From Halobacteriales archaeon YIM A00010 (GTDB lineage Archaea; Halobacteriota; Halobacteria; Halobacteriales; Haloarculaceae), in the NCBI GenBank assembly GCA_025041175.1, contig JAKCFJ010000003.1:744001-808000 (forward strand): DNA of 64,000 nt, given 5' to 3'. Shown here piece after piece: positions 1-64,000 of this stretch (positions are counted from its first letter, which is position 1; each line of letters opens with the position of its first letter). Position numbers and translations under genes: made by a program. Below the pieces are notes generated by a model. The model saw nothing but the letters and a program-made list of their open reading frames with translations. It searched no databases and was not told where the DNA came from.

Positions 1-1
1 T

Positions 2-3000
2 GCAACGGACGATCCAGCTACTGATGGGCGGGCCGACTACGACTACACTGGCGGCAGCGTCGCCCGCCCCGGTCTCGTCTCCGATCTCGAATCCAGGGTC
101 GCCGGCGAGGTTCGGTTCGACGAGTACTCCCGACAACTGTACGCCACCGACGCCTCCGCCTACGAGGTCACGCCGGTCGGCGTCGTCTTCCCCGAATCGA
201 CTGCCGACGCCGCCGCTGTCGTCGAGTACTGCGCCGAGCGCGAGATACCTGTTCTCCCGCGTGGCGGCGGCACCAGTCTCGCCGGGCAGGCCGTCAACAG
301 GGCGGTTGTCCTCGATTTCACTGTCCACATGTCGGACCTGCTCGACGTGGACTCAGAAGACCGTCTCGCCCGCGTCCAGACCGGGGCGGTGCTCGCGGAT
401 CTGAACGCCGCACTCGAACCGCACGATCTCAAGTTTGCGCCCGATCCCGCCGCTGGCAACCGAAGCACCATCGGCGGTGCAATCGGGAACAACTCGACCG
501 GCGCGCACTCGCTCCAGTACGGCAAGACCGACGCCTACGTCGAGGAGTGCGAGGTCATTCTTGCGGACGGCACTGTGACGACGTTTGGTGAGGTGTCGCT
601 CGCGGCGTTGCGGGACCGCGCCGATAGCGACGGCGACCGGGAGGCACGGATTTACGACGCCGTCCGGCGGATCGTGGACGAAGAGTCCGACGCGATTCGG
701 GACGTGTATCCACAACTGAAGCGCAACGTTTCCGGATACAACCTCGACAGGCTGGTTCAGGAGGCGTGTGAAACAGACGGGAGTGATGGCACTGCCACCG
801 TGAATCTCGCGCGCGTCCTCGCGGGCAGCGAGGGGACGCTCGGCGTCATCACGGAGGCGACCGTCTTGCTCGAACCCGTGCCCGAAACGAAGTCCGTCGC
901 TCTGCTTACGTACCGCGACCTGCTGGATGCGATGGCGGACGTCAACGCCATCGTGGAGCGTCACGATCCAGCCGCAGTCGAGACCATCGACGACGTGCTG
1001 CTCGACCTCGCACGCGACACCGAGGAATTTGCCGAAGTCGCCGCGATGCTCCCCGAGGAGACAGAAACCGCCCTGCTCGTGGAGTTCTACGCCGACTCTG
1101 ACGCCCACGGTCGCGAGCAGGTCACACACCTGCTGTCGGACCGCGTGGCGGGTGACAAAGCCCCTGCCAAGACGGTTGGTGGTGAACTCGCCAGCGAGCC
1201 TGTCCGCGCGTTCGACGCCCTGGAGGCCCACGCGTCCGACGAGCGGGCGACGTTCTGGAAGCTCAGGAAGAGTGGGATGCCCATTCTGCTGTCGCGCACA
1301 TCGGACGCAAAGCACATCTCGTTCATCGAGGACACCGCCGTTCCGACCGAAAACCTCGCGGACTACGTCGCTGACTTCCAGGCCGTACTGGAGGAGAACG
1401 ACACGTTCGCATCCTTCTATGCGCACGCCGGGCCGGGCTGTATGCACATGCGGCCGCTCGTCGACACGAAGCGATCAGCTGGTGTCGAGCAGATGGAGTC
1501 GATCGCGGACAGGGTGACCGATCTCGTGATCGAGTACGGAGGAAGCGTCTCTGGCGAGCACGGTGACGGCCGCGCCCGCACCCAGTGGAACCGGAAACTG
1601 TACGGTGAGCACGTCTGGGGACTGTCCCGCGGCCTGAAATCAGCGTTCGATCCCGACTGGCTCCTGAACCCCGGCCAGGTCTGTGGCTATGACAAATCAG
1701 AGGAGTTGCCAGCGCACACGCCACGGCGTGCGAACGCCGTGGATATGACCGAGAACCTCCGGATGGGACCGGAGTACGAGACCGACCTCGGCTTCGATCC
1801 CGATCTCGCATGGGACAACGAAAACGGCATGCAGGGCATGGTCGAACTCTGTCACGGCTGTGGCGGGTGTCGCGGCCAGCAGGACACCACGGGCGGTGTG
1901 ATGTGCCCGACCTACCGCGCGGCCGAGGAGGAGAGCGTCACGACGCGCGGCCGAGCGAACCTCCTACGGCAGGCGATGAGCGGCGACCTCGCAGCTGCTT
2001 CGACCGGTGGTGACAGTGAATCGAGCAACGCGCTCGACGTGGAGTTCATGAGCGAGGTGATGGATCTCTGTATCGGCTGTAAGGGCTGTGCGCGGGACTG
2101 TCCCAGTGAAGTCGACATGGCGAAGCTGAAGACGGAGGTCGAGCACGCCTCCCACGAGGAACACGGCGCGAGCCTCCGCGAGAAGCTGTTCGCCAACATC
2201 GACACGCTGAATGCGCTCGGATCGGCGCTCGCACCCCTTTCGAACTGGGCGAGCAAGGTACCCGGCGCACGGACGGTGATGGAGCAAACGATCGGTATCG
2301 CCAGCGAGCGCTCGCTTCCGACCTTCCACCGGGAAACGTTTCAGGACTGGTTCGAGAGCCACGAGTCAGACCGAATGCAACCACCGTCTAAAGCCGAGCG
2401 CAAGGTCCTGTTGTTCCCCGACACGTACACGAACTACAACCACCCGGAGGCGGGCGCGGCGGCCGTCCGCGTGCTCGAAGCAGCGGGCGTTCACGTGGCG
2501 GTGCCGGCCGGCGTTACCTCGACCGGTCGCCCGGCCCATTCCAAGGGTTTCGTGGACGTGGCCCGTGAGCGCGCCGAGACGAACGTGAACGCACTTGCAC
2601 CCCGCGTGCGCGAGGGCTGGGATGTGGTACTGGTCGAACCGTCCGACGCTGTGATGTTGCAATCTGACTACCTCGACCTCACCTCGGGAAGGGAGACCGA
2701 ACGCGTTGCCGCGAACACATACGGCGTGTTGGAGTACTTGGATCACTTCGATCTCGCGCTCGACGTCACCACCCCCGCCGAGTCGCTGACCTACCACGGC
2801 CACTGCCACCAAAAGGCGACGAAGAAGGATCATCACGCGGTTGTCGTCCTTCGGCGTGCCGGCTACGAGGTAGACCCGCTCGACTCCGGATGCTGTGGCA
2901 TGGCCGGCAGCTTCGGCTACGAAGCCGAACATTACTCGATGAGCCGGGCCATCGGTCGCATCCTGTTCGATCAGGTCGCAGACAGCCCGGGCGAGACGGT

Positions 3001-3115
3001 GGTTGCCCCCGGCGCGTCCTGTCGCACGCAGCTCGGTGACCGCGATGGGGCAAGCGAACCACCACACCCGATAGAGAAGGTCGCCGACGCGCTCGTCGAC
3101 CGCAGCAACGAATAA
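2..3115 (+). CDS. FAD-linked oxidase / Fe-S dehydrogenase (D-lactate or D-2-hydroxyglutarate type), 5' partial
   Basis: The frame is open from base 2, so the start lies beyond the left edge; about 1037 codons are visible, close to the usual size of these fused proteins. The N-terminal part is a PCMH-type FAD-binding domain (PRGGGTSLAGQAV near nt 265-290, then GSEGTLGVITEATV near 830). An FAD-oxidase C-terminal domain follows (SGEHGDGRART near 1550). Next come two 4Fe-4S cysteine clusters (CHGCGGC near 1852 and CIGCKGCARDCP near 2071) and a CCG-type domain (CHQKATKK near 2803, CCGMAGSFG near 2890). The layout matches D-lactate dehydrogenase and YdiJ-type D-2-hydroxyglutarate dehydrogenase, which pass electrons from a 2-hydroxyacid to the respiratory chain. 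Convergence on glutamate dehydrogenase fits a 2-oxoglutarate link, but the substrate is inferred. Confidence 0.9.
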   Translation, partial: ATDDPATDGRADYDYTGGSVARPGLVSDLESRVAGEVRFDEYSRQLYATDASAYEVTPVGVVFPESTADAAAVVEYCAEREIPVLPRGGGTSLAGQAVNRAVVLDFTVHMSDLLDVDSEDRLARVQTGAVLADLNAALEPHDLKFAPDPAAGNRSTIGGAIGNNSTGAHSLQYGKTDAYVEECEVILADGTVTTFGEVSLAALRDRADSDGDREARIYDAVRRIVDEESDAIRDVYPQLKRNVSGYNLDRLVQEACETDGSDGTATVNLARVLAGSEGTLGVITEATVLLEPVPETKSVALLTYRDLLDAMADVNAIVERHDPAAVETIDDVLLDLARDTEEFAEVAAMLPEETETALLVEFYADSDAHGREQVTHLLSDRVAGDKAPAKTVGGELASEPVRAFDALEAHASDERATFWKLRKSGMPILLSRTSDAKHISFIEDTAVPTENLADYVADFQAVLEENDTFASFYAHAGPGCMHMRPLVDTKRSAGVEQMESIADRVTDLVIEYGGSVSGEHGDGRARTQWNRKLYGEHVWGLSRGLKSAFDPDWLLNPGQVCGYDKSEELPAHTPRRANAVDMTENLRMGPEYETDLGFDPDLAWDNENGMQGMVELCHGCGGCRGQQDTTGGVMCPTYRAAEEESVTTRGRANLLRQAMSGDLAAASTGGDSESSNALDVEFMSEVMDLCIGCKGCARDCPSEVDMAKLKTEVEHASHEEHGASLREKLFANIDTLNALGSALAPLSNWASKVPGARTVMEQTIGIASERSLPTFHRETFQDWFESHESDRMQPPSKAERKVLLFPDTYTNYNHPEAGAAAVRVLEAAGVHVAVPAGVTSTGRPAHSKGFVDVARERAETNVNALAPRVREGWDVVLVEPSDAVMLQSDYLDLTSGRETERVAANTYGVLEYLDHFDLALDVTTPAESLTYHGHCHQKATKKDHHAVVVLRRAGYEVDPLDSGCCGMAGSFGYEAEHYSMSRAIGRILFDQVADSPGETVVAPGASCRTQLGDRDGASEPPHPIEKVADALVDRSNE

Positions 3116-3140
3116 CAACAAACGAACCGCGAGAACGGCT

Positions 3141-4436
3141 CTACGGCCAGAGCCCGCGCGTTTCCTTCGCCTTTGCGATGCGCGAGAGGGCAACGACGTA
3201 GGCGGCGTCGCGCCAGGTGATGTCGCGCGCTTCGAACTCCTTTCGGACCGTATCCCAGGCCTTGCGCATCTCGTGATCGAGCTCCTCGTCTACCCGTTCG
3301 CGCGTCCATTGACGGCGGTTGATGTCCTGAAGCCACTCGAAATAAGAGACAGTGACGCCGCCTGCGTTCGCTAGAATGTCTGGGATGACAGGAATGCCGC
3401 GTTCTTCGAGGATGGTGTCTGCGGCGAACGTCGTCGGACCGTTCGCGCCCTCGACGATGAGGTCAGCCTGTACGTCGCCCGCGTTATCCGCAGTGAGCAC
3501 GTTCCCAATGGCGGCGGGAACGAGTACGTCAACGTCGAGTTCGAGTAGTTCCTCGTTCGAGAGGGTCTGGGGTGCGTCGTGGCTCATGACGGCTTCGGGC
3601 TGTTCCTCGTGGGTTGGAACGGCGTGAGTGTCGAACCCGTCGGGATCATAGATGGCCCCGTTCACGTCAGAGAGAGCGACAACGTTTGCGCCGTAGTCAC
3701 CGAGCAGTCGGGCGGCGTTCGCGCCGACGCTCCCGAAACCTTGCACGGCAACAGTCGTCTCCTCGATCTCCCAGTCGTAGTACTCGATCGCTTCCGCGAC
3801 GATGATGGCGACGCTGCGGCCAGGCGACTCCTCGCGGCCGTAACTTCCACCGATGACGGGAGGCTTGCCGGTGACAACGCCGGGCGTGGTCTCTCCCTGC
3901 TGCATCGAGTAGGCATCCATGAACCACGCCATCGTCTGCGCGTCGGTACCCATGTCCGGCGCGGGAACGTCCTTCGTCGGACCAACCACGTCGCGTATCT
4001 CCTCGGCGAACCGACGGGTGAGTCGCTCCGTCTCGTCCCGCGAGAGATCCTTGGAGTCCACGGCGATGCCGCCCTTGCCGCCGCCGAAGGGGAGATCCAT
4101 GACGGCGCACTTCCAGGTCATCCACATCGAGAGACCGATACACTCCTCGCTGTCCACGTTCGAATGGTAGCGCAGGCCGCCCTTGTACGGCCCGCGCACG
4201 TCGTCGTGCTGTGCACGGTAGCCGTCGAACACCTCGACCGAGCCGTCGTCGCGTTCGAGCGGCACTGAGACCTGCTGAACCTTCGTCGGGTGCTTCAGGC
4301 GCTCTACGACGCTCGAGTCCACATCCACATGCGCTGCTGCGCGTTCGAGTTGGCGTAGCGCCGTCGTGCGCGCCGAATCCGTACTCTCGCTTGCTGTACC
4401 GTCTGCTGTCTCGTCTGCTGTTTCGTTCGTCGCCAT
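3141..4436 (-). CDS. gdhB: Glu/Leu/Phe/Val family glutamate dehydrogenase
   Basis: This 431-residue enzyme interconverts glutamate and 2-oxoglutarate plus ammonia in the cytoplasm. The glycine-rich active-site loop [10 protein letters not shown] lies near residue 117, the catalytic-region motif [15 protein letters not shown] near 158, and a Rossmann motif GFGSVG near 230. The N-terminus carries about 20 acidic, threonine-rich residues typical of halophilic proteins. I chose the ATG at 4436 over the in-frame GTG at 4442, because 4436 sits two bases after the stop of the upstream peptidase-like gene, which suggests translational coupling. Its partner gene and the nearby aminotransferase imply that it recycles 2-oxoglutarate or releases ammonium during amino-compound breakdown. 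The cofactor preference and the exact paralogue letter are not certain. Confidence 0.92.
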
Positions 4437-4438
4437 GG

Positions 4439-5617
4439 TCACGCCGTGAACAGCTCTCTGGGGAACTCCGCTAGCACTTCAGCTCCGTCGTTGGTGACGC
4501 GGAACGTTTCGCTCAGCTCGACGCCGAAGTCGTCAAACCAGAGACCGGGGATCATGTGGAAGGTCATGTCTTCTTCAAGCACCGTCTCGTCGCCCGGCCG
4601 CATGCTGGCGGTGTGCTCTCCCCAGTCTGGCGGGTAGCCGAGTCCCATCGCGTAGGCGATACGATCCTCCTTCTCGATGTCGTATTGCTGGATAACGTCC
4701 CGCCACGCCGTCTCGACCGCCTCGCAGGTAACGCCGGGTTCGACGGCGTCGAGCGCGGCTTCAAGCCCCTCCACAACCACATCGGCTGTCTGCTGAACCT
4801 CATCTGGCGGGTCACCAACGAACGTCGTGCGGGCAAGCGGCGAGTGATACCGGTGTCGACAGCCCGAGAGTTCGATGAGAACAGGATCGCCCTCCTCAAA
4901 CTCGCGGTCGCTCCACGTGAGATGGGGCGTACCCGTGTGATCACCCGAGGGCATCAGTGGGACGATCGCTGGATAATCCCCTCCAACATCGTCCGTGCCC
5001 TGGATAAGGGCGTCGTAGATGGCGGCCGCTGCCTCGTACTCGGGAACACCCTCCTCGATGGCGTCGAGACCGGCGACCATCGCTTCCTCGGAGATGCGCG
5101 CGGCCTCTCGCATGTAGTCGAGTTCCTGCTCGCTCTTCTTGATTCGGAGCCAGTTGACGAGGAGCGTGGCGTCCTCGAAGGTGGCCTCCGGAAGGTTCTC
5201 CTGGAGACGCGTGTAGGACTTCGCCGTGAAGTAGTAGGCGTCCATCTCTAGACCGACTCGACCACCGCCCACGTCGAGATTCGTGAGGACGTCCCCCACA
5301 AAATCCATCGGGTGCAGGTCGTACGGCGAGTGGACGTGATCGTCGCTGTACGCACGGATGCTCTCCTCGTCGAGCCACGTCGTGGCGCGCGCCCCGTTGG
5401 CGTCCTGGCCGCGTCCCACCCATACTGGTTCGTCGCGGTTCTGCGTGACCACAACGGCCTGGTGGACGTAGAATGACCATCCGTCGTATCCCGAAAGATA
5501 ATTCATGTTCGAGGGATCGGACACGACAAGCGCGTCGAGACCCTCCTCGCGCATCCGCTCCTTCGTTCGCTCTACACGGTTCTCGTACTCAGTGCTATCA
5601 AAAACTGCTCGCGGCAT
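4439..5617 (-). CDS. M24-fold hydrolase resembling ectoine hydrolase DoeA
   Basis: This 392-residue protein has a creatinase N-terminal domain (residues 1-130) and a pita-bread domain (about 155-385). The N-terminal signature [13 protein letters not shown] and [10 protein letters not shown] resembles what I remember of DoeA/EutD ectoine hydrolases rather than ordinary Xaa-Pro peptidases. At the position where M24 metallopeptidases have two metal-binding aspartates, it reads [17 protein letters not shown] (near 247-263), so the metal ligands are replaced, as in metal-free DoeA and creatinase. The C-terminal [20 protein letters not shown] also fits. It likely hydrolyses a small cyclic or blocked nitrogen compound in the cytoplasm. 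It is first in a two-gene operon with glutamate dehydrogenase. An aminopeptidase P role is the alternative. Confidence 0.75.
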
Positions 5618-5990
5618 ATTCTAACCCTCTTGCTAGGCGTTCGGGGAACAATTGTTTAAGCTTTTTGTATACAGTGGTAACAATCTCTGTGTACTTTCTG
5701 CAACTGCCGTCTGCGAGGGTGATGATCCGAGCGCGTTCTCACAGTCGCGTTCGGCCCGGCATACTGTCGGACCTGGGTACGGACGCCGGAGCTAGCAGTG
5801 TCCGCGCACACCGAGCGACCGACTGGTTCGGCTGGAGATCTAGTCCGCTCTCCAACCGCAGATTATAAACAGTTTCTGTAGTTATCTTTGTCTAATTTCG
5901 CTTCATCATTTCTCCTCGAATCAATTTCTGTGTATGGGATAATGGTAATTGTGGATAAGCTATTTATGCTCGTCTCACCACGAAGCGCGT
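5618..5990. promoter_or_regulatory. Divergent promoter region between the DoeA-like gene and the aminotransferase gene
   Basis: This is the only spacer between the two divergent transcription units. On the plus strand a TATA-like box, CTATTTATG near 5960-5968, lies about 25 bases before the ATG at 5991, so the aminotransferase message is probably leaderless. On the minus strand an A/T-rich AAGCTTAAAC (complement of about 5654-5663) could serve the hydrolase operon. No convincing shared operator was found. Confidence 0.5.
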
Positions 5991-7370
5991 ATGGCCGTAG
6001 GACCATCCATCGAAGATATTCATTTCGACGACGCACCAGATGTTGACAGCGTTCCCGGTGCAGAGTCGCTCGAACTGATAGAGCGCCAGCAGGCTATTGA
6101 TAGTAGCGCGGTCGCCTATCCCGAGGACATTCCCATCGCGTTCGAAGAGGGCAAGGGCGCGACTGTGCGCGACGTGGACGGGAACACGTACATCGACATG
6201 TTCGCGGGTATCGGCGTGCTGAATGTCGGCCACGCGAACCCGTACGTCCTTGATGCGGTTCACGAGCAGACCGACAAACTCGTTCACACCGTGGATTTTC
6301 CGACCGAGGCACGTCTCGACCTCATCGAGAAACTCGACGAGATCGCGCCGGGCAGTCTGCAGGGAAACAGCCGCGTCGTCTTCGGCGGTCCGACTGGCAG
6401 TGATGCCATCGAGGCGGCTATCAAACTCTCGAAGTACAACACGGATGGCACGGGTCTCATCGCATTCCGCGGTGCCTACCACGGCGCGACCAGCGGCGCG
6501 ATGAGCATCACGTCGAACACGGGCGTCAAGGAGGCCTACACCCCGCTGCTTCCCGACGTTGTTCACGCGCCCTACCCACACCCGTTTCGCCAAGACAAGA
6601 GTCCGCAGGAGGCTGTCGACCACGCACTCGAAGAGGTGCAGGCCATCATCGAGGATCCGTACGGCGGACTCGCCAATCCGGCCGGTATCTTCGTCGAGCC
6701 GATTCAGGGTGAGGGCGGCGTCATCACGCCCCCGGAGGGGTTCCTAAAGGGTCTGCGAGACATCGCTACCGACAACGACGTGCCGCTCGTCTTCGACGAG
6801 ATACAGAGCGGACTCGGCCGCTCCGGCCAGTGGTGGGCTAGCGAATGGTACGACGTCACACCGGATGTGATGACCTCAGCGAAGGCGCTGGGCGGCGTCG
6901 GCTTTCCACTGTCGGCGACCATCTATGACGAACGTCTCGACACGTGGGAATCGGGCGATCACGCCGGCACCTACCGCGGTCACGTCGTCGGCATGCGCGC
7001 TGGCACCGCTGCCATCGAGTACATCCAGGAGCATGACTTGCTCGCTCACGCCCGTGACCTCGGCGAGTACATCCAGGGTCGCCTGAACGAGGCCGCCGCC
7101 GGCAATCCGCGCATCGGTGAGATCCGCGGTGAGGGCCTGTTCATCGGCGCGGAGTTCATCGACGAGGATGGTACTCCTGATGGTGAGGCCGCCGATGCAC
7201 TCCAAGACTACTGCCACCAGCACGGTGTTCTCGTCTGGACGGCTGGACGGCACGGCAATGTCCTCCGACTGCTCCCACCGCTCGTACTCACCCGCGACCT
7301 CGCCGAAACAGCGCTCGACGTCGTCGTCGAGGGCATCGAACAGATAATGACGGCTAAATCGACTGTCTGA
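5991..7370 (+). CDS. Class III PLP aminotransferase (4-aminobutyrate / diaminobutyrate type)
   Basis: The protein has 459 residues from the ATG at 5991. This start is chosen because a TATA-like box sits about 25 bases upstream, and the longer in-frame start at 5949 would overlap that box. Fold type I class III motifs are clear: [16 protein letters not shown] near 132, the PLP-ring aspartate in [17 protein letters not shown] near 268, and the Schiff-base lysine in [12 protein letters not shown] near 296. It should transfer an amino group from an omega-amino compound to 2-oxoglutarate, giving a semialdehyde and glutamate. The adjacent aldehyde dehydrogenase and glutamate dehydrogenase fit this. 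The substrate (GABA, 2,4-diaminobutyrate or other) cannot be read from the sequence. Confidence 0.88.
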
Positions 7371-7524
7371 TCGTCTGTCGTCCGGCTACTGTCACTTGCT
7401 CTTGATCCAAACACGGTGACGCGGATTCTGTCCAACGGTATGTGGACAGGATTCTCGCCCTCGTCGCTCTCGAAATCCTCGCTTGTGTTCGAGAGCGTTC
7501 AACTCGCAAAAAACAGTAGTGGGA

Positions 7525-8904
7525 CTAGTCGAGACCGTCGGGTGGGGAGACCCAAACGGTTTTTTTGTTGGTGAACTCGCGGATACCGTCTGCGGCGAGT
7601 TCGCGCCCGTAGCCGGACTTCTTGACACCTCCGAAGGGGAGTTTTGGGTGAGACTGTACGAGTTCGTTGACGAACGCGGCTCCAGCATCGAGTTCGCCAG
7701 CAACGCGCTCGCCGCGCTCTACGTCGCTCGTCCAGACGCTTGCCCCGAGACCGTACTCCGTGCTGTTTGCGCGTTCGATTGCTTCCTCCTCGTCCTCGAC
7801 GACGAACAGGCTTGCGACCGGTCCGAACAGTTCGTCACAGGAGGCAGGACAGTCTTCCGGCGCGTCGACGAGCACCGTTGGCGGATAATAGTTTCCGTCG
7901 CCGTCGAGCGGCTCGCCGCCGATGAGCGCGGTTGCGCCCGCGTCGAGGCTCGCCCGGACCTGCTGGTCGAGCGTATCGAGCAGATCAGTGCGCGCAATGG
8001 GTCCGATGTCCGTCTCACGGTCCATCGGATCGCCGACGGTGAGCGACTCCATCTCCTGGACGAATGTATCCCGGAATTCCTCGTACACGTCCTCGACGAC
8101 GATGAACCGTTTCGCGGCGATGCAGGCTTGGCCGTTGTTGTTCGTCCGCGCCTGCGCGCCGACTTCGGCGGCGCGCTCGATGGGCGCATCGTCGAGCACG
8201 ACGAATGGGTCACTCCCACCGAGTTCGAGGACGGACTTTTTCACTTCCGCACCCGCTGTTTCCGCGACAGCGCTACCCGCGCGAACGCTCCCAGTGAGCG
8301 TCGTCCCGCTGATGCGATCGTCGGCGATGATCTCGTGGACCGTCTCGGGTTCCACGATGAGGGTAGTGAATACTCCTTCGGGAAAGCCAGCATCAGCGAA
8401 CACCTCCTCGATGACGGTGGCACAGCCGGTAGCGTTTGGCGCGTGCTTGAGCAGAAGGACGTTTCCTGCGGCGAGCGTCGGCGCGGCGACGCGCAACACC
8501 TGCCAGAACGGGTAATTCCACGGCATCACCGCGAGGAGTGGTCCAAGCGGTTCGTAAACAACCTTCGTCCGCGCCTGCGGATGAACACCGACGCGCTCGT
8601 CCTGCAGGAACTCCGCAGCACGCTCGGCGTAGAATTCACAGACCCACGCGCACTTATCGAGTTCCGCTCTGCTCTGCTCGATCGGTTTGCCGACTTCGTG
8701 GGTCATCAGCTCCGCGTAGCGCTCCTTGTTCTCACGAAGTACGTCGGCGAGCGACCCGACGAGCGCCTGACGCTCGGTGATGTCTTGCCGTTGCCACGAG
8801 TCGAACGTCTCGCTGGCGCGCGTCAGGAGCCGCTCGACCGTCTCATTGTCGTACTCCTCGTACGTCTCGATGGGCTCGTTCGTTGTTGGATCGACTGTTT
8901 TCAT
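7525..8904 (-). CDS. NAD(P)-dependent aldehyde dehydrogenase (succinate-semialdehyde type)
   Basis: This 459-residue protein is of the usual length for short GabD-like enzymes. It has MPWNYPFWQ near 127, the cofactor lysine in LLKHAPNA near 153, the general-base glutamate in VLELGGSDPF near 227 and the catalytic cysteine in NNNGQACIAAKR near 261. It oxidises a semialdehyde to the acid, most likely the product of the aminotransferase that converges on it from the left. The gene lies 19 bases downstream of the RidA gene on the same strand, so the two probably share a transcript. Family assignment is firm; the substrate is inferred from context. Confidence 0.9.
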   Translation of the reverse strand: MKTVDPTTNEPIETYEEYDNETVERLLTRASETFDSWQRQDITERQALVGSLADVLRENKERYAELMTHEVGKPIEQSRAELDKCAWVCEFYAERAAEFLQDERVGVHPQARTKVVYEPLGPLLAVMPWNYPFWQVLRVAAPTLAAGNVLLLKHAPNATGCATVIEEVFADAGFPEGVFTTLIVEPETVHEIIADDRISGTTLTGSVRAGSAVAETAGAEVKKSVLELGGSDPFVVLDDAPIERAAEVGAQARTNNNGQACIAAKRFIVVEDVYEEFRDTFVQEMESLTVGDPMDRETDIGPIARTDLLDTLDQQVRASLDAGATALIGGEPLDGDGNYYPPTVLVDAPEDCPASCDELFGPVASLFVVEDEEEAIERANSTEYGLGASVWTSDVERGERVAGELDAGAAFVNELVQSHPKLPFGGVKKSGYGRELAADGIREFTNKKTVWVSPPDGLD

Positions 8905-8923
8905 TGTGAGTGTGTGGACTGGG

Positions 8924-9310
8924 CTATTCGACCTTGGCGATGGCGTCTATCTCGACCCGGACACCGCCGGGCAGTTGCGCTGCCTCGATACAGACGCGAG
9001 CAGGCGGAATCTCACCGAAATACTCGGCGTACGCCTCGTTTACGTCATCGTAATCGTCGAGCTCGTCGACATAAACTGTCGTCTTCACCACATCGTCAAG
9101 TGACCCGCCTGACTCCTCAAGGACTGCCGCGAGATTCACCATAACGCGATCGGTCTGCGTCTGGATGTCTCCCTCGACATCCTCCCCTGTCTCTGGATCC
9201 ACCGGTCCGAATCCAGAGACGAACAGAAAGCCGTCGACCAGAACACCTTGAGAGTAAGGATTGTCATTCTGCGGTGCACCACTTGTGGATACAGCTGTCT
9301 TCTTGACCAT
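8924..9310 (-). CDS. RidA/YjgF/Rid family reactive imine deaminase
   Basis: The 128-residue protein has the Rid hallmarks: PYSQGVLVDGFLFVSGFG near 23, the NLAAVLEESGGSLDDVVK block, and the substrate-contact segment PPARVCIEAAQLPGGVRVEI that contains the conserved arginine. Such proteins hydrolyse 2-aminoacrylate and related imines released by PLP enzymes. Placement next to an aminotransferase and an aldehyde dehydrogenase fits a protective role in the same pathway. A TATA-like TTTATAAC (complement of about 9343-9350) would start transcription near 9322. I take the ATG at 9310 with a short leader; an in-frame GTG at 9322 is the alternative. Confidence 0.88.
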   Translation of the reverse strand: MVKKTAVSTSGAPQNDNPYSQGVLVDGFLFVSGFGPVDPETGEDVEGDIQTQTDRVMVNLAAVLEESGGSLDDVVKTTVYVDELDDYDDVNEAYAEYFGEIPPARVCIEAAQLPGGVRVEIDAIAKVE

Positions 9311-9755
9311 GATCGTATCCACTCACCCCCTCGTCCCCGAGAGTTATAAACGTTTTCCGAGATGTCGTACACAATTTCCGTATCTGTGTTTCTTGGTTCA
9401 TAGAGGTGAAAGGGGTCACTTGGAGATCGACCGGAGGGAGATGTTTCACCCAGAGCTGCTGATCTGAATGAAGACTGCGAGAGACACTGTGACGGAAGTG
9501 TGGGAAGCAATTGCGGTACCGGAAGAAGAGATCTGTCGTGAAACTGAATTTCGGTCTATTCGACCGATTTTGCGAAGAATTCCTCGATAACCGTCTCTTC
9601 AGCGTTGTGTCGCCAGAACGCGAGTGTTCTGGCGACTAACCAGAAGTTTCGCTTCTGGTGATGGAATACGACACTGAACCATACCGATTCCCTCACCAAT
9701 CGCGAGAGAGACACAATCGATATCGTTTAGTACTACCTTCTCCAGAGGCTCAGAG
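9311..9755. other. Intergenic stretch with tandem hairpins, no gene seen
   Basis: No coding signal is visible on either strand. The stretch holds the promoter of the RidA-aldehyde dehydrogenase operon at its left end, two adjacent perfect hairpins listed separately, and an A/T-rich element near 9724-9731 that may be the promoter of the peptidase gene. Confidence 0.5.
9609..9659. repeat. Two tandem perfect hairpins
   Basis: The first hairpin pairs GTCGCCAGAAC (9609-9619) with GTTCTGGCGAC (9626-9636) around a six-base loop. The second pairs ACCAGAAG (9639-9646) with CTTCTGGT (9652-9659) around a five-base loop. A similar pair of adjacent hairpins sits beside the TnpB remnant at 50.9 kb. This suggests an end of an IS200/IS605-type or palindrome-associated element whose gene has been lost. 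A terminator or RNA role is an alternative. Confidence 0.5.
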
Positions 9756-10709
9756 ATGACTGAACTCTACCCACCCACAGAGCCATACGACAACGGAATG
9801 CTCGATGTCGGGGATGGGAATCACGTGTACTGGGAGGTCTGTGGTAACCCCGAGGGTAAGCCCGCTCTCGTGGTTCACGGTGGCCCGGGATTAGGATGTT
9901 CACCACGCCACCGCCAAGATTTCGACCCCGAGCGGTATCAGGTGGTTCTGTTCGACCAACGCGGGTGCGGACGTAGCACACCTCTCGCAAGCGACCCCGA
10001 GACCGACATGAGTTCGAACACAACCGACCATCTTCTCGCGGATATGGAACAACTCCGCGAACACCTCGATATCGACCGCTGGCTGTTGTCCGGTGCTTCG
10101 TGGGGTTCGACGCTGCTCCTCGCCTACGCCGAGCGACATCCGGATCGAGTCTCGGAAATCGTTATCACGGGCGTTACCACCACTCGACGCTCCGAGATTG
10201 ACTGGCTCTACCACGGCATGTCTCGATTCTTCCCGGAGGAATGGGAGCGGTTTCGAAGGGTTCCCGATACTGACCACGACGATGTTGTCGCTGGCTACGC
10301 CCGCCTCATGGACAATCCCGATCAGGAGGTACGGAAACGAGCCGCGAACGAGTGGTGTTCGTGGGAAGACACGATCATCTCTCAGGAACCCAACGGCACG
10401 GCAAACGTCTTCACCGGGCGCTCGCTCGATGAGAAACTCTCGTTCGTGCGCATCGCCTCGCACTACTTTTCGAACGGCGCGTGGCTGGAGGAGGGTGAAC
10501 TCCTCCGTAACGCCGATCGACTGGCTGGTATCCCGGGCGTTCTCATTCACGGCCGTCTCGATCTGGCCGCACCGCTTGAGACTGCGTGGGAGGTAGACCG
10601 TGCTTGGCCCGATGCCGAACTAATCGTCGTCGATGACTCCGGGCATACTGGTAGCGACACGATGACCGAACACAAACACGACGCGCTCGATAGATTCGCT
10701 CGGCAGTAG
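9756..10709 (+). CDS. pip: Proline iminopeptidase (prolyl aminopeptidase), alpha/beta hydrolase
   Basis: This 317-residue cytoplasmic enzyme should remove N-terminal proline from peptides. The oxyanion-hole motif HGGPGLGCSP is near 41-50, DQRGCGRSTP near 67-76, and the nucleophile serine sits in GASWGSTL (Ser115). The triad aspartate is in GRLDLAAP near 269 and the histidine in DDSGHTGSD near 297. Both the length and the order of motifs match the S33 prolyl aminopeptidase family. It stands alone, with its own spacer on both sides. Confidence 0.92.
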   Translation: MTELYPPTEPYDNGMLDVGDGNHVYWEVCGNPEGKPALVVHGGPGLGCSPRHRQDFDPERYQVVLFDQRGCGRSTPLASDPETDMSSNTTDHLLADMEQLREHLDIDRWLLSGASWGSTLLLAYAERHPDRVSEIVITGVTTTRRSEIDWLYHGMSRFFPEEWERFRRVPDTDHDDVVAGYARLMDNPDQEVRKRAANEWCSWEDTIISQEPNGTANVFTGRSLDEKLSFVRIASHYFSNGAWLEEGELLRNADRLAGIPGVLIHGRLDLAAPLETAWEVDRAWPDAELIVVDDSGHTGSDTMTEHKHDALDRFARQ

Positions 10710-10961
10710 TTGGTGTTAGTGTCCTTTCGTCGACCGCTGTCGAGACGTGCAAGGCGTGCCTCCACTCGCTGAAAACCGCTGTGGCCGTCGATTCGAGCCT
10801 CGTGAAGCTAGTCGGTGTGAAACTCCCCTTGAGAACGACGACCGCTCGGTACGGCTAACGACCCCCCGCAGGTGGCCTGCCGATGTGTCCACAGTGTGGT
10901 GCGCCGTCCTGACTCGCCCCGAGTTTTTTGACGGCCAAAAAATCGAAATGACCATGTTGTT
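10710..10961. other. Intergenic stretch, no gene seen
   Basis: No recognisable coding sequence is present between the peptidase gene and the iron-box. The right part (about 10920-10960) becomes A/T-rich and may contain the promoter of the broken binding-protein gene. Confidence 0.4.
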
Positions 10962-10975
10962 TTAGGCTAGCCTAA
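10962..10975. promoter_or_regulatory. DtxR/IdeR-like iron-box operator
   Basis: TTAGGCTAGCCTAA is a perfect 14-base palindrome ending six bases before the ATG of a broken siderophore-binding lipoprotein gene. It closely resembles the DtxR-family consensus (TTAGGTTAGCCTAACCTAA). Haloarchaea use DtxR homologues (SirR/Idr) to repress iron uptake when iron is plentiful. Binding here is inferred from the motif and the downstream gene. Confidence 0.7.
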
Positions 10976-10980
10976 TTCTT

Positions 10981-11280
10981 ATGGAACACGAGTTTGCGGC
11001 ACACAAGGCACCGACGCGGCGAGAGACGATCAAGGCGGTGGCACGCTCGTTGGTGGAGGCCTACTCGCCGGGTGTGCTGGCGAGAGCGGTCCTGGCGGCA
11101 GTGCGAACGGCTCGAACAACTCCGAGAGCGTCATGGCCTATGCCATCAATTCAGTGGATAGCACGGTTGCACTTGGCTACGGTGACGCGGTAAACTCTGT
11201 GTGGGGGAAGGAAACGATCGGACCGACGTTGGAGTATTACTATAGTACACTCGACGGCGTCTCGTTAATCAGCGGTGATG
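10981..11280 (+). pseudogene. Iron-siderophore ABC transporter substrate-binding lipoprotein, frameshifted and truncated
   Basis: Translation starts MEHEFAAHKAPTRRETIK, a twin-arginine signal. The frame then shifts near 11034 into GGGTLVGGGLLAGCAGES, which supplies the hydrophobic core and a lipobox cysteine. The same frame continues with NSVDSTVALGYGDAV and TLEYYYSTLDGVSL, similar to the ferric-hydroxamate binding proteins of haloarchaea. Homology stops near 11280, so most of the roughly 400-residue protein is gone. The iron-box directly upstream supports the identification. The gene cannot make a functional binding protein. Confidence 0.72.
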
Positions 11281-12059
11281 CGGTACGTGTCTGCCATGGG
11301 TACCCTGTTGAGTATAGCATCTGTACCGCGACCGGGGATATCATCGGTCCGGTTCACACCCGAACTGTCAGTGGGTCTATCGCTGGACGGACTGAGTGAG
11401 ACCCACTCTCGGTACTGAACAGCACTTCTCTGTACGTCTCGCAGATACAGTCCGACAGGCGTCCTGAATATCGAGCGGTGGGAGTTCCGTCTCGATAACC
11501 TCAACCGTCGCGCGTTCGAGCCGCCACTGGTCGTTATCGAACGAGCTGTCGTCGTTCCATTAATCGAGGATCTGATTGATACGTCTACCGTACTTATTTC
11601 TGCTATATCGTCTCAAAATATCTGAATAATCAGAAAATACTGATGGTGTCAGTGTCGCGCGGCCGGAAAGCATTGTTTGGAACAGGTAACACGCACTGCC
11701 ACCACAGAGCACGACGACAGCGGTCACGGAGGACGAATTTCCAATTCGAGAAAATATCTCCTACTATAGATTTTACCATATTATCAAATATAAAAGAATT
11801 AGATAATATCTCTCGGGATAGAACACGCACCAGGCGCTACTCGCGGTCAGGGAGGTGTGAATCTCTGCGGATGAATGGCCCACTCGTGAGGTCCGACTCA
11901 TGGGGGTGAGCAGCCGCAGCAGGTCGGCCACGAGTAGTTCAAATGTGACGTACAGCCAGCAGAATACGCGAAACGATAAGCGGGAGTGACGCCGAACAGC
12001 CGGTCGAGCCCGATCGAACTGTGCCGTACACTATTGCTGTGAAGGCACATCGTAAACGT
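11281..12059. other. Gene-poor A/T-rich stretch
   Basis: No convincing gene is visible. The section 11570-11820 is strongly A/T-rich compared with its surroundings, and no start, ribosome-binding site or recognisable protein was found in any frame. It may be eroded DNA left by the loss of the iron transporter genes. An in-frame GTG at 12021 could extend the following channel gene leftward. Confidence 0.4.
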
Positions 12060-13691
12060 ATGACACAGCGAACACGCCTCGTGAGCTACTACGCGCTTGC
12101 ATTGGTGGGGACGCTCACACTCTTTACGCTCGCGTATGATTACGGAATGAGTGCCTTCGAGCATCGTCCACAACCACTATACCAGTCATTAGAGGTCGTC
12201 GTTCAGACGTTCACCACCGTTGGCTACGGGGAGAATGCTCCGTGGACGACCCCCGTGATGAATGTCCTTGTCATAGGGATGCAGGTGTCGAGTCTCGTGC
12301 TTATTTTTGCTGCGCTGCCGGTATTCGTGGTCCCGCTGCTCGAAGACGCGCTTGCGACATCGCCGCCGCGTGCCATCGATAGCCTCGATGATCATGTTAT
12401 CATCTGCAATTATACGCCACGTGGCGAAGCACTCATCGCCGAGCTCGACCCCGAAGCCATCGGATACGTAATCGTCGAACCCGACCGAGAGCGGGCGACC
12501 GATCTCTACGAAGCCGGATACACAGTGATTCACGGCAATCCCGAGTCAACCGAGACGCTTCGGAATGCGGGCATCGATACGGCGACTGCCGTCGTCGCGG
12601 ACGCTTCGGACGAGGCCAACGCCAGCATCGTCCTCGCTGCCCGGGACGCCACTGACGATATCCGGGTGTTTACCCTGGTCGAGGAGGCGACGCTTGCAGA
12701 GTATCATCAATATGCGGGAGCAGACCAGGTATTCTCGCCCCGTCAACTGTTGGGACAACGGTTGGTCACACAAGCGAGAACGGCTATCTCGACGCCATTG
12801 GAGGACGTAATCGATCTGGATGAGGACTTCAGTATTGTCGAACTCTCGGTCGAGAGTGACAGCGAGGTCGCCGGGCAGACGCTTGCCGATAGCGAGATCG
12901 GCGAACGGACGGGTGCAAGCATGATCGGAGCGTGGTTCAATGGCGAGTTCGTGAGTCCGCTGTCCTCGGAGACCGTTCTTGATGAAGGAACGCGTTTGCT
13001 CGTTCTCGGCCGTGATGCACAGCTTCACCAGCTTGAGCAGCTCACCCGCTCTACGGTGCAGCACCACCGACGTGGTCGTGTCCTCATTGCTGGCTTCGGG
13101 GAGGTTGGTGAAGCAGTCGGAGACACGCTAACTGCTGCTGGCGTGCCCTGGACGGCTCTCGACACGGCCGATACGCCCAGCGTCGATATCGCATGTGATG
13201 TGACGAATCCGGAGGCACTCCGCGACGCGGATATCGAGGAAGCACGGACGGTCATTCTCGCACTCGGGAATGACACGGAAGCCGTGTTTGCGACACTCAT
13301 CGTCCGTGAACTCAATCCCGATGTCGAGATCATTGCTCGTGCTAACGAAACTGCGAACGTCCGGAAACTCTACCAAGCAGGTGCAGATTCCGTTCTTGCT
13401 CTTGCGAGTGTCAGCGGACGGATGATCGCCTCCGAGCTTCTCGATGAACAGGATGGTGCTCCGTCAGACGAACAGTTTGAGGTCGTCCGTGCGAATGCTC
13501 CGAAACTCGTCGGACGAACGCTCGCCGGCGCGGAAGTCCGCGCGAAAACAGGTGTGACCGTGATTACAGTCGAGCGTGGCGGTGATGTGATTACTGGAAT
13601 CACACCGTCGTTCACAGTCCAGGCGGACGACGAACTCATCATTGTCGGTACTGACGCGGAGATCCATCAGTTCACTCAGTCGTTTGGCTAA
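12060..13691 (+). CDS. Potassium channel with two tandem RCK (TrkA-N/TrkA-C) modules
   Basis: The protein has 543 residues from the ATG at 12060; a GTG at 12021 would add 13. Two membrane segments (about 8-26 and 65-88) flank a pore loop with the selectivity filter FTTVGYGE at 51-58. The cytoplasmic part has two RCK modules: TrkA-N starting HVIICNYTPRGEALI, a TrkA-C domain, a second TrkA-N with GRVLIAGFGEVGEAVG (a GxGxxG nucleotide site), and a second TrkA-C ending LIIVGTDAEIH. Tandem RCK pairs form gating rings that respond to ions or nucleotides. In a salt-in halophile this channel would regulate potassium flux. It is monocistronic. Confidence 0.9.
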   Translation: MTQRTRLVSYYALALVGTLTLFTLAYDYGMSAFEHRPQPLYQSLEVVVQTFTTVGYGENAPWTTPVMNVLVIGMQVSSLVLIFAALPVFVVPLLEDALATSPPRAIDSLDDHVIICNYTPRGEALIAELDPEAIGYVIVEPDRERATDLYEAGYTVIHGNPESTETLRNAGIDTATAVVADASDEANASIVLAARDATDDIRVFTLVEEATLAEYHQYAGADQVFSPRQLLGQRLVTQARTAISTPLEDVIDLDEDFSIVELSVESDSEVAGQTLADSEIGERTGASMIGAWFNGEFVSPLSSETVLDEGTRLLVLGRDAQLHQLEQLTRSTVQHHRRGRVLIAGFGEVGEAVGDTLTAAGVPWTALDTADTPSVDIACDVTNPEALRDADIEEARTVILALGNDTEAVFATLIVRELNPDVEIIARANETANVRKLYQAGADSVLALASVSGRMIASELLDEQDGAPSDEQFEVVRANAPKLVGRTLAGAEVRAKTGVTVITVERGGDVITGITPSFTVQADDELIIVGTDAEIHQFTQSFG

Positions 13692-13910
13692 TCAGAATAT
13701 TTCCTTAATCACTATCTTTTTCTGCCGGAACGTACTGAGAAGCGAAATTTCAATGAGAGAAGGGATCAGTGCGTTACACGCGACAGTACTGGGAAGCAAC
13801 GGACCGATCCTGCACGACGACCGCGCCTCATCGAGATTCGTGTTTCACGCTCGCACTTGAGGAAGGGCATTAGCCTCTATAATTCAGGTAATTGATAGTG
13901 CTGGTACGCA

Positions 13911-14543
13911 TCACCCCTCCAAGAAATCTCCGTATTGGACAGCCATTCCGAAATCGCCAGCGTGGTCGATCGAGATCTGGTGAGCCTCTCTGGCACCGTC
14001 GTCAGCCCAATCACGCTGAATTTCATAGAGGACTTGGGCCCAGGTGACCGGCGTCGCGCCCGCGTTCACCATCCGCTCGAGCGCATGTTCGTGGTCGGCG
14101 GTCGTCCGACCCCCACAAGCGTCAGCCACCACATACACGTCGTAGCCTGCTTCGAGCGCCGAGAGTGCGGCGAAGCAAACACACACCTCCGTCCAGAGGC
14201 CAGCCATGACTAGCCGATCCTTACCAGTCGCTTCGACGGCCTCGACGTACGCCTCATTTTCCCATGAATTCAGCGTCGTGCGGTCGATCACCGCTTCGTC
14301 CGGGAAGACGTCGCGAATTTCCTCGAAGAGTGGTCCATTGTGTTCCCTACCGATAGTCGAAAGCACGACCGGAATATCGTACACATCTGCCGTCTTTGCA
14401 AGACCACCGACGTTGTTTTGGAGTGCTCCAGTCTCGATCGTATTGACGCCAAGTATCATCTCTGGCTGGTGGTCGATGAATGTTATCGCGCAGTTCTCCC
14501 GCGTGAGTAACCGTTCGCTCGGCGTTGCTGTTGCGTTTGTCAT
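13911..14543 (-). CDS. Isochorismatase-like cysteine hydrolase (YcaC type)
   Basis: This protein of about 210 residues has the family triad: Asp24 in FIDHQPEM, Lys108 in TGKDRLVMAG and Cys121 in LWTEVCVCF, followed by the cis-peptide region. These residues catalyse amide or ester hydrolysis in nicotinamidase/isochorismatase relatives. The long WENEAYVEAV segment and EVCVCFAALSALEAGYDVYVV resemble YcaC-like hydrolases of unknown substrate. The ATG at 14543 is preferred; another ATG at 14555 would add four residues. There are no operon partners. Confidence 0.88.
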   Translation of the reverse strand: MTNATATPSERLLTRENCAITFIDHQPEMILGVNTIETGALQNNVGGLAKTADVYDIPVVLSTIGREHNGPLFEEIRDVFPDEAVIDRTTLNSWENEAYVEAVEATGKDRLVMAGLWTEVCVCFAALSALEAGYDVYVVADACGGRTTADHEHALERMVNAGATPVTWAQVLYEIQRDWADDGAREAHQISIDHAGDFGMAVQYGDFLEG

Positions 14544-15610
14544 AGTGCCTCCCATCCTGCTACTGTCGTACTCACTGGTCGTCTAATCCGCTAGTTCCGT
14601 TCGACGACTCCCGCGAGTACGGCGTTAGCGAGCACTCATAGTTCGCTGGTACTGAGTATAAACATTAGGTTATCACAGATATCTTACTTTTTTGTTATCA
14701 TCATGCCCAACCTAGAAGGACGCAAAGCACGTTCTCGACATGGATCTCACAGTAATCAGATGAGTACGACCCAACGTTCACGACCGACATGCAGCCGTTG
14801 AGTGACGCCTGAGATCGAGGGCGAACTCGCTGAAGATGAAAAGGACATTTTCTAATACTTAATCCAGAAGGACCGACGCTCCGATGGTGAGGAGACGATC
14901 GCAGCCGACGAGATACCTGAGATTCTGCTCACAGAGCGCTACTTCGACCCCAACATAGAGTGAAAGCGTTCGTGTGATCTGTTAGATTAGTATACAGAGC
15001 AATCACTGCTGATTCCGACCTGTAATCCAATTGTCCATCGGAGGCATCAAGAGGACGGGGAATTGCTATCCAAGTGCCCGGTGATCATCGAGGTCGTTGC
15101 TGGACGCACGGGATGGCCAGTTAACAACGGTTGGGAGATCCAAATGGCCTAGGCCTCTCATCAGACATCGAAAACAATGAGCGGAGACATCCTGATCGCT
15201 ATGGTCTGTGATCCGAATACCTCGGCTATGGTGTCGCGATGAATATTACTAGCTGCCCGAGATTGTTGGGATTGTAATTATATATGATACAATTCGATAT
15301 GGCGAACACGACGGGATTGAAGTCGTTCGCAAGCGGAGCTTGCACAGGCTGTTGTATTAATGTGAGACAACACCATACGCATTACATCCATACGTCTGTA
15401 ATCGGCATGTCCATTTTGCTCTAGTCACTACTTCGGTGGGTCCACACTATTCTTGGATTTCTGGGTCAGCCTTCCGATTACAGCCGGGATGAAAAATGTT
15501 CGGTACTCCGACCGCTCTTCATGGTAATTGTATCCTTCAGCCGCCAGATAATATATTCATAATATGTTTATTTCTAGTGATTCGTCCTGGTAACACCCGA
15601 GAACATCACG
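14544..15610. other. Eroded stretch without an intact gene
   Basis: About 1.07 kb without a gene. Short protein-like runs broken by stops occur, for example EGELAEDEKDIF then YLIQKDRRSDGEETIAAD near 14817-14915, and EVVAGRTGWPVNNGWEIQ near 15089-15145. This is the pattern of old, heavily mutated genes. I could not identify the sources. Base composition falls below that of neighbouring genes. Confidence 0.4.
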
Positions 15611-15760
15611 AAGCCAGTAGGGGATGTCATTGCCATACCGCTCGTAGCGGGCATGCTATCCCAGATCGGAATGCTGCTCCCACCGGTAGTCGGGATCGTG
15701 CTGATGTCGCTCAGCACGATAATTGTGGCGATCAACGCGCAACTGCTTCGCCTGACTCAA
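15611..15760 (+). pseudogene. C-terminal remnant of a heavy-metal (copper-type) P-type ATPase
   Basis: The frame reads [20 protein letters not shown] and then [18 protein letters not shown]. This is the final pair of membrane helices characteristic of P1B-type copper/heavy-metal ATPases, where the family has AIPLAAG, LSPAVGA and [16 protein letters not shown]. Nothing of the catalytic DKTGT or ATP-binding domains is present, so only the tail survives. Metal-efflux pseudogenes recur nearby (cation diffusion facilitator at 17.4 kb). Confidence 0.75.
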
Positions 15761-16115
15761 TATCTTAAACCTACCGGGAACGTCTGTATCCGCTCTATCA
15801 ACGGAATCGGCAGCGGTGGAGGTGCACGAATATTCACTCTGTTCGATAGACGTCCCCTGATTTGCTGGCTTGCAGACACCCCCAATCGTCCGACTTCTCC
15901 GAAACGATCGCCTCGCTGTTCTATCCCGACGCACCGAATGACGTCACACTCTCCGCGTATAACGATCTCGAACCAGCAGGCAAGACTGCCGATGAGTCTC
16001 CTCCAACGCCAAACCTATCGGTCTGAACTGGTCGCTGCTCTGAGAGCCTGCCTAGGATTAAGTTGATTCGGGAACAACTCAGACATGGTGGCTTACCACC
16101 AACGAGGGATCATCC
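15761..16115. other. Stretch after the ATPase remnant, no intact gene
   Basis: An acidic run ([20 protein letters not shown], about 15890-15950, plus strand) lacks a start and may be the tail of another lost gene. The right end carries the leader of the cupin gene. Confidence 0.35.
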
Positions 16116-16484
16116 ATGTCAGATACCAATATCACGGATGACAGTCAGTTTTTCTGGGCCGAGGATGAGGACGGATACGTTGCGTACGACGACTGTGAAG
16201 TAGACGCCCGTACGCACGGCGCAGACAAAGCCAGCGAACCCCACACGCACGACGAAGCCCATATCATCTTCATGCGCACCGGTGAGATGCATTGGGAGGT
16301 CGGTGACGAGGAGTACGATGCCACACCGGGTGATACGATCGTCACTCCTGCCAGGACCGAGCATAAATTCGAAGTCGTGGGAGACGAACCGGCCAAGACG
16401 ATGTGTCTGATCGCACCCGCGCGACCACCCGACGAACAGGGGCAGTCCGGCGCACACGAGATCACCAAGCCCGACGAAGTCTAG
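16116..16484 (+). CDS. Small cupin-domain protein
   Basis: This single-domain cupin has 122 residues. Metal-ligand motif 1 appears as HTHDEAHIIFMRTGEMHWEVG (His, His and a glutamate at the usual spacing), and motif 2 as PGDTIVTPARTEHKFEVVG with the last histidine. Such proteins bind a divalent metal and act as dioxygenases, isomerases or small-molecule sensors. No catalytic specificity can be read. The acidic composition is typical of haloarchaea. It stands alone upstream of a convergent VOC gene. Confidence 0.82.
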   Translation: MSDTNITDDSQFFWAEDEDGYVAYDDCEVDARTHGADKASEPHTHDEAHIIFMRTGEMHWEVGDEEYDATPGDTIVTPARTEHKFEVVGDEPAKTMCLIAPARPPDEQGQSGAHEITKPDEV

Positions 16485-16627
16485 AACAAGACTCGCATGA
16501 AACGCAGCCGATCGAGCAGCCACGGCCTCGCAGCGATCCATACATCCAAGACGTTCACGCGAGATTATAGGCTCTCCCAGCCACGACGGCACGTCTCGAG
16601 TGTCGTTCTATTCTGTATCTTCTGTCA

Positions 16628-17242
16628 TCAGGATGTGGGGAAGTCGTGACGTTCGACCGGCAGATCGAGCTCTTCGATGGCTGCTTCGAGGTGTTCTTCC
16701 TTGGCGTATTCCGCCCCCGCCTCGACGCGCTTTTGCTGGGCGAGCGCGAGCGCTTCGCCGCGCTGGTCGTCGGGAATCTCGAACTTGTCGGCGGCGAGTT
16801 CGATGGTGAGTCCGTTGTGGTCGTACGTGTATATCGACCGGAAGATGCCACGGTCGACCTCGCTGTATCGGTGATCGTGCGCTTCGAGTGCCTCACTGAT
16901 CTCGGCGAGGCGTTCGGGCTCGTATCTGAACGCGAGATGGTGGACCGCGCCGATGCCCGGTCGTTGCGCCCCCTGATGTGACTGGCGGTCTTCTTCGACG
17001 AAAAACGTGAGAATTCGGCCATCACCTGTATCGAAAAACAGGTGAGTCACGTCGGGCGCGTCGAGGTTCGGCTGACGCAGCACCAGCGGCATTCCAAGTA
17101 TGTCGCGGTAGAACCCGACTGTGTCCTCGATGTTGCTCCCGACGAGGGTAATGTGGTCTACCCCGGCGAGCTGAGTCGCACTATCGGGACGCTCGGCTGT
17201 CACGGGCACTCCGTCATTGGTCGTCGATTGGTCGTCCGTCAT
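16628..17242 (-). CDS. VOC (glyoxalase/extradiol dioxygenase superfamily) protein
   Basis: This 204-residue protein starts with about 25 polar residues, followed by a VOC fold: LAGVDHITLVGSNIEDTVGF with a metal-ligand histidine near 30, VTHLFFDTGDGRILTFF near 65, AVHHLAFRYEPE with a second histidine near 100, and YTYDHNGLTIEL with the ligand glutamate near 147. A polar, helical C-terminus of about 50 residues ends the protein. The pattern fits glyoxalase I-like or ring-cleaving dioxygenase relatives. The substrate is unknown. Confidence 0.85.
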   Translation of the reverse strand: MTDDQSTTNDGVPVTAERPDSATQLAGVDHITLVGSNIEDTVGFYRDILGMPLVLRQPNLDAPDVTHLFFDTGDGRILTFFVEEDRQSHQGAQRPGIGAVHHLAFRYEPERLAEISEALEAHDHRYSEVDRGIFRSIYTYDHNGLTIELAADKFEIPDDQRGEALALAQQKRVEAGAEYAKEEHLEAAIEELDLPVERHDFPTS

Positions 17243-17397
17243 TGTTGCACTCTGTTAGTAGATTCGTTCCCGAACCGCTAAAACGCTTGGAGGCATCACT
17301 GTAATCAGGTGACATTGGTGTCAGTACTAGGGAAAAATACAGGCGCAATTCATCGATCATCGGAACGTGGAGAAGGTGTCAAAGTCCACGTACTCGT

Positions 17398-17708
17398 ATG
17401 AGAAGATACGACCACGATACCGAGACCAGTTTGGAAGGCAGAAGCGTTCGAAAGCTCGGACTGGTCGCAGCAATCAATGTTAGCGGATTCATTATCGAGT
17501 TTTTCGGTAGTCTCGTCTTTGGCTCAGTTGCACTTCTCGGAGATGCTCTCCATATGCTATTCGATGCGCTCGCATACACTGTCGCACTCGGAGCGACGTG
17601 GATTGCCCATCAGTCAAATCCGTCCGGTCAGTGGACCTATGGATTTCATCGCGTTGAACCGTTCGCGGCGTTTCTGAACGGCATTCTTCTCGTTCCAATG
17701 ATACTGTT
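17398..17708 (+). pseudogene. Cation diffusion facilitator (CDF) metal efflux pump, N-terminal fragment
   Basis: The frame gives a typical CDF N-terminus: a basic lead, then RKLGLVAAINVSGFIIEFFG (helix 1), SVALLGDALHMLFDALAYTVAL with the metal-site aspartates of helix 2, and WTYGFHRVEPFAAFLNGILL leading into helix 3. Homology stops at about 17705, where an unrelated HxlR-type regulator sequence begins in another frame. About two thirds of the pump is missing, so it cannot transport. The junction looks like a deletion that joined two genes. Confidence 0.82.
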
Positions 17709-17710
17709 AC

Positions 17711-17931
17711 CTTGTGGAAGGTGAAAAGCGGTTCAACGAGCTCAAACGCTCTACTGGAGCGAGTTCTCGAACACTTTCACGCGTCCTCAACGATCTCCAA
17801 GAGATGGGGTTCGTTACCGTCGACTCGAAGAGGATGCCCCTGTTGCAACGTACTACGCACTAACGGAGAAGGGGAGATCGCTTTGCCCCGTTTTCAACGA
17901 AATCGAAGCGTGGGCAGAAGAGTGGATCTAG
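17711..17931 (+). pseudogene. HxlR-family winged-helix regulator, truncated and frameshifted
   Basis: In frame 2 the sequence reads LVEGEKRFNELKRSTGASSR then TLSRVLNDLQEMGFV. After a frameshift near 17815 it reads YRRLEEDAPVATYYALTEKG and ends with EIEAWAEEWI before a stop at 17929-17931. This is the core and C-terminus of an HxlR-type DNA-binding protein; the first helix and the start are missing. The regulator is fused to the CDF fragment at a deletion junction. Confidence 0.8.
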
Positions 17932-17968
17932 CGAGAGAGATTAGAGAATGAGATCCCCTGTAGATCGC

Positions 17969-18688
17969 TTACAGCGAGTCAGCGGCAAAACGCGATGCAA
18001 GCCACGCTTCACCACGTTGGAGTCTGTATTGGAAGGTTGATTGCGGGAGATCAAGCTCTTCAGCGATTTCTGCGGCAGTAGCTTTTCGGGAATGGTCGTA
18101 ATAGCCGTATTCGACGGCAGCCTCGAGCGCCGCGCGCTGTTCAGCAGGGAGGTCTGCGATCGTAACTGCATCTTCTCCCCAGTGGGTGGGTGTGTTGAGG
18201 TGTTGTAGGTCCAGTTCGATCCCGTCACAGAGGTCCGTTTGCAACGTATCATAGAGTTCGCCGACAGCAGCCTCCTCGGGCAATAGCACCTGCCAACGAT
18301 ATCGGTGTTCGCGCCGGGTTGTCTCGAAGAGAAGACCATCGCCAAGCTGTTCCGTAGCGAGATATGGAATCGAGTGACACCCCTCTATTTCGGGACGGTA
18401 TGAGTAGATTGTTCGGCTGCGCTCGGTCGCCGTGACGATCTCGCGTTTGTAGTTGCCGTAACAGTTCTGCTCGCCGATACACTCGGTACACCGCTCTGTG
18501 TCGGTGAGAACCCTTTCGATCCTGTCTAATGCCGTTGGTGGTCCGCTGAAACGGTCGAGACGCCACATACTCTCCGTCGTCACCGAACAGGCGAGCGACG
18601 TAGCGATGGTCTGTGGCTGATCGATGAAGACATCCATCAATGGATCACTCTCGGACGCGTATCGAATCGTGAAAGCGAATTCGCGCAT
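17969..18688 (-). CDS. Bacterio-opsin-activator type HTH_10 transcription regulator
   Basis: This 239-residue protein has a C-terminal HTH_10 domain: LPAEQRAALEAAVEYGYYDH, then ATAAEIAEELDLPQSTFQYRLQR near 205-228. The N-terminal sensor region of about 150 residues includes a small cysteine cluster, CTECIGEQNCYGNY near 88-101, that might bind metal or respond to redox state. The gene is divergent from the tfb-spt4-rpoP-like operon. Near-identical 16-base motifs flank the two promoters, one overlapping this gene's own start region (18696-18711). It is the obvious candidate regulator of that operon and of itself. The ligand is unknown. Confidence 0.85.
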   Translation of the reverse strand: MREFAFTIRYASESDPLMDVFIDQPQTIATSLACSVTTESMWRLDRFSGPPTALDRIERVLTDTERCTECIGEQNCYGNYKREIVTATERSRTIYSYRPEIEGCHSIPYLATEQLGDGLLFETTRREHRYRWQVLLPEEAAVGELYDTLQTDLCDGIELDLQHLNTPTHWGEDAVTIADLPAEQRAALEAAVEYGYYDHSRKATAAEIAEELDLPQSTFQYRLQRGEAWLASRFAADSL

Positions 18689-18695
18689 ACCCCTG

Positions 18696-18711
18696 GTTCG
18701 GTATCTACCAA
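18696..18711. promoter_or_regulatory. Operator-like repeat, copy 1
   Basis: GTTCGGTATCTACCAA lies 8 bases upstream of the HTH_10 gene start, just downstream of its likely TATA box (TTAAT near 18711-18715 on the complement). It differs at one base from copy 2 at 18759-18774. The core GGTA-N2-TACC is palindromic. Position and repetition suggest the binding site of the adjacent regulator. Confidence 0.65.
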
Positions 18712-18758
18712 TTAATGCTCTTGGCTATTCGGCCCACTGTTGGCACATCTCGGAAGTA

Positions 18759-18774
18759 GTTCGGTATATACCAA
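18759..18774. promoter_or_regulatory. Operator-like repeat, copy 2, overlapping the tfb TATA box
   Basis: GTTCGGTATATACCAA repeats copy 1 with one mismatch, 63 bases downstream, which is almost exactly six helical turns. The central GGTATATACC is a perfect palindrome and contains TATATA, which is about 50 bases before the proposed tfb ATG and could be the promoter TATA box. Binding here would block or direct transcription initiation of the tfb operon. Confidence 0.65.
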
Positions 18775-18823
18775 CCCAACCATCAAGCCCGTTCAGCCCC
18801 TATCCAAAGATAGAGCATTGACG

Positions 18824-19888
18824 ATGCTCCCTGGTGGTTGTCTTACAGCGCAACCACCTCAAACTGTCACCCCTGTACAAGAAACCATCGCGAATCCGAC
18901 CGACGTCACTGCGTATCGGGACACTGATCAGACCAGTACGACGACCGAGACCGCTACCGAGGATGAGCGGCACGTCTGTCCGGAGTGCGGCGGCCGACTC
19001 GTGGACGATACCGAGCACGGCGAAACCGTCTGTCGAGACTGCGGGCTCGTCGTCGAGGAGAACGAAATCGACCACGGTCCGGAGTGGCGCGCGTTCGATA
19101 GCCAGGAACGGAACGAGAAAAAACGAACTGGTGCACCCACGACGAAGCTGATGCACGACAAGGGGCTGTCGAGCCAGATCGGCTGGCAGGACAAGGACGC
19201 CTACGGCAATTCCTTGTCAAGCCGTCAACGCCAGAAGATGCAGCGCCTGCGTACGTGGGACGAACGCTTCCGGACCCGCGATTCAAAGGAACGCACCCTC
19301 AAGCAGGCACTCGCTGAGATCGAGCGGATGGGATCGGCACTCGGTCTGTCGAAAAGTCTCCGGGAGACTGCGTCGGTAATATTCAGACGCGCGCTTGCTG
19401 AAGACATGCTTCCGGGGCGCTCCATCGAAGGTATCGCTACCGCAGCCGTCTATGCTGCTATCCGGCAGACCAACAAGCCTGTCACAATCGGCGATGTCAC
19501 CACCGTGAGTCGCGTCGATGAAATGGAGTTCAAGCGAGCATACCGATACATCGTTCGGGAACTCGACCTCGAAATCGCACCACCAGATCCGGAGGACTAC
19601 ATCGCGAAGCAAGCGTCCGCCCTTGACGTGAGTGATGAACTCGAAGGGCGCTCGCACGAAATCCTCCGGAGGGCGAAAGAGAAGGGGCTCCATAGTGGCA
19701 AGAACCCTGTCGGTCTCGCCGCAGCCGCGCTCTACTCTGCGGGTAGACTGACGAACGAGCAGCTCACCCAGGCGACGGTGAGCGATATCGCGGGCGTCAG
19801 CACTGTCACCATTCGGAACCGCTATCAGGAACTGATGGAAGCTGAAGAAGAACGACAGGCACAGACACAGGAGGGGACTGCGGACTAA
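18824..19888 (+). CDS. tfb: Transcription initiation factor B (TFB) paralogue
   Basis: The protein has about 354 residues from the ATG at 18824. This start is chosen because the earlier in-frame start at 18740 precedes the probable promoter. After a polar, threonine-rich lead of about 45 residues come the zinc ribbon CPECGG...CRDCG, the B-finger region (DHGPEWRAFDSQERNEKKRT) and two cyclin-like repeats (core near 125-220 and 225-315) ending NRYQELMEAEEERQ. TFB recruits RNA polymerase to TBP-bound promoters; haloarchaea carry many paralogues that direct gene subsets. The stop overlaps the next start (TAATG), so it is translationally coupled to an Spt4-type gene. That is not the usual neighbour for TFB. 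Confidence 0.93.
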   Translation: MLPGGCLTAQPPQTVTPVQETIANPTDVTAYRDTDQTSTTTETATEDERHVCPECGGRLVDDTEHGETVCRDCGLVVEENEIDHGPEWRAFDSQERNEKKRTGAPTTKLMHDKGLSSQIGWQDKDAYGNSLSSRQRQKMQRLRTWDERFRTRDSKERTLKQALAEIERMGSALGLSKSLRETASVIFRRALAEDMLPGRSIEGIATAAVYAAIRQTNKPVTIGDVTTVSRVDEMEFKRAYRYIVRELDLEIAPPDPEDYIAKQASALDVSDELEGRSHEILRRAKEKGLHSGKNPVGLAAAALYSAGRLTNEQLTQATVSDIAGVSTVTIRNRYQELMEAEEERQAQTQEGTAD

Positions 19889-20082
19889 TGCCGGCCCTCC
19901 GTGCGTGTCGTGAATGTCACAGCGTGCATGATGCGGATACACAAGTCTGTCCCATCTGTGGATCGTCCAGTCTCAGCGAGGACTGGGCAGGCTACGCCGT
20001 AATTGCTCATCCAGAGGAATCCGAGATCGTCGAATTGATGAACGTCACCACATCCGGTCGCTACGCGCTGAAAGCACGTTAA
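19888..20082 (+). CDS. spt4: Spt4/RpoE''-like transcription elongation factor
   Basis: This 64-residue protein matches archaeal Spt4 over its full length. The zinc-binding cysteines are in LRACRECHSVHD and QVCPICGSSSLSEDWAGY, followed by VIAHPEESEIVELMN and the ending GRYALKAR. Spt4 pairs with Spt5 to close the RNA polymerase clamp and support elongation. The gene normally sits beside rpoE' (rpo7). Here it overlaps the tfb stop by the A of TAATG and is followed by an RpoP-like gene, so this is probably a second, accessory copy. Confidence 0.92.
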   Translation: MPALRACRECHSVHDADTQVCPICGSSSLSEDWAGYAVIAHPEESEIVELMNVTTSGRYALKAR

Positions 20083-20100
20083 TTCGTACAATTCGTTCTT

Positions 20101-20271
20101 ATGAACAGCGCTACCAACACTCAGACAACCACCTCGACGGAGTACAGTTGCACGAAGTGTGAACGTACATCAACTCTCAATGGACACAATAGTCTTCGAT
20201 GCCCATACAGTGGCCATCGAGTTTTCCTCAAGAATCGTGATCGAGACGTGAGAAAAGTTGAGGTTCAGTAA
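20101..20271 (+). CDS. RpoP/Rpo12-like RNA polymerase subunit paralogue with a lost zinc ligand
   Basis: This 56-residue protein begins with about 14 threonine-rich residues, then shows the RpoP (Rpb12) pattern: YSCTKCERTSTLNG, LRCPYSGHRVFLKNRDRD and a final VRKVEVQ. Canonical RpoP has four zinc cysteines, CxxC...CPYCGHRV. Here the last is serine (CPYSGHRV), leaving three. It lies 18 bases after the Spt4-like gene on the same strand. It may be an alternative subunit of RNA polymerase or a decaying duplicate. The reading frame is intact. Confidence 0.82.
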   Translation: MNSATNTQTTTSTEYSCTKCERTSTLNGHNSLRCPYSGHRVFLKNRDRDVRKVEVQ

Positions 20272-20418
20272 ATCGGTTTCGATTCATAGCGGACAGTTCG
20301 GGCTCTTAGCGAAGTACGTACTCATGATCCGTCTCAAACTTGTACGTGTGTGGATAGTTCGATGATACTATTCCACGCGAAACGGATATCAAAAACGGAG
20401 ACGTACTCCGGGATACCA

Positions 20419-20904
20419 ATGGAACTCATTTCGGTAGCCGCTCTCGCTGAGAATCACGTCATCGGAAACGATGGGGAGGTACCATGGAACATTCCGGAAG
20501 ACAGACAGCAGTATCGAATGCGAATCGCCGACGCACCAGTGATTCTCGGACGCGTTACGTTCGATTTGATGCGCGATGATCTCCCCAGCTCAATACAGAT
20601 CGTGATAAGCCGGTCAGATCATAGGCACGACACTCAGACCACGTTCAGCGCGAGCAGCGTGTCGGAAGCAGTAGATGTCGTGGAGGACCACAACGCTGAC
20701 AGTGCATACGTCATCGGCGGCGGTAGTATTTTTCAGCTCTTCCAACCCCATCTCGACCGAATGGTTCTCAGCCGAATCCCGGGCGAGTACGACGGTGATG
20801 CATTTTACCCCGAGTGGGATCGAGATAGCTGGTCTCTCACCGAGAGCACCGAGTACGAGGAATTCTCAGTAGAGGAGTGGGCTCGGACGCCAGACCAGAA
20901 CTGA
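20419..20904 (+). CDS. Dihydrofolate reductase
   Basis: The protein has 161 residues from the ATG at 20419; an upstream in-frame start at 20350 would add 23 residues without family similarity. DHFR motifs are present: [20 protein letters not shown] (substrate and NADPH loop), [10 protein letters not shown] in place of the usual GRKTFE, and [11 protein letters not shown] near 98. It reduces dihydrofolate to tetrahydrofolate for thymidylate and purine synthesis. The catalytic acidic residue region [10 protein letters not shown] is preserved. It follows the tfb-spt4-rpoP-like group by about 150 bases; a link is not evident. Confidence 0.88.
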
Positions 20905-20984
20905 CTCCGAAAGAACCATTACGTATCACACACGTCGTTCGTCCACCCTAGGTAGATATAACTATCGCGAGTACACCGAAGAAC

Positions 20985-21722
20985 ATGATGGACGTTACTG
21001 ATCACGACGTAGTAATCGTCGGGAGCGGCCCCGCGGGATTGTCGGCTGGGATCTTCACGGGTCGGGCAGGACTCGACACGCTGATCGTTAATGACGGCAC
21101 CCCGATTCTCCGGCGCAATGCACACTTGGAGAACTATCCCGGATTTCCGGCTGGCGTCAACAGTCGACTCCTCTTGGACATGATGGATGATCACGCCGAA
21201 CGGGCCGGGTGTCAGCGCCGCGAGGCACGTGTCGTAGCAATCGAGCCGGATGATCCGGGGTTCGTCGTTGAGACGGAATCCAACAACACACTCACTGCAA
21301 CCTCTGTCATCGCCGCGACTAAGAACACCGTCGACTTTCTCGAAGGGATCAACGATGTGAAACTCATTGAGCGAGGCAAGTCGTTCGTTAAAACCGACGA
21401 CAGGGGGCGGACCGGCGTTCCAGGACTATACGCCGCAGGCAGACTCGCCCTTCAGCCTTACCAGACCATCATCGTTGCCGGTCACGGCGCGTCTGTGGGG
21501 GTAGCAGTAGTTGAGGATTCAGACACCCCCTTCTACCACGACTGGGTTGCCCCAGAAGGATACTTCACTGGCCGCAATCGCGAGGTTCCGCCGGGTTGTG
21601 AGGAGATCGACGCAGAAGAGCGCCAGCGCAGAGAACGTGAATCCCTCAATCTCATGCGCGAATACTTCGCCGAACCGCATCCCGACGATCCGATCCAGCA
21701 TCCGAGCATGCGCGGCGAATAA
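20985..21722 (+). CDS. FAD-dependent pyridine nucleotide oxidoreductase, thioredoxin-reductase-like without CxxC
   Basis: This 245-residue protein begins with the FAD dinucleotide motif DVVIVGSGPAGLSAGIF and ends its core with GVPGLYAAGRLALQPYQTII, the second FAD contact. The NADPH-binding insert and the redox-active CxxC of true thioredoxin reductases are missing, and the protein is about 60 residues shorter. A charged tail of about 50 residues follows (EEIDAEERQRRERE). It probably is a short flavoprotein oxidoreductase of unknown partner. The preceding ATAACTAT near 20957-20964 may be its promoter element. Confidence 0.8.
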   Translation: MMDVTDHDVVIVGSGPAGLSAGIFTGRAGLDTLIVNDGTPILRRNAHLENYPGFPAGVNSRLLLDMMDDHAERAGCQRREARVVAIEPDDPGFVVETESNNTLTATSVIAATKNTVDFLEGINDVKLIERGKSFVKTDDRGRTGVPGLYAAGRLALQPYQTIIVAGHGASVGVAVVEDSDTPFYHDWVAPEGYFTGRNREVPPGCEEIDAEERQRRERESLNLMREYFAEPHPDDPIQHPSMRGE

Positions 21723-21987
21723 AAGAAGCCTTCATCGGCACTGCTGTTGTGGCCAATGAGCTTTCGTCGTGAACGCTATCGCCCGTATTTCGAATGGATC
21801 TTGAAATTGGCGAGTTACTTCGGTTCCAGTAGATGCAGTAGACCAGAGTCGTTCGGAGTCGGTCGCGTTTGCTGTTCGTTCGACGTGTTATTGTAAGAAA
21901 TATTATTGAGGGGATACTGATCATAGACTTCGTCGACCGACGAACCTCTCCCACGTACTACCGTGTGTCCGTATTCCTTCTAAACCG
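21723..21987. other. Intergenic stretch, no gene seen
   Basis: No recognisable coding sequence. It separates the flavoprotein gene from the convergent NmrA fragment. Confidence 0.4.
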
Positions 21988-22350
21988 CTATAGGTTGTTC
22001 CAGTCATGGTCACGGAGATATCTCTCGAAAGTAGTGAACACAATGTCGTGTCTCTCTTCGAATGCGGCAATGTCGACGGCGTACCCTTCCGCACTGCTCT
22101 GCCGAATGATCGCCGCGACCTCGCTACCCGGGGAGTTCTCGATCGGTATATATGTGGGCTCGATAGTCTCACCGATGTACTGCTCCGGTGCAGCGAAAAC
22201 GTCTGCGACGAACCGACCATAATCGTTGACATCGAGCATCTGTATCGCTGTCTCATTCTCAAGCGGGAGAGCGAACGTCCCCTCCTGGATATCCCTACGG
22301 CTTTGTTCGACGTTATACATGAACCCGACCGGTCTCGAACTCCACGTTCC
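21988..22350 (-). pseudogene. NmrA-like NAD(P)-binding protein, C-terminal fragment
   Basis: The minus-strand frame reads RPVGFMYNVEQSRRDIQEGT, then LPLENETAIQMLDVNDYGRF and VADVFAAPEQYIGETIE. This is the substrate half of NmrA/atypical SDR proteins, where RPVGFMENF follows the Rossmann domain. The NAD-binding N-terminus (GATGxxG) is absent; in-frame stops interrupt further upstream. An ATG at 22320 could still start a 110-residue peptide, but it would lack the cofactor domain. Confidence 0.75.
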
Positions 22351-22583
22351 GTTCGGCGGAATGAATGCTTCCTCGAGCGAGACCTACCGCGAACAGGGAG
22401 ACTCGGGACTCGATTTCTTCATGATCACGAAAACAGTCTATCTCAACTACTGAAATTCTTACTCAACCTGACGTCGTTCCTAACTATCCTCCAACAGTAG
22501 TCATCAAGGCGATTCACGAAGCATTCTATCCTCTGAACGATATTGTTGACACCCATAAGCCAGAATGGTCGCATAATCGCCTC
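22351..22583. other. Intergenic stretch between the NmrA remnant and the ferritin-like gene
   Basis: Nothing identifiable. A run reading VVIKAIHEAFYPLNDIVDTH on the plus strand near 22500-22560 has no start and may be a gene scrap. Confidence 0.35.
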
Positions 22584-23036
22584 TCAATCGTAGCCTTTCC
22601 GGAAGCTGCGAAACTCGCTCCGATGGGATTCCTCGTCGCTGAGGATATCAATGGCGAGGTCTTCGGTGACCGGATCGTCCGCCTCTCTGGCGGCTTCCAT
22701 GAGCGACCGATACGTCTCGATTGCGTCTTCTTCGTACTCGATAACGCCATCGATGACCGAGAGCACGTTGGCCGTGTCTTCCGGTGGTTGGAGTGCTTCT
22801 TGTTCCGGCTCGAATTCGAACGAGGCCGGGGGCTGGGCATCGAGTTCCTTCAGACGCTTTCCGATTCGCTCAGCGTGAATGAGTTCTTCCTGTTTCGCGT
22901 CGGCCCGGAGGCTTTCTTTGACTTCCTCTGCGCTGACTCCGTCGAGGACGGTCGCGTTCGTCAGGTAATTCATCACGGTCTCGATCTCGTCGTTGTAGGC
23001 GCTTCGGAGTAGCTCTATCACCTGTTCGTTTGTCAT
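22584..23036 (-). CDS. Ferritin-like di-iron protein
   Basis: This 150-residue four-helix protein has ferritin-like iron ligand pairs: SAYNDEIETVMNYL (Glu near 17), AKQEELIHAERIG (E..H near 51-55), EYEEDAIETYRSLM (Glu near 101-106) and DILSDEESHRSEF (E..H near 133-137). This matches the rubrerythrin/bacterioferritin-like or Dps-like ferritin superfamily without a rubredoxin domain. It probably stores or oxidises iron or scavenges peroxide. It is monocistronic. Confidence 0.85.
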   Translation of the reverse strand: MTNEQVIELLRSAYNDEIETVMNYLTNATVLDGVSAEEVKESLRADAKQEELIHAERIGKRLKELDAQPPASFEFEPEQEALQPPEDTANVLSVIDGVIEYEEDAIETYRSLMEAAREADDPVTEDLAIDILSDEESHRSEFRSFRKGYD

Positions 23037-23581
23037 ATGATGTCGCTACTCAATGCAGAGTCTTAGAGATATGGGTTCGGTAGAGTCCCTTTCGATTGAA
23101 GTCTGGAGCACGAGTCGCTCCACCGAAACATCCAAGATTACCGCATACGACGTATCTATAGGCTGATTTTCGTCATATTCGACACGGATTAAATATCTTC
23201 AGTTCATGTCTATAGATATAGCAGCTTGTTGTATCGCCGTCGCACTCAACCCAGTGAGCATGCGCTCACTTGTACGTTCCCTACTTCGGAGAATGGATTC
23301 CTGCAAGCGGATTTTTCTCAGTAGAATCTGTATGGAACTTGCAATGTGGCGTCAATACAGGGCTTCATTCAGTATGCTACTTGAGCCGAGCTCGGCTCGG
23401 TTTCTCCTGGAGTGCTCGCTGGATCTGAGGGAAGGACACGGTCGCTTCGAATGCTTCCCCCGCAAGCGGTCACTCCTCCGGACGCTTCGCAGATGCAGTC
23501 TGTCGCCCGCTTGGAGCAGCAAGCGGTGGGTCCTCTCGCCAGAGTCGAAACAACAATCGGGTAAGGCTCATCCACTAGGGT
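23037..23581. other. Intergenic stretch of about 540 bases
   Basis: No gene could be supported. It contains a perfect 16-base palindrome, GAGCCGAGCTCGGCTC (23383-23398), followed by a T-rich run, which might be a terminator stem or a protein-binding site. The left part (23150-23220) is A/T-rich and may hold old promoter sequence. Confidence 0.4.
23383..23398. repeat. Perfect 16-base palindrome
   Basis: GAGCCGAGCTCGGCTC is fully self-complementary and followed by GGTTTCTCC. It lies in a gene-free stretch upstream of the quinone oxidoreductase gene. Function unknown. Confidence 0.4.
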
Positions 23582-24562
23582 ATGAGAGTCATTGAGGTTA
23601 GCGAATATGGATCGCCCGCCGTCCTTCAGATGGTGACCCGCCCCCAGCCACACCCCTCACACGATGAACTCCGTATCGACGTCGCGGCTGCCGGTGTTAA
23701 TTTTGCCGACGTCATGCACCGTCGCGGCACGTATCCCAGTGGTCCAGTACCGCCGTACGTTCCAGGGTTTGAGGTTGCTGGGGTCGTCGATACCGCCGGG
23801 ACAGGGGTTGAGCGATTCGGACCCGGAGACCGCGTTGTCAGCTACGTGTCGGGTGGGACACGTGGCTATGCCGAGTACGCGCTTGCACAGCCCGCCCATA
23901 CGTTCCCTGTTCCAGAGGGTCTCCCGCTCAGTGAGGCTGTGGCGGTACCGATTCAGTTTCTCACCGCGCACAATTGCTTGTTCGAGTGGGGTGGCCTTAC
24001 GACCGGTGACCGCGTGCTCATCCACGCAGCAGCAGGCGGTGTCGGCACCGCAGCCGTCCAACTCGCTCGGGACGCCGGTGGGGAGGTGTTCGGGACGGCA
24101 AGCACCGACACGAAGCTCGACCAGCTTCGTGCTCTCGGCTGTGACCACTGCATCAACTACGAGGAGACGTCGTTCGTCGACGCGATTAACCACCTCACCG
24201 ATGGAGAGGGGGTTGCCCTCGTTCTTGATGGCGTCGGTGGTGATGTTCACCACAACAGCCTGAAAGCACTTGCTCCGTTTGGGCGGCTGGTCGCCTACGG
24301 GGTGGCCAGCGGTGAGGGGACGCCGTTGAATCCCAGGGGTCTGCTGACGAAGAATTTGCAAGTCTATGGCTATCATTACGGAAACGCGCTCGCCGACGTT
24401 CCTGACCGAGTCCTCGGCCCGGCCGACGACATCCTGCAACACCTTGCCAGGGGGAATCTCGAAGCCGTCCTTGATGACACCATACCGCTGGAACAGGCTG
24501 CTATGGCCCATCGACGACTCGAAAACCGGAGCAATGTCGGAAAGGTCGTGCTCCGCCCCTAA
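23582..24562 (+). CDS. Quinone oxidoreductase, zinc-free medium-chain dehydrogenase/reductase
   Basis: This 326-residue MDR protein has a GroES-like N-terminal domain (AAGVNFADVMHRRGTYP near 36-52, PGFEVAGVVDTAG near 60) and a Rossmann domain with HAAAGGVGTAAVQLARDAGG near 147-166. The structural and catalytic zinc cysteines of alcohol dehydrogenases are absent, which places it with NADPH:quinone reductases (QOR/Zta1 type). It would reduce quinones or enones with NADPH. The very end, ENRSNVGKVVLRP, is the typical family terminus. Confidence 0.9.
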   Translation: MRVIEVSEYGSPAVLQMVTRPQPHPSHDELRIDVAAAGVNFADVMHRRGTYPSGPVPPYVPGFEVAGVVDTAGTGVERFGPGDRVVSYVSGGTRGYAEYALAQPAHTFPVPEGLPLSEAVAVPIQFLTAHNCLFEWGGLTTGDRVLIHAAAGGVGTAAVQLARDAGGEVFGTASTDTKLDQLRALGCDHCINYEETSFVDAINHLTDGEGVALVLDGVGGDVHHNSLKALAPFGRLVAYGVASGEGTPLNPRGLLTKNLQVYGYHYGNALADVPDRVLGPADDILQHLARGNLEAVLDDTIPLEQAAMAHRRLENRSNVGKVVLRP

Positions 24563-24719
24563 TTCTCAAACCATGTGAACGATCGGTCATACGCTCTTGA
24601 ATATCCATCCCCGATGATTTATAAAAGAAATGTGGAATGGTGGTCTTGAAGCCAACTGGCATAGTGTACCCCGGGAAGCAATATCCATCGATAACCTACT
24701 GTGTGTGAAGGCAAGTCAG

Positions 24720-25865
24720 ATGGCTTCAGACATATTTGGTACCACGACCGGGGCCGATGAAGAGTCACCGGAGGTCAGCACCCTAGAGCTATTTTTTGAT
24801 CTTGTCTTCGTGTTCGGTTTTATCCAAGTTGCGAATTTTCTGTCAGCTAATCTTACCTGGACCGGGATGATACGTGGTATAGCGTTACTGGGAGCGCTCT
24901 GGTGGGGGTGGGTTACCTACTCTTGGTTGACGGACGCCATTCCCGCCGAGGGGATCCTGTCTGAGCGGCTCGTCATCCTCACTGCGGCAACGAGCATGTT
25001 TGTCGTTGCAGTCGCCGTTCCGGGGGCCTTCGATGAGCATGCATTGATCTTCGGTATCGCGTACTTCGTGGTTCGAGTATTACACGTCGGCTTGTATGCC
25101 ATCAGTACTGACCCCGAGACGCAGCAGGGGATTCGCCGACTTACACCCGGATTTCTCGGCGGACCGGCACTCCTCATCGTCGCTGGCTTTTTCGATGGGA
25201 TCGTCCAAGGGACACTCTGGGCCGTAGCACTTACCATCGACTACGCCGTTCCGTACATTCGTGGGAATGAGGGCTTCTACATTTACGCGGAGCACTTCGT
25301 TGAACGATATCGGCTCATCATTATCATCGCATTAGGCGAAATCCTCATTGAGACAGGGTTCAGTGCAACTGAACTGGATCTTGGCTCAAGACAAATCCTC
25401 GGTATCGTCCTTGGGATGGGGTTCGTCATCACGCTCTGGTGGCTGTACTTTGACTATCTTGTATCGTCGGCTGAATGTCGGCTCGTAAACACAGAAGGAC
25501 ACGAACGGGCCGTTCGAGCACTCATATCCTACAGTTACGTTCATTTCTTACTCGTTGGTGGGATTATCTTCAGTGCTCTCGGTATCGAAGAACTGGTCGC
25601 TCATCTCGGGAGCCCCCCGGAGCTGATTCCAGCAGTTGCATTATACGGCGGCGGAGCGCTCTTCTTGTTCGGGCGTGGCGTATTCCAGTGGCGTGAAACC
25701 GATCACATCAGCATACCTGGTCTGATAATTTCGGTCGTCATTTGTCTCTTTATCCCGTTAGGAACCCGACTCCCAGCGCTGACCGCTTTGGGATTCATTT
25801 TTCTCCTGTTCGCCGGTCTCGTAACGTATGAAGTGAAAGACCAGGGACTCCCAAGAACCCGCTGA
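24720..25865 (+). CDS. LtrA-family (low temperature requirement A) membrane protein
   Basis: The protein has 381 residues from the ATG at 24720. A TATA-like TTTATAAAAG near 24617-24626 implies a leader that skips the earlier in-frame start at 24630. After the signature VSTLELFFDLVFVFGFIQVA come about ten hydrophobic helices, with GALWWGWVTYSWLTD near 62 and HFVERYRLIIIIALGEIL near 200, both typical of LtrA. LtrA proteins are multi-pass membrane proteins of uncertain function, first linked to growth of Listeria at low temperature. Single gene. Confidence 0.88.
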   Translation: MASDIFGTTTGADEESPEVSTLELFFDLVFVFGFIQVANFLSANLTWTGMIRGIALLGALWWGWVTYSWLTDAIPAEGILSERLVILTAATSMFVVAVAVPGAFDEHALIFGIAYFVVRVLHVGLYAISTDPETQQGIRRLTPGFLGGPALLIVAGFFDGIVQGTLWAVALTIDYAVPYIRGNEGFYIYAEHFVERYRLIIIIALGEILIETGFSATELDLGSRQILGIVLGMGFVITLWWLYFDYLVSSAECRLVNTEGHERAVRALISYSYVHFLLVGGIIFSALGIEELVAHLGSPPELIPAVALYGGGALFLFGRGVFQWRETDHISIPGLIISVVICLFIPLGTRLPALTALGFIFLLFAGLVTYEVKDQGLPRTR

Positions 25866-26020
25866 CCCAGGGGATCAGCTGTTCTTTCTCACTGTGACAA
25901 ACCGTCGTTGATTCTGGACCATACAGCCACTCCTCAGTCTAGGCTTCGAAGGAATCGAAGTCGGGGCAGAGTGACCGGACGTTCTTTTGTCGTAGCGGTT
26001 TCGCGATGAACATCGAGTAG

Positions 26021-26574
26021 CTGTTCTCTTTTCTGACGTCTGAATGGTGGTCTCAGCCCGAAATCGTTCGCTTGGCAGAACAGGGCAAGATTAGTGGCGA
26101 CGTGCTGGACGTTGGCTGTGGGACGGGCGAGAATGTCCTCTATCTCGCCGCTCGTGGCCACAACGTGGTGGGAGTTGATGCGTCATCAACGGCGATCGAC
26201 CGAGCGACCGAGAAAGGACAGAATCGGGGTCTCGATGCGACGTTCCGTGTGGGTGACGCGTTGGGGCTGTCTGATCTCGACCGCCAGTTCGACACTGTCA
26301 TCGATTCAGGACTGTTTCATGTGTTTTCTGATGCCGAGCGCCCGATCTTCGTCGACGGACTCCGATCCCGACTTCACCAGGGAGGACGGTATCATATGCT
26401 GTGTTTCAGCGACCGCGAACCCGGTACCTGGGGCCCCGTCGTGTGAGTCGAGATGAGATTGAATCAACATTTACTGGAGACTGGGCGGTCGATGAGATTC
26501 AACCGATCCAGTTCGAACTGACCATCGAGTCCGGTGGTGTCCATGCGTGGCGTGCCACCGTGACTCGAACGTGA
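26021..26574 (+). pseudogene. Class I SAM-dependent methyltransferase, truncated and frameshifted
   Basis: The frame following the in-frame TAG at 26018-26020 reads WWSQPEIVRLAEQGKISG, then DVLDVGCGTGENVLYLAARG (SAM motif I) and VVGVDASSTAIDRA, through to REPGTWGPV. A one-base loss near 26436 shifts the frame; the continuation SRDEIESTFTGDWAVDEIQP ends at a TGA at 26572-26574. The N-terminus is missing. A TTG at 26072 could still start a short peptide, but the gene is broken at both ends. Confidence 0.8.
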
Positions 26575-26630
26575 GCGATTTCGAAAATGTGCTCGACACG
26601 GCGTAAAGGTTCCTCATACAGGGGAGAATG

Positions 26631-27215
26631 TCAGCCTTCGTCAGGAACTGGTTCAACAGATGAACTCTCGAACGACGGAAGCCGTGATTCGATCTCGCTG
26701 CGCTCGTTCTCTAACCACTCCGGCAGCGCGAGATCCGTTCCGAGTTCGTCCTGACTCTGATCGACAGTGAAGCCGGGACCCATCGTGGCGATCTCGAACA
26801 GGACGCCACCCGGTTCGCGGAAGTAGATCGATTTGAAGTACACCCGGTTGATGATGTCGGTGGCGCGAAGCCCCTGTTCGCTCAGTTGCTCGCGCCATCG
26901 TTCCCGTTCGTCCGTGTCCTCGGCCTTGTAGGCGACGTGATGTGCCGTGCCGACGCCATTCGGCCCCGTTCATGATCTGTTTCAACGAGGTCAGCAATAG
27001 AGCCGGGGCCGCCGGCAGCAGAGCGGTACGGTGACGACCGTTCTCCTCGGCTTCGAACTCGTAGCCGAGTGTGTCGGTTAGCACCGTGGCGGTCGGGTCG
27101 ATGTCGCTGATGGCGAGGGTGACGCTGTGAAAGCCGCGCAACTGGTGCTCTGTGGGAACGGGGCTTTCCTCCCACGGCTGACCAGCGTTCGATTGTATCG
27201 ACCATCGGATAGAGC
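26631..27215 (-). pseudogene. Ring-cleaving dioxygenase-type VOC protein, 3' half with a frameshift
   Basis: The upstream frame gives QPWEESPVPTEHQLRGFHSV, then TLAISDIDPTATVLTDTLGYEFEAE, typical of the middle of two-domain VOC dioxygenases. Near 26967 the frame changes and continues VGTAHHVAYKAEDTDERERW, IYFREPGGVLFEIATMGPGF and a C-terminus ending PVPDEG. The first VOC domain and the start are missing. With one frameshift and a lost N-terminal half it should be non-functional. Confidence 0.78.
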
Positions 27216-27380
27216 GCTTCGCCCTTTGAAGGCAGACGCTACTGTCGGTCGGACGTCGTTGTGTCCTCCGCACGGGGAAACGCGCGATGCGGCGCTGCTC
27301 GCAGCGGTGTGGTTGGTAACAGGCCAATGTTAACGTGCCTTGGGACTGTGGGTACAGCCACCAACCGAGAGTGATTCGTA

Positions 27381-28064
27381 ATGAAAGAGGATGTCCATCA
27401 GTACTCCGGCGAGGAAATCGAGGTCAGCTACGATGTGAAGCGGTGTATTCACGCCAGAGAGTGCGTCCGTGGGTTGCCCGAGGTATTTGACCCCGACAAG
27501 CGCCCGTGGATCGACCCTGACAACGCTGACGCCGACGAGCTAGCGGGCGTCATCACGGCGTGTCCCACGGGCGCACTCCATTTCGAGCGAGCGGACGACA
27601 GTCCCGAAGAAACCGTACCGGACGAGAATTCGGTCACAGTGGCACCTGACGGACCGCTCTATCTCCACGGCGATATCGAGATTACGTCACCCGATGACGA
27701 AACGCTGCTCGCGGATACACGGGTGGCGCTGTGTCGTTGTGGACTATCGGATAACAAACCACTCTGTGACAACAGTCACGCGGAGGCCGACTTCGAGGCT
27801 GATAGTTCGACACCAGAGGATCACAGGAGAGCTGAAGACGTAGATAGTGGAGGCACGCTGCGGGTGGTCCCGAAACCGGATGGACCAGTCCTCCTTGACG
27901 GCGCGTTTGAACTCCACGGAACGGATGATGACTCGACGGTTCGGGATACGGATGCTGCTCTGTGCCGCTGTGGCGGTTCGCAAACCAAACCGTTCTGCGA
28001 TGGGACACACGCAGAGATCGGCTTTTCGAGCGAAACAGAAACTGATCAGCGGTCACGACAGTAA
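27381..28064 (+). CDS. Fer4_19 plus double CDGSH iron-sulfur protein
   Basis: This 227-residue protein has three Fe-S modules. The N-terminal divergent 4Fe-4S domain (Fer4_19) shows YDVKRCIHARECVRGLPEVF and ITACPTGALHF. Two CDGSH domains follow, CRCGLSDNKPLCDNSH near 119 and CRCGGSQTKPFCDGTH near 198; each carries the 3Cys-1His set that holds a 2Fe-2S cluster. Proteins of this layout occur in many archaea and bacteria, probably in electron transfer or Fe-S handling, but no reaction is established. It sits beside sulfur-related remnants (DsrE, TauE, CoA-disulfide reductase). Confidence 0.9.
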   Translation: MKEDVHQYSGEEIEVSYDVKRCIHARECVRGLPEVFDPDKRPWIDPDNADADELAGVITACPTGALHFERADDSPEETVPDENSVTVAPDGPLYLHGDIEITSPDDETLLADTRVALCRCGLSDNKPLCDNSHAEADFEADSSTPEDHRRAEDVDSGGTLRVVPKPDGPVLLDGAFELHGTDDDSTVRDTDAALCRCGGSQTKPFCDGTHAEIGFSSETETDQRSRQ

Positions 28065-28096
28065 AGTACTTACCCGGTCTCCGATAGGGAAGTGTC

Positions 28097-28437
28097 GTGA
28101 AAACCGTCCTCCACGCAGCTGACGGAAGCGATAATGTCCAAGATGCCGCGATCCGGCACGCAAGTGGTGTTTTTGAAGACGACTCAGTGGAGACCGATGC
28201 TGTCGCGGTAGTCGCGAACGCAGCGGGCATCGAACTCGTTCGGTCTGATTCAGTCCATTCCGAGGATATCACGACACTCTCCGAGAAAAACGTCTGCTTT
28301 ATTTCATAAGAAAAATTAGTGGAGACATCTAGACTGACGCATGATGATATCCTTGATGTTGTCGAGACTGCCCAACCTCTGTCGGCATACTTACCCAACT
28401 ACAGGAAATTGGATATCGGTACATCAAGGTGCATTGA
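28097..28437 (+). pseudogene. DsrE-family sulfur-relay protein, eroded
   Basis: From a GTG at 28097 the frame reads MKTVLHAADGSDNVQDAAIR, then SVETDAVAVVANAAGIELVR, which is typical of haloarchaeal DsrE-like proteins. It hits a stop at 28309, where the conserved cysteine region (about CACRNTL) should follow but is scrambled. The family C-terminus reappears in another frame as SVGILTQLQEIGYRYIKVH, ending at 28437. At least one frameshift and a damaged middle make it a pseudogene. Confidence 0.75.
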
Positions 28438-28511
28438 TACACTCAGATAGCCGCGGTCAGATAGATTGCACGAGAACGTTCTATAAACCTGCCGTATAAC
28501 GCACAAACAGT

Positions 28512-29455
28512 ATGGCTCATACCCCCTTTCCGACCGACCATCCTGCCATCGTCACCTGCGGGCTGCCGTATGCAAACGGTGACCTCCATATCGGGCATCT
28601 CCGGACGTACGTTGGGGGAGATGTTACCGCCCGCGCACTCCAGAAACTTGGTCAGCCAACCGCATTCATCAGCGGCTCCGATATGCATGGAACGCCAATC
28701 GCTGTCAACGCACAAAAAGAGGGCGTCTCTCCCGAGAAGTTCGCTCTCCAATGGCATGAGAAGTACCAGAACACCTTCCTTCGATTCAATATTGAGTTCG
28801 ACAATTACGGTCATACTGATGACGAGACAAATACGGCACTAACTCAAGAACTCGTACGTTCCCTCGACGAACGTGGTCATATCTACGAATCCGAGGTTGA
28901 AGTCGCGTGGGACGCAGATGTAGACCAACCGCTTCCGGATCGATACATCGAGGGCATCTATCCGTACTGTGGAGCGGTGGCTCGAGGTGATGAGTGTGAG
29001 AATTGTGGTCGTCATCTCGAACCGGGTGAACTCGAGGAACCACGCAGCGTTCTCACAGGGAATTCAGCCGAGTATCGGGTTCGCCAACACAAGTTCTTCC
29101 GCCTCTCGGACTTTCAAACCTACCTGCGGAAGTTCATCGACCGTCTCGAAGGGAACCGAAAACGCGCGCAATCAGCCCCGTGAGTGGATCGAAACCGAAC
29201 TCAGAGACTGGGGAATCACTCGTGATCTGGAGTGGGGGGTCACGTACCCCAGGGAAGAGACGGATCTCGTCCTCTATGTTTGGGGCGATGCGCCGATCGA
29301 GTACATCGCCAGCACGAAACAGTATACTGAGCGAGTCGGGACAGACGTCTTCGATTGGACCGACGCGTGGAAACACGGCAACGGTGAGATCGTCCACGTT
29401 ATTGGTCGCGACATCATTCAACACCATACGGTGTTCTGGCCTGCACTGTTACTCG
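28512..29455 (+). pseudogene. metG: Methionyl-tRNA synthetase, N-terminal half with a frameshift
   Basis: From an ATG preceded by a TATA-like CTATAAACC (28481-28489) the protein reads TCGLPYANGDLHIGHLRTYV with the class I HIGH motif, then FISGSDMHGTPIAV and a zinc-knuckle region (CGAVARGDECENCGRH). A frameshift near 29160 interrupts it. In the next frame it continues REWIETELRDWGITRDLEWG to VIGRDIIQHHTVFWPALL. There it stops abruptly at a junction with an unrelated permease fragment, losing the KMSKS loop and the anticodon-binding domain. A complete copy should exist elsewhere for viability. Confidence 0.87.
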
Positions 29456-29995
29456 TTCATCGTGGCGGCCGTTATTGGAACCATCCTCGGAATGGCGATA
29501 CTCCAGGGAGTTCCGACCGCGGTGCTCACGTTCGGGCTCGGCGTGTTCACGTTGGGCTACGTCGCATTCAGCCAGAACAAGGTTCCAATTCCGGGCAAGG
29601 GACACGTGACGTCGAACTACTTCGAGCAACACGCGAACGCCCAACTCGGGATCGGCTTCGGAAGCGGGCTGATATTCGGGGCGAGTAACGTCGGCGTCAC
29701 AGTAGTTGCCTACCTCGATAGCCTCGATCTACAGCGGTCGATCTTCGTTGGCGTCGCCGCGCTGATCTTTCTCGGAATTTCGTCGATTCGCGTCGGCGCG
29801 GCGTGGGTACTCGATCTGTACGGCGCAGGAGCGCTCGTATGGCTGTCGGTTGGAGCGGCCATTGTCGGACTGGTGGGTGTGAAGGGCGGCCAACGGATCC
29901 GCCACCTGCTTCCGGACCGGTACATCGAAGAAGCCATTTTGGTGTTGCTGATCGTCATCGGGATTCGACTCATCCTTGCGGGCGTCGGTCTCTGA
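29456..29995 (+). pseudogene. TauE/SafE-family sulfite/sulfonate exporter, C-terminal fragment
   Basis: Beginning exactly where metG ends, the frame reads FIVAAVIGTILGMAIL and continues as membrane helices with LGIGFGSGLIFGASNVGVTV, LDLQRSIFVGVAALIFLGIS and a last helix ending GIRLILAGVGL. This is the permease pattern of the TauE/SafE (DUF81) family, which exports sulfoacetate, sulfite or similar anions. The first one or two helices and the start are missing. It was fused to metG by deletion. Confidence 0.8.
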
Positions 29996-30092
29996 TGACC
30001 GAATCTCAGGTACGCGGCGACGTGCGACCACCAATTCTGTCGACCACCGGCTGAAGCGAACGCGTTTCTGGTGAGTTCTACGACGGTTACTG

Positions 30093-30515
30093 CTAGTCCA
30101 TCGGATTCCGAATCAGGAGTCCGTGTTGGACCTTCATACAATGGTCTTGGACGACGCTCAACCCCGCCGCTTCCGCGTGTTCCGCGGCGTCATCGTTTCG
30201 GATACCGAGCTGCATCCAGATCGATTTCACATCGTCACGATCCACTGCCTCGTCAACGATATCAGAAACTTCCTCGCTCGGACGGAAGATCTCGACGATA
30301 TCGACGTTTTCATCGACCTCTGAGAGCGAATCGTATGCTGGTCGGTCGAACAGTTCGTCGACGTTTGGATTCACGGGGATAATCTCGTATTCGTGACGTT
30401 GAAGATACGCCGGGACAATGTGAGCGGCCTTTTCGAGCGTCGCTGACGCGCCGACGACCGCAACTCGGGACTGTCCGAGTAGTTCGCGGAGCGTGTCTTC
30501 ATCTTCGATGGGCAT
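30093..30515 (-). CDS. CoA-binding (YccU-like Rossmann) protein
   Basis: The protein has about 140 residues; the ATG at 30515 is chosen, with an alternative ATG at 30524. The CoA-binding domain shows SRVAVVGASATLEKAAHIVP near 16-35, YEIIPVNPNVDELFDRPAYD, VDIVEIFRPSEEV and IWMQLGIRNDDAAEHAEAAG, ending VVQDHCMKVQHG. This is the stand-alone form of the succinyl-CoA synthetase alpha N-terminal fold. Such proteins bind CoA or NAD, often without known catalysis. It sits next to a broken CoA-disulfide reductase, which may be meaningful. Confidence 0.88.
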   Translation of the reverse strand: MPIEDEDTLRELLGQSRVAVVGASATLEKAAHIVPAYLQRHEYEIIPVNPNVDELFDRPAYDSLSEVDENVDIVEIFRPSEEVSDIVDEAVDRDDVKSIWMQLGIRNDDAAEHAEAAGLSVVQDHCMKVQHGLLIRNPMD

Positions 30516-30678
30516 ACCTGCCATACGATAGCGGAGAGAATGGGTCTAGCGCTGCCGACACGGATGGCGAAAACGAGCACGACAAGAGAGCATTCTCAGT
30601 GGAGCATCTCGATGCGATAGTGGATTCATCCGCGTTCGTCGCAGCGGGCTTGAAGAGGTCACCGTACTTGGTGATGGC

Positions 30679-31575
30679 ATGGCAGAGCAATTCGTCGTGA
30701 TCGGCGGTGACGCAGCCGGAATGAGCGCGGCAAGCAAGGCGAAACGCGACACGCCGGATACCGACGTCATCGTCTTCGAGCGTGGTGAGTGGGTCGCCTA
30801 CGGAGCCTGTGGGCTTCCCTATTATATCAAAGGCGACATCGAAGCGTTAGATGATCTCGTATCAGTCACGCCCACGGAGTTCATCAACGAACGTGACATC
30901 GACCTCCGTCTTGAACACGAGGTCACCACTATCGATCCTGAAGCACGAACTGTTAGCGTCGTCGGTCCTGATGGCGAGCAGTTTGAGCAAGCATACGACT
31001 CCCTCCTGATCGCGACCGGCGCACACGCGGTCCGTCCTGATATGCCGGGCACCGATCTCGACGGCGTATTTACGCTCCACAGTATGACTGCTGGCCGAGA
31101 CATTCGCGAGTACGTCACTCGTGCTCGGAGCGAGCGCACGCCAGGATTCCACGACGGCACCAACACGGCAGCACAGACGTATCTCGACACACAGCCACCG
31201 GAGACGGTTGCGCTCGTCGGTGGTGGCTACATTGGCATCGAACTGACTGAAGCGTTCGTCGCCAACGAGCTGACCGTCGAACTTTTCCAACGCGGCTCAC
31301 ATTTGCTGAGCGACTTCGGCGAAGCCGTCGCAAGCGAAGTCGAGTCCCATCTCCGCGAGCACGATGTCGGCGTCCATCTCGATACCGAAGTGACTGGACT
31401 CGTCGGTGACGAAGGGACGGTCACCGCGGTTCGGACAGCGAATGCGGAAATTGACGTTGACATGGTTGTCATCGGAGCAGGCGTTCGCCCGAACGTCGAC
31501 TTAGCACAGAACGCGAATATCGAGCGTGGTCCGACCGGCGCTATTGCAACTGACGAGTACGGACGAACGAGCGTC
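30679..31575 (+). pseudogene. CoA-disulfide reductase / NADH oxidase family flavoprotein, 3' truncated
   Basis: The N-terminal two thirds are well preserved: FVVIGGDAAGMSAASKAKR (FAD), the active-site cysteine in YGACGLPYYIKGDI near Cys44, ALVGGGYIGIELTEAF (NADH site) and VVIGAGVRPNVDLAQNANIE. Homology ends at DEYGRTS (about nt 31575), just before the second FAD motif. From there the frame runs through antisense sequence of another gene and reaches a stop at 31752. The dimerisation domain is lost. Intact relatives reduce CoA disulfide or persulfides. Confidence 0.82.
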
Positions 31576-31576
31576 T

Positions 31577-31733
31577 CGCCGTTCAGCAGCCAGTCGTGCA
31601 GGACGGCACCGCCGTCGCCGAGCGGTTGCTCGACGCTGTCGTTCGCTCCGGCGACGAAGCCGTCGAGCGAGACGGACATGTCCGCGACGACGCGTGGTCC
31701 GTCAGTCCTTCGCTCACCAGGGGTAGCCCCCAT
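31577..31733 (-). pseudogene. N-terminal scrap of a second dihydrofolate-reductase-like (RibD_C) protein
   Basis: Read on the minus strand from an ATG at 31733: VVADMSVSLDGFVAGANDS, then PLGDGGAVLHDWLLNGET. This is the start of RibD_C/DHFR-type proteins in which SLDGF follows the first strand. It ends at the junction with the truncated flavoprotein, about 50 residues in. The two fragments face each other tail-to-tail, so the junction is a deletion or inversion breakpoint. Confidence 0.7.
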
Positions 31734-31746
31734 TACGAGCCTCCCG

Positions 31747-32223
31747 TCATGATTCCAGGTACCCCTCGAGCTTGTCGAGACTCTGACTCCAGCCCTCCTC
31801 CATCCCTTTGAGGTGCTTTTCGGCTTCGGGCGTCGCTTCGAGGACCTCGGCTTCAAGCGTGAGGAGCGTTTCTCCGCCGCGTTCTTCGAAGGTGACGGTC
31901 TGGCGTACCTCGAACTGGTAGTTGCCATCTTCGTCCTCGCCGGCAGCGTCGACGAGCACGAGCCGCTCGGGCTCGTCGACCTCTTCGAACATGCCCTCGC
32001 TCGGGTAGACGTTGCCGTCGGGGCCCTCCATGTCGATGCGGAGTGCACCGCCGGGTCGGACGTCTAGCTCGCAGCGTGGCACAGTGAAGTCCGTCGGACC
32101 CCACCACTGGGCCACCTGCTCGGGGTCCGTCCAGGCCTCCCAGACGCGCTCGCGTGGTGTGTCGAATGTCCGTTCGATCGTAACGTCGAAGTCGTTCGGG
32201 TCGAAGGAGGTCGAGTCCGTCAT
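31747..32223 (-). CDS. SRPBCC (AHSA1-type) protein, third in the operon
   Basis: This 158-residue single-domain START-like protein has the pattern VTIERTFDTPRERVWEAWTD, PEQVAQWWGP, SEGMFEEVDEPERLVLVD and the closing helix MEEGWSQSLDKLEGYLE. AHSA1-like SRPBCC proteins form a hydrophobic pocket and are widely found next to ArsR regulators; ligands are mostly unknown. Its ATG overlaps the stop of the upstream RibD_C gene by four bases, so it is the last gene of a coupled operon. Confidence 0.9.
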   Translation of the reverse strand: MTDSTSFDPNDFDVTIERTFDTPRERVWEAWTDPEQVAQWWGPTDFTVPRCELDVRPGGALRIDMEGPDGNVYPSEGMFEEVDEPERLVLVDAAGEDEDGNYQFEVRQTVTFEERGGETLLTLEAEVLEATPEAEKHLKGMEEGWSQSLDKLEGYLES

Positions 32224-32792
32224 TGATTTCCCTCGCCTTCCTCCACGGGTTCGTAGGTGAGATCGACGACCCCTGAGTCGGTCGTCTCCGTCTCGGCGAG
32301 TTTCAGACCGGTTGGCACGCTCTCGTCCGTTAAGAGATGGGTCCCGCTCCCGTGAACGACGGGATGGACTATGAACCGGTACTCGTCGACGAGACGGTGC
32401 TCCATGAGCGTCTGCAGCAACTCGCCACTCCCGACCAGCAAAATGTCCGCTCCCGACTGCTGTTTCAGCGCGGCGACTTCGTCGACGACGTTCTCCGCGA
32501 TCAGCTCTGCGTTCCACTCGAGATCGTCTTCGTCCAGGGTCGTCGAGACGACGTGCTTGGGGATCCCGTTGATCCAGTCAGCGTACCCCACGTCGTCCGT
32601 CATGGATGGCCAGACAGCAGACAACCCTTGATAGGTCACGCGGCCCAGCAACAGCGCGTCGAACGCAGTGATGTGCTCTTTCGAGTAGCGCGCCATCTCG
32701 TCAGGCCCGTTCCAGAACTGCATTTGCCACTCCGCCTGCTTGTCGAAGATCCCATCGAGTGTGACCTTGTTTTCGACGACGAGTTTCCTCAT
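32220..32792 (-). CDS. RibD_C / dihydrofolate-reductase-like protein
   Basis: This 190-residue protein starts LVVENKVTLDGIFDKQAEWQ and continues ALLLGRVTYQGLSAVWPSM, VVSTTLDEDDLEWNAELI and ILLVGSGELLQTLMEHRLVD. This is the NADPH-binding fold of the RibD C-terminal domain, common as stand-alone DHFR-like reductases. It lies between SRPBCC genes: its start is two bases after the upstream stop and its end overlaps the next start by four bases. The reaction is unknown. In bacteria such genes are often paired with SRPBCC and ArsR genes. Confidence 0.9.
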   Translation of the reverse strand: MRKLVVENKVTLDGIFDKQAEWQMQFWNGPDEMARYSKEHITAFDALLLGRVTYQGLSAVWPSMTDDVGYADWINGIPKHVVSTTLDEDDLEWNAELIAENVVDEVAALKQQSGADILLVGSGELLQTLMEHRLVDEYRFIVHPVVHGSGTHLLTDESVPTGLKLAETETTDSGVVDLTYEPVEEGEGNQ

Positions 32793-32794
32793 GA

Positions 32795-33250
32795 CTACGC
32801 CTCCTCGACGACGTCCGCCAGGTTGTCGAAGGAAATCTCCCAGCCCATCCCAGCGCCACCGACGAAGTCGCCCTCCGGGAGTTGCTCGTGAGTGAGGACG
32901 ACTTCCGTGCCGGCCTCGACGTCAGTGAACTCGACGGTGACGCGGCTGTCGACCTCGGCTTCCGGGAAGTTGACCCACTGATCCGTGTAGACGATCCGTT
33001 CGTTCTCGACGACGTCCTCGAACGCCCCGTCACTACCGAACCATTCCTCGTCCGTGTGGAAGCGAATTGAACGCTCGCCATCGGGCTCGGGCGTGAAGGA
33101 CTCGACCTCGGTCGTAACGTCGCCCGGTGACGGAGCGAACCACGCTTCCAGTTCCTCGGGCTCCGTAAATGCGCGGAATACCCGCTCGCGTGATGCGTCG
33201 AACGTCCGACGGATCGTCAGGCTCGTCTCGCTCGTTTCGAGGTCGCTCAT
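32795..33250 (-). CDS. SRPBCC (AHSA1-type) protein, second in the operon
   Basis: This 151-residue protein has the AHSA1 pattern LTIRRTFDASRERVFRAFTE, PEELEAWFAPSPGD, GAFEDVVENERIVYTDQWVN and a final helix GMGWEISFDNLADVVEEA. It overlaps the preceding SRPBCC gene by four bases (ATGA) and is followed by the RibD_C gene. It is paralogous to the other two SRPBCC proteins of the operon but clearly diverged, so the three probably bind different ligands or form mixed assemblies. Confidence 0.9.
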   Translation of the reverse strand: MSDLETSETSLTIRRTFDASRERVFRAFTEPEELEAWFAPSPGDVTTEVESFTPEPDGERSIRFHTDEEWFGSDGAFEDVVENERIVYTDQWVNFPEAEVDSRVTVEFTDVEAGTEVVLTHEQLPEGDFVGGAGMGWEISFDNLADVVEEA

Positions 33251-33750
33251 TCGGCTTCCTCCACGAGTGCCGCGAGGTTTCCGAGCGAGTCGTTCCAGCC
33301 TTCGTTGGCGTCGCTCGGGGGAATGGCCTCCGGGATGCCCTCCTGTCGGACGGTGATCTCGGTTCCATCTGGCACCGCCTCGAAGGTGGCCGTCACCGTC
33401 ATCTCGCCGGCCATGCTCGGCTCGTCGGTGTCGAACGATTCGGTGTAGACGATCCGCTCACCCGGCGAAAGCTCCCGGTAGGTACCCCCGAAAGAGTGGC
33501 CCTGGTCCGCGAGCGCTTCGGTCTCTCCGGTGAACGTGGCGCGGAACGTCCCGCCCTCCTCGGGCTCCAGGTGGTGGACCTCGGCCGAGAAGCCGGTCGG
33601 GGGTAGCCACTGGGCGAGTTCGTCGGGATCGAGGAACGCCTCGTACACTCGCTCGGGCGATGCTTCGATCACGCGGTTCGCGGTCATGCTTCGTGAGTCA
33701 TTCTGGTCGCTGTTCGTCGTCGGCTCGCTTCCGCTGTTGTCGTCTGTCAT
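33247..33750 (-). CDS. SRPBCC (AHSA1-type) protein, first in the operon
   Basis: The protein has about 167 residues from the ATG at 33750, chosen because it overlaps the ArsR stop by four bases; a longer reading would run into ArsR. After a polar lead of 20 residues comes the fold: MTANRVIEASPERVYEAFLD, PDELAQWLPPTGFSAEV, GGTYRELSPGERIVYTESFD and the terminal helix NEGWNDSLGNLAALVEEAE. As an ArsR partner it resembles the many ArsR-SRPBCC pairs of soil and halophilic microbes. No enzyme activity can be claimed. Confidence 0.9.
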   Translation of the reverse strand: MTDDNSGSEPTTNSDQNDSRSMTANRVIEASPERVYEAFLDPDELAQWLPPTGFSAEVHHLEPEEGGTFRATFTGETEALADQGHSFGGTYRELSPGERIVYTESFDTDEPSMAGEMTVTATFEAVPDGTEITVRQEGIPEAIPPSDANEGWNDSLGNLAALVEEAE

Positions 33751-34085
33751 TGGTCTTCGTTCTCCAGATGGTCGGCCAGCGCGTCGAAGCGGTCCTCCCA
33801 GAGGACGCGGTATCGGGTCAGCCACCCGAACGCCTCGCTCAGTGGCGCGGCATCGAGGTGACATCGTCGAACCCGGCCGTCCTCCTCGACATCGAGGAGG
33901 CCCGCGTCCTCGAGCACGCGCAGGTGCTTCGAGACCGCCGCCAACGTCACGTCGTGGGGGTCGGCCAGCTCGCCGACGCTCTCCGGCCCGTCGGCGAGCT
34001 GTTCGAGGATCTCCCGACGGATCGGGTGGCCCAGCGCTGTGAAGACCGCGTCGAGGTCCAGGTCGTCCGGCTGTTGTTCAACCAT
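33747..34085 (-). CDS. ArsR-family winged-helix repressor
   Basis: This regulator of about 112 residues starts at the ATG at 34085; an upstream start at 34106 lies at the promoter. The helix-turn-helix reads LDAVFTALGHPIRREILEQL, then VGELADPHDVTLAAVSKHLR and VLEDAGLLDVEEDGRVRRCH. No metal-binding cysteine motif (CxC in the alpha-3 helix) is present, so it is not a classical arsenic sensor. It heads the SRPBCC/RibD_C operon and probably represses it. Confidence 0.92.
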   Translation of the reverse strand: MVEQQPDDLDLDAVFTALGHPIRREILEQLADGPESVGELADPHDVTLAAVSKHLRVLEDAGLLDVEEDGRVRRCHLDAAPLSEAFGWLTRYRVLWEDRFDALADHLENEDQ

Positions 34086-34135
34086 CCGGTTAAGCGTACA
34101 GTCCACTTAATATTAAACCTATTGGTTAAACGAAT
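34086..34135 (-). promoter_or_regulatory. Promoter and possible ArsR operator of the SRPBCC operon
   Basis: On the minus strand the sequence GTTTAACCAATAGGTTTAA holds an imperfect inverted repeat (TTAACC / GGTTTAA) followed by TAATATTAAG, an A/T-rich TATA-like box about 30 bases before the ATG at 34085. The arrangement suits autoregulation by the ArsR protein. Binding is inferred. Confidence 0.5.
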
Positions 34136-34687
34136 CGGGCCGTCGTTGCACTCGATATCCCTAACGGCATCCACCCACCAAAACAGCCACAGAGAGTCCT
34201 TCGACGTTGTTTCGCGGTCGAATCGAGCAAACCAAAAACGACGGTATTCGACCGAGCGGTGCCTCACTGACGAAAATCAGGACGGTCTCGACATCTGGGA
34301 ACGACGGTGAGTCGTCGGAACCGAAATTGATTTCTGGAGCAAAAACGAGTTTTACGATGAATGGTAACGGAGCAGCGATCGATGGCGGTCGTCCACGGCC
34401 GGGAGTCCCATCTCTCCGTTTCCGGTCACCCGACCGTCACCGCTGTTTCCGTGCGCGCGGCTGCGGCACCTGCGTGAGCAGGTGCACTACTTTCTCATTC
34501 GCTGGTTGTCGGCAATCCCTCATCGCTAGTCCAGACGTTCCGAACGACGGACGGAATCACCAACAGATGTCCCACAGAGCAACAGACAGTACGACACGCT
34601 ACACGAATCGAATCGAACGAATAGCCACCGCTAACTTCCTGAAACGGAAGCCAAAGCGGAAACGCACCAGACTCTGAGGCCGCCATC
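34136..34687. other. Intergenic stretch of about 550 bases
   Basis: An open frame exists here on the plus strand (34207-34677), but its composition is arginine/serine-rich, without family features, and unlike an acidic haloarchaeal protein. I do not call it. A perfect hairpin, GCACCTGC (34466-34473) with GCAGGTGC (34478-34485), is present. Confidence 0.4.
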
Positions 34688-37447
34688 ATGAACTCATCTA
34701 ACCGACTGACGGAAGAATATCGCCTCGAGTATTTCGAGAACAACGACTTCGTTCGCCGGAAGTGTCCCTCGTGTGGGGATCACTTCTGGACCCGTGACGA
34801 GACGAGGGAAACCTGCGGGGAGCCCCCGTGCGCGGACTACGCGTTCCTCGACGATCCAGGCTTCGATGAGGCGTACACCCTGAAGGAGATGCGCGAGACG
34901 TTGCTCTCCTTCTTCGAGGAGCGTGGTCACGACCGCATCGACCCCTATCCGGTCGCAGCCAACCGCTGGCGCGACGACGTGCTCCTCACCCAAGCGTCAA
35001 TCTACGGCTTCCAGCCCCACGTCACCTCCGGTGCGTCTCCGCCACCGGCGAACCCGCTCGTGGTGTCCCAGCCCTGCATCCGGATGGTCGATGTCGACAA
35101 CGTGGGCAAGACCGGTCGCCACATGACGGCCTTCGAGATGCTGGGCCACCACGTGTTCAATGCCAGCGAGGACGCGGAATATGCCTACAGAGGTGAGGTC
35201 TACTGGAAGGAGGAGTGCGTCGAGCACTGCGAACAGTTGCTCGCGACGCTCGGCGCCGACCTCGACGACGTCACGTACATCGAAGACGTCTGGGTGGGCG
35301 GCGGAAACGCCGGCCCCTCCATCGAGGTGATCTACCGGGGACTTGAACTCGCGACCCTCGTGTTCATGCAGCTCGAACTCGACCCCGACGGCGAGTACGA
35401 ACTGAAGGACGGCAACACGTACGCGAAGATGGACCGCCGGGTGATCGACCCGGGCTACGGTGTCGAGCGGCTGGTCTGGATGAGCCAGGGGACGCCCACC
35501 GTCTACGAAGCGATCTATCCCGAAACGATCGAATCGCTGAAGACCGACGCCGGGATCGAGCACACGCCCCAGGAGGCCGAACTCGTCCACCGGGCGGAAA
35601 CGCTTGCAGGGTACATGGACTTGGACAAAGCGGACGACGTCGACGCCGCTCGCGACAGCATCGCCCGGGATCTCGACGTTTCGCCGGACCGCCTCGCCGA
35701 CCTCCTGGAACCCCTCGAGAACATATATGCCCTCGCGGACCACTCTCGAGCGCTCGCGTACATGCTCGGCGACGGGATCGTCCCTTCGAACGTCGGGACC
35801 GGCTACCTCGCGCGGATGGTACTCCGGCGTGCTCTGCGCCTCCATGAGAACCTCCGGATCGAGACGCCGCTGACTGATCTCATCGACGCACAGGCCGAAC
35901 GACTTGGCTACGAGAACCGCGAGACGATCCACGAGATGGTGCGTTCGGAGGTCGAACAGTACGCTGAGACCGTGGAGCGAGGGAGCCGGAAAGTACGGCA
36001 CTTGTCGCGCACGCGGGCTGACGAAGACGATCCCATTCAGCCCGCAGACCTCGTAGAACTCTACGATTCTCACGGGATCCAACCCGAAACGGTCGAGGAG
36101 ATCGCGTCGGGGTTCGACGTCTCCGTGAACCGCCCGGACGACTTCCTCCGACTCGTCGCCGAGCGACACGAGGAGGGTCGAACTGTCGACGGCGACCCGT
36201 CGGTTTCGACTGACGAGCTCGTCGACCTGGCCGAAACCGACCGCCTCTACTACGACGACCCGGAGGCGACGACCTTCGAGGCGAGCGTCCTCGACGTCTT
36301 CGGGCACGAGGACGGATACGACGTCGTCCTCGACCGGACCGTGTTCTATCCCGAGGGCGGGGGCCAGCCCGCCGACCGGGGGACCCTCTCGACGGACAAG
36401 GTCACGACCGAGGTTGTAGACGTCCAGTCGCGCGAGGGGGTCGTCGTTCACCGGACCGACACCGAACTCGGTGTGGGTGAAACGGTCCACGGACGGATCG
36501 ACGCCGACCGCCGCGAACGGCTCCGCCAGCACCATACCGCGACCCACGTGATTGGCCACGCCGCTCGGGCAGTACTCGGCAATCACGTCCGCCAGGCGGG
36601 TGCACAGAAAGGGACAACCTCGTCGCGCATTGATGTTCGGCACTACGAACGGCTCACCCGTGAACAGGTAAAGCGAATCGAACGTCGCGCCAACGACATC
36701 GTTACAGAGAACACCACCGTCCAGCAGGAGTGGTCCGACCGCCACGTGGCCGAGGCCGAGCACGGCTTCGACATCTACCAGGGCGGGTTCCCAACGGGCG
36801 AGACGATCCGACTCCTTCACGTGGACGAAGACGTCCAGGCCTGCGCGGGGACGCACGTCGCGCGAACCGGTGATATTGGCACCATCAAGATCCTGAACAC
36901 AGAACGCGTTCAGGACGGCGTCGAACGGATTACCTTTGCAGCGGGCACGGCGGCCATCGAGCACATCCAGACGAGCGAAGATTCACTCCTGACCACGGCA
37001 GCAACCTTTGATGTCGCTCCGTCGGCGGTTCCCGCGACCGCCGAGCGGTTCTTCATGGAGTGGAAGGAGCGGGGAAAGCAGATCGAGGACCTGAAGGACC
37101 ACCTCGCGAAGACACGGGCCGTCGGTGAGGATGGCACCGAGGTGGATGTAGCCGGTCGTACCGCCGTGGTCCGTCGGCTCGACGTCGACATGGAGTCACT
37201 GCAAGCGACCGCCAACGCCCTCGTAGACGAAGGCAAACTCGCGGTCCTCGGGAGCGGAACCGACGGGGCACAGTTCGTCGTTGCGGTACCGGACGGTGTG
37301 AACGTTGACGCGGGCGCGGTCGTCGAGGAACTGGCCGCCACCGTCGGCGGCGGTGGCGGCGGCCCTCCAGACTTCGCCCAGGGTGGCGGTCCTGCCGTCG
37401 GAAAGCTCGACGAGGCCCTAACTCAGGCAGTAAACAGTCTGCGGTGA
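34688..37447 (+). CDS. alaS: Alanyl-tRNA synthetase, archaeal type
   Basis: This full-length protein of 919 residues matches archaeal AlaRS. The N-terminus carries the archaeal zinc-binding lead (CPSCGDHFW). The class II aminoacylation core includes [20 protein letters not shown] near 131-150 and [17 protein letters not shown] near 250. The editing domain has the zinc ligands HHTATH near 614 and CAGTH near 719. The end has the glycine-rich [15 protein letters not shown]. It charges tRNA-Ala and clears mischarged Ser or Gly. The start at 34688 gives [16 protein letters not shown], the expected beginning. Confidence 0.96.
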
Positions 37448-37609
37448 GCGGAAGCCGGGCAGCAGCCTGCTACTATCTGCTGATTGCAGCTTTTTCGTTG
37501 GCCGTCTATGAGATTTCGAGAAGGGGGCTGTACGATGTCGGCTTGACGAGTTCGGGGCTTTACGTCTCCCAGCTCAGCGTCACGACGTATCGCGATGCTC
37601 ATTTCGTCG

Positions 37610-39616
37610 CTATCGTTGTCTGTTGGACTCTTGCTTCTGGCTCGCCGTCGTCGATGAACAATGTGCTCCCCACGTATCGTAAACAGCGGAGATTGAGTCA
37701 GGGTGACTCGCCGAAGCAGTCGGGTCACGCGCCAGACGATCAACGCAACCGAGCACGAGCGGTACGACCTGTCGTTCAAACTCGCGTTCGCCCTCGCCGA
37801 GTACTTCGGCTGTCAAGGACCTGTTCTCGCCGTCGATGGCGAGTTTTACGAGCAGGTCAACCAATCGCCAGACGTTATAGAGCACGCACGCGAACACGAA
37901 GTTAAAGAACCGATAGTCACGCTCGGTCGAGGTAGTTCGGACCATGAAGTGCTTCTGCTTCTTAAATCCGTTCTCAATACCCCAACGACGCCGATACCAG
38001 CGAATCAGTCGCTCGATCATGTGGATGAATTCCTTCCCGTTCATCTGCTGATCGTCGGCGTTGCGGGTAGTTACGTAAGGATGGTTTGTCTCGAAAATGA
38101 CGGTTTCGCTGGTGTCTACGTTTCCATCCTGCGCCTTCTCCTTGCGCTCTTCGACCTTCTCTTCACGCTGGATGTCCGTGAGTAGCCGCGAGAACGACAT
38201 GCACTCACTTGGTTCACCGTCCACGTCCTCGAACTCCCACTCGCCGCACATCTCGTTCCACACGTCTGAGAGGCTGTCATCGTCATCCTCGTCGTCCGAG
38301 TTCGACCGCTGTGGGAATATCTGCGTGCGCGTCGGCATGTCGTCATTGGGTGTTTCTTCCTCGGTGACGTGGAAGCGTTTGCCGTTTCGGTACATCCATG
38401 CGATGGTGTCAGCCTCGTCACTGCGTTCGAAGATGCGCGTCGGGTTGAGGTAGTAAACGCCGTACTCCTCGCAGGTCTCCTTCACCGGATCACTATCGAA
38501 CTCGCGGTCCATCATCACGAGGTCGATATCGACCATCTCGGTCGCGTGCGTCAGTAGCTTCTCGACGATCTCGTCCTTCGACTGTCAGCGCACGCGCGGG
38601 ATGGCGTCGAGCACGAGCGGGACGTCCATCCCGACGATCTGGATGCTCGCCCACTGGTGATAGTAATTGCCGTCCCGGTGACCGAGGATGGACGGCTCGA
38701 CGACGTTCCCCTCCTCGTCGGTGGCCATTTCACCAGTAAACGGCGCACCTTTCGTCACGTCGATCGCTGCCCACAGCTTCCCGACGAGTTCGCCGTCACG
38801 ACGCGCGCGTTCGATGAGACGTTTCGTGGTTCGACGGTGCTGTCGGCGCATCTCGTCGATGGACAGCTTGCGGATTTGCCAGCGGTGCGTCGATCCGGAT
38901 GGTGTTCTGTCGCGGGTTGAATCGACGTAGAAGCTGTCCGCGCCGCTCTCGGCAAACATGTGCTTGCGGACGCCCATGAAAGCGTGTTGCTCCCAGAACG
39001 CATTCTCGTGAATTTGCGCGTTATCCCCGCGTTTGAGGAAGAATGCCTCAGTGACGAACGGCTTGGCGTGCTGCCAGACCTCTTTGGTCGTGTCGGCGAT
39101 GAGGCGCGTTTCCGACCGCTTTGAGGCGTTCTGTTTGTCCTCGGGCTGAAACACGTTGTCCGGAGCAGGGATGCCCTCCTCACGTGCTAGATCGACGAGT
39201 TCGGTCGCTACATCACGGCAGATATCCCGAAGTTCGTCGCTGAACTCCTCGTGCCATATCTCCCAGAGGCGGGATTGCGTCGGTGGATTGGGCTGACCAT
39301 TCTCTGGGTCCGTTGGCTCACCACCGACGAACCCATATTCCATCGCCAGTTTGAGGACATGCGCTCTCACCCACGGAGCGAGCGGCGTATAGTTCCGGTG
39401 CCACGTAGCGCGCGAGTCAGGGAGGCCCGAATCGTCGGAAAGGCTGCCAATCAGGTCCGCGACAGTCGGATCGTCGTCCGCCGACCCGAAATACCGAAGC
39501 GAAAACTGAAATTCACGGTTACCGTCAGCTGACCGGTCTGAAAGTTCGTACGACGAGTCCCACTGAAAATCGAACGCTGATTTCACGGCTCCTGTTGGCG
39601 GTCGTGATGTTATCAT
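37610..39616 (-). pseudogene. Large DDE transposase interrupted by one in-frame stop
   Basis: Two long segments on the minus strand (39616-38588 and 38584-37610) are in the same frame, separated only by a TGA at 38585-38587: AIPRVR, stop, QSKDEIVEKLLTHATE. Together they give about 668 codons. The first half has a helical N-terminus and GNYYHQWASIQIVGMDVPLV; the second half has the catalytic-looking aspartate in IDLVMMDREFDSD and the glutamate in RWYRRRWGIENGFKKQKHF, an IS4-type YREK-like signature. The element is thus a recently inactivated haloarchaeal insertion sequence. I could not locate its terminal inverted repeats. Confidence 0.8.
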
Positions 39617-39626
39617 TGTGAATAGT

Positions 39627-39974
39627 TTAGCGGAGTCTAGCGTGTCTCTGCGCCACTTCCAGCACTTCCTCAAAGTCGCTATGGCCGTGGATAGCCACAC
39701 CCTCGTTGGTTATTTCCACGAGGAATACTCCGTTGCCACTGCCGGTATCGTGCTTGACTGCACTTTTCACTACGTTAACATCCGGGTGGGGGTCGCTGGT
39801 CGAGTGCCGCTGGTTCTTGAGCAGCGGGATGTCGTAGTTCTTCATATCGAACAGTTCTACATCGTGCCCGTTCTCTTGGAACCGGTCGGTGACGTAGCGG
39901 GCCGGATGGATCGACCTTCGTCCATCTCGGACGGTTCCCTCGATCACGAGAATGGTGAGCGAGTAGTCGGTCAT
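39627..39974 (-). pseudogene. NADPH-dependent FMN reductase N-terminus fused to unrelated sequence
   Basis: The first half (to about 39815) reads LTILVIEGTVRDGRRSIHPA, then ENGHDVELFDMKNYDIPLL, typical of flavodoxin-like FMN reductases. The family continues with a TPEYNHSYPG motif that is missing. Instead the frame runs into VKSAVKHDTGSGNGVFLVEI and EVLEVAQRHARLR, which I do not recognise. The 115-residue product is intact as a frame but looks like a chimera, made next to the transposase at 37.6-39.6 kb. Confidence 0.6.
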
Positions 39975-40030
39975 TGTCCCTCAGACTCCTCCAGTATCGA
40001 CGAACGCCTGTGCATGATTACTCTCGACAT

Positions 40031-40795
40031 TCAGAGCCCTCCCGTGACCCGAATCAATTCACCATTGATATGCCCATTCTGTTCTGATGCGAGGAACACA
40101 ACGAGGTCTGCAACCTCCTCTGGAGAAGTCAGTCGATTTGTCGGAGTTTCAGCTGCAACAGATTCTTGTACGGAGGATGGAATTGTTGCTCGTCCCCTCT
40201 CAGTGAGGGTCATTCCTGGAAGAACTGCGTTCGTCAAGATGCCATCTGGACCCAGTTCGGCAGCGAGCGTCGTAGTTAGTCCAAGTATTCCAGCTTTTGC
40301 AGAGGCGTAGGGCGCTGATCCAGGAAGACCATCCTGTGCAATGGTAGAAGAAATATTGACGATTCGACCCCCTCCGCGCGCTTTCATATACGGTACAACG
40401 CGTTGAGTTGTTAGGAAGACGCCTTCCAGATTGCCTCGAATGAGATGTCTCCAGTCAATAGGGTCGAGATGCTCAAATCCAGGTGCTTCCCCAGGCGGCG
40501 TTTGAGCCCAAACAACAGCGTTGTTCACCAGAATATCAACGCCACCCCACTCAGTATCGACTTGCTCTACTGCCGCTTCAATTGACTCGTCATCAGTAAG
40601 GTCGTACCGCACAGTCATCGCTTCTCCACCGAGTTCGGTGATTTCAGTCGCAGTTTCGCTTGCGCCTTTCTCGTCCGAATGATAGGTAACAACTACGCGC
40701 GCACCTTCCGAACCGAACTGCCGCGCAATAGCTCGTCCGATACCAGAGGAACTCCCGGTGACGATAACCACTTTCTCGTTTAGTTCGATTTTCAT
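40031..40795 (-). CDS. Short-chain dehydrogenase/reductase
   Basis: This 254-residue classical SDR has the cofactor motif VIVTGSSSGIGRAIARQF near 10-27, NNA near 90, catalytic Ser in NISSTIAQDG near 148, and YASAKAGILG with the Tyr and Lys of the active site near 162-166. It is FabG-like. The spectrum of acceptable alcohols or ketones cannot be read. It follows the NmrA-family gene by 16 bases on the same strand and probably shares its transcript and MarR control. Confidence 0.92.
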   Translation of the reverse strand: MKIELNEKVVIVTGSSSGIGRAIARQFGSEGARVVVTYHSDEKGASETATEITELGGEAMTVRYDLTDDESIEAAVEQVDTEWGGVDILVNNAVVWAQTPPGEAPGFEHLDPIDWRHLIRGNLEGVFLTTQRVVPYMKARGGGRIVNISSTIAQDGLPGSAPYASAKAGILGLTTTLAAELGPDGILTNAVLPGMTLTERGRATIPSSVQESVAAETPTNRLTSPEEVADLVVFLASEQNGHINGELIRVTGGL

Positions 40796-40811
40796 TGGAT
40801 TGCTCCGATTT

Positions 40812-41705
40812 TTACTTGTTTTGCTTAGTCCGTCTACGAGCAGTCAGGTATTCCTCAACGGTGTTCAGCTGGATTCTGAGCTGATCCACTATCGGATCGT
40901 TCTTGACCACGAACCCGTCTTCGTTAAAGAATCGAACCATGGCAGCGATATCTTCACCCATTCTAGCTTCCGCCTGCTCCAGTGGAACATTCTGATAGGT
41001 GACGCCATGGCCAGATAGCTCCTCGAAGATGGGAAGCAAATCGTGATACGTCACCGCCCGAGGTCCACCGATAGGGAGCGTACTGTTCTGGAGATCTCCC
41101 ACCTCAAGCGCTAGTCGCCCGATTGTAGCGAGATCTTCTGTATCGAGATACGTGATTGAGGTATCTGCAAGGATCGGACTCGCAAGGGCCCCATTCTCCT
41201 CGATATTGTTTCGGAGCCAAGGAGCAGAGAGAGCGTCCATGTATGTCGTCGGGCGAAGGATGGTGTACGTCAGGCCTGAGTTCTTGAGGTACTCCTCGAT
41301 CTCTCCTTTGACTTCGAAGTGAGGGACTCCGGTTTCTTCGTCTGCTCGGTGGACAGACGTATAGACGACGTGTTCAACGGAAGCAGCGCGCGCAGCGTCG
41401 ATGACGTTCTGTGTGATTTCAAGCTCGTTTTCGGCAGCATCCTCGCCTCGGCCAAGGAGAGCAATGAAAACTACGTCTACGTCTGATATGGCGTTGTGAG
41501 TGGGTTTTTCGTTCGTGAGATCGACTTTGACTGGAATAGCTCCGGACGTAGTAAGAACTGAAGTGTCACTACCAGGTCGAACGGTTCCCTGGACATCATA
41601 GCCGGCTTCCACAAGTTCGTTCACGTAGGCACTGCCAGCAGTTCCGGTTGCGCCAGCGACCAGAACAGTCGATTTCTTTCCTCCTGTTGGGCTGTCTCCA
41701 GACAT
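40812..41705 (-). CDS. NmrA-like atypical SDR, NAD(P)-binding
   Basis: This 297-residue protein begins STVLVAGATGTAGSAYVNEL, the GxxGxxG Rossmann motif of NmrA/TMR-type proteins, followed by VEHVVYTSVHRADEETGVPH and LTYTILRPTTYMDALSAPWL. It lacks a complete SDR catalytic YxxxK, so it may act as a redox sensor or an azoreductase-like NAD(P)H enzyme. Its promoter carries two MarR-type half sites, and the MarR gene is directly upstream on the same strand, so it is likely induced by a small molecule. Confidence 0.88.
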   Translation of the reverse strand: MSGDSPTGGKKSTVLVAGATGTAGSAYVNELVEAGYDVQGTVRPGSDTSVLTTSGAIPVKVDLTNEKPTHNAISDVDVVFIALLGRGEDAAENELEITQNVIDAARAASVEHVVYTSVHRADEETGVPHFEVKGEIEEYLKNSGLTYTILRPTTYMDALSAPWLRNNIEENGALASPILADTSITYLDTEDLATIGRLALEVGDLQNSTLPIGGPRAVTYHDLLPIFEELSGHGVTYQNVPLEQAEARMGEDIAAMVRFFNEDGFVVKNDPIVDQLRIQLNTVEEYLTARRRTKQNK

Positions 41706-41708
41706 AGT

Positions 41709-41734
41709 TAGCCTATTAATGTTAGTAGGCTAAA
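41709..41734. promoter_or_regulatory. Paired MarR-type operator at the NmrA-like promoter
   Basis: The two sites TTAGCCTATTAA (41709-41720) and TTAGTAGGCTAA (41723-41734) are inverted relative to one another and match the consensus TTARYAGGCTAA. They lie between a TATA-like box (complement of about 41732-41738) and the ATG at 41705. A third copy sits at the MarR promoter (42291-42302). Confidence 0.7.
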
Positions 41735-41832
41735 TAGTTTCCGGTCGGGTCTGAATAGAGAACCACCTATTGATGCGTTATACAGCCGGACACAGTCGAA
41801 GCAAAAGATTAGAACATTAGTTACTAGGGAAT

Positions 41833-42276
41833 CTATCCTGCGGAGTTAATCTCACTCAAATTCTCCTGTAGTTTCAGGAGCATCCTTCGCAGGAGAAGCC
41901 GCTCTTCCATAGTGAACCCTTCTAGCATCGGCTCTTCGGCCTCGGTCCAGACCAGTTCAATTTTTTCAATTAGATCTTTGCCCTGACTAGTAAGCGAAAC
42001 TTGTTGTGCTCGAGCATCTTCAGGGTCTTCACGGCGCTCAACATGACCCATTTTCTCAAGTTTACGAACGGTCTTCGTGACTGTAGGCGGTTCAACTCCG
42101 AGCTGGTCGGCAACTTCCGATTGTCGTACCCCATCTGCTTCAGAGAGCGCGATGAGGACAAGTTCTTGCCCTACGTGGAGATCGAGATCTTCGAGATCAG
42201 AGTTGATTTGTTGCCGGTGTCTTTTCGCTGCCTGAACTAGCTGGTACCCTACTGTCTCGTCCAAAGTAGGTTTCAT
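41833..42276 (-). CDS. MarR-family regulator
   Basis: The protein has about 147 residues from the ATG at 42276; the longer frame to 42390 overlaps the next gene and its promoter and is rejected. The winged helix reads GVRQSEVADQLGVEPPTVTK then TVRKLEKMGHVERREDPEDA, the classical MarR DNA-binding signature. The dimerisation helices are at both ends. Shared motifs at its own promoter and at the NmrA-like promoter suggest that it represses both. Ligands of MarR proteins are often phenols, quinones or oxidants, which fits the downstream redox enzymes. Confidence 0.92.
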   Translation of the reverse strand: MKPTLDETVGYQLVQAAKRHRQQINSDLEDLDLHVGQELVLIALSEADGVRQSEVADQLGVEPPTVTKTVRKLEKMGHVERREDPEDARAQQVSLTSQGKDLIEKIELVWTEAEEPMLEGFTMEERLLLRRMLLKLQENLSEINSAG

Positions 42277-42290
42277 CACCCACAATACGT

Positions 42291-42302
42291 TTAGCCTGCT
42301 AA
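42291..42302. promoter_or_regulatory. MarR-type operator at the marR promoter
   Basis: TTAGCCTGCTAA (complement TTAGCAGGCTAA) lies 15 bases upstream of the MarR start. It differs by one base from TTAGTAGGCTAA at the NmrA-like promoter. Position suggests autorepression. Confidence 0.65.
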
Positions 42303-42356
42303 TAAAGCAATTGCCTCTCAGAACAAGTAATGACCTGGATCCCGGAAGTTGGTCCG

Positions 42357-42710
42357 TCAAGTCCCCGGGTCTTCGGCGTGGGCGAGCCACTCCTCTTGGT
42401 CTTCGGGCGGCAACCGGTCATCGACGGTGGCGAACGTCTGGGACATTGCTGTATAGGACGCAAGGCGCTCATCGTTGCCGAGCGTCCAGTATTTCCCTTT
42501 GTGGCGGACAACCCCACGGTCTTCGAGGCGGCTGAGAACAGGCCCGATACTCCCGGCCTTTACATCAAGACGATCAAGAAACTCCTGTTGGCGAAATGCT
42601 TCATCTGGATGCTCGGCAAGAAACGTGAGGACGCGGTGGGCGTTCGATCCCTCTGTTAGATCAAGCGCCTCATCGGGAAGCCGATCGAACTCATCAATAT
42701 TGATGGGCAT
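42357..42710 (-). CDS. Small winged-helix protein, MarR/antitoxin-like
   Basis: This 117-residue acidic protein reads INIDEFDRLPDEALDLTEGS, then AHRVLTFLAEHPDEAFRQQE, SIGPVLSRLEDRGVVRHKGK and YWTLGNDERLASYTAM. Haloarchaeal relatives of this winged-helix family are, from memory, often followed by a PemK/MazF- or RelE-type toxin gene. Here no toxin frame follows; the next gene on this strand is the MarR gene. It may be an orphan antitoxin or a simple regulator. Confidence 0.75.
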   Translation of the reverse strand: MPINIDEFDRLPDEALDLTEGSNAHRVLTFLAEHPDEAFRQQEFLDRLDVKAGSIGPVLSRLEDRGVVRHKGKYWTLGNDERLASYTAMSQTFATVDDRLPPEDQEEWLAHAEDPGT

Positions 42711-42894
42711 CGTATGTACTATATTGTATTAGAGCATATTAAACTCCATTGCCTCGGTACCAGCCGTTTCACCGAGATCAGCATGACGTTTCACGTTTGT
42801 ATAGAACGACACAGCCGTCCGTGGGTGGAGGGAGGGAGCTGACACTCGTCCACCGCCCGGGGGATTTTACTGGTCGAGCCGATAGCGAGAACCA

Positions 42895-43877
42895 ATGCCG
42901 TTCACCGCGACATGGCACGAGCTCCTGACCCGGATTGACGAGCTTTCGGAGGGCGCGTCGCTGGTTACGCCGCTGTCGCATCGCCGCTTCCGGATCGCCG
43001 AGACCCAGGAACAGCGCGTGATTATCTCGTTCGAGGACGAGGATGGGTACCAACCGCTCCAACACGACCAGTTCGAATCGTTGTGTCGTCGCATCCACGA
43101 CGAACCAGGGGCATTCGACCTCGATCGGCTACCAGCCGATGCCGACCCGTATCCCGCCGTGTTGAGTGTGCATCCGCGCTACGAGTTCGATGCCGACGCA
43201 GAGACCATTACCCAGACTGAGACGCCGACGGATCCCTCGTTGCTCGATGCCGACCCCGAACCGGCACCCGGCGACGAGGAGCGCAGTGAGCCCGAGCTCG
43301 CGCTCTATCCCGATCTGCTGTTGCTCGTGGATGCGCTCGAACGCGCTGATCCCGACGCTCTCAACGAAATCGAGACCTCAGAGCTGATCAACCTGTACAC
43401 GCTGCTCTCGGACGTACAACGCGGTGCGAACGATCTGCGACAGGAGGTGACCGATCGCTTGCTCCCGCGACTCCACCACGACCAGCCTGTCTCCGGGCAG
43501 TATGGATCGGTCCAGCGCACAAGCAGACGGCGGAAATCGCTCAAAGCCGATGAGGACGTACTGGACACGCTCACAGAGGCTGGGATCGAGCCCGAGCGGG
43601 GGTGCTCGGCGTCGATCGCGCCAAGGTGGATGACGCGCTCGACGTGACCGATCTGCGCGAACAGGCGGTGTATGACATCGACGAGAGTGCGTATGTCCGG
43701 AAAGCCGAGGTCGACGAGGAGCTGAAAGACAACCGCTTGCAGGGGCTAAAAGATCGGTTGGCAGCGACAGACGGACAGGATGCAGCGGCACTCAAAGAAG
43801 AAATCGAGGCGTTAGAAGCCCGGATTGACGAGCTCACCAGTTTCTCAACGGGGGCGCAGGTCCAGCAGGACTCCTGA
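42895..43877 (+). pseudogene. Haloarchaeal plasmid/provirus-type conserved protein, frameshifted
   Basis: A conserved protein of unknown function reads WHELLTRIDELSEGASLVTP, LYTLLSDVQRGANDLRQEV, HDQPVSGQYGSVQRTSRRR and ADEDVLDTLTEAGIEPER up to about 43600. There a one-base shift moves the frame to VLGVDRAKVDDALDVTDL, YDIDESAYVRKAEVDEELKD and a coiled-coil-like end, LKEEIEALEARIDELTSFS. Full length would be about 327 residues. Similar proteins are, from memory, common on haloarchaeal plasmids and integrated elements. The single frameshift suggests recent inactivation or a sequencing error. Confidence 0.75.
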
Positions 43878-44300
43878 TGGGCGACTAAATCTCTCGGCGT
43901 GCACACTTCTCGTAATAAATTTCGTGCAGGAGAGAATTGTGAGCGTAGCGAATGAGTTGTTGAATCGGTCGAAATCGAGAGATTGAGCGGAGTGGGTTGG
44001 GCTGAGCGTGAGCGAGAACGCGAGCGTGAGGAGCAATTGGATCACTGGTGGGACTTCTCTAACAAGTTACATCATAGTTTCATCGATCAGACAGGAAACG
44101 AGGATTTGAGGCGTAGTCGGGCCGATTCAGGGGTGATCGGTAGTGATCGTTGCCGACTTAGCATACGAATTCTGTACGCCTGCCCACGGGCGATCCACAG
44201 TCAGTCCATCACAAAGCCAGGAGTTGCGACGGTTGCTTGCAAAAGAGTGCGAGCGTTTCCGAATCCTCTCCCGCAGTGCCAGCGCCCGGCTGGCCAACGA
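43878..44300. other. Intergenic stretch of about 420 bases
   Basis: No gene identified. It contains short imperfect repeats of GAGCG/GCGAG type (43945-44035) that give an unusual arginine/glutamate-rich translation, which I do not regard as coding. Confidence 0.4.
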
Positions 44301-45029
44301 TCAGTCCCTGGGGAGCCGCAGACCGCCACTCATCACGGAGCCGTCAGTAGAGACTGTCTCGGCTGTGGCTGTGGTCTGTGCCACTCCCTGCTGTCCGATC
44401 GTGCTCCCAATCAGCGTCTGGTGGGCCCGGCGGAGGCGTTCTGAGAGTGCTTGGTGGGAGATGTCTAAGGTCTCGGCCACCGTATCAAGGCCAGCGTCGC
44501 GTGGCACCTTGAAGTAGCCCATGTTGTAGGCTTGAGTAAGGGCCGTGTGTTGGGCGCTGGTCAGGCCGTAGCGTGTGGACTGCTCGTCGTCAACGGTCTG
44601 AATCGAGACGACAGTGAGACTGAGATTGTGGTTCTCACAGACCGTATAGATCTGTGAGCATGCCTTCCGAGAGGGATAGAGCAGCCGTAGAGACCATTCA
44701 CTGCCGTTCCCGGCCGCTGAGAGTATCGTGGCCCCCCTCCCGGTTAGCATCCGTCGGATCAACGACACCCTCCTCGCCCACTCAATCCGATAGAGCCAAC
44801 TGGACTCCCCACCCGTTAGCCGGGTCCACTCGGCGACAGTCGTATCGCTCGTCAACGCGGTCTCCAACTCCTGGCGGTTGAGAGCGCGAATGCGGATGAG
44901 CGGCATGCTCTCGGTGGGCCTGCTAGCAGCGACGGGCTCACAGATGACCTGCGTGTCGGGCACAGCCTGAAGCGTCTCGGCGAGCCCGAACTCCTCGGCG
45001 GGCATGGTTAGGTTACAAATCGTTGTCAT
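44301..45029 (-). CDS. HTH_10 (bacterio-opsin-activator type) regulator
   Basis: This 242-residue protein ends with an HTH_10 domain: YGLTSAQHTALTQAYNMGYF, then LDTVAETLDISHQALSERLR RAHQTLIGS. The N-terminal 150 residues form a sensor with the strand-rich pattern shared by its neighbour at 45483 (MPAEEFGLAETLQAVPD... versus IPTKSFALQQALTAESA). The start at 45029 overlaps the end of the DUF7344-type gene by 17 bases, so the two are probably co-translated. A second ATG at 45005 is possible. Confidence 0.87.
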   Translation of the reverse strand: MTTICNLTMPAEEFGLAETLQAVPDTQVICEPVAASRPTESMPLIRIRALNRQELETALTSDTTVAEWTRLTGGESSWLYRIEWARRVSLIRRMLTGRGATILSAAGNGSEWSLRLLYPSRKACSQIYTVCENHNLSLTVVSIQTVDDEQSTRYGLTSAQHTALTQAYNMGYFKVPRDAGLDTVAETLDISHQALSERLRRAHQTLIGSTIGQQGVAQTTATAETVSTDGSVMSGGLRLPRD

Positions 45030-45390
45030 TGGTGATCTCTATGGCACTCAATTGCTTGCCGGTTTCTGACAGTGTCACCAGATCCCGTTCTTGGCTATAG
45101 GTAACAAGGCCCCGCTCCGCTAGTTTTGGAATATGCGTGTGGTAGAGCGATAGGTAGATACGCTTGATGTCCTCTGCTGCAATGTCCGTAATATCGGTGT
45201 CGTGCTCGTAGACCGCGACTTCATCTGCCACATCAGCTAATGCTAGCGGGGGGTCGTGCGTTCGTAGGCAGCGGAGGATGTACCGACGACGCGGGCTAGC
45301 AAGTATCTCGAAGAGATCATCTAACAACATCTCTCTGTCAAAGGCGTTCGATCGTACGTCATCAGCGAAACGGCGTGTTTGATTTCCCAC
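45013..45390 (-). CDS. DUF7344-type haloarchaeal winged-helix protein
   Basis: This 125-residue protein reads LLDDLFEILASPRRRYILRC, then LADVADEVAVYEHDTDI, IKRIYLSLYHTHIPKLAERG and LVTYSQERDLVTLSETGKQL. The short N-terminal winged helix with the ASPRRRYIL signature is typical of DUF7344 proteins, which are confined to haloarchaea and often accompany HTH_10 regulators. Its stop lies inside the following HTH_10 frame. A regulatory pair is likely. Confidence 0.88.
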   Translation of the reverse strand: MGNQTRRFADDVRSNAFDREMLLDDLFEILASPRRRYILRCLRTHDPPLALADVADEVAVYEHDTDITDIAAEDIKRIYLSLYHTHIPKLAERGLVTYSQERDLVTLSETGKQLSAIEITNDNDL

Positions 45391-45482
45391 AAGGATACGT
45401 TACTCAGATTTAAGCAACAATCCATGGGCGCGAAAGTAACGGTCTTTATCCAACCCTCCCCCTAGCATCCCAGTCGGCGTGG

Positions 45483-46151
45483 CTATTCTCCGTCAGTACT
45501 CTCGCCAGCGTCAATCACTAACGTATCTTGAATAAGAGCGGCAGAGGCACGCCGTATCCGCTGGGAAGTGGCGTTTGAGGAGATATCGAGGATGTCCGCC
45601 AGTTCTTCTATCGTGAGATCGCGTGGAACGTTGAAATAGCCTTCGTGTAATGCCGTCGCTAATGTGTTGCGCTGTGCCGCGGTCAGCCCATACTCGCGTT
45701 GTCGGGGGGCGGTAGGGTGATGGAGTTTATTGACTTCAAATGTATAGCCTTGTTCCGTAAAATAATCCTGAAACGATGAGACCTGTTTGTCCTCGGCAAA
45801 TCGGAGTTGGAGCCGCCATGTCTCGCCATGCGCCTTCGCCCGCAAAATATTCGCATGTTGGTCTATCATCTCATCAACTATATTGACCACCGTATCGCTC
45901 CATTCTGTCTGATACAAGACACTATCGCCGGATTCCTCGATGATAGTTACGTTGGCAACCGTCGGGTCGTCCTGCATCGCTTCGTGGAACGTCTCAAAGT
46001 CGCCACCGGAGGCCCAGAGAAATGGGAGGACCCACTCGGCACTGTGGGACGCCAGCCGTTCGGCCTCGACAGTCATAGCAGATTCGGCTGTCAGCGCCTG
46101 CTGGAGCGCGAAGGATTTAGTCGGGATGGAAAAATCTGCAACGACACTCAT
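45483..46151 (-). CDS. HTH_10 (bacterio-opsin-activator type) regulator
   Basis: This 222-residue protein has the HTH_10 end YGLTAAQRNTLATALHEGYF, then LTIEELADILDISSNATSQR IRRASAALIQD. The sensor region has alternating strands, FHEAMQDDPTVANVTIIEES and VLYQTEWSDTVVNIVDEM, resembling the N-terminal domains of other Bat-like regulators. It shares strand and orientation with the next two regulator genes. The three may have arisen by duplication or recruitment. Confidence 0.88.
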   Translation of the reverse strand: MSVVADFSIPTKSFALQQALTAESAMTVEAERLASHSAEWVLPFLWASGGDFETFHEAMQDDPTVANVTIIEESGDSVLYQTEWSDTVVNIVDEMIDQHANILRAKAHGETWRLQLRFAEDKQVSSFQDYFTEQGYTFEVNKLHHPTAPRQREYGLTAAQRNTLATALHEGYFNVPRDLTIEELADILDISSNATSQRIRRASAALIQDTLVIDAGESTDGE

Positions 46152-46334
46152 GCTGACTCAAGGACGCCTACGTGAATAAGAACAATGACCTACTCAATAC
46201 CAACTGTATATGATATATGAGTGATGTCTTTTCACTCCTACGTGTGAACACCCGCACAGCGACGCACTAGGAACATGGAGATAGCTGGTCGACACGAAGC
46301 ACCGGCGGTGAAGGAAATCAGAGGGTCGAATGAC

Positions 46335-46771
46335 GGCAACATCACGGGATCGAACGCACTCGCGGGCTGTCGGCTGGGGGTCGTGCTCGGCACGCAACAC
46401 TCCGGCCACGCGCTGGCCGAGAAGTGGGCCGCACTCGCAGACGAGGAGGTGACGGCCCCGGCCACGGGACGGTGCTCGATTACGATTCGACGATCGCCAA
46501 CGAGTTCCTCGGCCACATGACGGAGGATCAGACGATGCGGGCGATTCTCCGGTTTGGGCGCGATGAGGGCGGCGCGCTCGTCTTCGCACACACGGCGGCG
46601 CTGCGCGAGGAGTTGCCCGTCACGGCCGACGGAGCGGTCGTCACGGCCCACTCAGCGACCGCTCGTGACGTTCGTGAGGCGATCCGCCCGTACCTCCGCA
46701 AGCGGGCGGCATTCGGCGTCAGCGATATCCTCGACGATCCGTTCGACTGTCGCGGAGAAATCACGCACTGA
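46335..46771 (+). pseudogene. C-terminal remnant of a plasmid-type replication/helicase protein
   Basis: In one frame it reads NITGSNALAGCRLGVVLGTQ HSGHALAEKWAALADEEV; after a frameshift near 46450 it continues GTVLDYDSTIANEFLGHMTE DQTMRAILRFGRDEGGALVF and ends at 46771. The series LGVVLGTQHSG, EFLGHM and LRFGRDEGGALVFAHTAAL resembles the end of a large protein carried by haloarchaeal plasmids and integrated elements, probably a DNA helicase or primase. The rest is missing. Confidence 0.6.
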
Positions 46772-46842
46772 CCGAGAGATCCAGCATCCTCAGACGATCT
46801 GCGACGACCCCGGTGGTTGCGTGCGTCGGATTACGTTCGGGA

Positions 46843-47088
46843 CTATCGTTGCTCAGCATAGTCGAGCGTTTCCTCCCAGGCTTCCTTACCATCGTCGGCC
46901 TCCTCAACAATCTCGTGGACGGTCTCCACTTCGGCTTGCGAGAACGTATGTCGGTCGTTTTCAGCATGCAGTACAACCATGGGTTCATCAGTCGGTAGGT
47001 CCTCAACCGTCTCCGGGAAGTCTTCGAGGGCACTCGTCGCTGCATGCTCCTTGAAGACATCGACAGTCCGGTTACTATGAATCATCAC
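46843..47088 (-). CDS. Small acidic hypothetical protein downstream of the HalOD1 gene
   Basis: This 81-residue protein is very acidic: HAATSALEDFPETVEDLPTD, MVVLHAENDRHTFSQAEVET and VHEIVEEADDGKEAWEETLD. No family is recognised with confidence. It starts at the base immediately following the HalOD1 stop, so the pair is an operon. The helix-rich C-terminus suggests a small soluble protein. Confidence 0.6.
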   Translation of the reverse strand: MMIHSNRTVDVFKEHAATSALEDFPETVEDLPTDEPMVVLHAENDRHTFSQAEVETVHEIVEEADDGKEAWEETLDYAEQR

Positions 47089-47274
47089 TCAGACATCATA
47101 ATATGGAAAGGCTATGTATGTGTCGGGCGGGTGATTGTCCTTGTGGAAGAGATCATTCAGCGCGTCACTGCTAATTGTTTCTTCGATCTGTGGAAGCTGC
47201 GTGGGATCTTCACCGTGAACGTCTGCCACAGTGTAAATCACCTGTTCAGAGATATCCATCTCGTCTCGACCCAT
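47089..47274 (-). CDS. HalOD1-domain protein (output domain of halobacterial sensors), stand-alone
   Basis: This 61-residue protein reads ISEQVIYTVADVHGEDPTQL, then PQIEETISSDALNDLFHKDN, the pattern of the HalOD1 output domain that is usually C-terminal in haloarchaeal two-component proteins or present alone. It ends DTYIAFPYYDV, lacking the last strand seen in longer copies. It is followed directly by the small acidic gene. Start at 47274, or MDISEQ at 47259. Confidence 0.72.
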   Translation of the reverse strand: MGRDEMDISEQVIYTVADVHGEDPTQLPQIEETISSDALNDLFHKDNHPPDTYIAFPYYDV

Positions 47275-47357
47275 ACCTCCGTTACACTCAAGGATACAAT
47301 AAGTAACAGGCGTATACTGTCGGACAGGACGATCGAGTGCCGTGCGGATGGAGTCGG

Positions 47358-47645
47358 TTAGCTCGTGGTCGGTGGGCAGCTCGACGGCCCACTCTCCTGT
47401 GTGCCCTTCTCGACCAGTCCTTTCTCGACCAGCGCGTCGAGGTTCGGATACAGCCGACCGGCGGAGATCTCCGTTTCGTAGTAGTCGTCGAGGGCGTCTC
47501 TGATCGCCAGCCCGTGTGGCTCGTCATTGCCCGCGATCATATACAACAGATCGCGTTGTTTCTCTTCCAAGCCGATCTCGACAAAAGTCTCCGTGAGATT
47601 GGAAGCGTGGTTCAACGATTCGCATGTGATCCACAACGAACTCAA
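47358..47645 (-). pseudogene. PadR-family regulator, N-terminus replaced and C-terminus frameshifted
   Basis: The core reads EEKQRDLLYMIAGNDEPHGL, then AIRDALDDYYETEISAGRLY and PNLDALVEKGLVEKG, clearly PadR. The usual start (about LTGFQRDLLYVIAG) is missing: the first 25 residues encoded here come from the antisense strand of an IS5-type transposase fragment. After LVEKG the family reading frame breaks and the frame stops early at 47358. It is probably inactive, although a 95-residue protein can still be made. Confidence 0.7.
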
Positions 47646-47805
47646 TCTCGACCGTCCACCCGATCATACCACGCTGTCTCGCTGGGAACGAAACGTCCAG
47701 ATGCATGAACTCCGCCGCCTGCTCCGCCGAAATGCGGAGCAGGCGGGCTGGAGTGGCAAAGCCGCTATCGACGCGAGTGGTTTCCAGCGTGATCAGACCA
47801 GCAAG
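47584..47805 (+). mobile_element. IS5-like transposase N-terminal fragment
   Basis: The plus frame reads SVRLEAWFNDSHVIHNELNL, DRPPDHTTLSRWERNVQMHE, LRRLLRRNAEQAGWSGKAAI and DASGFQRDQTS, the start of an IS5-family haloarchaeal transposase up to the first catalytic aspartate (AAIDASG). It ends abruptly at about 47805, where unrelated antisense membrane-protein sequence begins. Both ends are joined to broken genes. Confidence 0.78.
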
Positions 47806-47814
47806 AAGGCTGAT

Positions 47815-48039
47815 GATGTGGTTCAACCCCTGGTCAGTCGCCTCTGGCCTACGGAAGCGACGGTAGTGAACGGCCGCGACGCCACCGGGGAGATCAGTGA
47901 GGATTGGAAGTTCGAGTACGACCGTGAACGCCGTGGCCGCGCCGCCGTGTCCGACGCCGTGCCCGCTCACGGTTGTCGAGAGGACGACCAGTCCCGCGAC
48001 AGCAAGTCCAAAGCGAACGAGCAGACGACAGACGCTCAA
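47815..48039 (-). pseudogene. Membrane protein with N-terminal signal/anchor, 3' truncated
   Basis: On the minus strand from an ATG at 48039: LLVRFGLAVAGLVVLSTTVS GHGVGHGGAATA, then FTVVLELPILTDLPGGVAAV. One signal-anchor helix is followed by a His/Gly-rich linker and a second helix. The protein continues into RPEATDQGLNHIISLLAGLI and then runs into the IS5-like fragment, which truncates it. Family unknown. Confidence 0.5.
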
Positions 48040-48122
48040 TTGTGGCAGTCTCCGCTTCCCAAGCCGTCAGTGCGTCCCCTCGTCATCGGGTAGGGCTGTT
48101 CTCAGTTGGGGTATCGGGACAG

Positions 48123-48443
48123 TCATTTCCACGGATTAGGGACGAGGTCAGCCTGAATCTCCGCACCAACCTCAATACGACAGTCAGATCGGGGCTTAGC
48201 CACACACAGAAGGACATACCCCTCTTTGCTGTGGTGGGGCTTTAGCGCACGTGCCCGTTCGATGTGAACGAGGTTACCATCAAGCAACCGACCTGTACAC
48301 GTTCCACAGGCACCGTAAAGACAGCCGTAGGGAAGTCCCAGTCCAGCGCGCTCAGTAGCGTCGATGATGGTCTCGTCGGCGTCGGCCTCAATAATCTGCT
48401 CGGCACCGTCGCGCCACTGGAGGATTACTTCGTAGGTGGGCAT
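48123..48443 (-). CDS. Plant-type 2Fe-2S ferredoxin
   Basis: This 106-residue protein has the cluster motif CLYGACGTCTG near 41-51 (C-x4-C-x2-C) and the fourth cysteine in YVLLCVAKPRSDC near 80. The ATG follows directly after the stop of the selenium-binding protein gene, with no spacer, so they form a tight operon on the minus strand. It probably accepts electrons from, or delivers them to, that enzyme. The acidic patch is weaker than in the main haloarchaeal ferredoxin. Confidence 0.92.
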   Translation of the reverse strand: MPTYEVILQWRDGAEQIIEADADETIIDATERAGLGLPYGCLYGACGTCTGRLLDGNLVHIERARALKPHHSKEGYVLLCVAKPRSDCRIEVGAEIQADLVPNPWK

Positions 48444-49841
48444 CTACTGCCAGACGTCGCTCGTGCAGTCGCCACCGGGCCAGCGAATCTCGTGGGCGCG
48501 TGCCGGGCCGCCGGGCGCAGTGCCGAAATCGACGAGGAAGTCCTCATCGAGTTCCAGTCGACCCTCTTCAGGGTAGACATCAGCTTTCATCATCAACGAG
48601 CCTTGCTCGCCGATATCAGGGTAAAATTGGTTGTCCCACGAGGAAAATAGTGATGTGGTCCAGTACAGTCGACGGCCATCGCGGCTGAGTTGCAGCATCT
48701 GTGGCGCACCACGGATGTCGGTTCCCTGAATCTCCTGCCGGTCGCCGAAGTTGCCACCGGCCCAAATCCGGTCAGCCAACCGCGGATTGCCGGTGTCACT
48801 GATATCGTACATCCGGCAGTCGCCGTGGAGCCAGTTCGAAAAGAACAGGTACTGGTCATCCAACGAGATGAGGGTGTCCGTCACGAGACCAGGAACGGGC
48901 ATATCCCAGTCAGGATGTTCGCGGGCCTCGACATCGATGACTGTCTCCCAGTCCCACGTTCCATCGCTGGCCTTCCAGAAGCGGATGATGTTCGAAGAGA
49001 GCGCTGCACCGACGTATCCTTCCGTTTCTTCGGGATTGTGGGGCATACGAATCTCTAGGGGAATCTGTCCCTCCTCGCCGAAGGTCAGTGTATCCTGGTG
49101 CTCTCTGGTTTCCCAGTCCCAGATATGGATGCTATCGCCGTATTTGCCGTTCTCGACGTCATCAAGGTCGAATCCGGGATAATAGGTTTTCGGAGCAGCC
49201 CATTCTGTCGACACCATCACACCGTGTCGAGGCTGGTACCAGTAGTCGTACTGCATCTCTACATCTCCGCGGTCTTCCTCCCACCGACCGTCAATCGAGA
49301 AGTCCTCCTGGTCGAGTTGGAGAAATCCACCCGGAAGTTCACCATCAGCGTTGCCGAGCATACTGATGACGATCTTTCCTCCTGGGACACAGTGGACTGT
49401 ATGTGGGGCCGAGAGGTCGTACTCGAAGATCTCTTCGGGCTCGATAATGCGTTCGATTGTGGGGTCGCGCGGGTCAGCAGCATCGAGAACGTGAATCCGC
49501 GAGGAGCGTTGGCCGGGAACGATCAGGTGGTCACGATGGAGACCCTCTGTGTGGCACGACGACGAGCAGGTGTTCCATCCGAAGTGGTGGAGTTCATCAC
49601 CTTTGTTCGGCATTTCGACGGTATCGATGATTTCGCAGTACGTCTGCGACTCAGGATCAACATCGACGACGCCAACGAAGTCGGGGTTGTCGGTATCCAT
49701 TCCAACCCGAGGAGCCATCACGAAGGCAGTTTTTTCGCGCTCTGATTCGGTTCGCATCGCCGCAGGCGTCGAATAGCCCGGCCCTTCGACGTCGTGGTGC
49801 CCGTGCTGGGTCTCCATATCATTGGATTTGTCGGTACTCAT
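48444..49841 (-). CDS. Selenium-binding protein SBP56 family / methanethiol oxidase
   Basis: The protein has about 465 residues from the ATG at 49841; a start at 49868 would add nine. SBP56 signatures are GPGYSTPAAMRTESEREKTA, ELHHFGWNTCSSSCH with the conserved cysteines near 88-94, HVLDAADPRDPTIER and MPHNPEETEGYVGAALSS. Bacterial and human members oxidise methanethiol to formaldehyde, sulfide and peroxide, using copper. It forms a two-gene operon with a 2Fe-2S ferredoxin. The neighbourhood suggests methylated-sulfur metabolism, but substrate and metal are inferred. Confidence 0.9.
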   Translation of the reverse strand: MSTDKSNDMETQHGHHDVEGPGYSTPAAMRTESEREKTAFVMAPRVGMDTDNPDFVGVVDVDPESQTYCEIIDTVEMPNKGDELHHFGWNTCSSSCHTEGLHRDHLIVPGQRSSRIHVLDAADPRDPTIERIIEPEEIFEYDLSAPHTVHCVPGGKIVISMLGNADGELPGGFLQLDQEDFSIDGRWEEDRGDVEMQYDYWYQPRHGVMVSTEWAAPKTYYPGFDLDDVENGKYGDSIHIWDWETREHQDTLTFGEEGQIPLEIRMPHNPEETEGYVGAALSSNIIRFWKASDGTWDWETVIDVEAREHPDWDMPVPGLVTDTLISLDDQYLFFSNWLHGDCRMYDISDTGNPRLADRIWAGGNFGDRQEIQGTDIRGAPQMLQLSRDGRRLYWTTSLFSSWDNQFYPDIGEQGSLMMKADVYPEEGRLELDEDFLVDFGTAPGGPARAHEIRWPGGDCTSDVWQ

Positions 49842-50155
49842 AACCAATGGTATTTGTTTTGAAATCACATAGCAGTTTTGGTTGTCATATTGATATTTTC
49901 GTCTGTCATCAGAAGTCGACTAGCTTATTTTCTTACCGTAACTGGTGGCGAAATCTACCTAGGCAGTCTACATTTCTCATAGAATTATGCATGACGAATC
50001 GGGTATCATATCTCGTTTATACGAACTCAAGGAGGATACCTGTCCCTTCACAGTAGTTGCTGAAGTAGGCAAAGCCTCGATTAGACACATCTCGTTTGGT
50101 CGGTATGGTCGATGCTACTGAAGCAAATCAGGTCACGACCGCAGCGGCGTCGCTG
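49842..50155. other. Promoter and spacer upstream of the selenium-binding protein gene
   Basis: A/T-rich spacer of about 310 bases. The part near 49842-49900 probably contains the promoter of the minus-strand operon. The right part adjoins the broken TnpB gene. No gene was found. Confidence 0.4.
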
Positions 50156-50943
50156 TTATATCTTGAGATCGACGTTGGTGTGGGTTCGAACGCGACCTAC
50201 ACGAGCGAAGACTTCGATGCCCTCAACCTTGGCTTTGTATTCGAGGATGTTGCTAAAGCGGTCGAACGCCCACCCGTGCAAGTCGAGGTTCCCGTGAGTG
50301 CCCCAGTTCTTCGCGTCGCCGTTTTCGTCGTCACGGACGCCTGTGAGCGTCCCGATGTTGATACGCCCAACACCGCGTCCGACGCACGTTTCCACAATGT
50401 GTGTGGCGAGACTATGGAAGAAGTGGGTGCGGCGCTCCGACCATGTGTGATGCAGGCGAGTTGCACAGTCACCGCCCGAATCGTCGCACGTGGCAATTTC
50501 TTTCGGGAAGTAGTAGCCGTCCTGTTTCAGGACGGTTGCCGGGATACAAGTCGGCTTGGTCGGTGCTATAGGTGACGGCGGCGAAATTACAGATGCCAAG
50601 ATCAATGCCTGCCGTTTCGTCGCCAGGTGCGTCGGGCGTCTCGATCTCGTCCTTGCAAACCAGGTGGAGTTCCCAGCGTTCTTTGGCGCTATCGTACACG
50701 GTGCGGACTTGTTGCAGATTCTCGACCGTGACGCCGGGGCGCGTCTCGTACTCGACAAGGATGTATTCCCACGCCTTCGGGTGATCCTTGTGGTGCGCCC
50801 CTTTCGAGAGGCGCACCCGGTTGTGCTTCGTATCGTAGCGGATGCCGTTTTGCTTCCACGTCACTGTCAAGCGCGGATGTTCTTCGTGAACGCGATTACT
50901 CTCATCGTCGTAGTAGTTGCGCTTGCGATTAGCGTGAGACCGA
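50156..50943 (-). pseudogene. tnpB: IS200/IS605-type TnpB (IS1341 group), truncated and frameshifted
   Basis: The minus strand reads SHANRKRNYYDDESNRVHEE, TVTWKQNGIRYDTKHNRVRL, SAKERWELHLVCKDEIE and AGIDLGICNFAAVTYSTDQA with the first RuvC aspartate. A frameshift near 50490 leads to YYFPKEIATCDDSGGDCATR, IVETCVGRGVGRINIGTLTG and NLDLHGWAFDRFSNILEYKA. It stops at 50156 before the zinc-finger motif (TSKTCxxCG) and the last RuvC residues. About 60 N-terminal residues are also missing. It cannot be an active RNA-guided nuclease. Confidence 0.82.
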
Positions 50944-50982
50944 AGGTCTCACGGACCATTCGAACGGGCGCAAAGCGCCCGT
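50933..50982. repeat. Paired hairpins next to the TnpB remnant
   Basis: The first stem is CGTGAGACC (50933-50941) with GGTCTCACG (50945-50953), loop GAA. The second is ACGGGCGC (50964-50971) with GCGCCCGT (50975-50982), loop AAA. Subterminal hairpins of this type are recognised by the HUH transposase in IS200/IS605 elements. Their position beside the 5' part of TnpB suggests the element's left end. Confidence 0.55.
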
Positions 50983-51082
50983 GAGAAGAAGCTGGGCGGA
51001 TTCGCACGGTCGTCTTTCTGTCGCAGGTCGAACCACGAGCTGAAGGCTTCAGCGAGCTCCTCCAGAATCCCCTGACTGGATT

Positions 51083-51835
51083 GTGAGTGCAATCCCTACA
51101 GCCATCGGAATGCGTAACGGAGCCACGCCATGCATCGTTGAGGACGTTCAGGAACACCTCGAAACAGCACCCACTCTCATCGCCCTCGTGCAAGAGGCCC
51201 CCGTAACGGGCATGCTCCGTGATGAGGATCTCATACGCTTCGAAACACGTCGGTACGATGCGGCTCCAATCGTTCGGGCCGTGTTCTATCGTGAGCTTGC
51301 TGGGCTGTCGTGGAACGGGCTCTACGAACATCTCTCAACGGAGCACCGAGCCGTTCGGCTTGGATTCGATCCGACGAACTTCGGCCCCTACAATACGGCT
51401 CCCACTCGCCAAACGCTCACGACCGCGTGGGATGACGGCCTTTCAGACGAGGCGAAACGAACAATTCTCGCGGTAAGTGAGCGCCTCGTTACTACCGCCT
51501 ATCAGAATGAGGCAGCTCACGATCTCCGGCCCCCACGGCACGTCGACGAGTCTGAGTCTGACCTCCGTGACCGCCACGTCGGCGAATTCTCGAACGAGCA
51601 GATTCGAAAACACGTCCGACACGCGCGGGCGACGGTCTTCCGTGCATTCGACTCTGGACGGGCAGCGAACGCGACATATCCCGACAGCCAGTTCAACGAA
51701 CTCCAGGCACTGATGGCCCTCTGTCGGTGTGGCACGCCGCAAGGACAATCACGAATGGAGATGTTCTTCGGTGAGGAGTACACCCCCCACGGCGACACCC
51801 ACCTTCGGACGATCAAGAACTATTCACCCACGCCC
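51083..51835 (+). pseudogene. Haloarchaeal transposase, N-terminal part only
   Basis: The frame reads VEDVQEHLETAPTLIALVQE, VTGMLRDEDLIRFETRRYDA, VRAVFYRELAGLSWNGLYEH and EMFFGEEYTPHGDTHLRTIK. This is the helical N-terminal region of a DDE transposase family found in haloarchaea. The catalytic domain should begin with a VAIDxT motif; instead the frame runs into unrelated sequence near 51830 and stops at 51916. It is likely a truncated insertion sequence. Confidence 0.68.
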
Positions 51836-52126
51836 GTTTGCGCTGGGTTGGGAACTTACGTTTGCGACCCGACACGCCGATGGGAGTGCCACGCCCCCGT
51901 TACTCCTATCCCGTGAAGGACTCGAAGGTACTTGATTGTTTAACGTCGGTTGGGGTGTCCGAAGGCTTACTTTTTGATGAGGCAAACACCAAGTCAACTG
52001 CCAGTTTTCGGACAGTCAATTACGACGGGAGTCCGTCGCAACGACAATCACAGATACGTAGTGTGGGCACTCAAACATTGCGATTTCGACGTTTGAACAG
52101 TGTGAGGCGATTCATCCCATGACTGA
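51836..52126. other. Spacer between the transposase remnant and the short inverted-repeat element
   Basis: No identifiable gene. The plus-strand reading VKDSKVLDCLTSVGVSEGLL resembles a protein but has no supporting features; it may be a scrap of another mobile element. Confidence 0.35.
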
Positions 52127-52388
52127 AGTCCTGTCTCTTACCCATAAGTCCGTGGTGTTCCAGAACGGGAGTTCGGCCGCTCTCGGCGATGATCTACGAG
52201 CAGATTGGGCAAGCTGGTCCGTGACACGAAGGGGCATACCGGTCACGGGAATGCTCGAAGCGGCCTGTGCTCACAGCTGGAATCACTTCTCACTCCGAGC
52301 AAGACCGCCAAGTATCGGTGTTCTCGTCTTCTCTCGCCACTGTGTCATTCCCTGCTGGCGGTTCAACTTGTGGGTAAGAGACAGGACT
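52127..52388. mobile_element. Putative MITE-like element with 18-bp inverted terminal repeats
   Basis: AGTCCTGTCTCTTACCCA (52127-52144) is the exact reverse complement of TGGGTAAGAGACAGGACT (52371-52388). The element is 262 bases long. Outside both ends the decamer GACTGAAGTC appears (52121-52130 on the left and 52385-52394 on the right, overlapping the repeats). There is no transposase inside. A miniature inverted-repeat element or a solo derivative of a nearby insertion sequence is likely. Confidence 0.6.
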
Positions 52389-52622
52389 GAAGTCGTGGGG
52401 TTTCTCGCCTAAATCCTATAAGCTCATATCGAACAGTCGAGGCAGTGAACGAGCAGCGATGCCTCGTGACCCAGGACGTGACAGCCTAGTGCTCGTCTCG
52501 AGATTGACGAGTACCCTTGCAAATCCACCATCTACCGTTTTGTCCTCGTACGGCGACGAAATTGGGATCTCAACAATCGTGACGTCATAGTCGTTGTCCC
52601 ATACGCGTCGCGGTGGACGGGG
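52389..52622. other. Intergenic spacer
   Basis: No gene is seen between the inverted-repeat element and the DsbA-like gene. Confidence 0.4.
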
Positions 52623-53258
52623 TCACGTTTCTTCGACGAGCCGTTCTAACTGCTCGGGGGGGACTGCGCCCCGGGCAGCATACTCGTCGTAGGCGAACGT
52701 GGGAACGCCAGTGATATCGTCCTGTTGAGCTTCAGTAAATTGTTCTCGAAGGCGGTCACGGAGGGATTCGTCTCCGATTGCGGTTCGAATCTCATCACTG
52801 TCCAGCCCAGCATCTTCAGCCAGGTCTACTACCACGTCGACATTGCCGATGTCCCGTCCCTCGATCCAGAGCGCCTCGAAGATCGCTTCATCGAAGGTGA
52901 GCCACCGATCGGGATACTCGGTCTGCACGTAGAACGAGGCGACTTGAGCATCGAGTGAATCCACGTTCTCCGGGAGGTCGTCGAGGGCAAGCATTTCATC
53001 GGCGTCGTACTCGTCTTTCAATCGCGCAACGTTCTGTCGAACCTGTTCGAAATACGTTTCATCCTTCCCGTCCTCAATCGAGTGATCGATTTCACCATCC
53101 GGCCCGCGTTTCTGGCTCCGCAGATCGAATGGGTGCCAGTTGATACCGAGGTCCCGTTCACGCGTGTCCAGATACTCCTCTAGGGATCGGCGTCCGAGGT
53201 AGCAAAACGGGCACACGTAATCCGAATACATCGTGATGTGGTCATCGTGCCGGCTCAT
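52623..53258 (-). CDS. DsbA/FrnE-type thiol oxidoreductase
   Basis: The protein has about 211 residues and reads ITMYSDYVCPFCYLGRRSLE with the CPFC redox site near 17-20. The inserted helical domain includes QVASFYVQTEYPDRWLTFDE AIFEALWIEGRDIGNVDVVV, and the end is EAQQDDITGVPTFAYDEYAA with the conserved cis-proline. This is the FrnE/2-hydroxychromene-carboxylate isomerase branch of the DsbA family, cytoplasmic and without a signal peptide. It may handle thiol redox stress. No operon partner. Confidence 0.92.
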   Translation of the reverse strand: MSRHDDHITMYSDYVCPFCYLGRRSLEEYLDTRERDLGINWHPFDLRSQKRGPDGEIDHSIEDGKDETYFEQVRQNVARLKDEYDADEMLALDDLPENVDSLDAQVASFYVQTEYPDRWLTFDEAIFEALWIEGRDIGNVDVVVDLAEDAGLDSDEIRTAIGDESLRDRLREQFTEAQQDDITGVPTFAYDEYAARGAVPPEQLERLVEET

Positions 53259-53640
53259 CACTGACTAGTAGGAGGGGAGGACGGAAAAGACCTCGATATA
53301 TTCTGGCTTTGGTCGATGCCGGAGAGGGATGAGCTGGCCGATAAACACGTCGTCAGACTCCAATTGAGCGCTATACGAGTCGAGCGTCGTCGGGATAATC
53401 TCCATGACAATCTTGACACAGAAATGAGGTGAGGGAAGTTACTATATCTTTACTTAATTTTCCAACAGATATCTAAGTGTACTTTAGGAAAAATGCCGTG
53501 TGGTAAATACAATAATATATGATCGACATTGGTGTTGTATTCGTACTGATATCAATTACAAATCGAAACGAAAGCACGGATGAGACACACGTCGATAACT
53601 GTTCCATCGGAGGATTCTTCATTTTGCAGATGGTGTGTCC
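53259..53640. other. A/T-rich spacer left of the IS6-like element
   Basis: No gene seen. The portion 53440-53600 is markedly A/T-rich. There is no trace of the missing part of the hydantoinase gene here, which argues for a deletion next to the insertion. Confidence 0.4.
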
Positions 53641-54337
53641 GGTAGTGTTCAGATAAGCTGATTCCATGCGAATGCGAACGATCGAAGCCACTCGTTCGCA
53701 GTTTCTGCACTGGCATTGCTGAAACAGTTTGAGAACGAAGAGGTACGTCGTTTTATTTCACGAAATATACGTTCGACGCTGTTCCGATTTCCGTGGCGTT
53801 CATATCTGACATCGAAGCCGTGTCGACGACACGCGTGTTGTAATGAATGCGAGCCATCAACGAGAAACACAGCCTCCTCAACATCATGCTTCTCGGCGAG
53901 TGCAGTGAGAAACGATTGAGCGAGAACCGTGTTTGTCGTCGGTTCAAGCATTGTGTGAAGCAATTCGTTTGTTTCGGGATCAACCGCAGCGTACAGCCAA
54001 TACTGCTCGTCGTTCAGTCGGATCACGGTCTCGTCAACCGCAACGTGATCCGGGCTTCGTCCATTCTCGGGCTGTAGATCGGCCTTGTAGACCCAATTGT
54101 GAACGGTCGAACAGGCCCGTTCAACACCGAATATCTCAAGAATAGTAACGGTATTCGAAAGCGATAGACCAGCAAGGTGGAGCTGAATACCGAGCTTCAT
54201 CAACAGTCGCGGTGTTGCTTCTCGCTCCATAAAATCCAAGTTGATGTCGTCCAAACATCCATTGAGGCGGGCGTTTTCGGGCATATGACACTCAGAAAAC
54301 GAACCCCCTCATACTTCATCCGTATCTGAACACCGCC
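53641..54337. mobile_element. IS6-family-like insertion sequence (complete)
   Basis: The ends are imperfect 15-base inverted repeats: GGTAGTGTTCAGATA (53641-53655) and GGCGGTGTTCAGATA (complement of 54323-54337), with two mismatches. The element is about 697 bases and carries one intact transposase gene on the minus strand. No 8-base target duplication is found (GTGTGTCC on the left, TCGAGCTG on the right). A related end remnant lies at 62962-63059. The right end truncates a hydantoinase/oxoprolinase gene. Confidence 0.8.
53649..54284 (-). CDS. IS6-family transposase
   Basis: The 211-residue protein is complete: MKLGIQLHLAGLSLSNTVTI, VHNWVYKADLQ, then the catalytic triad in DHVAVDETVIRLNDEQYWLY, EAVFLVDGSHSLQHACRRHG and NRNSVERIFREIKRRTSSFS. 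The DDE spacing and RNSVERIFREIKRR are diagnostic of the IS6/IS240 group. The gene fills the element. No frameshift is seen, so the element may still be mobile. Confidence 0.92.
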   Translation of the reverse strand: MPENARLNGCLDDINLDFMEREATPRLLMKLGIQLHLAGLSLSNTVTILEIFGVERACSTVHNWVYKADLQPENGRSPDHVAVDETVIRLNDEQYWLYAAVDPETNELLHTMLEPTTNTVLAQSFLTALAEKHDVEEAVFLVDGSHSLQHACRRHGFDVRYERHGNRNSVERIFREIKRRTSSFSNCFSNASAETANEWLRSFAFAWNQLI

Positions 54338-55008
54338 TCGAGCTGCGCCGAAAGCTCAGTCAGATATTCTCTGACGACAGGGACCAACGCTGCATTGATG
54401 ACTGTGGTGCTTGTCCGCTCGTGTTCGAACATTTCTGGAAGGATTTCGTGCGAAGAGCAGACGAACGCGTCCGGGTACTCCTCTTTGACGAGCTCCTCCA
54501 GTTGACGCTCGTGTTCACCGTTGGCGTAAGCGTTGATGAGCGAAATGGCGATGGTATTGATCTCTCGCTTTTTGAAAATGCGTATGGCTTCTCGGGCCTC
54601 TTCTTCGTTAAGCGGTGTAACAATATTCCCATCGTAGTCGATGCGTTCGGGCACCTCAAGCCGGTCACGTCGCTGGACGTAGGGATCGGCAACATCCTCA
54701 TACGGGTCCCAGATGTTTTCCTTCGTTGCATCCCGAATCTCATGGACATCTCGGAATCCCTCTGTCGTGAGCAAGCCGGTTCGCGGCAACTCGCGTTCAA
54801 TCAGCGCGTTCGTCCCAACGGTAGAACCATGGGAGAAAAAATCAAGATTGCCGATGTCAGTATTCGATTTCGACAATCCAGCGATGACACCTTCTTCTGG
54901 ATTATCTGGTGTCGATGGTGTCTTTTCGACAACGATACTTCCAGTTTCTTCATCAAATATGATTACGTCAGTAAATGTCCCACCAATATCTACGCCAGAT
55001 CGTATCAT
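54316..55008 (-). pseudogene. Hydantoinase/oxoprolinase subunit A (HyuA-like), N-terminal third
   Basis: The frame begins MIRSGVDIGGTFTDVIIFDE, then VIAGLSKSNTDIGNLDFFSH, GSTVGTNALIERELPRTGLL and NAALVPVVREYLTELSAQLE; these are hallmarks of the Hydant_A_N and hydantoinase A domains. It ends inside the right inverted repeat of the IS6-like element (last residues VFRYG come from the IS). Only about 225 of the usual roughly 690 residues remain. The intact family hydrolyses hydantoins or 5-oxoproline with ATP, often with a subunit B. Confidence 0.87.
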
Positions 55009-55587
55009 GGTATCATCCCGTTCGAAAAATATTCAGATAGTAATATAACGATTTTGGTAATTTAAACTGAATAATAATATATTGAACTAACTTCTTAGAG
55101 CTTCGAATACTACTATTTCTATGTATGGGAATTCATCTTTACCTATGGAGGTCCAGATACTTAATCAAGGCACGCCTGCGATAGTAGATGTTTTGCCTAA
55201 ATAACTCCTCGCTGTCTCTGGGAGAGTAAACCGCGAGAGGGAACGGGAGCTGGCTGCGTGTCCAGCCGATAGGCGGAGGCACGTGATTGCGGTGCGGTTG
55301 ACCAGCAGTTGTAGAGCTCTCGCTAGCTGTCCGGCCCACAGAGGACCGCCGATAGTCAGAAGCTCCGAACGACAGTTTGTGTGCATGAAACGAGCGGCTA
55401 ACTCTGGTTGACCGAGGATACCCACGACGCCACCGAAGTGGTGGTTTTACCGGAATAGTGGCCATCGGACGGGGGCCGCCATGCATGATCAATCCAAGCC
55501 ACGACACGGTGATAATACCGACTGTCACCCGAATCGAAAGCGGAGACCCCCACCCCACCGTGTCAGAAGATAGTCATAAGAGGTCGT
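55009..55587. other. Spacer with possible gene scrap
   Basis: About 580 bases without a supported gene. On the minus strand a hydrophobic run, VTVGIITVSWLGLIMHGGPR (about 55535-55476), resembles a transporter helix and may be left from a lost permease of the oxoproline locus. Near the left end (55009-55130) the sequence is A/T-rich and probably carried the HyuA promoter. Confidence 0.4.
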
Positions 55588-56352
55588 TCACACCATTTGT
55601 TCGTCGAGACGCATCAGTTCTATATCTTCTTCCTCGAGACGCTGGTGAATCGTTTCAAGCACCTCGACAGCGTTGGGTGTGTCGCCGTGGATGCAGATGC
55701 TATCCGCTGGAACGTCGATCACCGTCCCATCGACGGTTTCGACTTCGCCACGCTGGGCGATGCTGACGAACCTGTCGGCCACCAGTTCGGGATCAGGTGC
55801 TGCCTTCTCTTTTTCGACGATCAGGGTTCGGTCAGAGCGATAATCGAGATCGACGTACCCCTCGAACACCGCGTCAAGGTTGTCGTATTCCCGAGTGATC
55901 TCGTAGATGTTCATATCTGTCGCTAGGTATATCAAGTCGGGGTCAACTGCGAGGACGGCTTCGATGACGGCCCGAGCGTGGTCTTCGCTCTCGGAGAGCA
56001 TCGAGTACATTGCCCCGTGGGGCTTGACGTGTTGAACGTCGAGGCTGCTCCACTCGGCGAAGGCCGTGAGCGCACCGAGTTGGTAAACGACGTAATCGCG
56101 CACCTCCTCGGGCGTGGCGTCCATCGTCCGCCGTCCGAACCCCATCATATCCGGAAGGCCGGGATGGATTCCGATACCGACATCGTGTTCCTCGGCGAGT
56201 GCAACCGTCTCGCGAATCACGTGTGGATCGCCTGCATGAAAGCCACCCGCAACGTTGGCGGAGGTGATGTAGGGCATCACCTCCGCATCTCTCCCCATGG
56301 TGTAGTTGCCGAAACTCTCCCCCATGTCGCAGTTGATGTCTATTGCTACCAT
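55588..56352 (-). CDS. pxpA: 5-oxoprolinase subunit A, LamB/YcsF family
   Basis: This 254-residue protein has the YcsF pattern: DINCDMGESFGNYTMGRDAE, SANVAGGFHAGDPHVIRETV, GIGIHPGLPDMMGFGRRTMD, VKPHGAMYSML and DSICIHGDTPNAVEVLETIH. These bind the metal or substrate in the beta/alpha barrel. With PxpB and PxpC it converts 5-oxoproline (pyroglutamate) to glutamate using ATP. It lies 4-5 kb from pxpBC on the same strand, separated from them by a broken molybdenum-enzyme remnant and the biotin-carrier gene. Confidence 0.93.
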   Translation of the reverse strand: MVAIDINCDMGESFGNYTMGRDAEVMPYITSANVAGGFHAGDPHVIRETVALAEEHDVGIGIHPGLPDMMGFGRRTMDATPEEVRDYVVYQLGALTAFAEWSSLDVQHVKPHGAMYSMLSESEDHARAVIEAVLAVDPDLIYLATDMNIYEITREYDNLDAVFEGYVDLDYRSDRTLIVEKEKAAPDPELVADRFVSIAQRGEVETVDGTVIDVPADSICIHGDTPNAVEVLETIHQRLEEEDIELMRLDEQMV

Positions 56353-56415
56353 ACCATACAGTCCGCGTCGGAGGTCTTGTATCTTGTGAGCGCGAAAGGA
56401 CGCTGCCCGTTCGGA

Positions 56416-56939
56416 TCAGCCCTGGGACGGATCCAGTGCCGTCCGAAGCGCCCGCTCAGCATAAACCGAGAGCAGGTGGCTGCAGTACGCGGGTGACACC
56501 CTCATGTCCGGGCAGAAATCGGTCTCGTCGAGGGAGTCGGCCGTCCGGCCTGCCGCGGTGACGATCGTTCCCTCCTCAATTGTTGCGTCATCCAGTTCGT
56601 CCTCGACGGCGTGCAGACGCGTGGGATGTCGAACTAGTCGCGGCGACCCAGATGTCCGCGATCTCGATCGAGTCGTCGGTCCGGGCCCACACCGCGACCC
56701 CGACCAGCGGGTAGCCCAATCGGGGATTCCGGCGTTTGAGATACACGCTCGTACTCGCCGCTGTCGTAAACGAGGGCTGCAGCGCTTTCGTAGGGGAACG
56801 CCTCGAGCGGTGTCACAGCCGACGTTTGCGCCGGTATACCCGAGCTCCTCCCGGAGCGCCGTGACGAGCAGCGTCCGGGTTCGACAGTCAGTTCATAGTC
56901 GTCTCCGTTTACAGTCAGTGATATTTTAGCTTCGGTCAT
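56416..56939 (-). pseudogene. Hybrid remnant of a molybdenum hydroxylase operon: CoxS-like start fused to a CoxM-like end
   Basis: The 5' end (56939) reads ISLTVNGDDYELTVEPGR, then in shifted frames LVTALREELGYTGANVGC, the N-terminus of a 2Fe-2S CoxS-type subunit. Within 150 bases the reading changes to YLKRRNPRLGYPLVGVAVWA RTDDSIEIADIWVAATS. It continues through ATIEEGTIVTAAGRTADSLD to a stop at 56416-56418 (RALRTALDPSQG); this is the C-terminal part of the FAD (CoxM) subunit. Several frameshifts are needed. It marks a deletion through a xanthine dehydrogenase-type gene set. Confidence 0.72.
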
Positions 56940-57304
56940 CGATCGATCATCCAGTAATGGCCGGATTAGTTACAGAAATAGTGATTGTTGTTGCCATGAT
57001 AACGTCCATATTTCCCAATACCGTTATTAAGAAAAAAGATTAGCCTCGAATGGATCATCCGAGACGAGATGGGGTATGATATACTACAATATTGAACATT
57101 ATTCTGATGGCCCTACACGAACGGTTACCGCCAGTAGCACAGTCGAAGGGTCGCCGAACCGGTTCCGGGGCTCGGTGACGAACTAGTCGGTGTAACCGGT
57201 CCATCTCGGACAGACTGCGGATTCACCGATTCCCTGAGGAGTGATCGAAGATACTCGTCTCGATCCGTGTGGACACGATCGGTCGTGACTCGGCCAGCGA
57301 TGGT
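56940..57304. other. Spacer of about 365 bases
   Basis: No gene recognised. A/T-rich sequence near 57000-57110 may contain the promoter for the minus-strand CoxS-like remnant. Confidence 0.4.
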
Positions 57305-57553
57305 TCAATCTTCGATCGTCAGTTCGATCAACTTCTGGCCGGCTTCGACTTCCCCTTCGTTTTCGACCAGGATGTCGGTCACGGTCCCGTCGTGGGGTGC
57401 AGTGATGTCATGAAAGTTCTTCATCACGCCGATGAGCGCAACCGTGTCGCCTTCGCTTACGTCGTCTCCGATCTCGACCATTAGGGGTTCGTCCGGGTCC
57501 GACCGTCGATAAAACACGCCGGGCATCGGGGCGGCCAAGTGTTCTGTCGCCAT
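57305..57553 (-). CDS. accB: Biotin carboxyl carrier protein (biotinyl/lipoyl domain)
   Basis: The protein has about 82 residues from the ATG at 57553; the longer frame to 57619 has no family similarity. It is almost only the biotinyl domain: APMPGVFYRRSDPDEPLMVE, IGDDVSEGDTVALIGVMKNF with the biotinylated lysine in VMK, and APHDGTVTDILVENEGEVEA. The short size, without the Pro/Ala-rich linker, is typical of BCCPs that work with PxpBC-type proteins. It lies 108 bases after pxpC and is paired functionally with the biotin carboxylase at 59.7 kb. Confidence 0.92.
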   Translation of the reverse strand: MATEHLAAPMPGVFYRRSDPDEPLMVEIGDDVSEGDTVALIGVMKNFHDITAPHDGTVTDILVENEGEVEAGQKLIELTIED

Positions 57554-57661
57554 ACCACGTACGTGGTTGTCTTGGTACTTACCATTAACGACACTTCGTC
57601 GAATTTGGAGGATGCACACCTCAGATTCTGTGAACCGGAACGACTGGTGTGGTCGACGGGG

Positions 57662-58633
57662 CTATCGTTCGATTGCGGTTCGGATCGCGGCAAGGTCGTC
57701 CTGAACCGACTGGCGAGCGTCGAGGGCTTCCTCGACGGTCACGGGTTCAAAGCGGACGGTCTCGTGTGTGCGCCTCTGGGCGAGCAGGCTTCGGTCCGCG
57801 CCGATCACCGTCCCGATGGTAGCGTAGCCGCCGCCGGTCACGGCATCGCGCATCAGAACGATCGGCTTCTGGGGGAGCTGAATGGAACCGATGGGGTACC
57901 CGACGTCGACCACGTTCGAGGAATCGGTCCCCGCACCGAAGGGTTGCTCGCGCTCGACGAACTCGAGTTCGGGACCCTCTAAACGGTACCCGACTCGATC
58001 GGCTTCCGGGGTCACCTTCCAGGCGACGTCACAGAGTTGCTCCCTGCTTTCGTCCGTGAGACGGTAATCACACAGTCCGATCACGGTCCGAAGTACGTTG
58101 CTGTTCTCCAAGTCAGGGAGATTCTCCTCGGGGGCGGTGTTACCGACGACGGTATCGGGGGCCGCGCCGTTCTCGCCGGTAACCAATTCGTCGCCAGCTT
58201 GCAACGTCCGTCCCTCGTGGCCACCGATACCGACCAGCGTGTAGGTTGACCGGCTCCCCATCACTTCTGGAACATCGATCCCAGCGCTCACGGAGAGATA
58301 CGTGCGCGCGCCCTCGGTGGTGAACCCCGTTTCGAGCTCCTGTCCGGCTTCGACGCGCACCGCTTCGTGCATCGGAACGTCTTCACCGTCGAGCTCGGCT
58401 GGCATGGGCGCGCCCGCGAGCGCGATGACGCCGTTCTCCTCGAACCGGAGATCCGCCCCGTCGTATGTCATCTCGAGGGTCGCCGCGTCGGACGCGTTGC
58501 CAACGAGGGCGTTCGCCACCTTGTGGGAGAACAGGTCCATCGCTCCCGAGGGAGGCATCCCGATGTGGTAGTGGCCGAACCGGCCGAGGTCCTGGATGGT
58601 CGTCGAGACGCCACCCTTCACGACTTCGATCAT
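57662..58633 (-). CDS. pxpC: 5-oxoprolinase subunit C, biotin-dependent carboxyltransferase domain (AHS2)
   Basis: This 323-residue protein starts EVVKGGVSTTIQDLGRFGHY HIGMPPSGAMDLFS, the classic AHS2/urea-amidolyase-related start, and continues LVGNASDAATLEMTYDGADL, LSVSAGIDVPEVMGSRSTYT and LMRDAVTGGGYATIGTVIGA. With PxpB it forms the hydrolase part of ATP-dependent 5-oxoprolinase. Its ATG overlaps the pxpB stop by four bases. Confidence 0.93.
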   Translation of the reverse strand: MIEVVKGGVSTTIQDLGRFGHYHIGMPPSGAMDLFSHKVANALVGNASDAATLEMTYDGADLRFEENGVIALAGAPMPAELDGEDVPMHEAVRVEAGQELETGFTTEGARTYLSVSAGIDVPEVMGSRSTYTLVGIGGHEGRTLQAGDELVTGENGAAPDTVVGNTAPEENLPDLENSNVLRTVIGLCDYRLTDESREQLCDVAWKVTPEADRVGYRLEGPELEFVEREQPFGAGTDSSNVVDVGYPIGSIQLPQKPIVLMRDAVTGGGYATIGTVIGADRSLLAQRRTHETVRFEPVTVEEALDARQSVQDDLAAIRTAIER

Positions 58634-59541
58634 GAGGAGCTCACCCCCGTCTTCGTAAGCTCTTCATTGTACTCGTGTGGTGCCTCGAAGAACGCATCCG
58701 GGACAAACTCGACCGCCTCGATCGCGTACTCGTAGGTACCCTCCTCGATCTCCTCGCGGATCGTGTCGTACTCCTCGCGGTCGATACGTCGATAGTTCAG
58801 GATGTCTCCGGGATTCGGGAGCACCATCGAATCTCGGAAGTTAGGGAGTTGCTGGTCGACGTCGAGCACTTCGATTGGGGTGCGACCGTACAGCTGATAG
58901 CCCCCCGCGCCTTGGACCGGATAGACGACGGAGAACGCACCGCCGAACCCCACCGCCCGGCTCGGTGTGTCGGTCCGTGGTTGTACGTACTTAGGAACTT
59001 CCAGCTGTTCGGTCCGCGGCACCATCTGGAAACACCATGGGAGACCGGGGACGAACCCGACCATCGTGACCATATGCGGCGAGCCGACGAACGCGTCGAT
59101 GAACCCTTCCACGCCGTCGAAACCGTTGATTCGAGCGGAGTACTCGAGGTCTGTCGCGTCGGGATCCTGGTGGTGGTCCCGGAACTGCATGAGTGTCTCG
59201 TGGGTCCACGGATCCTGAAACAGCACCGGAATGGTTATGACCCGCGTCTCCCACGAGTACTCCGAGATGTCGGTCTCGGCGGCGATCTCTTTCAACTCCT
59301 CGACCATCGTTTCGGGGTGGATGACATCGGGATCGAACCGCACCATGTAGGAGGCGTTCGCCGGACAGATCTCGGTCACGCCCGCAATGTCGCGCTCGTC
59401 GATCTGCTGTGTGATCGCCATCGCCTGAAAGTTCGCGTCGAAACTCATCGCCTCGTCGAGTTCGACGAACACGTGATCATCACCACCGAACTCATACCGC
59501 GGCTCCGGTAGTTCCGTACGCTCGATTCTGTTTCCGTTCAT
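58630..59541 (-). CDS. pxpB: 5-oxoprolinase subunit B (AHS1, allophanate hydrolase subunit 1 type)
   Basis: This 303-residue protein contains the AHS1 motifs: VRFDPDVIHPETMVEELKEI, VITIPVLFQDPW, MVTMVGFVPGLPWCFQMVPR and FGGAFSVVYPVQGAGGYQLY GRTPIEVLD. It is longer than the common 220-240 residue forms because of an N-terminal lead and a C-terminal tail of about 60 residues (EYDTIREEIEEGTYEYAIEA). It precedes pxpC with a 4-base overlap, and its promoter is divergent from the biotin carboxylase gene. Confidence 0.92.
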   Translation of the reverse strand: MNGNRIERTELPEPRYEFGGDDHVFVELDEAMSFDANFQAMAITQQIDERDIAGVTEICPANASYMVRFDPDVIHPETMVEELKEIAAETDISEYSWETRVITIPVLFQDPWTHETLMQFRDHHQDPDATDLEYSARINGFDGVEGFIDAFVGSPHMVTMVGFVPGLPWCFQMVPRTEQLEVPKYVQPRTDTPSRAVGFGGAFSVVYPVQGAGGYQLYGRTPIEVLDVDQQLPNFRDSMVLPNPGDILNYRRIDREEYDTIREEIEEGTYEYAIEAVEFVPDAFFEAPHEYNEELTKTGVSSS

Positions 59542-59694
59542 TAGTCTATACCAAAAAACATCGTGGGATATATTAACAGTGCCGGTGGCCGATGATCCTT
59601 CGACACCGGTTCCCGGGCCGTTTCATCCGCCCTGTTCGCTCAATATTTCCCTCGTTGCCCAGTCGATAAGTAGTATCGACGCGATTTCCAAACG
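59542..59694. promoter_or_regulatory. Divergent promoter region of pxpB and the biotin carboxylase gene
   Basis: This 153-base spacer separates two divergent genes of one function. On the minus strand GTTAATATATCCCAC (complement of about 59563-59577) contains a TATA-like box about 30 bases from the pxpB start. On the plus strand no clear box was seen. Shared control by the Lrp/AsnC regulator at 61.3 kb is possible. Confidence 0.5.
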
Positions 59695-61080
59695 ATGTTC
59701 GACAGAGTACTCATCGCCAACCGGGGCGAGATCGCGGTGCGAGTGATACAGGCTGCCCAGGAGCTGGGGATCGAGACGGTTGCCGTTTATAGCGACGCCG
59801 ACGAGACGGCAAAGCACGTCCGCCACGCCGACGTTGCTCGGCACATCGGTGCTTCGGTAGCCAGAACGAGCTACCTCGATCAAGAATCCATCCTCGAAGC
59901 CGCCCGCGAGGCGGACGCGGACGCGATCCACCCCGGGTACGGCTTCCTCGCCGAGAGCGAGTCGTTCGCTCGCCGCGTCGGGGAGTCAGAGTTCGTCTGG
60001 GTCGGTCCACCGGCCGACGTGATGGCCGATTTCGGTGAGAAGACGAAAGCTCGGGCTATCATGCAACGGGCGGGTGTCCCGGTTGTTCCGGGGACGAACG
60101 ACACCGTCGATTCCCCGGAGGCGGTGCGCGCGTTCGCCGACGAACACGGCTACCCGGTCGCCATCAAGGCCGACGGCGGCGGCGGCGGGCGCGGGTTGAA
60201 GATCGTCGAGGACGAACGCGAGATCGAAGACAGGTTGGAAGAGGCCCGGCGCGAGGGGGAGGCCTACTTCGACAATCCAGCAGTGTACGTCGAGAAGTAC
60301 CTCGAGAATCCCCGACACATCGAGGTGCAAGTGCTCGTCGACACCCATGGGAATGCGAGACACCTGTACGAGCGGGACTGCTCGGTCCAGCGTCGCCAAC
60401 AGAAGCTCATTGAGGAGACACCTTCACCGGTGCTGGACGAGGAGACGCGCGGGGAGCTCTGTGCGGCCGCTCGCCAAGGAGTCTCAGCGGCGGGCTACGT
60501 CAACGCTGGTACTGTCGAATTCCTCTACGAAGCCGACGAAAACGGCGACAGGAAGTTCTACTTCCTCGAGGTTAACGCCCGCATCCAGGTCGAACACACC
60601 ATCACTGAGGTCGCAACAGGCATCGATATCGTCGACCGGCAGCTCCGGATCGCCGCGGGCGAGGAACTCGGCTTCGAACAGGAAGATGTCGAACCCTGCG
60701 GTGCGACGATGGAGTTTCGCATCAACGCCGAGGATCCGTACAACGACTTCTCGCCCACGCCGGGCACGATTGAGACCTACCGCCAGCCGACCGGAATGGG
60801 CGTTCGCGTCGACGACGGCGTCGACCAGGGCGACGAGGTCAGTCCCTTCTACGACTCGCTCGTCGGGAAGTACGTCGTCTCCGGAGAGAACCGAAGCGAA
60901 GTGATGGCTCGGAGCCAACGCGTGCTCAACGAAGCGGAGATCGAGGGCATTTCGACGACCATCCCGTTTCATCTCGCCGTGCTCGCGGACGATCGGTTCC
61001 GGAAGAACGAACACACCACGAAGTACCTCGACGAGCAATTTGATGGCCTCGGAGGATCTTCGAGACCGACGAACGGCTGA
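59695..61080 (+). CDS. accC: Biotin carboxylase
   Basis: This 461-residue enzyme carboxylates biotin on a carrier protein using ATP and bicarbonate. It starts [20 protein letters not shown]. The ATP-grasp loop [14 protein letters not shown] lies near 161-174, [39 protein letters not shown] near 207-245 has the carboxylase signature, and [14 protein letters not shown] near 292-305 has the metal-ligand glutamate and catalytic residues (IQVEHT in place of the common LQVEHP/T). The C-terminal biotin-carboxylase domain ends [18 protein letters not shown]. No carboxyltransferase gene is nearby, which suggests a role with PxpBC and the small BCCP. Confidence 0.95.
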
Positions 61081-61258
61081 TCGATCCGATACGCCGACTC
61101 GTTTTCACTACTGGCGAACCGTTTTTCGATGGCTATTTCGATCGAAAGAACGGGCGGAAAGCAGCACGGCGGTAATGAACGATGAATAGCGTCCAAGTGT
61201 AACGAACTCGTCCGATGATGCTCGTCTTCTGTATAGTGTACGGCGAGAGTGGAGATCA

Positions 61259-61774
61259 TCATCCTGCCGAAGGGGTCTCCGACTCCCTGAGAAGCAACTC
61301 GAATAACGTCTCCATTTCGTAGTCAGCGATGGGATTCGACTCGTCTTTCACTGTGGTGATGACGAACGTGGAGCTAGTTCGTTCGATCTCATCGATCGCT
61401 TCGAACTCTTCGACCAGTCGCTCGACTTCCTGACGGGAGTGAAGATAGGAAATCACGACGAAATCGGTGTCACCAAGTGTGAAATAGACCTGGTTGACTC
61501 CCTCTATCTCTCCGAGTTTTTCCCCGACGAGCTCGTGATAGCCCTCCTCGTACGTGGCCCGTATCTCCGAAAGAAGCGTAATCGAAAGTTCGATCTTTTC
61601 AAGATCGATATCGAACAGGTCGTTCGTGATTACCCCTTGCTCTTTGAGTTGTTGTATGCGGTAGTGAACGGTCGATTTCGGAATCCCCGTTAACTCAGTG
61701 ATCCTGTCCGGACTTCCAGTTTTGTGCTTTGCGATCGCGCTCAGAATGCGAATATTCTTTTCATCAATGGACAC
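61259..61774 (-). CDS. Lrp/AsnC-family regulator
   Basis: This 171-residue protein has an N-terminal HTH (ILSAIAKHKTGSPDRITELT GIPKSTVHYRIQQLKEQGV) followed by a RAM-like ligand domain (YHELVGEKLGEIEGVNQVYF TLGDTDFVVISYLHSRQEVE). Such proteins sense amino acids and often control adjacent catabolic genes. Convergent placement behind the biotin carboxylase gene makes it the likely regulator of the 5-oxoproline cluster. The ligand is not known. Confidence 0.92.
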   Translation of the reverse strand: MSIDEKNIRILSAIAKHKTGSPDRITELTGIPKSTVHYRIQQLKEQGVITNDLFDIDLEKIELSITLLSEIRATYEEGYHELVGEKLGEIEGVNQVYFTLGDTDFVVISYLHSRQEVERLVEEFEAIDEIERTSSTFVITTVKDESNPIADYEMETLFELLLRESETPSAG

Positions 61775-62961
61775 AGTTCGAATCTTCCATAGTGTTTTGT
61801 CTCACGTCAAAAATAGCTGTCGGTTATATAAGAATGGTAATATTATGGGGTGAGGTCCGATCACGAAAAATAATGGGAACGGTCGGCGTACGTCTTCGGC
61901 ATCATCTCTGTTCGGTGATGTTTTCAGAACGCCGTTTCGACGGCGTTGATGCGTCCTGTCCGCATGTGGACATCCGCGCTAACGATTCTGTGTTCCGTGC
62001 GGGACGTGGTCACTCACACGTGTGGCTCAATCGAAGGCGATACGGATCGACTCATCGAGAATTTCCAACCCGCGTTCGAGATCGTTTCCTTCGTCGTCCC
62101 ACACGCGAACGTCTATTCCGTCGACGATGGTCAACTCGGTGCTGTTCGGATCGTACCAATGAGGATACTTGTTGGTTCGTTCTGTACGGATGATCCCTGC
62201 CGCGACATAGTTAATGGTTGATGTACAGTGTTATAAAGTTCCCTCTGGATAATATTCGAAATAGAGGAATAGTGTTTATACGCGGAAGCGCCTCGACGAC
62301 ACGCTTTCGAGACACGATACCATCAAAACAGCCGTCGAGAAGGACCTACAGGCTGATCCCGCATCGATCGTTGGGGGAGATCACGGTGGTTCGTGACCGA
62401 CATCGCATGCCGCTCGATGTGCATCTCGCCGAAGGGTTGGACAGCATTTATCCAGTGGGTGGTTCCGAGGGGCAAGACAAACTCATCGGAGAGCAAGATA
62501 TCGAGATCCCAACCAGATATTTTACCATTAAAATCACTGTGATATTGTGTGTTTTAGGGCGAAATGCAACTCGATTACGACGTGTTGCTCTGGACTGCGG
62601 TGATACCAGAGGATTTAAACATATGATATTTTATATGATGTGTGAATCCACTATCACTGTTGAACAGTGTACAGATACTGTCATCCATGTTTTGTACCCT
62701 TGGTTGTGATTCGCTCGAACGAGCGACTGCTTTTACGAGCGTACTGTCGTAATCACCCTAAACGTAATCCAAACGATGTTCGGTGCCACCCGCCCGAGCT
62801 CGGCGAACCCACCGAGGAGGTTCCCACAGAGTTGGGTCAGTCCGCTACGGACATACAGTTCCTTCACGACCACGATGTGATCTAACGGATGGGCCGTTCA
62901 GTGAATGGAAGCCGAGAGATCGTGGTTTGATTGGCTGGCTTCTCGCTCCACAACATCCACG
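61775..62961. other. Gene-poor stretch of about 1.2 kb
   Basis: No intact gene is supported. On the minus strand 62028-62219 a startless run reads IIRTERTNKYPHWYDPNSTE LTIVDGIDVRVWDDEGND and ends ESIRIAFD at a TGA; it looks like the tail of a real protein of unknown family. Another run near 62310-62370 (plus strand, KTAVEKDLQADPASIVG) may be a second scrap. The rest appears eroded. Confidence 0.45.
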
Positions 62962-63059
62962 TCGATGTCGTCCAAATATCCATCGAGGCGGGCGTTTTTC
63001 GGTATAAACCACTCGGAAAACGAACTACCACATTCTTTATTCGTGTTTGAACACCGCCC
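62962..63059. mobile_element. IS6-like end remnant
   Basis: The sequence matches the right end of the complete element at 54.24-54.34 kb: TGTCGTCCAAATATCCATC, GAGGCGGGCGTTTTTCGG and the terminal GTTTGAACACCGCC. It includes the first codons of the transposase on the minus strand (NARLDGYLDDIDVD versus NARLNGCLDDINLD), in a diverged state. No more of the element remains. Confidence 0.75.
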
Positions 63060-63215
63060 AGGTAGCAGCCGAACACACTTTCTTCATCTGATATTATCTC
63101 TGTAAACGGATCGCTCCTCTAGTGGCGCTCTAACATTACTTCGATGCTTGCTATACAGGAGGTACCCATCTGCCTACCTTCAGGCTGAGCTACCGTATCA
63201 TCAAGAACAGTCGCC
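63060..63215. other. Short spacer
   Basis: No gene is seen between the IS6-like remnant and the FNT transporter gene. Confidence 0.4.
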
Positions 63216-64000
63216 TCACTCACCAGAGTCAGAATCATCGTCTTCCGTGAATTGGGACATCTCAGGCTGGGTGGTGCTCTGCCCGAACAGCCAGTCCGAC
63301 CAGCTCAGTTTGAGTAGCTGGCGATCACGATCCGGAAAGCGCCGTTCGGCCGTCTGGGCGTAGTTTACGAGCGCGACCAAGACCACGCCGCCGATGGTGT
63401 TCCCGAGGAGTACCGGCAGCCAGAACTCGGAAAAGACGGCAAACAGTCCAGTTCCGTTGACCAACACGAAATAGAGCGCCTCACACGCTGTCGTGATGAC
63501 GTGATACAGCTCGGCCGCAGCGATCATATAGAACACGATATAGATGAGGAGAAATCGAGAGACAGTATCGCGTGCGGCGTGATCGAGCCATACCACACCG
63601 GCAACGAGCCATCCCGCAAACAGCGCCTTGAGGAACACGTCCCACCACCCGAGGGAAAGTCCGTGCCGGGTGAACTCAGCACCGGCGCTCATCGCGGCTG
63701 GCGAGAGCACATGGCTGTTAGCGAGGGCAAATGCACCAAGACTTGCTCCGATTACGTTTCCCGCTAACACGATCAGCCACACCCGAAACAGCATCGGTAC
63801 GCTGGTAAGCCGGGTCAGAACCAGCGCGACTGGCGGTAACGTGTTTTCGGTGTACAGTTGGTATCGTCCCATGATGATGTAGAGAAAGCCAAGCGGGTAG
63901 AGGATAGCGCTGAGAAATCCGTTGTTGGGAAAGAGCGCAGCACCCACTGCGTGGCCCAGGAACGTCAGCGTGATAGCGAATCCGGCGGCAAGCCCGCTGA
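63216..64000 (-). CDS. Formate/nitrite transporter (FNT) family protein, 5' partial
   Basis: The frame is open to the right edge, so the start is beyond base 64000; about 260 codons are visible. The membrane protein shows the FNT pattern GLAAGFAITLTFLGHAVGAA LFPNNGFLSAILYPLGFLYI, MGRYQLYTENTLPPVALVLT (family TxNT-like region), FLKALFAGWLVAGVVWLDHA and AELYHVITTACEALYFVLVN. FNT channels pass formate, nitrite or hydrosulfide as pentamers. The C-terminal 45 residues are charged (TAERRFPDRDRQLLKL). The substrate cannot be assigned. Confidence 0.9.
   Translation of the reverse strand, partial: SGLAAGFAITLTFLGHAVGAALFPNNGFLSAILYPLGFLYIIMGRYQLYTENTLPPVALVLTRLTSVPMLFRVWLIVLAGNVIGASLGAFALANSHVLSPAAMSAGAEFTRHGLSLGWWDVFLKALFAGWLVAGVVWLDHAARDTVSRFLLIYIVFYMIAAAELYHVITTACEALYFVLVNGTGLFAVFSEFWLPVLLGNTIGGVVLVALVNYAQTAERRFPDRDRQLLKLSWSDWLFGQSTTQPEMSQFTEDDDSDSGE

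Follow-up and report, generated by a model that had tools for sequence, protein, structure and literature searches.

A paralogue of the initiation factor TFB, encoded on a secondary replicon of a haloarchaeal genome, is followed directly by a second copy of the gene for the elongation factor Spt4, and the pair faces a divergently transcribed HTH_10 regulator across a region with two palindromes. Such TFB-Spt4 pairs recur in other haloarchaea and have been transferred between families. We propose, with somewhat less than even confidence, that they represent a regulated, horizontally transferred alternative TFB with its own Spt4, which shares the cell's sole Spt5 and alters promoter escape and early elongation. 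Haloarchaea are known to possess many TFBs, and the wider interest lies in a possible role of TFB paralogues beyond promoter choice. A TFB accompanied by its own Spt4 offers a natural case, open to experiment, in which a set of initiation and elongation factors may be swapped around one shared Spt5.

Organization of the locus

The cassette lies on a 0.93-Mb contig (C3), a secondary replicon of a 5.97-Mb, seven-contig haloarchaeal genome. The whole stretch of this contig that was analysed, 64,000 nucleotides long, is referred to below as the window. Its features are as follows:

17717..17931, + strand: fragment of a small HTH gene, 76% DNA identity to locus L032, 6395-6610
17969..18688, − strand: regulator with HVO_2928_N (PF24281, 227 bits) and C-terminal HTH_10 (PF04967, 47.1 bits against a gathering score of 23.1) domains, divergent from TFB
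18697..18711, + strand: candidate palindromic operator on the regulator side, TTCGGTATCTACCAA, a unique exact match in the genome
18760..18774, + strand: candidate palindromic operator on the TFB side, TTCGGTATATACCAA, a unique exact match in the genome
18824..19888, + strand: TFB paralogue (PF08271 and two PF00382 repeats), likely start ATG 18824
19888..20082, + strand: Spt4 paralogue (NF041664, 82.2 bits, cut-off 50), 71% identical to the canonical Spt4 of the genome
20101..20271, + strand: RpoP/Rpo12-like ORF (PF03604, 24.1 bits), with the fourth zinc ligand changed from Cys to Ser
22584..23036, − strand: ferritin-like gene, its DNA 88-92% identical to the gene beside Halalkalicoccus-type TFB-Spt4 cassettes
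23083..23290, + strand: promoter and leader from a TFB-Spt4 cassette of Halalkalicoccus type, orphaned by loss of the coding part

A preliminary description of this DNA had reported a tight run of TFB, Spt4 and RpoP-like genes with a divergent HTH_10 regulator, and all four genes were recovered at these positions. The TFB frame is open from TTG 18740 to 19888, and its first ATG, at 18824, is likelier to be the start than TTG 18740. The protein has an N-terminal zinc ribbon (69 bits) and two cyclin-like repeats. Its score against NCBIfam PRK00423, 366.9 bits, is below the curated cut-off of 384, but since this cut-off belongs to a subfamily model, the assignment to TFB stands. The TFB stop and the Spt4 ATG overlap as CTAATG, and the gap between Spt4 and the RpoP-like ORF is 18 nt; judged by this layout, the three genes form one tight predicted operon and would be co-transcribed. 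The four-cysteine zinc ribbon of the cassette Spt4 is complete (C7, C10, C21 and C24). In an alignment, the four cysteines and the DWAG motif are kept in the cassette Spt4s, as is the C-terminal core, except in one frameshifted copy.

The canonical spt4 is located on another contig (C1), in the run aIF2-gamma, PIN, rpoE, spt4 (the neighbours were identified from their translations, not by profile search), and the canonical rpoP is on the same contig. The cassette copies are thus not the only spt4 and rpoP genes in the genome. The genome encodes one Spt5, and a search of it for a second found none, so that the cassette Spt4, if it acts as Spt4, must share Spt5 with the canonical Spt4. TFB genes, counted from search matches, number about 16 full-length and three partial.

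Erosion of the genes around the cassette, also noted in the preliminary description, is real. Broken or truncated genes lie at window positions 17398-17951, 20985-21722, 21988-22320, 26631-26843 and 28097-28309 and comprise cation efflux, small HTH, thioredoxin-reductase-like and NmrA-like genes, the C-terminus of a ring-cleaving dioxygenase and a DsrE-like fragment. The neighbours in common with H. pallidirubidus (the small HTH gene and the ring-cleaving dioxygenase) are fragments, and the frames of the cassette are all open. The HTH fragment at 17717..17931 is a relic of the shared neighbourhood, since in H. pallidirubidus the gene sits just after rpoP. Window positions 14000-17328, which encode a hydrolase, a VOC protein and a dienelactone hydrolase, match a Halocatena salina plasmid in two pieces at about 90% DNA identity. 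Sequence likeness suggests that the organism is close to Halocatena.

Downstream, the window carries the scar of a second cassette. Positions 22586-23277 are 88% identical to the ferritin-like gene and cassette promoter and leader of Halalkalicoccus jeotgali. The match stops about where TFB starts and is located about 2.3 kb downstream of the window cassette. Judged by this relic, the replicon has seemingly encountered each of the two cassette versions.

Distribution and history of TFB-Spt4 pairs

An spt4 is present in all 391 Halobacteria genomes searched, and in five of them another copy scores over the curated cut-off: this genome, those of H. jeotgali B3 and a congener, and a pair of congeneric genomes from a different family. 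The additional spt4 of each of the five comes immediately after a TFB gene, and no other second spt4 occurs among the 391 genomes. A 23-bit match in a further genome (G002) falls under the cut-off and was dismissed. The start of spt4 overlaps the TFB stop in four of the five; in the remaining genome (G209) the intact frame uses a GTG start about 15 nt farther downstream. Among PLSDB plasmids there are only two genuine spt4 genes, both adjoining such a TFB. With two Haladaptatus loci added, the TFB-Spt4 cassettes number seven, in four genera. Another candidate, in G400, was rejected, its spt4 being the canonical Haladaptatus copy. The cassettes are mostly on secondary replicons, and those of H. 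pallidirubidus and H. jeotgali are on plasmids.

The H. pallidirubidus locus repeats the window's order of regulator, TFB, Spt4 and RpoP, so the gene order does recur in another genome. As to whether the genes co-occur beyond chance, a point raised in the preliminary description, the answer is positive for TFB and Spt4, given the five of five second copies; the three-gene form is known from two loci only.

In the phylogeny, all seven cassette TFBs fall into one clade of 14 (support 94/85) within a set of 16 (99/96), and the same clade includes TFBs without Spt4. In the Spt4 tree a single origin is not rejected (AU p 0.55), the 66 columns being too few to show one origin; the cassette copies have long branches and evolve faster than the canonical ones. 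At the four Halalkalicoccus-type loci, the DNA around the cassette is 91-98% identical across two families, which indicates recent transfer. The TFBs have diverged to about 66-70% identity, and even at this distance the TFB-Spt4 linkage, the overlap of stop and start codons and the core of Spt4 are maintained. Because the TFBs belong to one clade, the Spt4s are compatible with one origin and the Halalkalicoccus-type DNA is nearly identical, the seven loci do not represent independent events. A fair reading of these comparisons is that TFB and Spt4 would have been joined once, retained together during TFB divergence and then spread horizontally.

An accessory RpoP-like gene

RpoP is the third cassette gene in only two of the seven loci, the window and H. 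pallidirubidus. The core unit is therefore TFB-Spt4, RpoP is accessory, and its standing as an equal, conserved member of the cassette is ruled out. Like canonical RpoP/Rpo12, the window protein aligns over the whole ribbon and the basic C-terminus, but it is only 47% identical to the canonical RpoP of its own genome, its match to PF03604 is marginal (gathering score 24), and it falls under the NCBIfam equivalog cut-off (NF001606, 53.6 versus 72 bits). Its zinc ribbon reads C-x2-C...C-P-Y-S (CPYSG) and departs from the CX2C...CX2C pattern; since CPYS replaces the second CX2C pair, one zinc ligand is lost. All four zinc cysteines are retained in the H. pallidirubidus cassette RpoP. The two cassette RpoPs are mutually 37% identical, and canonical haloarchaeal RpoPs (n=13) hardly differ among themselves. 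Among the 391 genomes, the only other clear rpoP paralogue is in G129, distant from any TFB, apart from a contig-end duplicate in G223. The second RpoP of G129 (L161, 1501-1641) is diverged; it keeps the four zinc cysteines, carries an insert of 3 residues and has no TFB nearby. RpoP used as a search query against the genome contigs gave no matches.

In Pyrococcus, RpoP is required for promoter opening and is located by the wall and protrusion, in the vicinity of the TFB/TBP complex; when its third and fourth cysteines are changed to serine, it is loosely bound and the wild-type subunit displaces the mutant (PMC2680338). By analogy, the window RpoP, in which only the fourth cysteine is replaced, may be a weakly binding subunit.

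A divergent regulator and paired palindromes

The two candidate operators are the only exact matches to the palindrome in the genome, and both lie between the regulator and TFB. Six further loci carry an orthologous regulator, each time divergent from a TFB of the cassette clade. A TTGGYNNNNRCCAA-like palindrome pair is present in five of these six; in L107 the TFB-side copy alone is clear. The observed palindrome scores were matched by 0 to 18 of 1000 shuffles, figures which are supportive yet not independent, because the consensus was derived from the same regions. The regulator-side palindrome lies downstream of a TATA-like stretch and ahead of the start codon, a geometry conserved in most of the related loci, and this position argues for autorepression. 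Downstream of the TFB-side palindrome, at a distance of 7 nt, comes a TATA-like box, well defined in L114 and L115 but poor in the window; the location of this palindrome just upstream of BRE/TATA points to control of the TFB operon, probably by activation. Halalkalicoccus-type loci are without the HTH_10 regulator and operators and have a plain TTTAAATA promoter instead. A genome-wide search for further operators returned two one-mismatch sites beyond the pair, versus one in the reversed-pattern control, so no genome-wide regulon is claimed.

The C-terminal HTH regulators Bat and DmsR belong with HTH_10. The window regulator resembles these Halobacterium proteins in its Bat-like C-terminal HTH and in having an upstream regulatory site near the promoter (PMC1447603), but differs in its HVO_2928_N N-terminus, in its palindrome and in its apparent target, a general transcription factor.

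Possible function and alternative explanations

In the mechanism that we propose, the HTH_10 protein would bind the two palindromes of the divergent intergenic region, repress its own gene and control the TFB operon, probably by activation, the sign being deduced from operator position. Once the operon is on, the TFB paralogue would bring RNA polymerase to its promoters, and the co-produced Spt4 paralogue would compete with the canonical Spt4 for the cell's one Spt5, whose NGN domain is the part that Spt4 binds. Spt4/5 is known to displace TFE during promoter escape (PMC7289017). The variant Spt4/5 taking over from TFE at this step could thereby alter escape and early elongation of the transcripts started by TFB. 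The RpoP-like protein would be an optional addition acting at promoter opening near TFB, and the window copy may bind polymerase weakly. One stimulus would then pick promoters and also change the Spt4/5 arriving there. Backing for such a module comes from the invariable position of the second spt4 after TFB, the single TFB clade, the canonical spt4 and rpoP elsewhere, the conserved Spt4 core, the paired palindromes, the purifying selection on TFB and the open frames of the cassette amid fragmented neighbours. It is weakened by the signs of Spt4 decay given below, the same-clade TFBs without Spt4, the ligand loss in the window RpoP and the lack of the regulator at Halalkalicoccus-type loci, and further by the failure to find a second Spt5 or a regulon in the genome.

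The main rival explanation is that the cassette is an ordinary plasmid-borne TFB paralogue under selection, with Spt4 (and RpoP) as redundant, decaying hitchhikers; we consider it a real but minority possibility. Between two Halalkalicoccus-type lineages the dN/dS of TFB is 0.06-0.09, indicating strong purifying selection, versus about 0.5 for the Spt4 of Halalkalicoccus-type cassettes, a value based on about 15 changes only and indicating weaker purifying selection. In H. jeotgali the cassette Spt4 has lost its C-terminus through a frameshift, and in H. caseinilyticus an unannotated TFB with an apparently broken 5' end is accompanied by an spt4 reduced to its first codons. From the dN/dS and these two cases it follows that Spt4 may be dispensable: TFB is the better-kept member and Spt4 can be lost. 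The missing zinc ligand of the window RpoP and the existence of same-clade TFBs lacking Spt4 point in the same direction. Mere passengers, however, would not readily account for a stop/start overlap and an Spt4 core that endure across the divergence of the TFBs, nor for the confinement of second spt4 copies to this one position.

It is unlikely that the cassette serves a replicon or mobile-element programme, expressing plasmid genes selectively and spreading with plasmids. The plasmid location of the H. pallidirubidus and H. jeotgali copies, the secondary replicon carrying the window copy, the near-identity of the DNA from two families, with transposases in the vicinity, and the relic of the second cassette type in the window would all fit, but the neighbours differ by lineage, the stretches compared have no genes for replication or transfer in common, and relatives of the cassette Spt4 were not found in phage records or in IMG/VR contigs, where the search detects close relatives only. 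The suggestion in the preliminary description that the unit could be a mobile transcription switch survives in part: the cassette has moved horizontally between families, on plasmids and near transposases, but the evidence does not support a self-moving element, and the case for a switch lies only in the dedicated regulator and the conserved paired operators.

Slightly less likely again is a role of the Spt4 and RpoP variants as inhibitors or titrators, which would bind Spt5 or polymerase but work poorly and so depress transcription in general, leaving the TFB to serve stress genes. A precedent exists in TFS4 of Sulfolobus, a cleavage-factor paralogue turned polymerase inhibitor (PMC5715097, PMC7289017); the cassette Spt4s have long branches, and the change in the window RpoP resembles the loosely bound zinc-ribbon mutant (PMC2680338). 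Yet that Pyrococcus mutant is displaced by wild-type RpoP, which would make it a weak inhibitor, and the cassette Spt4s retain their conserved core. A virus origin, as a phage transcription module, was rejected for want of relatives in phage records and of close relatives in IMG/VR contigs.

Relation to known transcription systems

We class the cassette as a variation on the known haloarchaeal multi-TFB system. Members of the expanded TFB families, e.g. in Halobacterium NRC-1, serve different environmental responses (PMC4230888). The window TFB is likewise full-length and one of many, but is joined to Spt4; two loci add an RpoP-like gene, and several have a dedicated HTH_10 regulator. The cassette Spt4 shares with the canonical Spt4 (RpoE'') of Spt4/5 the four zinc-ligand cysteines, DWAG, the C-terminal motif and a score over the equivalog cut-off; it differs in being a faster evolving second copy that resides in a TFB operon rather than beside rpoE. 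Sulfolobus TFB3 and TFS4 are also basal transcription factor paralogues with new regulatory roles (PMC7289017, PMC5715097), but they are single proteins, whereas the haloarchaeal cassette is a linked initiation-elongation set. The open-access literature searched, a scope that takes in few subscription papers and preprints, yielded no account of either a TFB-Spt4 or a TFB-Spt4-RpoP cassette, and RefSeq annotates the parts individually.

The arrangement suggests that several components of the transcription machine may be exchanged at once in a cell. More tentatively, and with some doubt, the cassettes may define a class of alternative initiation factors that come with an elongation-factor subunit of their own, joined in two cases by a subunit of RNA polymerase, as a transferable unit coupling promoter choice with opening, escape and elongation. 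If so, two operators, one regulator and two or three genes would make a compact system for studying changed archaeal transcription machinery.

Near the H. jeotgali TFB-Spt4 cassette, a gene annotated as 'TFIIB cyclin-related protein' (L033, 2251-2925) lies beside a DUF4396 gene, and DUF4396 also occurs after the cassette in L080 and L082.
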